32,141 nt of DNA from Psychromonas sp. B3M02. GTDB taxonomy: Bacteria; Pseudomonadota; Gammaproteobacteria; Enterobacterales; Psychromonadaceae. Both the position numbers and the translations under genes were made by a program. Shown in pieces: positions 1-32,141 of the stretch. The notes beneath the pieces are model-generated. The model worked only from the letters and a program-made list of their open reading frames with translations, had not been told where the DNA came from and did no database searches. The DNA lies in assembly GCF_003318165.1 (NCBI RefSeq), contig NZ_QOCB01000119.1, positions 1 through 32,141 on the forward strand. The letters run 5' to 3'. Numbering within the stretch: position 1 is the first letter of the stretch; each line of letters begins with the position of its first letter.

Positions 1-6
1 ACTATG

Positions 7-23
7 ATTGGTATTATACCAAT
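7..23. repeat. Palindrome next to the rluA stop
   Basis: A perfect palindrome, ATTGGTAT-T-ATACCAAT, ends on the first base of the rluA stop codon. It has no T-tract and low GC, so it would be a weak terminator. The same 8-base arm sequence bounds the 14099-14193 segment in the window, so it may be a remnant or end of a dispersed repeat. The window edge hides the other side. Confidence 0.4.
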
Positions 24-700
24 TACTGACCATTAACCGGATCAATAAAAGGCACTTCAGTACTAAATTTAACCATTTTTTTACTGTAAGGATGTTGAAT
101 CGTTATTTCACTGGCATGTAATAACAAACGTGGAGATAAATTTAACGCATCGGGATCGGCATAAAAATCATCACCTAATATAGGATGACCTATTGCCATC
201 ATATGTAAACGCAGTTGATGTGTACGCCCTGTAACCGGCATCAGTTTAACTAAGGTACTTTGCTCAGCGTAGCTAATCACCTCATAAAAAGTTTTACACT
301 GTTTTCCTGCTTGATGATCAACGCGATGGCGCGGCGGATTATCAATATCTTTACCAAGCGGCACATCAATGCAGCCCTGCTTATCTTTAATATGTCCAAA
401 CACACGCGCATAATAAATCTTCTTGGTCTCTCGCTCTTGAAACTGCATTTTTAAGGCACGCTCTGCATCTTTTCTCAATGCAAAAATAATCACGCCTGAA
501 GTCGCAAGATCTAATCTATGCACAGTATGACTATTCGGGTGTTTCTCTAATAAACGGCTATACATACTGTCATGACGTTCAATATCACGCCCCGGTACTG
601 ATAAAATTCCCGCTGGTTTGTTAAACACAATCATATCTTTGTCTTTATAAATTGTATCTAACCACGGCTCTGTGGGCGGGTTATATATAAAGTCTTGCAT
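23..700 (-). CDS. rluA: Dual-specificity RNA pseudouridine synthase RluA
   Basis: The 225-residue protein matches the usual RluA length (about 219). It converts U746 of 23S rRNA and U32 of several tRNAs to pseudouridine. The N-terminus (NPPTEPWLDTIYKDKD, then NKPAGILSVPGR) is characteristic of RluA rather than RluC/RluD, and there is no S4 domain. The catalytic Asp lies in HRLDLATSG at residue 64, the same number as in E. coli RluA. Later conserved segments include the GRTHQLRLHM motif, which contacts RNA. The gene is followed by the window edge and preceded by the tmRNA gene on the same strand. Family assignment is secure; the exact set of target RNAs is inferred from homology. Confidence 0.95.
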   Translation of the reverse strand: MQDFIYNPPTEPWLDTIYKDKDMIVFNKPAGILSVPGRDIERHDSMYSRLLEKHPNSHTVHRLDLATSGVIIFALRKDAERALKMQFQERETKKIYYARVFGHIKDKQGCIDVPLGKDIDNPPRHRVDHQAGKQCKTFYEVISYAEQSTLVKLMPVTGRTHQLRLHMMAIGHPILGDDFYADPDALNLSPRLLLHASEITIQHPYSKKMVKFSTEVPFIDPVNGQ

Positions 701-767
701 AGCAACGCTCTCTACTTCTCATAGATTTGATTATTAGGCAGCACCTTATTAAAAAGGATTAGATACA

Positions 768-803
768 AAAAAGGCTGAAATCCGTTAGGAAATCAGCCTT
801 TTT
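768..803. terminator. Bidirectional terminator after ssrA
   Basis: An AAAAAGGCTGA arm at 768-778 pairs with TCAGCCTTTTT at 793-803. An inner TCC/GGA pairing sits around a GTTA loop. It has A-tract and T-tract on opposite sides, so it can act in both directions. It lies just past the tmRNA 3' end and would stop ssrA transcription before rluA. Confidence 0.8.
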
Positions 804-810
804 CAGTAGG

Positions 811-1165
811 TGGTGGAGATGGGGGGAGTCGAACCCCCGTCCGAAAAGCCTACGTCCTCGGTACTACATGCTTAGTCTATCTTTAGGTTAACTCTCGACA
901 CTCCGACAGACAGGATTGCAAAGAGCGAGTTCGATACTATTTCGCGGTTCACCCTCGAACAAGGTTCCCTCGCTATCCAAATGTAAATGACCTTCCGAAT
1001 CCCTGCCCATAGGAGAAACGTGGGTGGAAGGCTAGCTAGCCTAAGCTGCTAGAGCGTAGTTATCGTCGTTTGCAACTATAACTTTGACGGCTTTTTACGA
1101 GGCCAGCCGTCACCTCGGCATGCACCTTGGGTTTCATGAATCTCGTCGAGTCCTAAATCATCCCC
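811..1165 (-). ncRNA. ssrA: tmRNA (transfer-messenger RNA)
   Basis: This 355-nt RNA rescues stalled ribosomes together with SmpB. The 5' end GGGGATG pairs with CATCTCC before the encoded 3' ACCA, forming a 7-bp tRNA-like acceptor stem. The T-arm GGGGGTTCGACTCCCCC and the conserved stretch around GCATGTAGTACCGAGG are present. The resume codon is GCA at 1073-1071, and the tag reading frame ends with TAG at 1043-1041, giving ANDDNYALAA. With the Ala carried by the tmRNA the tag is AANDDNYALAA. The C-terminal ALAA is the ClpXP/ClpAP signal. The gene lies directly downstream of smpB, its protein partner. Confidence 0.97.
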
Positions 1166-1259
1166 AGATGGTTAGTAATAAATTACCAACATGTTGAGTC
1201 TAACAAAGCTATTTGCATCAAGATAGTATTATCTAACAAATAGCGTGCCAGTTGCTCAT

Positions 1260-1745
1260 TTATCGAGCGTCATGCTTCATCATGCGCTCTTTTTGTACTT
1301 TCCACTCACGATCTTTAACATCATTACGCTTATCGTGATCCTGTTTACCTTTTGCTAATGCAAAGGAGATTTTAACCCAGGCTTTTTTCCAGTACAGCGA
1401 AATAGGGATAATTGAATAACCCTGACGCTCTACTTTACCCACTAAGTTATCAAGCTCTCGACGCTTAAGTAGCAATTTACGGTAACGTAAAGGATCGCAA
1501 ACAACATGAGATGATGCTGCAATCAGTGGTGGAAATGTTGCGTTAAGTAACCAAGCTTCTCCATTTTTTAAGAAGATGTAGCTATCAGCAATATTTGCTT
1601 TACCTGCACGTAACGTTTTAACTTCCCAACCTTGTAGCTCAAGTCCCGCTTCAAAACGTTCCTCTAAGTGATACTCATGGGAAGCACGTTTATTGCGTGC
1701 AATCGTATTATCGTTATTTTTTGATTTTGAATTTTTTTTAGCCAT
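1260..1745 (-). CDS. smpB: SsrA-binding protein SmpB
   Basis: SmpB binds the tRNA-like domain of tmRNA and brings it to stalled ribosomes. The 161-residue product (E. coli has 160) shows the family core: [46 protein letters not shown] and the C-terminal tail [17 protein letters not shown] that enters the mRNA channel. I chose the Met of MAKKNSK at 1745 because it fits the family N-terminus. An in-frame ATG three codons upstream (1754) is also possible, and neither has a clear Shine-Dalgarno sequence. It is adjacent to ssrA on the same strand, the usual gammaproteobacterial pairing, and divergent from ratA. Confidence 0.95.
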
Positions 1746-1884
1746 AGACTGCATTATAAAGTTTGTTTTTTTAAATGGCTATTTGATTTGTTGAAAAGTC
1801 ACTCATTTACAAGCATTTTATGCTATTTTTTTTCAGTTCAAGCTGTGCATCGTGTAAGATGCTAATTTTTAAACGAGGTAAAAC

Positions 1885-2322
1885 ATGGCTCAAGTATCAC
1901 GAAGCGCACTGTTGATGTATAGCGCACAAGAAATGTATCAATTAGTGAATGATGTGAATGCTTATCCTGAGTTTTTACCTGGTTGTAGTGCCACCGAAGT
2001 GTTAGTAGATGAAACAAACTTAATGAAGGCATCAATTAAAGTCTCTAAGGCGGGGATTGGGCAAACCTTTATCACGGAAAATCAACTTATTCCTGGTAAA
2101 TCTATCAGCATGAACTTGGTAGAAGGCCCCTTTAAGCATCTAACAGGTGGTTGGACTTTCACTGCTTTAGACGATCAAGCTTGTAAAGTTAGTTTAGATT
2201 TACAATTTGAATTCAGTAGTTCTATTATAGAGCTTGCCTTTGGGCGTGTATTTCATGAATTAGTTGGCTCTATGGTTAAATCATTTTCTAACAGAGCAAA
2301 AACCGTTTACGGAAACCGTTAA
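1885..2322 (+). CDS. ratA: RatA / coenzyme Q-binding START-domain protein
   Basis: This 145-residue SRPBCC (START-like) protein is of the RatA/YfjG and Coq10 type. The whole protein is one fold. The N-terminal VSRSALLMYSAQEMYQLVNDVNAYPEFLPGC segment and the C-terminal long helix (FHELVGSMVKSFSNRAKTVYG) are diagnostic. E. coli RatA was described as an inhibitor of 70S ribosome association, while Coq10 homologues bind ubiquinone, so the physiological role is not settled. It has an AGGT-type ribosome site (gaggtaaaac) before ATG and is followed 21 bases later by rnfH. The divergent smpB/ssrA neighbours match the arrangement in E. coli. Confidence 0.92.
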   Translation: MAQVSRSALLMYSAQEMYQLVNDVNAYPEFLPGCSATEVLVDETNLMKASIKVSKAGIGQTFITENQLIPGKSISMNLVEGPFKHLTGGWTFTALDDQACKVSLDLQFEFSSSIIELAFGRVFHELVGSMVKSFSNRAKTVYGNR

Positions 2323-2343
2323 GTATTAAGGTAGAGTATTTCA

Positions 2344-2643
2344 ATGAATGAGTTAATCGATATCGAAGTCGTTTATGGATTGCCACATAAGCAAGTATTA
2401 TTATCTTTAAAAGTGCCTACTGGTACCACTATTGAACAGGCTATTAAGTTATCAGGCATTGTTAAACACTTCCCGGAAATTTTGCCTAGTGAAGCAGTAG
2501 TAGGTATTTTTAGTAAACCAGATAAGCTAGACAGCACTGTCAAGCAAGGTGATCGTATTGAAATATACCGCCCGCTGATTGCTGATCCGAAAGAGATGCG
2601 TAAATTACGTGCAGAAAGAGCGCTAAAATCGAATAAAAGCTAG
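2344..2643 (+). CDS. rnfH: RnfH/RatB family ubiquitin-like protein
   Basis: A 99-residue small protein of the RnfH (UPF0125, YfjF/RatB) family with a beta-grasp ubiquitin-like fold. The conserved parts are IEVVYGLPHKQVLLSLKVPTGTTIEQAI, the VGIFSKP turn and the C-terminal GDRIEIYRPLIADPKEMRKLRAERA motif, which is nearly invariant in the family. It follows ratA in the same direction with a short spacer and probably shares its transcript. Function remains unclear. The name comes from an rnf cluster in Rhodobacter, and no rnf genes are seen here. Confidence 0.92.
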   Translation: MNELIDIEVVYGLPHKQVLLSLKVPTGTTIEQAIKLSGIVKHFPEILPSEAVVGIFSKPDKLDSTVKQGDRIEIYRPLIADPKEMRKLRAERALKSNKS

Positions 2644-2658
2644 CGAAATACATAGATT

Positions 2659-2713
2659 AAAAAGCACTTAACTGAACGTCAACAGTTACATGACGTTTAA
2701 GCAAGTGCTTTTT
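2659..2713. terminator. Bidirectional terminator between rnfH and fadL-like gene
   Basis: Outer arms AAAAAGCACTT (2659-2669) and AAGTGCTTTTT (2703-2713) pair perfectly. An inner AACGTCA/TGACGTT stem at 2675-2681 and 2691-2697 extends the fold. A/T tracts on both sides suit the two converging genes. Confidence 0.8.
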
Positions 2714-2724
2714 ATTGGCAAAAC

Positions 2725-3984
2725 CTAAAACTGATGACTATATTGTAAAGCAATTAAGATAGCATTCGCTTGCGTTGTGCCTGTCACTGACGATACACCA
2801 TCGATTTCTTCAACCACATCAACGGTTTTACCTAATAAGTAAGTTCCACCAAGATCAACATTTGTATCTTCAGATAAATGATAAGTCACCCCTGCTGAAA
2901 ACCATTGTCTATCGGAATCAGGCACAGAAATAGAAGTCACTTCATCTTGCGCGCTTTGGTCATATAAATAACCAGTACGTAAAGTCCAAGTTTCATTTAA
3001 GTAATAAGTGCCACCAATGGCAAAGTGCATCGCATCTTTCCATTGATAATTACTGATAGTACCGTAAGCATCTGACTCTAAGGTATCGAATGAAGACCAG
3101 CCAATCCATTGAACACTATAATGGACTGCGTATTTTGTATCTTTGATACGGTGATAACCAGAAAACTCAGCCATATCAGGTAGACCTAAGGTTAAAGTAT
3201 CATCTTCAGTGGTTGAACCATTATAAGTCACTTCACCTTTTACTTTTAAGTCTGGGCTGTAGCGATAAGATAAACCAAAACGATTATTCTCGTTAAGCTC
3301 ATAGACAACACCCACATTAAACCCTAAACCAAAGCCGTTTACATCAGCATCTAACACTTCACTTGTTGCTAACGTACTACCATCAGCTGGTGAATAAACA
3401 TTCAAATCTCTTTCTAACTTGCCTATCCCGTAAATCACATCCAAACCGGATCCGACACTCCACTGATTATTAATACGGTAGGAGATGGCAAAGCCTAAAT
3501 TAATACTTTCGACGTCGGTATAACCGCCATATTCACTTGCAGTAAATGAGTCATCAAAATCGGTTCTCGTGCCGAAGTTGGTATATAAATTAACACCTAC
3601 AGCAAATTTTTCATTTAAAGGAAAAATAGCATGAATATTAGGGATAAATGATAATCCACCTGCATCGCTATAATTTGAACTGCCACTATAACCTGTAAGG
3701 TCACTAGAGTAAGTGCCATCTTCCACACTAATATCTGTTTCTAAAACGTTAACACCCAGTGATAAAGCGGTTCTATCGAACAATGCCATCGCAGCCGCAT
3801 TTCGCGCCATCGCAGATGCATTATCAGCAATCACGGCATCACCAGAAAAAGCACGTCCTAATCCAGTTGCTGATTGTGTATTTAACTGAAAACCAGCGGC
3901 ATTTACTTGTATTGCAGTGGCAGATAAACATCCCATTAATAATGTTTTTTTAAAAAGTTGGTTGCAGTTAGTCCTGCTGCTCAT
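2725..3984 (-). CDS. fadL: FadL-family outer membrane transport porin
   Basis: This 419-residue OmpP1/FadL/TodX-family beta-barrel carries long-chain fatty acids or other hydrophobic molecules across the outer membrane. The signal peptide spans about residues 1-30 and appears to be cut near VNA|AGFQL. The mature N-terminus AGFQLNTQSATGLGRAFSGDAVIADNASAMARNAAAM is the FadL plug (hatch) region; here NAAAM replaces the more usual NPAAM. The rest is alternating amphipathic strands ending in ALQYSHQF with the terminal Phe expected for BAM insertion. A good AAGGAAG site precedes the ATG. It is a single gene with about 230 bases upstream. The fadL symbol is by family, and substrate is unproven because FadL paralogues are common in marine bacteria. 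Confidence 0.88.
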   Translation of the reverse strand: MSSRTNCNQLFKKTLLMGCLSATAIQVNAAGFQLNTQSATGLGRAFSGDAVIADNASAMARNAAAMALFDRTALSLGVNVLETDISVEDGTYSSDLTGYSGSSNYSDAGGLSFIPNIHAIFPLNEKFAVGVNLYTNFGTRTDFDDSFTASEYGGYTDVESINLGFAISYRINNQWSVGSGLDVIYGIGKLERDLNVYSPADGSTLATSEVLDADVNGFGLGFNVGVVYELNENNRFGLSYRYSPDLKVKGEVTYNGSTTEDDTLTLGLPDMAEFSGYHRIKDTKYAVHYSVQWIGWSSFDTLESDAYGTISNYQWKDAMHFAIGGTYYLNETWTLRTGYLYDQSAQDEVTSISVPDSDRQWFSAGVTYHLSEDTNVDLGGTYLLGKTVDVVEEIDGVSSVTGTTQANAILIALQYSHQF

Positions 3985-4211
3985 ATTTTCTTCCTTGCTG
4001 TTATAAACTGATCATCACGCCTAAACTTGCCGCTAAGCTTAATTGAAATAACACGGCTAAATTAAGAAAGCCCTAAAAATCGTGATCAAATGCAAATGCT
4101 AGTGATAATAATTGTTAAATAATTGAGTTAAGTTGGGGTTTTATCATTACTCTACCCCTACCAAATCAATACATTACACTTATTAATATGGTATGAGTGG
4201 CGATCAAGCGA

Positions 4212-5108
4212 TTAATAAACTAGGTGTACTAATTTATTATTCGACAAATAGGTATCATCAGTTAACCCCAATTTGTTATAACTGATTAAGGAACGTAAGC
4301 CATCAATATAAGCTTGACCCCGTTCAGAATATTTAATTAATGTGCCTGCCAATAAAGTCCCTGAATAGGTATTACCCGCAGCAACCTCTTTTGCTCTTAA
4401 ATCACGTAATGATTGATAAGCAGAGGTAGAGTTAATATTTAACATGTACCCTTCTACTGAAGCTAATGGGCTATCAAAACGTGCAATACCATAATTACCT
4501 AACTCTTTACGCTGCTGTTTTGGCTTAATGCCATTACCACTAAAATCCCACTGCCCAAAAAAGGCATTACCTTCAAGTGCAAAACGCGAGGTACCCCAAG
4601 CACTTTCCTCTGCAGCTTGTGCTAACGCTAACGATGGAGGAATAGTATTAACGCGTGATAACAGATCTTGTTTCTGTTGTTCCGTTAAACTACTCGCGCC
4701 TTCATCTACCGCTTTATATTTCACAGCAATCGCAATCAATTCTGCTGAATTCAATTTGGCAGACTTAACGACTTCACGCTCTTGTAAAATACGCTCATTT
4801 GAGACCAGCACTAAAGGTAACATTAGGCGTAAAAATATCATTTTCTTGTTTTTAACAGGCATATTGTCAGAGATTTCTTGCCACTTAGGGTTTACTTTCT
4901 CAAAGGTTAACCTGGGTACTTCTTTATTGCCGTTTTCCCAATCTGCTTGCGTATAATGAAACTGTGTAAACACTTCATCTAAGTCCGATAACGAAGTGAT
5001 TTTCACTTCTTCAGGATTAGACATCAGTTTATCTGCTGGTGATGTTTTCTCTGAGCAAGCAGAAATAAAAAACAATGTCACTAATATGAGCGTCAGTAAT
5101 TTTTTCAT
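4212..5108 (-). CDS. Bax-like glucosaminidase-domain lipoprotein
   Basis: This 298-residue predicted lipoprotein has a signal peptide MKKLLTLILVTLFFISAC with Cys18 as the lipidated residue. The C-terminal half carries an endo-beta-N-acetylglucosaminidase-type domain like E. coli Bax: PPSLALAQAAEESAWGTSRFA contains the likely catalytic Glu, followed by NAFFGQWDF and ARFDSPLASVEGYMLNINS. It probably trims peptidoglycan from the inner face of the outer membrane or the periplasm. The ATG at 5108 is preferred over an upstream in-frame TTG at 5123, because GGAAACG inside that TTG extension makes a ribosome site. The actual bond cut is inferred from the family. Confidence 0.85.
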   Translation of the reverse strand: MKKLLTLILVTLFFISACSEKTSPADKLMSNPEEVKITSLSDLDEVFTQFHYTQADWENGNKEVPRLTFEKVNPKWQEISDNMPVKNKKMIFLRLMLPLVLVSNERILQEREVVKSAKLNSAELIAIAVKYKAVDEGASSLTEQQKQDLLSRVNTIPPSLALAQAAEESAWGTSRFALEGNAFFGQWDFSGNGIKPKQQRKELGNYGIARFDSPLASVEGYMLNINSTSAYQSLRDLRAKEVAAGNTYSGTLLAGTLIKYSERGQAYIDGLRSLISYNKLGLTDDTYLSNNKLVHLVY

Positions 5109-5282
5109 AATTAACGTTTCCAAAATAAGTACGCTAACTCAATACGCAACAGCATATAGAAACGATCAAGTCGTCAATCTAAATGAGTAGGCGAGTGTAA
5201 TATTTGAGGTAGACGAAATAATGAAGTGAATTAATACAATGTGTCTATTAATTAAAGGGCGGAGATTACTTGAAAACAAACC

Positions 5283-5311
5283 AGGTAACAAATAAATTTA
5301 AGATGTTACCT
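5283..5311 (-). terminator. Possible weak terminator of the small membrane-protein gene
   Basis: AGGTAACA (5283-5290) and TGTTACCT (5304-5311) form a perfect 8-bp stem about 25 bases past the stop codon of the 5337-5684 gene. On the minus strand it is followed by GGTTTGTTTTC, an imperfect U-rich tail. Confidence 0.45.
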
Positions 5312-5336
5312 AGCTCAACTTTTTATAAAAACAGCA

Positions 5337-5684
5337 TTATGCGCCACTATTGATAACACCAACAAGTGTTAATAAGTGAACCACTGGTAACATCAGCATA
5401 CATATTAGTGCCAACCACATTAACCAACCAATAAAGCCATTACTTCTCATGGTTTTTAAAACGCCATCACCATGAATTTTACCTACATAAAAAAGCAGAC
5501 AATATTGAATAAGCATAATTCCCAACACCACAGGTAAAGCTGGTAACCCTAGTGCTTGTATAACAGGAGGTAATGTTAAAACTGACATATAAGCAACCGC
5601 AATAATAATCACGAATGCTTTAGGCATAAAGCCCGTTAACTCACGTAATACTGAATCACCAGGTTTAGAACCATTACTATCCAT
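5337..5684 (-). CDS. Small multi-spanning membrane protein, unrecognised
   Basis: A 115-residue hydrophobic protein that I do not recognise. The polar N-terminus (MDSNGSKPGDSVLRELTGFMP) is followed by about three membrane segments: AFVIIIAVAYMSVLTLPPV, LPVVLGIMLIQYCLLFYVG and GWLMWLALICMLMLPVVHLL. A short loop contains KIHGDGVLKTMRSNG, which is basic and likely cytoplasmic. I place the start at 5684 because AGAGGTC lies six bases upstream of that ATG. The reading frame extends another 20 codons upstream, but without such a site. It stands alone between two noncoding stretches. Confidence 0.7.
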   Translation of the reverse strand: MDSNGSKPGDSVLRELTGFMPKAFVIIIAVAYMSVLTLPPVIQALGLPALPVVLGIMLIQYCLLFYVGKIHGDGVLKTMRSNGFIGWLMWLALICMLMLPVVHLLTLVGVINSGA

Positions 5685-5744
5685 ATTGACCTCTATATAA
5701 AAAATGAATAAATAAGTAGATAACGCAGGGATATACCCCATCAT

Positions 5745-6053
5745 TAACCATCACTATAAATAACAGTATAATACGCTAATAATAGATAAATACTCCGAAC
5801 TTCATAAGATAGTGTGATAGCCATACTTTGATGTTTGAAAATCATACAAATAAAACTCAGAACGAATAAATGGCACTTTTGTTCTTCAATTAAACATTAA
5901 ATTAGTTAGCGCACTTCTTACTTCACAGATTAATGGTTAATAACCGAGTTATGTAACTGCGTTTACATGTGATGATTAAACGATCAAAAAACAACAAGGT
6001 GAGCACTCTTTAAGCAATTGGCACCTGAATTGCTTAATTTATTTAAATAACGC
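5745..6053. other. Noncoding stretch, nothing recognised
   Basis: This AT-rich gap between the small membrane-protein gene and the tRNA promoter shows no convincing reading frame, RNA or hairpin. It should hold the upstream control region for both sides. Confidence 0.5.
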
Positions 6054-6081
6054 TTGCAATATAATGTGATCTCTATATCAT
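6054..6081 (+). promoter_or_regulatory. Likely promoter of the tRNA-fMet array
   Basis: A TTGCAA -35 (6054-6059), a 16-base spacer and a TATCAT -10 (6076-6081) are followed by the GC-rich stretch CGCCGC. Such a discriminator is typical of stringently controlled stable-RNA promoters. An alternative -10, TATAAT at 6060-6065, lacks an obvious -35. Confidence 0.5.
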
Positions 6082-6099
6082 TCGCCGCACTTAAACGGA

Positions 6100-6176
<77 letters not shown>

Positions 6177-6218
6177 ACTTTTTATAAAAGTTAATTGCGT
6201 TTAAGTATAAATATCGGA

Positions 6219-6295
<77 letters not shown>

Positions 6296-6316
6296 ACTTT
6301 TGTTTAAAGAAAGAAA

Positions 6317-6385
6317 AGCCCATCGGGCTCAACTCTTTATAAACAATGGCGAAGGTCGCAGATTTAAACCCTGCTATCGCAACCA
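6317..6385 (+). pseudogene. Decayed initiator tRNA remnant 1
   Basis: The 3' half resembles tRNA-fMet (CGAAGGTCG, then CTGCTATCGCAACCA), but the acceptor 5' strand and much of the D arm are missing. After GGGCTCA the sequence ACTCTTTATAAACAATGG replaces the 3' side of the anticodon arm, so no CAT anticodon loop can form. It sits between intact copies 2 and 3. Confidence 0.8.
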
Positions 6386-6413
6386 ATATTTAACGAAGTA
6401 AAACAATGACGGA

Positions 6414-6490
<77 letters not shown>

Positions 6491-6525
6491 ACTTTTCAGT
6501 TGTAAAATGAAACATCAATATCGGA

Positions 6526-6602
<77 letters not shown>

Positions 6603-6701
6603 CTTCTAGATTAACACCCTTTTCTATTTGAATACCCTTTACAATAATCAAAAACCTATAACTTATGAAAAATTATATTTCGTTATAAACTCGTAAATTT
6701 C

Positions 6702-6789
6702 ATAGATATAGCAGCTTGGTAGCCCGTCGGACTCAACTCTCTAAAAACAATGGCGAAAGTCGTAGATTAAAATCCTGCTCTCGCAACCA
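6702..6789 (+). pseudogene. Decayed initiator tRNA remnant 2
   Basis: The GCAGCTTGGTAGC D-arm segment and the CCTGCTCTCGCAACCA 3' end are retained, but the 5' acceptor strand reads ATAGATATA and cannot pair. The anticodon arm carries the shared CTCAACTCTC...AACAATGG replacement. It is the end of tandem unit 1. Confidence 0.85.
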
Positions 6790-6895
6790 CTTCTAGATTA
6801 ACACTCTTTCCTATTTGAATACCTTTTACAATCATCAAAAACCAAAAACCTATAACTTATGAAAAATTATATTTCGTTATAAATTCGTAAATTTC

Positions 6896-6983
6896 ATAGA
6901 TATAGCAGCTTGGTAGCCCATCGGACTCAACTCTCTATGAACAATGGCGAAGTTCGTAGATTAACACCCAGCTCTCGCAACCA
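6896..6983 (+). pseudogene. Decayed initiator tRNA remnant 3
   Basis: Very close to remnant 2, with the same ATAGATATAGCAGCTTGG start, the same anticodon-arm replacement and GCTCTCGCAACCA at the end. A few further substitutions weaken the T arm. It is the end of tandem unit 2. Confidence 0.85.
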
Positions 6984-7076
6984 CTTCTTATTTATCCCCC
7001 TTTCTTTAAGAACTCCCAAATAATTAATTATCTATATATTTTGATTTAATAAATTTAAAATCCAATTTAAGATCCA

Positions 7077-7143
7077 TCAGCTAGTAGCTCAGCTCTCTAT
7101 AAACAATGCCGAAGCTTTAGGTTCAGTCCCCCTCTCTTAACCA
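7077..7143 (+). pseudogene. Decayed initiator tRNA remnant 4, most degraded
   Basis: CAGCTAGTAGCTCAGCTCTC...AAACAATGCCGAAG and a final TCTCTTAACCA still align with the other remnants, including the same anticodon-arm replacement. The T arm is partly recognisable (GGTTCAGTCC). The acceptor stem is lost. Confidence 0.65.
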
Positions 7144-7264
7144 CTATCTATTTGATAATACTTTTATAATGATCTGTAATGTTCTCAACTACGCATTATC
7201 CGCTTTAATATTTGTAATATAACAACAACTCCACTTGCACCCACACTCTAAAAAAAATTATACT

Positions 7265-7283
7265 AATAATAATTATCATTACT
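7265..7283 (+). promoter_or_regulatory. Putative Fur box before the siderophore transport genes
   Basis: AATAATAATTATCATTACT matches the 19-base Fur consensus GATAATGATAATCATTATC at about 14 positions. It ends 17 bases before the binding-protein start codon. The core TATCATTACTA recurs before the TonB receptor gene at 12023-12041. This predicts repression by Fe-Fur. Confidence 0.7.
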
Positions 7284-7300
7284 ATCAATTTGAAGGTGTT

Positions 7301-8197
7301 ATGAATATCAAAAAAACATTATTACTACTTTTGTGTGTAGCGAGTTTAAGTGCAATCGCGGGAACCGTTTCGGTGAAACACAGTTTAGGAACAACAACAG
7401 TGGATCATATACCTCAACGTGTTGTCGTCATTGGTATCGGGCCTTTAGATACGCTAGATTATTTTGGTATCAAACCAATTGCAGTGACAAAAGGAACGAC
7501 GTTTCCCCCTTACTTAGCACAATATGATCAGGATGACATCGCGTCCTCAGGTGCATTATTTGAACCGGACTTCGAAGCGATTTATAACCTTAAACCCGAT
7601 TTAATTATTGTTGGGCCACGCAGTGCCCAGTCTTACCAAGAGCTATCTGAAATTGCCCCTACATTACTTTATGTATTAGATGGAAAAAAAACCTACTGGG
7701 AAAGCACTCAAACGCAATGGAGAAATATTGGTAAGCTCTTTGATATTTCCACAAAAGTAGAACAAACCATTACACGACTTGATGCGCAAATTAATGCCAT
7801 TAAATCACATAATGAACAACATAAAGTTGACGCATTAACGATCATGAGTTCTGGTGGTAATATCTCAGCCTTTGGTGAAAAATCTCGATTTTCAGCTATC
7901 TATAATGAATTTGGATACCAAGATACCATTAAAAATATTAAAAATAGTCGTCATGGGGATTTAGTGTCCTATGAATTCATTCGTGATGCACAACCGACTA
8001 ATTTATTTGTGCTTGATAGAGATGTACTAGTCAATAAGGGTAAAAGTGAAATTCGTCAACAATTCGAAAATGACTTAATTAAAGCAACGCCTGCCTATCA
8101 AAACAAACGCATGATATTTTTAGATATTAATGCCTGGTACCTCACCATAGGCGGTGTAACAGCGACGCAGCAAATGATTACTGATATGTCTCACTAA
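7301..8197 (+). CDS. Catecholate siderophore periplasmic binding protein (CeuE/FatB type)
   Basis: A 298-residue periplasmic binding protein of the FatB/CeuE/VctP type, which delivers ferric siderophore to an inner-membrane ABC importer. The signal peptide is MNIKKTLLLLLCVASLSAIA; no convincing lipobox is present. The region RVVVIGIGPLDTLDYFGIKP opens the first lobe. His218 in SRHGDL and Tyr280 in AWYLTIGG match in context and spacing the His/Tyr pair by which Campylobacter CeuE completes iron coordination in tetradentate bis-catecholate complexes. The ATG at 7301 has GAAGG just upstream, and an earlier in-frame TTG would put the Fur box inside the gene. It heads an operon with two permeases and an ATPase. 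Confidence 0.9.
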   Translation: MNIKKTLLLLLCVASLSAIAGTVSVKHSLGTTTVDHIPQRVVVIGIGPLDTLDYFGIKPIAVTKGTTFPPYLAQYDQDDIASSGALFEPDFEAIYNLKPDLIIVGPRSAQSYQELSEIAPTLLYVLDGKKTYWESTQTQWRNIGKLFDISTKVEQTITRLDAQINAIKSHNEQHKVDALTIMSSGGNISAFGEKSRFSAIYNEFGYQDTIKNIKNSRHGDLVSYEFIRDAQPTNLFVLDRDVLVNKGKSEIRQQFENDLIKATPAYQNKRMIFLDINAWYLTIGGVTATQQMITDMSH

Positions 8198-8210
8198 TCC
8201 TCTTCTTTTA

Positions 8211-8229
8211 GCCCATCAAATGGATGGGC
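8211..8229 (+). terminator. Intra-operon hairpin after the binding-protein gene
   Basis: GCCCATC and GATGGGC form a 7-bp stem with a 5-base loop, followed by AATTTATT. Its position between binding protein and permease suggests partial termination or 3'-end protection, giving more binding protein than permease. Confidence 0.6.
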
Positions 8230-8251
8230 AATTTATTATCGGAACAATACT

Positions 8252-9190
8252 GTGAAGTGGTTATTTCTTTCGCTATGCTTACTCAGTCTAGGCTCGCTGT
8301 TTGTGGGTGTGAGCCAGCTGTCTATTATCTCTTTGATCACTCTCGATCCTGCCGCCTGGGATTTGCTTATTACTAGTCGCCTTCCTCGGTTATTAGCTAT
8401 TTTACTGGCAGGAGCAGGCTTAAGTATCGCAGGCTTAGTAATGCAGCAAATTAGTCAAAATAAATTTGCAGCGCCTTCTACCTCAGGCACCATAGAGTGT
8501 GCCATGCTCGGCTATATGTTAAGTCTATTAATATTTGGTGATGGTGAAGCATTATGGCTGATCTTCTTAACCGCTATTATTGGTACCTTAGCTTTTGTTA
8601 AATTAATACAATCAATTCAATTTAAAAATGCCATTTTTGTCCCGTTAATCGGAATAATATTCGGTAATATTATCGAGTCAGTGGTGACCTTCATTGCTTA
8701 TAAGTTTGATGCCTTACAAAACCTGTCGAACTGGAGCCTAGCTAACTTTTCTAATATTTTACAAGGTGACTTCGAGTTGCTTTATATCGCGGTACCTTGC
8801 GCTATTATCACCTATTTGTACGCCAACCAAATTTCTGCCGTAGGGATTGGTAAAAGCTTTGCCACCAACTTAGGCTTAAAATATGGACAAATTGTCACAA
8901 TAGGCGTCATTTTGGTCTCAATAATGGCCGCCACTGTGGTAATGATTGTCGGTGAGTTACCTTTCTTAGGCTTAATCGTGCCTAATATTATTAGTTATTA
9001 TCAAGGTGATAATTTAAAGAAAAATTTACCCAACACCGCTTTATTAGGCGCATGTGTAGTGCTGGTTTGTGATTTAATCAGCCGAATTATTATTTTCCCT
9101 TACGAATTACCTGTATCTATGTTTATCAGCATTATTGGTGGCTTAGTCTTTATTATTTTATTGTTAAAGAGAGAAGCCAATGACAGATAA
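8252..9190 (+). CDS. Ferric siderophore ABC permease, first subunit (FecCD family)
   Basis: This 312-residue inner-membrane permease is of the FecCD/BtuC family, comparable to FatD, VctD or CeuB. It has about nine or ten membrane segments, beginning with WLFLSLCLLSLGSLFVGVSQL. Family motifs include SRLPRLLAILLAGAGLSIAGLVMQQISQNKFAAPSTSGT near residues 40-85 and GELPFLGLIVPNIISYYQG near residues 230-255, the latter being the ATPase-coupling region. The start codon is GTG with only a weak ribosome site. The 3' end overlaps the next permease gene by 11 bases, indicating translational coupling and a heterodimeric channel. Confidence 0.92.
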   Translation: MKWLFLSLCLLSLGSLFVGVSQLSIISLITLDPAAWDLLITSRLPRLLAILLAGAGLSIAGLVMQQISQNKFAAPSTSGTIECAMLGYMLSLLIFGDGEALWLIFLTAIIGTLAFVKLIQSIQFKNAIFVPLIGIIFGNIIESVVTFIAYKFDALQNLSNWSLANFSNILQGDFELLYIAVPCAIITYLYANQISAVGIGKSFATNLGLKYGQIVTIGVILVSIMAATVVMIVGELPFLGLIVPNIISYYQGDNLKKNLPNTALLGACVVLVCDLISRIIIFPYELPVSMFISIIGGLVFIILLLKREANDR

Positions 9191-10130
9191 ATCTAAATTA
9201 TTTCTGCTATTAATATTGATTATAGGGTTTGCAGTATTTTTACTGGGCCATGGGCTAACAATGGATAATTATCAGTACTTTTTGTCTAAACGTACCCCAA
9301 AAGTACTTGCGATGATCTTAGCCAGTGTCGCTATTGCCTTATCTTCTTTTGCATTTCAAACCATCACCCATAATCGGATTTTAACCCCCAGTATCATGGG
9401 CTTTGATGCTTTATATTTATTAATACAAGTTAGCATTGTGTTTGTCGCTGGTAGCTTAAGTGTTGTCGCGCTTAACCCTTATATTAACTTCTCTATTTCA
9501 GCGTTTATTATGGTCGGCTTCTCTACCCTACTCTTCCACTTTTACTTTGGTTCTGGAAGACGCAATATCATTGTGTTGTTGTTGGTCGGAGTGGTACTTA
9601 GCCAGTTGCTTTTTAATATGGCTAATATGTTAGTGATGATGTTAGATCCTAATGAATATGCTGCAGTACAAGCCAATATGTTTGCTAGTTTTGGCAAGGT
9701 CTCGAAGCCATTAATTTACCTTTGCATACCAATCATTCTGTTAGCTGCAATCGCACTCTTTAAACATGCTAATGTGCTCAATGTGTTATGGCTAGAAAAT
9801 GACAATGCCACCAGCTTAGGTGTAGATGTGCCAATCGTCACTAAACGTATTTTATTACTCAGTGCTTTATTAATTGCTGTTTCCACTGCATTAGTTGGCC
9901 CGGTCTTATTTTTAGGACTTTTAGTGACTAATTTGACTCGAGAATGGTTCAATACCTACCAACATAAAACACTCTTTATAGGCTGTAGTTTAATCTCCAT
10001 GTTGGCATTACTCAGTGGTCAAGTCATTGTTGAGCATGTCTTTGCGTTGCAAACCACGTTAAGTGTGGTGATTAATTTTATTGGCGGGCTGTATTTCTTA
10101 AGAATGCTGCTTAAGAACCAAATTGTCTAA
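9180..10130 (+). CDS. Ferric siderophore ABC permease, second subunit (FecCD family)
   Basis: A 316-residue partner permease comparable to FatC, VctG or CeuC. The conserved KRTPKVLAMILASVAIALSSFAFQTITHNRILTPSIMGFDALY stretch near residues 37-80 is the counterpart of the motif in the first subunit. GPVLFLGLLVTNLTREW near residue 245 is the coupling-helix region. An AGAGAAG site lies within the end of the upstream gene. The two permeases form the transmembrane channel for the same importer. Confidence 0.92.
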   Translation: MTDKSKLFLLLILIIGFAVFLLGHGLTMDNYQYFLSKRTPKVLAMILASVAIALSSFAFQTITHNRILTPSIMGFDALYLLIQVSIVFVAGSLSVVALNPYINFSISAFIMVGFSTLLFHFYFGSGRRNIIVLLLVGVVLSQLLFNMANMLVMMLDPNEYAAVQANMFASFGKVSKPLIYLCIPIILLAAIALFKHANVLNVLWLENDNATSLGVDVPIVTKRILLLSALLIAVSTALVGPVLFLGLLVTNLTREWFNTYQHKTLFIGCSLISMLALLSGQVIVEHVFALQTTLSVVINFIGGLYFLRMLLKNQIV

Positions 10131-10154
10131 ACATAGTAATAGGTAAGTAGACAG

Positions 10155-10910
10155 ATGATAAAAGTAGAAAATATTAACAAACAATATGCAGGTAAATTGG
10201 TTGCGAGCAATATCAATGTTGCCTTTGAAAAAGGCAAAGTCACCTCCATTATTGGTCCGAATGGGGCAGGAAAAAGTACTTTACTATCAATCATGAGCCG
10301 TTTACTTAATAAAGATTCGGGTAATGTCTATGTGGATGGTACTGAACTAGAAAAATGGGCAACTAACACTTTAGCTAAAAGGTTAGCTGTATTAAAACAA
10401 TCGAATAATTTAAACATGCGCTTTACTGTTAAGGAGCTCATCGCATTTGGACGCTTCCCCCATTCACAAGGTAAATTAACAGACACCGATCATCAGGTGA
10501 TACAACATGCCATTGAATATTTAGACTTAGTCGCGATTCAAGATAAGTATCTTGATAATTTAAGTGGCGGGCAAAAACAATTAGCTTTTATTGCGATGGT
10601 AATGGCGCAGGATACAGATTACGTATTACTGGACGAACCACTCAATAATCTAGATATCAAACATTCACTGCAAATTATGAAAAACATTCGTCGTTTAGCG
10701 CATGAAATGAACAAAGCAGTGGTGATTGTCATCCATGATATTAACTTTGCTTCCTGCTATTCAGATAATATTATCGCCATGAAAAATGGTGAAATTGCTA
10801 TTGCAGGAAATGTCGACCAAGTTATTCAAGCCTCCGTTTTAGAAAGTGTTTATGATACGCCTTTTAAAGTGGTTACTTTAGATAATCAACATGTCTGTGT
10901 GTATTATTGA
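10155..10910 (+). CDS. Ferric siderophore ABC transporter ATPase
   Basis: A 251-residue ATPase of the FecE/FatE/VctC/CeuD type. Walker A is GPNGAGKST near residues 34-42, the Q-loop follows in VLKQSNNL, the signature is LSGGQKQ near residue 136, Walker B is YVLLDEP, and the switch His is in VIHDINFA. It is the last gene of the binding protein-permease-permease-ATPase operon and converges on the AraC-type regulator with a 17-base gap. No strong terminator hairpin is visible in that gap. Confidence 0.93.
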   Translation: MIKVENINKQYAGKLVASNINVAFEKGKVTSIIGPNGAGKSTLLSIMSRLLNKDSGNVYVDGTELEKWATNTLAKRLAVLKQSNNLNMRFTVKELIAFGRFPHSQGKLTDTDHQVIQHAIEYLDLVAIQDKYLDNLSGGQKQLAFIAMVMAQDTDYVLLDEPLNNLDIKHSLQIMKNIRRLAHEMNKAVVIVIHDINFASCYSDNIIAMKNGEIAIAGNVDQVIQASVLESVYDTPFKVVTLDNQHVCVYY

Positions 10911-10927
10911 TCTCTAGCGATTAATGT

Positions 10928-11941
10928 TTAGCTATTTTTCAATGACTGAGTCGGTGAAAAACCAAATTGTTTTTTAAAGGCATTAGTAAAGTTTGAAGGG
11001 TGACGATAACCCGCATTATAAGCCGCTTCTGTTATTGATACCGCACCTCTCGCTAGCTGCTGTTTTGCTATATCCAAACGGCGACGACGAATATAAGTAT
11101 TAACACTACACCCTAATGTGCTTTTAAATTTTCGCTGTAAACTAGAAGCACTCATCGCGGATACTTGTGACAAGGTTTGTATTGAAATAGGATCATTGAG
11201 ATGTGCTTCAATATAGACCATTAAAGGGTCTAGGCGATGATCAAAACGGTTCTCTAACTGAGCAACCTTTGGCGTTTCTGACGCATGTAATCCAACAATA
11301 TCAGTACTCTTGAACTGCTTAAAGATAGCCATAAACAGCTGCAACGTTAACGATTCAACTTGCATTCTTTGCATAAAATTAACTGGAGAGCTTAAGTTAA
11401 TCAGTTCCTGACTTAATGCTAATACTGACGCGTCTAACCTGAGTTTAAAATGGGCAAGGTGCTCTGAAAGAAAGACACGGAAAGGGTCATTGTTATCACA
11501 GCGGCTTTCCAACCAATCAATGGGTAAAGCGATATTAAGTTTTGTGACATAATTATCCGTATACAATTGACGATGGAAACTGGCTGGTTTATTCAAATTA
11601 ACCAACACCGCATTATAGGCAGCATCGGCATCTAATGTGAAATTAAGCGAGTCATAACCAAAATCTAATTTACCCTCCAACAAAATGACCATCATTACCG
11701 ACTTTTGGGCTGTTGATAACACTTGAAAATCGATTAATTCATGTGTCCTTCCCCCCTGAATGGTAAAACTATTTTGTACTTGATGGGAGATAAATTTCCC
11801 TTCCGATAAAGCGATAGGTGGTGCTTTTTGTGATGATGATATATGACGAGAATAGTTTTCAGAAATAACAGTTTGCAGGTCATGTTGCTCTAAACAACGT
11901 GTCCCACACCCTTTTAGGGTATATTTATTCATCTCTTCCAT
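10928..11941 (-). CDS. AraC-family regulator, siderophore-locus type
   Basis: A 337-residue AraC/XylS-family regulator resembling PchR-type siderophore activators in layout. A long N-terminal sensing domain (about residues 1-230) is followed by the two helix-turn-helix units: PISIQTLSQVSAMSASSLQRKFKSTLGCS and RGAVSITEAAYNAGYRHPSNFTNAFKKQFGFSP. The start at 11941 is chosen because AGGAAGG lies just upstream; the frame could begin 12 codons earlier, without such a site. It is divergent from the TonB receptor gene, and likely senses the ferric siderophore and activates the receptor and perhaps the transporter. Confidence 0.88.
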   Translation of the reverse strand: MEEMNKYTLKGCGTRCLEQHDLQTVISENYSRHISSSQKAPPIALSEGKFISHQVQNSFTIQGGRTHELIDFQVLSTAQKSVMMVILLEGKLDFGYDSLNFTLDADAAYNAVLVNLNKPASFHRQLYTDNYVTKLNIALPIDWLESRCDNNDPFRVFLSEHLAHFKLRLDASVLALSQELINLSSPVNFMQRMQVESLTLQLFMAIFKQFKSTDIVGLHASETPKVAQLENRFDHRLDPLMVYIEAHLNDPISIQTLSQVSAMSASSLQRKFKSTLGCSVNTYIRRRRLDIAKQQLARGAVSITEAAYNAGYRHPSNFTNAFKKQFGFSPTQSLKNS

Positions 11942-12022
11942 GTGCACCTTCCTCATAACATAATGGTTATTTTGCATAATAGATTAAGCTGTTCTGTCTC
12001 CATCAACTCTCTTATTATAAAC

Positions 12023-12041
12023 GCGAATAAATATCATTACT
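12023..12041 (+). promoter_or_regulatory. Putative Fur box between AraC gene and TonB receptor
   Basis: GCGAATAAATATCATTACT matches the Fur 19-mer at about 12 positions and shares TATCATTACTA with the site at 7265-7283. It lies 22 bases before the receptor start and within the divergent promoter region, so it could serve both genes. Confidence 0.5.
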
Positions 12042-12063
12042 AATTATAATTTAAGGGAAGTAA

Positions 12064-14052
12064 ATGGAATTCAAGGCAGTTAGAAATAAAGTGTGTGTTG
12101 CTGTGTTATTGGGGCTTAGTACCCAAGTTATTGCAGATGATTCACAAGTGATGGATGAAATAGTGGTATGGGGAACTAGCGTATCAAGTAGTTCAGAGAA
12201 CCTAGGTGACCAAGATATTTCATTAAAGCAAGCAGACCATATGTCGGATCTACTTCGTGATATTCCAGGTGTTGATGTGGGTGGAACACACTCATTAACA
12301 CAACGTATTAATGTACGTAGTTTAGGCGAAAGTGACTTAGATATTCGATTAGATGGTGCATCACAGCATGCAAATATGTTCCATCATATTGGTAACCTGA
12401 CGTTAAACCCAGATATCCTTAAATCAGTGGATATCGAGGTAGGTAATAACTCTGTGACGCAATCAGGTTTAGGCGGCACAGTGCTATTCGAAACTAAAGA
12501 TGGTAAAGATTTACTGCGAAATGGAGAACGTGTTGGTGCGCGTATTTATGGTGGTTATGCAACCAATGATAATCAACAAGGATCGTTAACCGTTTACGGT
12601 ATGTTAAGCGATAAAGTGGACGCGATGATCTACGGTAATATCGTAGACCGCGATAACTTCGAAGACGGCGATGGCACTGAAACTTATGGTTCCGCGGGTA
12701 AAGTATCAAATATTTTATTTAAAGTAGGTTATGAACCTTCTGCTAAACATCGATTTGAACTAAGTTATGATATGTATCGAGATAGCGGTGACTACAATCC
12801 TCGTCCAGATATGTCTGGTGATGCCAATGTAGGGTTAAGTGGCGATTTACTCATTCCTACGGATTACGACCGCGACACATTCACCGCTTCTTACCAGCTA
12901 AAAGGCAACAAACACAGCGGCAAAACCAGTGTTTACATTAGTACCACTGAAATTACGCGTGATGAGACAGTTATGGAAGGCGTATGGCCAACCAACCGTG
13001 TTTCAGTGAATACCGCTGAAAACCAAAATATCGGTGCTAACGCCCTGTTTGAATCTAACCTAGTGATCGCTAATTTCGATAACCAATTCAGCTATGGTAT
13101 CGATTTTGTTCACCAAAACAGTAGCAGTACTTATGGTGATACTGATTACATGGATGAAAATGCCATTTCTAGCGATATTTTCATTGAAGATCGCTTTTAC
13201 TTCACCGATGACTTCTCTGTGACAGCCGGCCTTCGTTACGATAATTTCCGTCGTGATGCTGAAACCAGTGACAAAACATTTGATGATGTTACTTGGGGCT
13301 TAGGTGTTGATTGGGATGTGACTGACTCTGTTAGTTTATTTGCGAGTGCGCGTAGCTTGTTTAAGGGCCCAGAGTTACTTGAAACCTTTATTCAGTACCA
13401 AGACGTTGCTTATTTAGATGATGATATTAAAGCAGAAACTGGTTTAAACAGTGAAGTGGGCATACGCTACTCGGAGTTCTTTGGTGAACATTCAGTAAGT
13501 GCGAGTGCGACTGTCTTCCAAACGAATATTGATGATTACATTACAGAAACTTATCAAGATGATGGTTCGTACTTAATCGAGAATATTGGTGACGCTGAAA
13601 TCAAAGGTTTTGAGTTAAGTACAAGCTATGGTTATGACGCGTTCTTCACTAAGGTATCTTACTCTCGCTCAGATTCAGACAATACAACGACTGGTGGCCC
13701 TTTATTAGATGCCAATGGCCGTAGTATGGATATTGGAGACAGTATCTCATTATCCTTAGATTATGAATTATCATCGATTGATTTATTAGTGGGTTGGACA
13801 TCAAACTTTGTCTTAGAAGAGGATAACGTTGAAGATGATAGTGCGGTTAAAGAAGCTTACAACACACATGATCTTTATGCTCAATGGACTCCATCAAGCA
13901 TTGAAGGGCTACAATTAACCTTTGGTATAGATAACGTGACAGACGAGTTATACACCTCTCACGCATCAAGAACTGGCTCTGCACGAGGTTACACACTAGA
14001 TGATTATGAACCAGGCCGTAATTTTAAATTATCAGCGGCTTATCAATTTTAA
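12064..14052 (+). CDS. TonB-dependent outer membrane siderophore receptor
   Basis: This 662-residue receptor imports a ferric siderophore across the outer membrane using TonB energy. The signal peptide ends near VIADDSQ. A TonB box (DEIVVWG) lies near residue 31. The plug domain contains MSDLLRDIPGVDVGG, INVRSLGESDLDIRLDG and an FHHIGNL segment, a combination that recalls FetA-type xenosiderophore receptors. The C-terminal barrel ends DDYEPGRNFKLSAAYQF with terminal Phe. The neighbouring CeuE/FatB-like importer suggests a catecholate ligand. No siderophore biosynthesis genes are in the window, so the ligand may be taken from other species. Exact ligand is inference. Confidence 0.9.
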   Translation: MEFKAVRNKVCVAVLLGLSTQVIADDSQVMDEIVVWGTSVSSSSENLGDQDISLKQADHMSDLLRDIPGVDVGGTHSLTQRINVRSLGESDLDIRLDGASQHANMFHHIGNLTLNPDILKSVDIEVGNNSVTQSGLGGTVLFETKDGKDLLRNGERVGARIYGGYATNDNQQGSLTVYGMLSDKVDAMIYGNIVDRDNFEDGDGTETYGSAGKVSNILFKVGYEPSAKHRFELSYDMYRDSGDYNPRPDMSGDANVGLSGDLLIPTDYDRDTFTASYQLKGNKHSGKTSVYISTTEITRDETVMEGVWPTNRVSVNTAENQNIGANALFESNLVIANFDNQFSYGIDFVHQNSSSTYGDTDYMDENAISSDIFIEDRFYFTDDFSVTAGLRYDNFRRDAETSDKTFDDVTWGLGVDWDVTDSVSLFASARSLFKGPELLETFIQYQDVAYLDDDIKAETGLNSEVGIRYSEFFGEHSVSASATVFQTNIDDYITETYQDDGSYLIENIGDAEIKGFELSTSYGYDAFFTKVSYSRSDSDNTTTGGPLLDANGRSMDIGDSISLSLDYELSSIDLLVGWTSNFVLEEDNVEDDSAVKEAYNTHDLYAQWTPSSIEGLQLTFGIDNVTDELYTSHASRTGSARGYTLDDYEPGRNFKLSAAYQF

Positions 14053-14071
14053 TATTCTTTAAATATCAACT

Positions 14072-14099
14072 AAAAGAGAGCCTTAGGCTCTCTTTTTTA
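14072..14099 (+). terminator. Rho-independent terminator after the receptor gene
   Basis: AAAAGAGAGCC (14072-14082), a TTA loop and GGCTCTCTTTT (14086-14096) form a perfect 11-bp stem followed by TT. It lies about 20 bases past the receptor stop. Confidence 0.9.
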
Positions 14100-14193
14100 T
14101 ACCAATTATACTCAATAAGCCCCCTCACTTTTAGATCGTTAAAAGTAACTTGTTATAGCAAGTACGCCGGCCCTTAATGACTGAGATTGGTAT
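14099..14193. repeat. 95-bp segment bounded by ATACCAAT/ATTGGTAT inverted ends
   Basis: The 8-base arm ATACCAAT at 14099-14106 is the exact inverted copy of ATTGGTAT at 14186-14193. The same arm pair, fused, forms the palindrome at 7-23. The segment has no reading frame and sits between a terminator and the DUF2218 gene. It could be a short MITE-like element; a genome search for copies is needed to prove that. Confidence 0.35.
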
Positions 14194-14211
14194 TATTATG
14201 GACAAAGTGAC

Positions 14212-14502
14212 ATGCACAATAGTAAAACATTAATAAAGTCAGAACATGCAGGACGTTATTTACAGACGCTTTGCAAACATTTCTCACGTAAGGTTCCCGC
14301 AGAGTGGGATCAGCAAGCAGGAAAAGTTAATTTCGCAATGGGAGAGTGTAAATTAACCTATTTAAAAGAGGCTAATGCATTAGCCCTATATTGCAGTGCT
14401 GATTCACAAGACAAACTGTCTACAATACAACGCATTTTAGAGCAGCATGTCACCATGCTGTCACGAAGAGAAACCATCAGTATGGTTTGGTCAAACACAT
14501 AA
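14212..14502 (+). CDS. DUF2218-family small protein
   Basis: A 96-residue single-domain protein of the DUF2218 family, recognisable from HAGRYLQTLCKHFSRKVPAEW at the start, the GKVNFAMGECKLTY middle and a closing helix with LEQHVTMLSRRETISMVW. Members are often found near siderophore receptors and iron-uptake genes, as here. No enzymatic motif is visible. It lies about 160 bases after the receptor, behind a strong terminator, so it may have its own promoter. Confidence 0.8.
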   Translation: MHNSKTLIKSEHAGRYLQTLCKHFSRKVPAEWDQQAGKVNFAMGECKLTYLKEANALALYCSADSQDKLSTIQRILEQHVTMLSRRETISMVWSNT

Positions 14503-14514
14503 TTCACCACATCA

Positions 14515-14544
14515 AGTGCTTCTTCATCCCTGTGAAGAAGCACT
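14515..14544. terminator. Hairpin between converging DUF2218 and LysR genes
   Basis: AGTGCTTCTTCA (14515-14526) and TGAAGAAGCACT (14533-14544) form a perfect 12-bp stem with a 6-base loop. There is no T-tract on the plus side, so it may act as a termination or mRNA-protecting structure shared by both genes. Confidence 0.6.
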
Positions 14545-14554
14545 CCTCCCCACA

Positions 14555-15466
14555 TCAATTCGCCATACTTAATGCTATTTCATCTTTAAACGCTAGCGTA
14601 ATGTCTGTAAATGCTTTAACAATAGCACTCTTGTTATTACACGCATGCTGTAATTGCACATTAATCTCAGTGTTTACCTTATTCAATTTAATAAAATGAC
14701 ACCCTTCGCTATACAACTTTCGAATGCAATAAGGGGCAATGGCGACACCTAAGCCTGCAGCAACTTCTGTCACTAAGGTTTGCATATGCCGGGGCTGACT
14801 GACAATATTAGGAGAAAAACCAGCTTGTTTACATTGCGTGATCGTTTCGTCAAACAACCCTAATGCTTCATCACGATTAAAAATAATAAAGGGGTCGTGC
14901 TTTAATTGCGATAAATCCAGTTGCCCTTGATTTGCAAGGGCATGATCTTGATTCACAATCGCCACCAGTTGATCACTATAAATCACATGATCTGTAAAGT
15001 CAGCGGCAATAGTACTCGGTAAAGGGCGAGAAAACGCAATTTCGATCTGCCCTGATTGTAATGCATCAATTTGCTCCGTTGCAGTCATTTCCAATAACAC
15101 CACATGTACCTGCGGATATTGATGCTTATATTGACGAACTAATTTAGCCATAAAAGTTAAACAAGCGGAGCTTAAGTGAGCAATTCGTAATGTCCCTATT
15201 TCGCCATTTTCTGCACGTTTGACCTGTGTTTTAGCTTGCTCTGTCATCGCCAAAATAGCATTGGCGTCCACCAGCAGCTGTTTGCCCGCTTCAGTAATAC
15301 TCACTTCTCTTGAAGTACGATGAAATAATGTTACCGCTAACTCCGCCTCCAAAGCAGAAATATGACGACTAATTGCAGGTTGTACCGTATGCAATTCCCG
15401 CGCAGCTTCAGAAAAACTTTTATGTTTAGCGACCACAACAAAACTTTTTAAAGATTTAATATCCAT
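14555..15466 (-). CDS. LysR-family transcriptional regulator
   Basis: A 303-residue LysR regulator of normal family length. The N-terminal helix-turn-helix lies at about residues 1-60 (SFSEAARELHTVQPAISRHISALEAEL). The effector-binding domain fills residues 90-300, with GTLRIAHLSSACLTFMAKLVRQYKHQYP at its start. AAGGAG precedes the ATG. It is divergent from an MFS exporter gene, and the shared control region contains a LysR-type dyad, so it most likely regulates that transporter in response to an exported compound. Confidence 0.92.
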   Translation of the reverse strand: MDIKSLKSFVVVAKHKSFSEAARELHTVQPAISRHISALEAELAVTLFHRTSREVSITEAGKQLLVDANAILAMTEQAKTQVKRAENGEIGTLRIAHLSSACLTFMAKLVRQYKHQYPQVHVVLLEMTATEQIDALQSGQIEIAFSRPLPSTIAADFTDHVIYSDQLVAIVNQDHALANQGQLDLSQLKHDPFIIFNRDEALGLFDETITQCKQAGFSPNIVSQPRHMQTLVTEVAAGLGVAIAPYCIRKLYSEGCHFIKLNKVNTEINVQLQHACNNKSAIVKAFTDITLAFKDEIALSMAN

Positions 15467-15490
15467 ATTTCGCTCCTTAGTGCCCCTCCA

Positions 15491-15507
15491 TATACAAAAA
15501 TTGTATA
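15491..15507. promoter_or_regulatory. Putative LysR operator
   Basis: TATACAAAAATTGTATA is an interrupted dyad (ATACAA/TTGTAT around AAA) and fits the T-N11-A LysR box. It sits in the divergent gap between the regulator and the MFS gene. Confidence 0.6.
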
Positions 15508-15587
15508 GATTCTATAAAATATTAACATTTTTGTTATTAACAATTTCACTTTATTCTCTGTTTATATTTAATAATCAAAGAGCGAAC

Positions 15588-16763
15588 ATGCCCACACATA
15601 ATCCCCCTCACTCCTTAAGTCGGTTTACCCTACTATTAATGACTACTGCGATAGCAGCAACAGCAGCCAATCTGTATTATAACCAACCTATTTTGCCTTT
15701 ACTTGCACAGGAATTTAAACTGACGAGTGGCCAATTAGGCAACATTCCAGCATTAACTCAATTTGGTTACGCCTTTGCATTATTATTTATCTCCCCCCTC
15801 GGAGACGCACTGCCTAGACGTCGTTTAATTGGTTTTTTATCATGCTTACTCGTAGCTGCTTGTTTACTAGCAATTGCTTCCCCTAATTTTCCTCTATTAT
15901 TAATTGCGGTTTTTTTAATTGGTGTCAGCGCGAATATCACCCAACAATTAATCCCGTTTGCTGCGTCAATGGTGTCTCCGGCAAATAAAGGAGCGACCTT
16001 AAGTACATTAATGATGGGATTAACCTTAGGTATATTATTATCAAGAACCTTGAGTGGTTATGTAGGTGAGCAATTTGGTTGGCGTGCCGTGTTCATTATG
16101 TCAGCAGGTATATCCGCAATATTTGGCGTGTTGTTATTTACTTTTTTACCATCGAATAAACCACACAGTCAATTAGGTTATTGGGCATTAATTAACAGTA
16201 CTTTAAGCTTATTTGTAAAACACAAATCACTGCAGAAATATACTTTCTCAGGTGCATGTTGGTTTGCTTCATTTAACGTATTATGGGCTACATTGGCCAT
16301 CTATGTCAGCGATGCTCCTTTTAATTACAATGCACAACAAGCTGGTTTATTTGGTGTTATTGCACTAGCTGGTGTGATTGGAGCAAAATTAGCAGGAAGA
16401 TGGGTCAATAAACTAGGATCTAAAAATGTAGTAATGCTTGCTTTAGTATTGATTGCATTAGGTTTTGTGATTACAGGTTTATTTGCAGGAAATCTTATCG
16501 CTTTAGTTGTCGGTATTATCCTGATCGATTTCGGTATTTTTAGTGCTCAAGTCGCAAACCAAGTGCGTGTATTTAGTATTGATCCCACTGCGCAAAGCCG
16601 TATTAATGGTATCTATATGCTCGGTTATTACTTAGGCGGTGCAATAGGCTCTATGGTTGGATTAAAAGCCTTTGCATTATATCAATGGCCTGGGGTCATT
16701 GCGGTGAGTATACTCTTTTTAGTTGCTAGTGGATGTTTTAACGCATTAGCCAAAAGAACCTAA
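15588..16763 (+). CDS. Major facilitator superfamily exporter
   Basis: A 391-residue MFS transporter with 12 predicted membrane segments. The first segment leads into AANLYYNQPILPLLAQEF, typical of the YnfM/YgaY-like drug-proton antiporter group. The loop between helices 2 and 3 has GDALPRRRLIG, the MFS signature. A second basic loop (GRWVNKLGSKN) occurs in the C-terminal half. I start at 15588, where AGAG precedes an ATG and the known family N-terminus begins; the frame extends 36 codons upstream into the LysR operator and is unlikely to be used. Substrate unknown. Confidence 0.9.
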   Translation: MPTHNPPHSLSRFTLLLMTTAIAATAANLYYNQPILPLLAQEFKLTSGQLGNIPALTQFGYAFALLFISPLGDALPRRRLIGFLSCLLVAACLLAIASPNFPLLLIAVFLIGVSANITQQLIPFAASMVSPANKGATLSTLMMGLTLGILLSRTLSGYVGEQFGWRAVFIMSAGISAIFGVLLFTFLPSNKPHSQLGYWALINSTLSLFVKHKSLQKYTFSGACWFASFNVLWATLAIYVSDAPFNYNAQQAGLFGVIALAGVIGAKLAGRWVNKLGSKNVVMLALVLIALGFVITGLFAGNLIALVVGIILIDFGIFSAQVANQVRVFSIDPTAQSRINGIYMLGYYLGGAIGSMVGLKAFALYQWPGVIAVSILFLVASGCFNALAKRT

Positions 16764-16769
16764 TCATTA

Positions 16770-16797
16770 AAATCGATGCATCTTAATGCATCGATTT
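16770..16797. terminator. Bidirectional terminator between MFS gene and rpmJ paralogue
   Basis: AAATCGATGCAT (16770-16781) and ATGCATCGATTT (16786-16797) form a perfect 12-bp stem with a CTTA loop, followed by CGTTT on the plus strand. It serves two converging genes. Confidence 0.75.
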
Positions 16798-16814
16798 CGT
16801 TTAATGCTGACCAA

Positions 16815-16940
16815 CTAGCCCTGTCTTGCTTTAAAGCGCGGGTTAGTTTTACAAATAACGTAAGACTTGCCCTTTCTTCTCACTATTTGACAATCAGGGT
16901 GACGTGTTTTAGCACTTTTTAATGAACTTAATACTTTCAT
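16815..16940 (-). CDS. ykgO: Zinc-free 50S ribosomal protein L36 paralogue (type B)
   Basis: A 41-residue protein beginning [20 protein letters not shown] and ending [10 protein letters not shown]. It is the YkgO type of L36, which lacks the full Cys/His zinc site of the primary L36 (only Cys17 and Cys30 remain) and replaces it during zinc starvation. A very strong site, GAGGTGAT, sits between the upstream L31B stop codon and this ATG, only eight bases after that stop. It is co-transcribed with the L31 paralogue under the Zur-type box. Confidence 0.93.
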
Positions 16941-16948
16941 ATCACCTC

Positions 16949-17197
16949 CTAAGACTTTAACTTACCAAAGCGATGATTAAACATAGCGACACGACCATCC
17001 TGAGTAACAACCGTCTGTTTACCTGTGTAATAAGGATGCGATTCACTTGACACCTCAATCGCATAATAAGGATAAGTTTCCCCATCTATCTCAACCGTTT
17101 TAGTAGGCTGTAACGTTGAGCCAACAATAAAATACTTATCAACCGATGTGTCGTGAAAAGCTACTTTTTGATATTTAGGGTGAATACTCGCTTTCAT
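16949..17197 (-). CDS. rpmE2: Zinc-free 50S ribosomal protein L31 paralogue (type B)
   Basis: An 82-residue L31 type B (YkgM) protein: [19 protein letters not shown] at the N-terminus, [12 protein letters not shown] in the middle and [13 protein letters not shown] at the end. It has no cysteine, so it cannot bind the structural zinc of primary L31. Under zinc limitation it displaces the zinc-binding form and frees metal. It is the first gene of a two-gene operon with the L36 paralogue. A Zur-like operator lies 23 bases upstream. Confidence 0.95.
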
Positions 17198-17219
17198 AAT
17201 AAACCTCTAATTAAAATAA

Positions 17220-17240
17220 AATGTTATAACATAACGATTT
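17220..17240 (-). promoter_or_regulatory. Putative Zur box
   Basis: AATGTTATAACATAACGATTT contains GTTATAACATAAC, close to the gammaproteobacterial Zur core GTTATANTATAAC. It precedes the L31B/L36B operon, a classical Zur target, so zinc repression is expected. Confidence 0.75.
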
Positions 17241-17463
17241 ATTAAAAACGGGGAGTTTATGCAAGATATTTTTGATAATAGTTATCATTAACTTGTTTTA
17301 AGGCTTTACTAACTAGGTATATTGGAGAATAAACTTATGATAGTAAGCTTATTCTAATAAGTTTAAACTGGTTTAAGAGTGGGGAGTTATTATTTATATA
17401 AATAGTAAATAAGGTGAAAATAGCTTATAAATTAGCTACCTTCATCTCATATTTATTATGAAT

Positions 17464-17592
17464 CTAATGGCAATGGTAATTACCTGTTTTACTGTTTCTA
17501 TGACATCCAGCTGAATCAGTGCCGCCAGAGTGAGCCAAAACTCCACCTATAAAACTAAATGTTATAAATACAACAAATATTACTTTTTTCAT
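17464..17592 (-). CDS. Small secreted His/Cys protein (YHYH-like)
   Basis: A 42-residue gene too short for most callers. It has a signal peptide MKKVIFVVFITFSFIGGVLA followed by a 22-residue mature peptide starting HSGGTDSAGCHRNSKTGNY and ending with HCH. The motif GTDSxGCHxNxKTGxYHCH recurs in many small exported bacterial proteins and domains of unknown function; spaced Cys and His suggest metal binding, which is inference. GGAAG lies eight bases before the ATG at 17592. It is separate from its neighbours, though close to the zinc-starvation operon. Confidence 0.75.
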   Translation of the reverse strand: MKKVIFVVFITFSFIGGVLAHSGGTDSAGCHRNSKTGNYHCH

Positions 17593-17750
17593 TTTAACTT
17601 CCATATATATAATAAATTTCATACCTAAATTTATTAGGTTAATGAGATATTAACACCAAACGTCAAAATAATATAAACTAATTGAAAAATAATGAACATG
17701 ATTATAACTCTATTATTAAATGTTGTGATTATAATAGGAGTACTTATATT

Positions 17751-19577
17751 TTACTTTACTTCCATATACGCTCTCCAACCACCAAACTCAGTAATGTCTT
17801 TCGCTGATTCAATAGCATAACCTTCACAGATAAAACTGGTCACCCAACTACCATCATCAAGTTCTACTTTGCCGAGCCCTAATGGCTCTGGGATACCCAC
17901 TAAAAAGCTACCCAGAGTGTTTTCTGGTAAACGCCATACTTCAATGTCAATGGCTGCACCTTGTTCTGCGACTCTGATTAAACCGGGACGAAATGGGGGA
18001 CCGCCCGCTAACGCATAAAAACGATAATCTGCTGACGTTTTAGTGCTTTTTACCAGATATCCACCACGTTCGGTTAATTGATGATTAAGCGGAAAACCAG
18101 ATAAGTGCGCACCACAAACAGCAATATCAACCAAACCAGGTGCTACTTCTTCACTAGTTGTTGTTACTTGCTTAATTAACTTATGTTGTGAAGCACCTAA
18201 TGTGAAATCTGTTGATGATTGCCATTGTGCACCAACACTTAATAATAAACGATCACTAAAAGCAGGGCCAAATAGCGTAATACCAAAGGGTAAACCAGAA
18301 GATAAAAAACCTGCAGGCAACGCAATTGCGGCATAATCTAATAGGTTCATAAAGTTGGTGTAATAACCGAGATTTGAATTAAGTTGAATCGGATCAGCTT
18401 CAACCTCTTTAATGCGGTATGCCGTGCCTGCTGTCGGCGTTAAGACACAATCTAATTCCGCTAAAATGGCATCACACTGTACTTTAAAAGCTTGTAAACG
18501 ATACATTGCCTTGAAAGTATCTACAGCTGAATGTGCCGTTGCACCACCCACAATAGTTTGTATTACTGGTAAACACTGGGTTGGATCGGCTTTGAAAAAT
18601 GCTTCAATAGCGGCATATCGCTCTGCTACCCAAGGGCCTTCATACAAGAGTCTTGCAGCATCTAAAAACGGTTGGAAGTTAATCGTAATAATCTCTGCAC
18701 CAGCGGCTTTTAAGCGCTCTACACTGTTTTCAAATAATGCCTGAGCGTCATGGTCACCAAAAAAGCTTAGCTGAGATGCTTCCGGTAAACCGACTTTTAA
18801 CCCTGACAGTGACTTGTTTGTATCATAATGCGCAGCACTGTTGGTGAGTAGGTTATCACGTGAGTAACAATCATCGGTATCTAACTCTGCTGCGATATCT
18901 AATACGAGGTTTACTTCACTAGTGCTATTAGCAAAAATAGTGACACAATCTAAGCTTTTACACGCAGGCACTACGCCAGTACAACTGATTAATCCTTTTG
19001 TTGCTTTCATCCCAACAATGTTATTTAACGCCGCAGGTACACGACCAGATCCCGCTGTATCAGTGCCTAAAGAGAAACTAACTTGTCCTGTTGCAACTGC
19101 CACTGCGCTACCAGAACTTGAACCACCAGAAACATACTCAGGATCAAAGCTATTATTTACCGCCCCCCAAGGGCTTCGTACTCCTACTAAGCCCGTTGCA
19201 AATTGGTCAAGGTTCGTTTTACCTAATGGAATCGCCCCAGCGTCAATCAATAGCTTTACAACACTGGACGACTCAGTTGGTTGAAATGAGTAGGCCTCAC
19301 AGCCTGCAGTAGTGGGTAACATAGCAAAATCAATATTATCTTTAGCGGCAAAGGGTACACCGTACAAAGGAAGCTCATCGATAGATTTAGACTCAAGGTC
19401 CGTTAACATCTGATCGAGCTGTTGCTCAGAAATGGTGCTGATCCAAACATGACTACTATCACTTTTGGCTTGTGCTAACTTAGCTTTTAAGAACGTTTTA
19501 ACGTCTAGCTCACCACTACGGTAAGCCGCTTTTAACACCTCTATATTCATATTTTGTTGTTGCATTAACTTATCCAT
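17751..19577 (-). CDS. atzF: Allophanate hydrolase
   Basis: A 608-residue two-domain enzyme that splits allophanate, finally giving two ammonia and two CO2. The N-terminal amidase-signature domain (about 1-450) has Lys79 in FAAKDNID, Ser153 in GGSSSGSA and Ser177 in DTAGSGR; the spacings equal those of the Lys/cis-Ser/Ser triad in Pseudomonas AtzF. The C-terminal domain (about 470-608), with VAVCGAHLSG-type and LPENTLGSFLVGIPEPLGLGKVELDDG segments, is the decarboxylating domain. The start overlaps the carboxylase stop by one base (TAATG), indicating coupled translation. It is the last gene of the guanidine locus. Past its stop only a weak CTATTAT/ATAATAG stem at 17710-17737 is seen. Confidence 0.95.
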   Translation of the reverse strand: MDKLMQQQNMNIEVLKAAYRSGELDVKTFLKAKLAQAKSDSSHVWISTISEQQLDQMLTDLESKSIDELPLYGVPFAAKDNIDFAMLPTTAGCEAYSFQPTESSSVVKLLIDAGAIPLGKTNLDQFATGLVGVRSPWGAVNNSFDPEYVSGGSSSGSAVAVATGQVSFSLGTDTAGSGRVPAALNNIVGMKATKGLISCTGVVPACKSLDCVTIFANSTSEVNLVLDIAAELDTDDCYSRDNLLTNSAAHYDTNKSLSGLKVGLPEASQLSFFGDHDAQALFENSVERLKAAGAEIITINFQPFLDAARLLYEGPWVAERYAAIEAFFKADPTQCLPVIQTIVGGATAHSAVDTFKAMYRLQAFKVQCDAILAELDCVLTPTAGTAYRIKEVEADPIQLNSNLGYYTNFMNLLDYAAIALPAGFLSSGLPFGITLFGPAFSDRLLLSVGAQWQSSTDFTLGASQHKLIKQVTTTSEEVAPGLVDIAVCGAHLSGFPLNHQLTERGGYLVKSTKTSADYRFYALAGGPPFRPGLIRVAEQGAAIDIEVWRLPENTLGSFLVGIPEPLGLGKVELDDGSWVTSFICEGYAIESAKDITEFGGWRAYMEVK

Positions 19578-22500
19578 TATAGTTTCTCCAAAATCATTAA
19601 GCGTTGCCCTGCATGTACCTGTGCGCCCTCTTTTTGCACAATACTCGCTACCTTGCCATCGGCAGGTGCAACCACTTCTATTTCCATTTTCATTGCTTCT
19701 AAAATTAATAAGGTTTGCCCTGCTTTTACGGTTTCCCCAGGCTTAACCAGTACTTGCCAAATATTGCCGGCAACATGACTATCCACACCGCGCTGTTGCT
19801 CAGTTAGACTAGCGATATCTGTTTCAATTTGCGTCATCTCTTTAGCGACAAAATTAGCCTGACCTGTTTCTTGCCAACGTTGGCGCTCTGCTTCAAACGC
19901 TTGTTGTTGCTTTTCTTTGAAGGTCACAATCGATGCTTGGTCTTCACTTAATTGCGCTTGATACTCTGCAAGACTAAAGGTTGTCTCTTCGATTTTTAAT
20001 GGATAATCACCACGAGGGAAGTCTTTACGGATCTGTGTTAACTCTTCGCTACTCACAGGGTAAAAACGTATTTGGTCGAAAAAGCGTAATAACCACGGTT
20101 TTTTAAACTCTTCTGTTTGACGGTAACGATTCCACATTTGTAATGTTCGCCCTACAAACTGATAACCGCCAGGGCCTTCCATGCCATAAACACATAGATA
20201 AGCACCACCGATACCCACTGCATTTTCTGGCGTCCAGGTTCTTGCAGGGTTGTATTTTGTCGTCACTAAACGATGACGCGGATCTAACGGTGTTGCCACT
20301 GGTGCCCCTAAATACACATCACCTAACCCCATTACAAGGTAACTCGCGTTAAAAACAATCTCTTTCACTTGCTCTACTGAATCAAGACCATTAATACGTC
20401 TAATAAACTCGATATTATCAGGGCACCATGGCGCATCTTTACGGACTAATTCGTCATATTTTTTTATGGCTAAACGCGTTGCGTAATCATCCCAAGAAAG
20501 AGGAATATTAACGATACGGGATGGCACTGACAGTTGGCTATCATCACCTAAACTCTGTTCAGCCTTCACAACGATGTCGAGTAGCTGATTAAGTGGTAAT
20601 TGTAAATTATCATAATGTATTTGTAGGGAGCGAATACCAGGTGTTAACTCTTGCATGCCCGATAAATTCAAACTTTGTAATTGCAGCATTAATGCATGAA
20701 CACGGAAGCGTAATGCCACATCTAATACCTGTTGACCATATTCCACTAACAGATAGTCTTCGCCACTCGCACGAAATACCACTTGCTCATTTAATGCCGT
20801 TTTATCTAGCTGTTTTATAATCGCACTTTCTGGTAACACACTAGGTAGCGTTTGAGGTAGATACTGACCTTGCTCGATGGCTGCTAACTGTGCCAGTTCA
20901 AACTGTTGGGCATCTTCTATAGAAACAGCTTGGAAGCGAATAGTTGCACCCGCCTTAAGCTGACCTACTTTCCATAAATCTGCTTTAATAATGGTGACCG
21001 GACAAACAAAACCACCTAGGCTTGGACCATCTGGGCCTAAAATCACTGGCATATCGCCCGTAAAATCAATGGTACCCACTGCATAGGCGTTATCGTGGAT
21101 ATTCGAAGGATGTAACCCTGCTTCGCCACCATCATTACGCGCCCATTTTGGTTTAGGCCCCATTAAACGGACCCCTGTACGGCTTGAATTAAAGTGTACT
21201 TTCCAAGTTGCCTCAAAAAATGCATCGATATCTTCTGGTTGGAAAAAATCAGGCGCACCATGTGGACCGTAAATAACACGGATCGTCCAATCATCGCTAA
21301 TGTTGGGTAATTGAGTATTTAGTTCATGATTTTTAATTATATTTTGTGATAATTCTTCAATGTGTAACACATCACCAGTACGCAATGCACGACCAGCATG
21401 ACCACCAAATTGGCCTAGGGTAAAGGTTGATTTACTGCCTAGGTAATCAGGACATTGAATACCACCTTGTACTGATAAATAACTGCGTGCACCTGCACCT
21501 TGAATATTACCAAGAGTCAGTGTTTGCCCAGCTTTAACGGTAATAATCTCACCAATTTTTATACTGTCTTGGTCTAACTCAGCTTGAATATTTGCACCCG
21601 TTAAAATAAAGCGAGTCGCACTATTGAAGCGAAGTGTAGGGCCACTGACTGTGATCTCTAAACCCGCATCACTTTTGTTATTACCTAACAACGTATTACC
21701 TAAGCAAAAGCTCAGGCTGTCCATTGGTCCTGATGGTGGTACACCGACATCCCAGTAACCTTTACGTCCAGGGTAATCTTGAATGGTCGTTTGGGTTCCC
21801 CCAGCTAAGACATCAATAGAAGTGGGTAAATAGGTAAACTGGTTTAAGGTTTGTGTTAACAACTCGCCTGCCTCAACGACATCGTTATTAAGTAGTTGTA
21901 ATAGATAATCTTTATTACTTTCAATACCGTAAACATGGCTTTCGGATAAGGCTTGCTTTAATCCCATTAACGCCTGTGAACGGCTATCACTGTGACAGAT
22001 GATTTTTGCTAACATAGGGTCAAAGAAAGGCGATACCTCTACACCACTTTCTAACCAATGGTCGATACGCAACTGACCTTGTTCGACTTCAGTTGCCCAT
22101 TTAACATGACTAATTAACCCCGCGCTTGGTTGGAAGTCTTTATTAGCATCTTCTGCATATAAACGCACCTGAATCGCATGGCCATTAGCCACTAATTTTG
22201 GGCTAAAATAAGCTAAAGGCTGCATAGTATTAGCCGCTAAACTGACCATCCAATTCACGATATCAACGCCATATACCATCTCTGTGACACCGTGCTCAAC
22301 TTGTAAACGCGTATTAACTTCTAAGAAGTAAAATTGTTGTGCTTGTTGGTCGAATACAAATTCCACTGTACCTGCACTGCGGTAATTCACCATCGCCGCG
22401 AGTCTTGTTGCAGTTTGATGTAACTCTGCGCGTAATTCATCACTTAAATTTGGGGCTGGACTTTCTTCGATCACTTTTTGGTTACGGCGTTGTGCAGAAC

Positions 22501-23182
22501 AATCTCGTTCTCCTAGGGCAATAGCGCCACCTTGACCATCACCAAATATTTGTACTTCAATATGACGAGCTTGCACAATAAATTTTTCTAAAAATAATGC
22601 ACTATTACTGAAGTTATTTTCACTTAACCTTTTTACTGAATCGTAAGCTTGGCTCAATTCTTCTGCGCTATTACAGCGCTGCATACCGATACCACCGCCA
22701 CCAGCAGTACTTTTTAACATCACTGGGTAACCAATCACATCAGCGCGTTGTAACGCATCTTCTACACTGTTTAATAAATCACTACCTGGCAATAATGGAA
22801 CCTGTGCTTGCTCTGCTAACTCACGTGCTCGGTGTTTTAAACCAAACTGCAACATCTGTTCAGCAGTTGGGCCTAAGAACACTAACCCATTCGCTTCACA
22901 GGCAGCAACAAAATCTACATTTTCACTTAAAAATCCATATCCAGGATGAATAGCTTGTGCACCACATTGCTTAGCAATGTTGATCACTTTATCCATATCA
23001 AGATAAGTTTGCTTAGCATTACCCTCTCCTAGAGAGAACGCATGGTCAGCTTGTGAAACATGAAGGCTATCAGCATCAGCTTGGCTGTAGATTGATACAC
23101 TTTCGATGCCCATGGCAGACAGTGTTCTAATAATACGGCAAGCGATAGCACCACGATTGGCAATTAATACTTTAGTAAACAT
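19577..23182 (-). CDS. Biotin-dependent guanidine (urea-type) carboxylase
   Basis: A 1201-residue single-chain carboxylase. Domains in order: biotin carboxylase (about 1-450, [18 protein letters not shown] and the ATP-grasp GGGGIGMQ), KipA/KipI-like carboxyltransferase domains (about 470-1050, with [13 protein letters not shown] and [13 protein letters not shown]) and a biotinyl domain with Lys1165 in EAMKME. Annotated as urea carboxylase in older work. Family members next to DUF1989 pairs and guanidine riboswitches were later shown to carboxylate guanidine, so guanidine is the likelier substrate. The start at 23182 has AAGG nine bases upstream, inside a guanidine-II riboswitch. Coupled to atzF. 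Confidence 0.93.
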
Positions 23183-23187
23183 AATAG

Positions 23188-23252
23188 TGACCTTGTACAG
23201 GTCGGGTCGTCCCGAATTAATACTGAGAATAACCAACAAGGTCGTCCTTGTT
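23188..23252 (-). promoter_or_regulatory. Guanidine-II (mini-ykkC) riboswitch before the carboxylase
   Basis: Two hairpins carry ACGA loops in the RNA: AACAAGG-ACGA-CCTTGTT (P1, 23252-23235) and TCGGG-ACGA-CCCGA (P2, 23215-23202), joined by a 19-nt linker. This is the guanidine-II architecture. The ribosome site ACAAGGTC (23196-23189) is a perfect 8-base complement of GACCTTGT in the P1 loop and 3' strand (23243-23236). Without guanidine that strand can cover the ribosome site; with guanidine P1/P2 form and release it. It predicts translational induction of carboxylase and allophanate hydrolase. Confidence 0.93.
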
Positions 23253-23280
23253 TTCTCATTATATGTATTGAATTAATATT

Positions 23281-23928
23281 TTATTTAGCGTCATCCCACA
23301 CTATCATTTCAACAGGTGTTGGATTGTAGGCATTACACGGGTTATTCAGCTGAGGGCAATTAGATAACAAGACAATGACATCCATGGCTGCTTTCATTTC
23401 AACATACTTACCTGCACCACTGATCCCATCTTCAAAGGTTAATCCACCCTCTTTAGTCACAGGTACATTCATGAAAAAATTGATGTTATGAGTAATATCA
23501 CGCTTGCTTAAACCGTATTGTGGATTTTCAGCCACTGCTAATAACCAACTATCACGACAAGCATGCATGCATTTTTTTTCTAGAGAATAACGCACTGTAT
23601 TACTTTCCGTTGCACATGCACCACCTAATGTATCGTGACGACCACAGGTATCAGCAGTAATTTCTAGCAGAGTATTACCATCGTTTGATAGCAGTTTGGT
23701 GCCCGCTGTTAGGTATACATTACCTTGTTCACGAATGGTATCCATTGCGCTGTAACGTTCGCTTGGGTCATTAGCGTTGTAAAATAAGGTATCAGCAGCT
23801 TGGTTACCTTCTAAATCTAAAATGCGTAAGGTTTGACCTGCTTTCACTACTTTCATGTAGTAATCACCTGCAGGAACGATATCGCGACGAACGGCATGTT
23901 CAGCTTGTAGTGGACTTTCAGTGATCAT
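23281..23928 (-). CDS. Carboxyguanidine deiminase subunit, DUF1989 (urea carboxylase-associated protein 1 type)
   Basis: A 215-residue DUF1989 protein. The N-terminus has [45 protein letters not shown], followed by [16 protein letters not shown] and a [17 protein letters not shown] segment. Together with the upstream paralogue it fits the CgdA/CgdB pair that converts carboxyguanidine to allophanate plus ammonia. I cannot say which letter applies. Start at 23928 is supported by TAGGAG; it follows the upstream stop by two bases, suggesting a translationally coupled heteromer. Conserved Cys/His/Asp residues ([19 protein letters not shown]) are candidate active-site or metal positions. Confidence 0.9.
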
Positions 23929-23930
23929 AA

Positions 23931-24698
23931 TTATGCTCCTACTGTATGTGTGTGGCCGTGTTGGCATTGGTAACGACGGTTATTTTCAAACCCGCGGCTA
24001 TTTTCACCACATAGGTTTACACAAAGATCATCATCGGCAACAGGTGCCGCTTTACTGACAGATAACAGAACTGGTAGATTTGGGTATTCACTGCTTGGGT
24101 TCATTGGATGTGGACAAGTTGAAATAATCACTAGCGTGTCCATTTCAAAACGTAGACCAACGCTATCGCCTGCTTTACTATGTTGCTCAACAAAGTTTAA
24201 ATCACCTTGATCATCACTAGCGACTTTACTAAAAATATTGATGTTGGCAGCTAAATCACGTTTACCTAAACCATATTTAGCCACTTCTACTAACAAACTA
24301 TCGTAACCATTTTGTAACCAGTTATTATGGTCACCTTGATAGTCACGTGCGCCCCATTTATCTAATACTTTTTGCTTGTTAGCTACACCACCAACAGTAT
24401 CAACCCAACCTGTATCATCACTAACAATAGAGCAGAAGATACGCCCCATATCCGAATATAAGCAGTGCCCTTGTGTGAGTTTGAAAGTGTGTTGACCTTT
24501 TAAGGTATCTGGCGCGTTATAACGTTCTAATAAATTATTTGGGTTATAAAACAACATGGATGCATTCGCACCGCCTTCCAAGTCAGTAACAGTCAATAAA
24601 TGACCTGCTGGCACGACGAGTGACCAGTGACTTGCACCTGGAATATGTTCTTCATAAATCGCATCTGCAACGCGATTATGCTGTTGATTTTTTTGCAC
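23931..24698 (-). CDS. Carboxyguanidine deiminase subunit, DUF1989 (urea carboxylase-associated protein 2 type)
   Basis: A 255-residue DUF1989 protein, partner of the next gene. Shared elements include [60 protein letters not shown] and [13 protein letters not shown]. Start is GTG with AGGAG seven bases upstream; an overlapping ATG two bases earlier is out of frame. The C-terminal tail (about residues 222-255) contains CVNLCG and then CQHGHTHT, a Cys/His-rich ending that may bind metal. It follows the ABC ATPase gene after 72 bases. The enzymatic assignment rests on published work with homologous guanidine clusters. Confidence 0.9.
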
Positions 24699-24770
24699 AT
24701 TGTTCTCCTAAACTACCTTTAATAGGCAGCAGTTATTTACACCATCGAAATGAATAACTCAAAATAATGG

Positions 24771-25667
24771 TTATTCAACATCATCACCTATATTCGTCAT
24801 TCGAATGAGTTGAAATCCCTCATCACCTTCCTCCCCTTCAGGGTGAATTAACTCTTCTAAACGCTTTTTAGTTGCTAAAAACTCAGGGGATAAAAGTTGT
24901 TCAGGGCTTCTTGGTCTTGGAACAGATACTTCTATCAGCTCTTCCACTTCACCGGGGTTAGCTTTAAGCACTAAAATTCTATCGGCAAGGAAAATGGCTT
25001 CATCTAAATCATGTGTGATAAACAACACAGTGATATCAATGTTTCGCCATATTTCTAATAAGTTAGTTTGCATTTTTAAGCGTGTTTGTGGATCAAGCGC
25101 ACCAAATGGCTCATCCATCAATAAAATACGTGGTTGATTTGCTAACGCGCGTGCAATTGCAACACGTTGCTTCATACCACCGGATAGTTGGTGAGGATAA
25201 GACTCCGCAAACTTACTTAATCCAACTAAGTCAACCCATTGCATTGCTTCACTTTCTGCAACGACATTGGCCATGCCTTTCATTTGCAAACCAAACATCA
25301 CATTTTTTTTAATGGTTAACCAAGGAAACAAGGTATAGCCTTGAAATACCATCCCTCTATCAGGGCCGGGTTCTGATTTAGGCTTACCATCAAGCAATAC
25401 TTGACCTTGTGTTGGGCTTTCTAAGCCTGCAAGGATCCGAATTAAAGTGGACTTACCACAACCTGAAGGTCCAATAACACAAACAAACTCTCTGCGGTGA
25501 GTTTTAAAGTTTATATCCTTTAACGCCGTGATATCCCCCTGTGAGGATTCAAAGATTTTGTACAAACCTTGTACTTCAAGAATAGCTTCGCGCTCTTTTA
25601 GTTTTTTAAAACGTGCAGCAACGTGCTCTGATTGTTGTAAATAACTAGGTAATGTTAAAGAATTCAT
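24771..25667 (-). CDS. ABC importer ATPase of the guanidine locus
   Basis: A 298-residue ATPase of the SsuB/TauB/NrtD group. Walker [10 protein letters not shown] is near residues 67-75, signature [16 protein letters not shown] near 160, Walker [16 protein letters not shown] near 180, and the switch His in FITHDLDEA. An N-terminal extension of about 30 residues precedes the nucleotide-binding fold, and a C-terminal acidic tail ([12 protein letters not shown]) follows it. Its start lies three bases past the permease stop, so permease and ATPase are coupled. It powers uptake of guanidine or a guanidino compound, by context. Confidence 0.93.
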
Positions 25668-25670
25668 TAT

Positions 25671-26639
25671 TTAGCCCTTATTCTTTGAACTTTCCCAAGG
25701 GAAAATATGTTGACCAATTTTGGCAAGTATTAGATCTATCACCATTCCTATGATTCCGATCATAATAATGGCAGCAAAAACGTTATCAAAATTCTTATAA
25801 CGTGCTTGTTGAGTAATGAACCAAGTAATACCTGAACTTGTCCCTATTAGCTCGGCAACAATTAAGTAAGTCCAAGCCCAACCAAGAAGAATACGTAAAT
25901 CACGATATAGATCAGGAATAATCCCTGGAATAACAATTCTCAACAATAGTTTAGCTTTACTCGCACCTAACGTAAGTCCAGCTTCAAGTAACGAAACATC
26001 CAATTTACGTGTGGTATTCGCCACGATTAACACTTGTTGGAAAAAAGTACCGATAAAAATAATGGCTATTTTGGGACCATCATGTATACCTAAAATGGCA
26101 ACAGCCAGTGCACCAAAAGCAGGTGCAGGTAAATATCTAAAAAACTCGATAAATGGTTCTTGCGACTTAGAAACAACCGCAAAAGTCCCACACAATATCC
26201 CTAATGGAACACCAATGATTGATGAAAGTAGAAAGCCCCAGAATATAACGGACATACTATGTAATAAGCTTTCATGGAGCCATTGTTCACTTCGTCGTTT
26301 GGGCTCTGTGGTAAATGCCGTATAAAATGCAGTCGCAACTTCATGTGGCGCAGGCAAGTAAACAGGGTTTACTCTATTGCCAATAGGTGCTTCAGTATTT
26401 GTTGCAACCGTTTTTTCAACTTCAGTTAAAAAGATTTCACGGTCAATTAGCATACCTTTTTGAAACCACTCGACTCCCCCTTGTTCTACAACTTCCACTT
26501 TAGGGTGCCAAATGAAAGGTACATAACTAACTACCGACCATATAAATAAAGGAAGTAAAAACGATAACACAGTCAACGAACGAGCTCGTATGGGGGATAG
26601 CGCTTTCCTTACAGTAAACCATGGGGTTTTCTCTTTCAT
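25671..26639 (-). CDS. ABC importer permease of the guanidine locus
   Basis: A 322-residue inner-membrane permease of the SsuC/TauC (binding-protein-dependent) type with about six or seven membrane segments. The first segment (LTVLSFLLPLFIWSVVSYVPFIW) is followed by a long periplasmic loop of roughly 60 residues before LHESLLHSMSVIFWGFLLSSIIG. The EAA-type loop, EAGLTLGASKAKLLLRIVIPGIIPDLYRDLRI, near residues 216-250 contacts the ATPase. This longer N-terminal form is typical of urea-carboxylase-region transporters. Confidence 0.92.
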   Translation of the reverse strand: MKEKTPWFTVRKALSPIRARSLTVLSFLLPLFIWSVVSYVPFIWHPKVEVVEQGGVEWFQKGMLIDREIFLTEVEKTVATNTEAPIGNRVNPVYLPAPHEVATAFYTAFTTEPKRRSEQWLHESLLHSMSVIFWGFLLSSIIGVPLGILCGTFAVVSKSQEPFIEFFRYLPAPAFGALAVAILGIHDGPKIAIIFIGTFFQQVLIVANTTRKLDVSLLEAGLTLGASKAKLLLRIVIPGIIPDLYRDLRILLGWAWTYLIVAELIGTSSGITWFITQQARYKNFDNVFAAIIMIGIIGMVIDLILAKIGQHIFPWESSKNKG

Positions 26640-26666
26640 AATCCTTCGCCTCTTAGGTAATTACTT

Positions 26667-27650
26667 TTAAAGACCTAATGTTATTGACGAATCAATATAA
26701 CTATCTACAGGTTGACTCTCTTTATAGACTTCATATTTAACATTGAAGTCATCAGCAAATTTAGACGAACCAAATAATGATGTTAGTTCATCACTTTTCT
26801 CAAAAACAGCTTTCGCTTCAGATAGGCTTAATATTTTTGTCCCCTCTAATAAAGGAGCATATTCTTCAGGAGATAAACCAACACGAGCAGACATGATAGT
26901 TAATGCTTCAGGGCGTGTTTTTGGATCATTTACAAAATCAACGACCTTGTACCAAACTTTTACCACCTTTTCCCAATCACTCTTACGTGTCGCATAAGAG
27001 GTAGGCGAAACAACATAAGTATCGTAAATTAAGCCCGGTGCGTCTTTTGAAGTTGTTAATGCTTTTGAACCCGGTGAAGTCACTAAAGCTTGACCAGAGC
27101 TAGGTTGCCAAGCGACAATTGCATCTACATCGCCAGATGCTAATACTTGCGGAGTTTCATTTGTTGGTACGTTAACAAGCTCCACATCATTTTCCGTCAT
27201 CCCAACTTTTTCAAGTGCATCAAGCAACATCAAGTGACTTACGTAACCCACTTCAACTCCAATTTTTTTACCTTTTAATTCTTTCAAAGAGTTGATTCCA
27301 GGATTAGCAACGACCATATCGTTACCATTACTGTAGTCATTAACCAATATCATAATGCCTTTAGCACCAGTAGAGCCAATCACTAACGCATCACCATTAG
27401 TCATACCTACGGCATCTAATTTACCAGCTGCAAATGCATCTAAAGAAGCAACATAATCAAACCATTCAAACTCAACTTCAACGCCAACTTCTTTAAACCA
27501 CTCTTTCTCTAACGCGACTTCCCAAGCTACCCAACCAGGCCAATCTGAATAACCAATTTTTAATGGTTCCACAGCGTTAGCAACGAAACTCATGACACTC
27601 ATCGACGCAATAATCGTACATTTTTTAATTAGATCTTTAATGTTTTTCAT
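26667..27650 (-). CDS. ABC importer substrate-binding protein of the guanidine locus
   Basis: A 327-residue periplasmic binding protein of the NMT1/SsuA-like superfamily, matching the subgroup found next to urea/guanidine carboxylases. Signal peptide: about 26 residues ending VANA. Mature start [25 protein letters not shown], then [20 protein letters not shown] and [14 protein letters not shown] precedes ATG. The ligand is probably guanidine, urea or a larger guanidino compound; the many Trp/Tyr/Asp residues in the first lobe would suit a small cation. The 143-base gap upstream holds no recognised element apart from a weak AATGAG/CTCATT stem. Confidence 0.92.
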
Positions 27651-27793
27651 AGATGACTCCTTTAGTTTTAAGTTTATAAAAAATAATAAATTGAATAATA
27701 AATCTTCACTTTTTATCTTTCGTAGCTCCCTTACTTTCTTTTTAAATTAATAACTGACATTCTCAATGAGCAAACCTATAAAATATCCTCTCA

Positions 27794-28738
27794 TTAAGTT
27801 AACTTTTGTAAATAACGTCCGATTGTTTCTTGCTCTGTATCAAACCATTTTTTCGATTTTTCATGCCATTCAGTTGTACCTGAATAAGCAAATTCAGCTT
27901 CTATTGTATCGATAGAAAAACGACGTTTTATTTGCTGTACTCCCTCTTTAAAAAATTGAAGCACTTCATTGTTTTCTTCATCAAACTCAAAACCATCAAG
28001 CTCAAAAAGAGACTCACCAACGCGCGTTGGCATAGTAGAAAAATTGATGTTAAAGCCCTCTGTCAAATTACCTTTAGCAACCGACGTTTCAAAATTGAAG
28101 ACTTGTTTTAAAAAAGGAATATCAGCAGAACCCTGTTTAACATGATCTCTTAACTGCGTATGTTTATCTAACTCAAGCTCACTTGAACGCCCTAACACTA
28201 AGCCAGCCCAATCACCATTAATGATTAATGCACCACCTTGATGACGTAACTCACCTGTTGTAAGATTCTCTTCGCTGATCAGTTCAAGGCTCAATAAAGC
28301 ACCTAGTTCACGTGATTTAATGCGCCAATCTTCTATATAAGACTCAAAAGGCGATGCTTCGATCATGCAATCACCCACTCGTGAAAGTATTGCAGGCTCA
28401 GGCCAGCGATTATGGATCTGAAATGAAGTCCCGCCAGACCAACTCAGCTGATTACCTTCCCAAGTGCTGTCTGCAGACCAACCTTCATAATTCGCTAATT
28501 GATAAAGAGCTTCAGCTGGACATTGTTCCCACGATTGATTAGCCACCATTTCCGATTCAATCGGTAAACGTAAATCGATAGTTAAATTACGACCTTGTAA
28601 CCAAAATACATGTGTATCAATATCCGTTTCACCACTCGCAAACGAGATACTTCGACGTTTAAAACAACCAATCATCCAATCAGGGATAGAGTTAGTCGCC
28701 TGTTGGCTATGTTGCTCAATAAGCGTTTTGATATTCAC
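27794..28738 (-). CDS. Unrecognised 314-residue protein in the guanidine operon
   Basis: I do not recognise this protein. No signal peptide or membrane segment is visible, so it is probably cytoplasmic. The N-terminal half has SIPDWMIGCFKRRSISFASG, THVFWLQGRNLTIDLRLP and many Trp residues; the middle has NRWPEPAILSRVGDCMIEASPFESYIEDWR; the rest alternates short hydrophobic stretches with acidic ones, suggesting a beta-rich fold. No nucleotide-binding or metal motif stands out. The start is GTG at 28738, one base past the dioxygenase stop, with AGGAAGG upstream; an upstream in-frame start would overlap the dioxygenase by 70 bases. Tight coupling argues that it works with the dioxygenase. Confidence 0.85.
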   Translation of the reverse strand: MNIKTLIEQHSQQATNSIPDWMIGCFKRRSISFASGETDIDTHVFWLQGRNLTIDLRLPIESEMVANQSWEQCPAEALYQLANYEGWSADSTWEGNQLSWSGGTSFQIHNRWPEPAILSRVGDCMIEASPFESYIEDWRIKSRELGALLSLELISEENLTTGELRHQGGALIINGDWAGLVLGRSSELELDKHTQLRDHVKQGSADIPFLKQVFNFETSVAKGNLTEGFNINFSTMPTRVGESLFELDGFEFDEENNEVLQFFKEGVQQIKRRFSIDTIEAEFAYSGTTEWHEKSKKWFDTEQETIGRYLQKLT

Positions 28739-28739
28739 A

Positions 28740-29792
28740 TCAACCTTCCTTAATTTCTGGTTTTCCAAAAGATAAAAGTGTTCTCGCATTTTCTGGTAAA
28801 TCGATTTCACCACGCGCTGATTTTTCTTTTAAATAACTGAAGGTTTGTATTGTTTGAGCAAGAAGGTGATCACCACAAATAATGGTTTCATAAGAAGAAG
28901 CATAATCGTCCTTTATAAGTGATTCGATTGGAGCAACAATCGTGTCGTAGTCTAAACTTGAAAAGAATGGGAAAGAGTAACGTTCTTCTTTAACTTGCCT
29001 CACGCGGTGAGAAGTTGCCACGTATAAACCATTTGAAACTTGCTCCATCATGTCGCCAATGTTAATAACAAAGCAATCATCAACTAAGGGAACATTGATC
29101 CATTCATTTGCACCATTCAACACTTGTAACCCAGGAGCAGTAGGCAATAAAATAGTAAAGAATTCGTAATCGGTATGAGCACCAATGCCGGAATCAGTTT
29201 CTTTGGCATCAGGATTATCAAAATAATGAATTAAACGAAGTTGGCTTGGCGGAACAGTAAGTTGTTTTGTAAAGGTATCTTCAGGTAAGCCTAACGCCAA
29301 AGCAAATCCCTGAAACAATATTCGACTTAACGATAACATTTCATCATAATAGGCTTTAACATGTTCTTTAAACCCTTCATGTTCAGGCCACTGGATATTA
29401 ACGTCTTTTTCAAATCGCGCCATTAAGCTCGGTGAATCAGGGCCAATATCGTATGCTTCTTTTAAATCTGGTTTTTTAGCCTCTGTACTATAAAAGCCTT
29501 CTTCTCCGATAGGCACATAACCTGAATGATTTTTTGATAAACCGATGTAATTTGCCATTTTACTATCTACATCTTGTTCAAAATATTCCTTAACCACTTG
29601 TTTTAGATTAGTTATTAGTTCAGGTTTTATTTGATGCCCTTTTAAATATAAAAAACCGACATCTCTAGCAGCTTTATCTAACTTCTGTGCGGCCTTAAGA
29701 CGGTCCTCTAATTGTTCAGAGAATAATAATGAAATATCGACAACAGGTAGCGCTGTAAAAGCTTTATGTGCTCCATTTTCAGATGTTGGCAT
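28740..29792 (-). CDS. Fe(II)/2-oxoglutarate dioxygenase, isopenicillin N synthase family
   Basis: A 350-residue non-heme iron oxygenase. The N-terminal DIOX_N region (LPVVDISLLF, then AARDVGFLYLKGHQI) occupies about residues 15-130. The C-terminal double-stranded beta-helix carries the iron facial triad His206-x-Asp208 in GAHTDYE and His262 in SHRVRQ, and Arg271-x-Ser273 for 2-oxoglutarate in ERYSFPFF, so it looks active. It is the first gene after the guanidine-I and guanidine-II riboswitches. Start at 29792 is set by AGAGGAG; an ATG 8 codons upstream lacks a site. Related enzymes that hydroxylate arginine or homoarginine release guanidine; that role here is inference. Confidence 0.9.
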   Translation of the reverse strand: MPTSENGAHKAFTALPVVDISLLFSEQLEDRLKAAQKLDKAARDVGFLYLKGHQIKPELITNLKQVVKEYFEQDVDSKMANYIGLSKNHSGYVPIGEEGFYSTEAKKPDLKEAYDIGPDSPSLMARFEKDVNIQWPEHEGFKEHVKAYYDEMLSLSRILFQGFALALGLPEDTFTKQLTVPPSQLRLIHYFDNPDAKETDSGIGAHTDYEFFTILLPTAPGLQVLNGANEWINVPLVDDCFVINIGDMMEQVSNGLYVATSHRVRQVKEERYSFPFFSSLDYDTIVAPIESLIKDDYASSYETIICGDHLLAQTIQTFSYLKEKSARGEIDLPENARTLLSFGKPEIKEG

Positions 29793-29825
29793 TTTGCTAA
29801 ACTCCTCTACAAGCATAGTTTGATG

Positions 29826-29879
29826 CTGGTCGTCCAGAATCTATCAGTAATATTTAATTACTGTTCGGGTCGTCCCGAA
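29826..29879 (-). promoter_or_regulatory. Guanidine-II (mini-ykkC) riboswitch before the dioxygenase
   Basis: RNA hairpins TTCGGG-ACGA-CCCGAA (P1, 29879-29864) and CTGG-ACGA-CCAG (P2, 29837-29826) carry the paired ACGA loops of guanidine-II. The 26-nt linker holds a third hairpin, CAGTAAT-TAAAT-ATTACTG (29863-29845), directly stacked on P1. Just after P2, AGCAT-CAAACT-ATGCT (29827-29812) can form a competing stem that shares two bases with P2 and ends near the ribosome site AGAGGAG. P2 is short, so confidence is slightly lower than for the internal copy. Confidence 0.88.
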
Positions 29880-29988
29880 ATTACTAAATAAATCTAATAA
29901 CTGATGTTGATAATTTAGAGGAAACCAATTAAAGAAGAAATGAGCAATCAGATATGATTATTCATGGTTACGTTTCAAAGGGTTTTCT

Positions 29989-30025
29989 AAATTAAAAGCA
30001 TGAGAGACATTGTTCTTGTCATCTC
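29989..30025 (-). terminator. Terminator-like hairpin of the guanidine-I expression platform
   Basis: In the RNA, GAGA(U)GACA (30025-30017) pairs with TGTCTCTC (30009-30002) with one bulged U, followed by ATGCTTTTAATTT. Its 5' arm is the same AGATG that closes aptamer stem P1, so aptamer and hairpin exclude each other, as in guanidine-I ON switches. Confidence 0.75.
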
Positions 30026-30112
30026 CCGGGCTTTTATCCCTCCGTGTAACCTTAGAAAAAGGTCGACAACTCTCGGACCAGTCACTGCATACAGCCGGAA
30101 CCCTAGATGTCT
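30020..30112 (-). promoter_or_regulatory. Guanidine-I (ykkC) riboswitch aptamer
   Basis: The RNA shows the hallmark conserved blocks in order: CATCTAGGGTTCCGG, ACTGGTCCGAGAG, ACACGG and GGGATAAAAGCCCGGGAGATG. P1 forms from CATCT (30109-30105) and AGATG (30024-30020). A variable stem ACCTT/AAGGT lies between the blocks. It senses guanidinium and should allow read-through of the following terminator hairpin. It lies about 110 nt upstream of a second, different-class guanidine riboswitch in the same leader. Confidence 0.95.
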
Positions 30113-30188
30113 ATTTTTATATTGTATATTGGCAACACTACGACTGCGACCAATGTCTCTCATACGAGCATTTTAACATTCTAATAAC

Positions 30189-30204
30189 AGCAATCACTGT
30201 GCCA
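30189..30204 (-). promoter_or_regulatory. Sigma-54 promoter of the guanidine operon
   Basis: TGGCACAGTGATTGCT is an excellent -24/-12 match (TGGCAC-N5-TTGCW). Transcription would start near 30178, about 70 bases before the guanidine-I aptamer. RpoN promoters are typical of nitrogen-scavenging genes and need an enhancer-binding activator such as NtrC. Confidence 0.8.
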
Positions 30205-30265
30205 AAAATTAAATTCGTTTATTTTCAATAATTTAAAGTTTTTCAAAAATAAATTTAAAATAAGA

Positions 30266-30299
30266 GCGCACCAATAGTAATCATATAATGCACCAACAA
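30266..30299 (-). promoter_or_regulatory. Two NtrC-like half-sites upstream of the sigma-54 promoter
   Basis: GCACCA occurs at 30268-30273 and 30290-30295, exactly 22 bases (two helical turns) apart, on the same helix face. On the operon strand they read TTGGTGC, the strong half of known NtrC sites; the other halves are poor. They lie about 90-115 bases above the predicted start, a normal enhancer distance. Confidence 0.5.
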
Positions 30300-30519
30300 C
30301 AAACAAAAATTGAGTGATTAGGTCTTTATAAAAATAAAAAGTAGAATAGAGAAACTAATGATAATGATTATATTCATCAATTATAAATAAAATATTATAA
30401 ACATATGTGATTAATGGGTTTATCTATCAGATGCGAGTATAAATAATAGCAACTATTAGTTAATATATACCTCTAAAGATATCAATTCATTCATATCGAT
30501 ACTGAAATGGAAACGCATT

Positions 30520-31569
30520 TTGAATAAACAAAGACATGTAGTTATTGTTGATGACCAGTCAACGGGCAGAATGATTTTACAAAAGGTTATTTTACAAATC
30601 GCAAATGACATTAAAGTCATTGATTTTGCAGACCCTTATGATGCCTTACAATGGTTGAGCAAAAATCCAGCCGATCTCATTGTAACTGATTACAGAATGC
30701 CTGGTTTAAATGGTATTGAGTTTATTCAAGAAGTACGAAAATTAAATCATGGTGAACATGTTCCAATCATGATGATTACCGTGGTCAGTGAAAAAGCCAT
30801 TCGCTATAAAGCATTAGATGCCGGTGTTACGGCATTTTTAACTCGCCCTATTGATCAAATAGAATGCCGTACCACATGTAGAAATCTACTTAAGCTTCAT
30901 CAGCAGCATGTCATTATTCAAAATAGAGCGGATTGGCTTGCACAACAAGTTGAACTAGCCACTGAACAAATTTTACAACGAGAAAAAGAAACCATCTTAA
31001 AATTAGCTAAAGCCGGTGAATACCGAGATGAAGAAACCGGTAACCACGTTATTAGGATGGCTAAATATTCCAAAGAGATTGCCTGTGAAATGGGATTAAC
31101 AGAAGCGGAATGCAGTGACTTAGAGCATGCGGCACAAATGCACGATATAGGTAAAATAGGCATCCCAGATAAAATCTTACTCAAACCAGGTAAATTTGAA
31201 CCCGATGAATGGACAATAATGCAAACTCATGCGGCTATTGGATCTGAAATATTATCAGGCAGTGAATCAAAGTATATGCAAATGGGGGCGATTATCGCAC
31301 TTAATCACCATGAACGCTTTGATGGAAGCGGTTACCCCAATAAACTCGCAGGTGAAAATATTCCTCTTATTGCGCGTATCGTGTCAGTTGCAGATGTATT
31401 TGATGCGTTAATTTCTGTGAGACCGTATAAAAAAGCATGGCCAATTCAAGATGCTATAGACTTTATTATAGCTAATTCCGGAACACAATTTGATCCGCAA
31501 TGTGTTGACGCTTTTAAAGCGTGTTTGCCAAGCATTTTAAAAATACAGAGTGAATACCCAGATAGTTAA
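30520..31569 (+). CDS. RpfG-like response regulator with HD-GYP phosphodiesterase domain
   Basis: A 349-residue protein: receiver domain (about 1-125) with Asp57 as phosphate acceptor in VTDYRMPG, a coiled-coil linker (about 130-160), and an HD-GYP domain (about 165-345) with His208-Asp209 in HDIGKIG and HHERFDGSGYP at 263-273. It should hydrolyse cyclic di-GMP when phosphorylated. The usual receiver Lys before the Pro is Arg here (LTRPID). The start is TTG with GGAA upstream; no suitable ATG lies before the first beta strand. The following gene encodes an RpfC-like sensor, matching the RpfC-RpfG pair that responds to diffusible signal factors. Confidence 0.9.
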   Translation: MNKQRHVVIVDDQSTGRMILQKVILQIANDIKVIDFADPYDALQWLSKNPADLIVTDYRMPGLNGIEFIQEVRKLNHGEHVPIMMITVVSEKAIRYKALDAGVTAFLTRPIDQIECRTTCRNLLKLHQQHVIIQNRADWLAQQVELATEQILQREKETILKLAKAGEYRDEETGNHVIRMAKYSKEIACEMGLTEAECSDLEHAAQMHDIGKIGIPDKILLKPGKFEPDEWTIMQTHAAIGSEILSGSESKYMQMGAIIALNHHERFDGSGYPNKLAGENIPLIARIVSVADVFDALISVRPYKKAWPIQDAIDFIIANSGTQFDPQCVDAFKACLPSILKIQSEYPDS

Positions 31570-31775
31570 CTAATACTAATCACACTATATAACTGATCTA
31601 TTTAGCTTGTTAAACTAACTTCTTTTCTCGTTCATTCTTTGACAGATCATTACCGAAAATAGTCTTCGGAGTTAAAACTTGGGCTTTTAACTGAGTCGCT
31701 TAACTACTTAACAGTTAAATCATTTATTGACTACAATTACTATAAAATAATTATTAACACAGGCTACATCTATTA
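31570..31775 (+). other. Gap between RpfG-like and RpfC-like genes
   Basis: No reading frame, repeat or terminator hairpin is apparent in these 206 bases, so the two genes may have separate promoters or a long untranslated spacer. Confidence 0.4.
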
Positions 31776-32141
31776 ATGAATGTCATTTGTAAAAGAATTT
31801 ATGCGGTAAAAAAGTACCTACGAAAACATAACGACCCTGAAATAGAGCAAGCATTAGTGCGTGTGTTTATAGAGTTATCATTAAGCTTTTATGTTGTCAT
31901 TTCTTGGAGCTCAACTAATAATTTTATTAACATTTTAAAATCCCCAGTAAATATAGTTATATTATCAACAACTTTACTAGCAATAATAACTTTTCTTTCT
32001 ATCTGTATAAATCCAAAAATCAGTCCATTTAGAAGAGTTTATGGTATATTTTTAGATCTTATACCTTTATCTATCCTATTGGGAATCGCAGGCGAACAAG
32101 CTATATATTTATTTGTATTTTATTTATGGGTCATCTTAGGA
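31776..32141 (+). CDS. RpfC-like membrane sensor kinase, 5' part only
   Basis: An open frame of 122 codons that continues past the window end. The N-terminus MNVICKRIYAVKKYLRKHNDPEIEQALVRV is basic and resembles the start of RpfC-type hybrid histidine kinases (R...DxExxQALVR). It is followed by membrane segments ELSLSFYVVISW, IVILSTTLLAIITFLSICI and FLDLIPLSILLGIAG, and by the QAIYLFVFYLWVILG stretch that corresponds to the LYxxYLWVxLGN motif of RpfC. The kinase, receiver and Hpt domains would lie outside. RpfG-like neighbour supports the call. No ribosome site of note. Confidence 0.7.
   Translation, partial: MNVICKRIYAVKKYLRKHNDPEIEQALVRVFIELSLSFYVVISWSSTNNFINILKSPVNIVILSTTLLAIITFLSICINPKISPFRRVYGIFLDLIPLSILLGIAGEQAIYLFVFYLWVILG

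Follow-up and report, generated by a model that had tools for sequence, protein, structure and literature searches.

Does the leader of an operon for guanidine-type compounds in Psychromonas sp. B3M02 carry two unrelated guanidine riboswitch folds one behind the other and, if so, how would such a tandem work and how did it arise? The locus lies in contig NZ_QOCB01000119.1, of which a stretch of 32,141 nucleotides (hereafter, the window) was analysed. The minus strand of the window holds an operon for guanidine-type nitrogen compounds, comprising mgdH, mgdL, an ABC importer, cgdA, cgdB, gca and atzF. Table 1 reports the coordinates of the features discussed below. Elsewhere in the window, four tRNA genes with equal Rfam scores lie in a row on the plus strand (6100-6599).

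Table 1. Features of the window, in descending order of position along the minus-strand operon and its leader
Feature	Position	Strand	Remarks
Sigma-54-type promoter element TGGCAC-N5-TTGCT	30189..30204	-	starts 98 nt before the CTAGGG of Gd-I; one of two strict matches in the window
Guanidine-I (Gd-I) riboswitch aptamer	30021..30117	-	RF00442 89.9 bits, cut-off 63, E 3.8e-15
Terminator-type hairpin consuming the Gd-I P3 strand	29993..30036	-	fold -14.8 kcal/mol; U-run 29994-29997
Exchanged cassette, putative (Gd-II-type element, mgdH, mgdL, SBP, permease, ATPase)	24714..29991	.	no blastn match to sibling locus L140
Hairpin 1 of leader Gd-II-type element, TTCGGG-ACGA-CCCGAA	29864..29879	-	
Linker hairpin CAGTAAT-TAAAT-ATTACTG	29845..29863	-	directly 3' of hairpin 1
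Hairpin 2, GATTCTGG-ACGA-CCAGCATC	29822..29841	-	one mismatch; core CTGG-ACGA-CCAG 29826-29837
Predicted OFF-state hairpin AGCAT/ATGCT	29812..29827	-	excludes hairpin 2
Shine-Dalgarno AGAGGAG of mgdH	29802..29808	-	
mgdH	28740..29792	-	2-oxoglutarate/Fe(II) dioxygenase, probable methylguanidine hydroxylase; PF14226 + PF03171; adjoins mgdL
mgdL	27794..28744	-	probable N-(hydroxymethyl)guanidine lyase; start codon uncertain
ABC importer genes	24771..27650	-	SBP 26667-27650, permease 25671-26639, ATPase 24771-25667; Pfam + NCBIfam matches
cgdA + cgdB (DUF1989), carboxyguanidine deiminase subunits	23281..24698	-	TIGR03425 + TIGR03424 above cut-off
Internal canonical Gd-II riboswitch before gca	23202..23253	-	RF01068 38 bits, cut-off 32
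gca, urea/guanidine carboxylase	19577..23182	-	TIGR02712 urea carboxylase 1837.8 bits, cut-off 1303.85
atzF, allophanate hydrolase	17751..19577	-	ORF; 90% to same-place ORF of sibling L140; putative name, from operon position

In Vreelandella boliviensis, MgdH has been demonstrated to hydroxylate methylguanidine, and MgdL to cleave the product into guanidine and formaldehyde (PMC12508155, from which the function names of cgdA and cgdB are also taken). In the window's MgdH, H206, D208, H262 and R271 are invariant over 13 aligned sequences at the H-x-D...H and R positions; in MgdL, D57-x-R59 is invariant over 17, with the spacing of the catalytic D49/R51 reported in PMC12508155. Because the gene neighbourhood, the MgdL D-x-R motif and the MgdH positions agree, we match both proteins to those of Vreelandella, and the first gene of the operon probably encodes the methylguanidine hydroxylase MgdH, and the next one MgdL. 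Among solved structures, the one closest to MgdH belongs to an ethylene-forming-type enzyme (9ovh, 162 bits), and for MgdL the Pfam search returned no family and no solved structure was found. MgdH shares 94% identity with a protein of Psychromonas arctica; an mgdH-like protein occurs in three of the 24 genomes of the genus (E 1e-40), the window's own copy being the only one above 51% identity, and mgdL is present in two of the 369 genomes of the class (E 1e-20). For the importer binding protein, the nearest among the compared loci is that of Thalassolituus (76%).

The first element of the leader is a Gd-I aptamer. It matches all 107 positions of the RF00442 model and reaches the gathering score, and it is the sole Gd-I match at E 0.001 in the 3.86 Mb genome, so that the canonical guanidine-I aptamer proposed in an earlier note on this DNA is borne out. 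The same note had claimed an overlapping terminator-like hairpin. The P3 strand GGGAUAAAAGCCCGGGAGA is predicted to pair with UCUCUCAUGCUUUUA (29993-30036); 9 of 200 simple shuffles fold equally low, and a consensus terminator scan found no terminator. The U-run is short. The hairpin sequence is kept in sibling Gd-I leaders, and the full terminator helix differs from the minimum-energy fold in four of the 11 folded leaders, the window being among the 11 (L011, L014, L029 and L031, the last of which retains the upper stem). The Gd-I terminator is plausible but weak.

Upstream of the aptamer stands a sigma-54-type promoter element, which is kept in sibling L023. Of 62 Gd-I sites, with related species counted separately, 36 have a comparable element in the 250 nt before them, on a background of 0.013 per 300 nt. 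In addition, such an element is found 33-56 nt before hairpin 1 in 35 of 58 mgdH leaders (window included; related species again counted separately). Their presence before both kinds of leader suggests nitrogen control placed atop riboswitch control.

The second element is a double ACGA hairpin at 29826-29879 of the minus strand, 33 nt upstream of the mgdH start. Like known Gd-II elements, it consists of two stem-loops of similar build, each with an ACGR loop on a G-C closing pair, and both hairpins keep the published pocket positions (G6-C11, A7, C8, G9 and R10; PMC5486947). The linker of 22-29 nt, depending on counting, falls within the known Gd-II range of about 7-40 nt, the great majority being of at least 13 nt as given in PMC7544219 and PMC5486947. 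The sequence GGACGACC occurs four times in the window against 0.18 expected, twice in the leader element and twice in the internal Gd-II. The Rfam Gd-II model RF01068 gave the leader element 14.7 bits, below the cut-off of 32, which leaves it outside formal Rfam membership. A comparative model (R2), built from 24 homologous mgdH leaders with the window left out, scored 50.8 bits in a search of the window (E 7.7e-14), and genome-wide the leader element was the sole match at E 0.001 (E 9.3e-12); the next match inside the window (20.4 bits, E 7e-5) overlaps the internal Gd-II. This model tests the element of the window and not the hairpin pattern, because its 24 leaders were picked by that pattern.

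The arrangement is widely kept in relatives. Sixty-one named loci were gathered via mgdL, 59 of them with an adjacent mgdH, and in 57 of these 59 at least two ACGR hairpins of at least four pairs lie within 200 nt before mgdH. The gene-proximal hairpin is CTGG-ACGR-CCAG in 56 of the 57 and CTGG-ACGG-CCGG in one (L094). The exceptions are L044 and L071, in which a search before mgdH gave no double hairpin; two further loci gave no mgdH match, L074 and L072, the latter with two ACGR hairpins upstream of mgdL. Among the 295 genomes of the order, two contain the pattern GGGACGRCCC-N13-43-CTGGACGRCCAG, that of the window and one whose match equals that of Colwellia echini (L041), where it lies upstream of mgdH; the reversed control pattern occurred once in the 295 genomes. 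Chance hairpins are ruled out by the excess of GGACGACC, the R2 score, the uniqueness in the genome and the rarity of the pattern. On account of the R2 score and the conservation in relatives, we take the leader double hairpin, despite the Rfam result, to be a genuine and conserved Gd-II-type element associated with mgdH, as far as sequence can tell. The claim of a guanidine-II double hairpin by the mgdH ribosome site thus holds by the comparative model and the relatives, and not by the Rfam model.

The linker of the window holds a hairpin of its own, and only one of 200 linker shuffles folds as well. Over six leaders (the window and its five nearest, a small set), compensatory changes are seen at two of six pairs; the number of pairs changed on both sides, three, was reached by 28 of 500 shuffles and the covariation score by none of 500. 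Among the distinct mgdH linkers, measured from CCC to CTGG, six are of 14-15 nt and unstructured and 37 are of at least 23 nt; for 17 of the latter, no more than 5% of simple shuffles fold better.

From the end of the Gd-I aptamer to hairpin 1 there are 141 nt, and from the end of the terminator helix about 113 nt, close to the roughly 110 nt first given. Two unrelated guanidine-type folds are located in order, on one strand, upstream of mgdH, as had been proposed, the first with a terminator-type platform and the second by the ribosome site. The search of other genomes for the same pairing found it in one genome only: a pattern search yielded 106 distinct Gd-I sites for which 600 nt or more of downstream sequence could be inspected, and that of the window alone is followed within 600 nt on the same strand by a double GG-ACGR hairpin. 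With a Gd-I model (R1) whose training set includes the window, run over the 61 mgdL loci and the window, a Gd-I directly upstream of an mgdL locus on the same strand was seen in the window only, so that no tandem recurring across species was found among these loci. In the other mgdL loci, Gd-I either occupies the opposite strand, comes after mgdL or went undetected in the available sequence; it follows mgdL in L041, L042, L064 and L074, and lies about 9 kb beyond it in L081 and L090.

Separately, many Pseudomonas loci (e.g. L078, L080 and L082-L089, at about 8.5-9.0 kb) have a Gd-I and an mgdH-type Gd-II arranged divergently, on opposite strands of one intergenic region. Some Pseudomonas loci hold three Gd-I within about 6 kb, as L080 does (8548, 13093 and 14479, minus strand).

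That the pairing was undescribed, as the earlier note supposed, agrees with the available text of a 2022 review on tandem riboswitches, according to which none of the four guanidine classes had been seen in a tandem (PMC9481103), and with the report on Vreelandella, where Gd-II is internal, before gca (PMC12508155). A tandem of this type could escape surveys, because a search with the Rfam model would miss the leader element. Judged by its letters, the same-leader tandem of two guanidine riboswitch folds is genuine.

A comparison with sibling loci bears on the origin of the tandem. The sibling locus L140, which is the same locus without the tandem, shows about 85% nucleotide identity to the window over 17762-24713 (atzF, gca, Gd-II, cgdB and cgdA) and again over 29992-31626 (from the Gd-I terminator end to the regulator), and its importer at the intervening site is a different one, with 26-40% protein identity. 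At one end identity breaks off at the U-run of the Gd-I terminator; at the other, it resumes before cgdA. The match to a second sibling (L142) likewise stops at 29994, apart from 102 bases that align within the ATPase gene. In the first sibling (genome G021), the gene for the regulator adjoins Gd-I and is 89% identical; near the mgdH-like gene of this genome (L141, 47%), no Gd-II-like pair was found. Base composition does not mark the segment (GC 0.36-0.40, and 0.33-0.44 around it). Because identity is about 85% on both sides and absent over 24714-29991, where the sibling importer differs, a cassette with its own Gd-II-type element, mgdH, mgdL and importer appears to have replaced the native importer, the tandem being the seam.

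An origin of this kind raises the alternative that the tandem is a by-product of cassette exchange in which one element matters: Gd-I would control the operon and the Gd-II-type element, having come with mgdH, would add little, or the reverse. The native Gd-I unit ends exactly where the cassette is joined on, the pairing is unique among the Gd-I sites compared and the mgdH Gd-II elements of relatives stand without an adjacent same-strand Gd-I, all of which fit such an accident. However, with flanks diverged by about 15% from the sibling, Gd-I still matches the whole model, and the leader element retains every published pocket position and a strong match to the mgdH-type model. We consider this explanation unlikely, albeit the best surviving of the alternatives to a working tandem.

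A second alternative places the two elements on different transcripts, with a promoter in 30020-29880 giving a short mgdH mRNA that carries Gd-II alone, and Gd-I governing a longer mRNA. In Pseudomonas relatives a short mgdH mRNA with Gd-II alone is probably made, and the sigma-54-type elements closely preceding hairpin 1 in most mgdH leaders, together with the AT-richness of the stretch between the elements, point in this direction. An intervening promoter, by which the earlier note expected its proposal to fall, was sought on the minus strand of the window: between Gd-I and hairpin 1 no sigma-54-type element was found, nor between the two elements any sigma-70-like site (at least 9 of 12 positions), the sigma-70 scan being weak evidence, with five sites overall against 4.7 in shuffles. 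Separate transcripts in the window appear distinctly improbable.

The leader element differs in its details from canonical Gd-II. Like RF01068 as described in PMC5486947 and PMC7544219, it has two ACGR hairpins with G-C closing pairs, a linker within 7-40 nt and a ribosome site just downstream; unlike it, the element scores below the Rfam cut-off, the third pair of hairpin 2 is U-A, the longer linkers of the mgdH type hold an extra hairpin, and the first of its hairpins is the CGGG-ACGR-CCCG one. All 20 distinct gca-type elements (from the same loci, mostly Pseudomonas and of low diversity) have G-C as the third pair of hairpin 2, whereas of the 43 distinct mgdH-type elements 42 have U-A there and one U-G; the third pair of hairpin 1 is G-C in 41 of these 43. 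For this count hairpin 2 was placed by a TGG pattern, and a pattern-free scan agrees; a G-C third pair as a mark of canonical Gd-II was devised in this analysis, and the leader element has U-A there. The Rfam model reported the mgdH element neither in the window nor in the relatives L038-L043 and L077, all seven of which were run; in L077, two sub-threshold matches align Rfam P2 to the first hairpin and P1 to the second. A strict 'permuted Gd-II' was rejected: GGG in hairpin 1 is shared by the canonical elements L135, L138 and L139, and is missing from that hairpin in Acinetobacter L133. The U-A third pair is thus a firmer mark of the mgdH type, among the sequences compared, than hairpin order.

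R2 gave six matches at E 1e-4 over 369 genomes of the class, including the window, the other five scoring 27-32 bits. These did not widen the set of mgdH-type elements, L135, L138 and L139 being canonical elements before gca and L136 and L137 being without two such hairpins. L041, L072, L084, L085 and L092 showed no double hairpin in the 150 nt upstream of gca; in L084 and L085 one lies somewhat further up. On the Acinetobacter plasmid L133, two GG-ACGA-CC hairpins (before 4961) that Rfam does not report stand ahead of a distant mgdH-like gene, and mgdL-like and SMR-family transporter genes follow downstream. No hairpins were found upstream of the distant mgdH of Novosphingobium L132.

That the leader double hairpin is some other protein- or ligand-binding RNA which resembles Gd-II and senses no guanidine would accord with the failing Rfam model, the U-A pair and the tie to mgdH, but it is very improbable given the intact pocket positions, the two ACGR hairpins with a linker of published length and the genes for guanidine-type compounds directly downstream.

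How the double hairpin would act on the mgdH ribosome site was explored by folding. One free-state fold, begun 20 nt upstream of the hairpins, has GGAGTTTA at the ribosome site base-paired with TAGATTCT (29836-29843), which belongs to hairpin 2. Forcing both hairpins in the window costs about 0.9 kcal/mol, and the computed exposure of the ribosome site rises from 0.24 to 0.35; over 55 leaders treated in the same way, exposure rises by more than 0.05 in 29 and falls in nine, with a mean going from 0.23 to 0.27. In the minimum-energy fold of 29785-29945, as low as which none of 200 shuffles folds, both hairpins are formed and the ribosome site is still paired, its partner being an upstream pyrimidine stretch, which counts against the proposed release of the ribosome site. 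The predicted OFF-state hairpin appears in one free-state fold of the window and is absent from the longer fold 29785-29945. Over the window and the five nearest leaders, 93% of the cells of this type of hairpin are paired, with no pair changed on both sides. In many relatives, a helix can form between the bases after hairpin 2 and those after the ribosome site (mean score 11.8 with own partners and 9.5 with swapped ones, sd 0.40); none of 1000 swaps scored as high over 33 distinct pairs, a figure that is not a probability, since the sequences are related. This helix was not found in that form in the window and the five nearest leaders.

The earlier note had both folds respond to the same ligand, and this holds for guanidine going by the published classes and is probably incomplete. 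As reported in PMC12508155, Gd-I of this operon type binds guanidine with a KD of 44 µM and leaves methylguanidine unbound in the tested range, and Gd-II binds guanidine (93 µM) and methylguanidine (83 µM) about equally; in crystals, methylguanidine fits the Gd-II pocket (PMC5486947). Because published Gd-II binds both and Gd-I guanidine alone, a Gd-II placed on mgdH would sense the substrate and the product of the pathway, and Gd-I the product only.

Returning to the working tandem, we favour, with a probability of roughly 0.6, a terminator gated by guanidine and, behind it, a translation gate that takes guanidine or methylguanidine, the two brought together by cassette exchange. A transcript started at the sigma-54-type promoter would meet Gd-I first, and the guanidine-bound P3 would compete with the terminator hairpin and let transcription proceed. 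On the surviving transcript, guanidine or methylguanidine would lock the Gd-II-type hairpins together and free the mgdH ribosome site; mgdH would be translated, and mgdL probably by coupling. A third element, the canonical Gd-II, would gate gca further downstream. The tandem itself would have arisen when the cassette was joined directly behind the Gd-I terminator in place of the native importer. Within this explanation, ligand binding, the switching of terminator and ribosome site, the identity of MgdH and MgdL and a common transcript are the parts that we infer.

A bolder version, possible but with the odds against it, is a two-ligand, self-priming circuit, for which the mgdH-type Gd-II, which Rfam did not report in the relatives examined, would form a subtype of its own, with the order of hairpin types inverted and suited to the purpose. 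Methylguanidine on its own would open only the second gate, and the few transcripts leaking past the Gd-I terminator would yield MgdH, which with MgdL would make guanidine from methylguanidine and so open the first gate. If true, substrate sensing at translation would become product-driven induction of transcription.

Three known arrangements come close to the one proposed here. The gca/mgdH operon of Vreelandella boliviensis shares the importer, cgdA/B, gca, atzF, mgdH and mgdL, and has Gd-I at its start and Gd-II before gca (PMC12508155); in that operon, gca and atzF flank mgdH and mgdL, and the available text mentions no Gd-II on mgdH, whereas in the window mgdH comes first, with its own Gd-II-type element directly behind Gd-I, which makes three guanidine elements in the one operon. 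The SAM-II/SAM-V 'bi-mechanism' tandem likewise joins two different folds for one ligand in one leader, with control of transcription and translation (PMC9481103; PMC11508383). It differs in ligand and folds; in addition, the second gate here probably takes a second ligand, and both gates are predicted ON switches. Finally, in the guanidine operons of Raoultella, Erwinia and Klebsiella, Gd-I acts on importer and cgd genes and Gd-II on gca, and the riboswitches precede different genes in separate leaders, mgdH and mgdL going without mention in the accessible text (PMC12186494).

In conclusion, a candidate guanidine tandem is now at hand, compared to none in the 2022 survey as far as its available text goes (PMC9481103). 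The sibling locus, about 85% identical on both sides and without the tandem, offers a natural control for the effect of the second gate. In addition, the conserved Gd-II-type element on mgdH may explain the induction of methylguanidine use outside Vreelandella, and the locus illustrates how a single exchange of a cassette next to a terminator can create a double gate.
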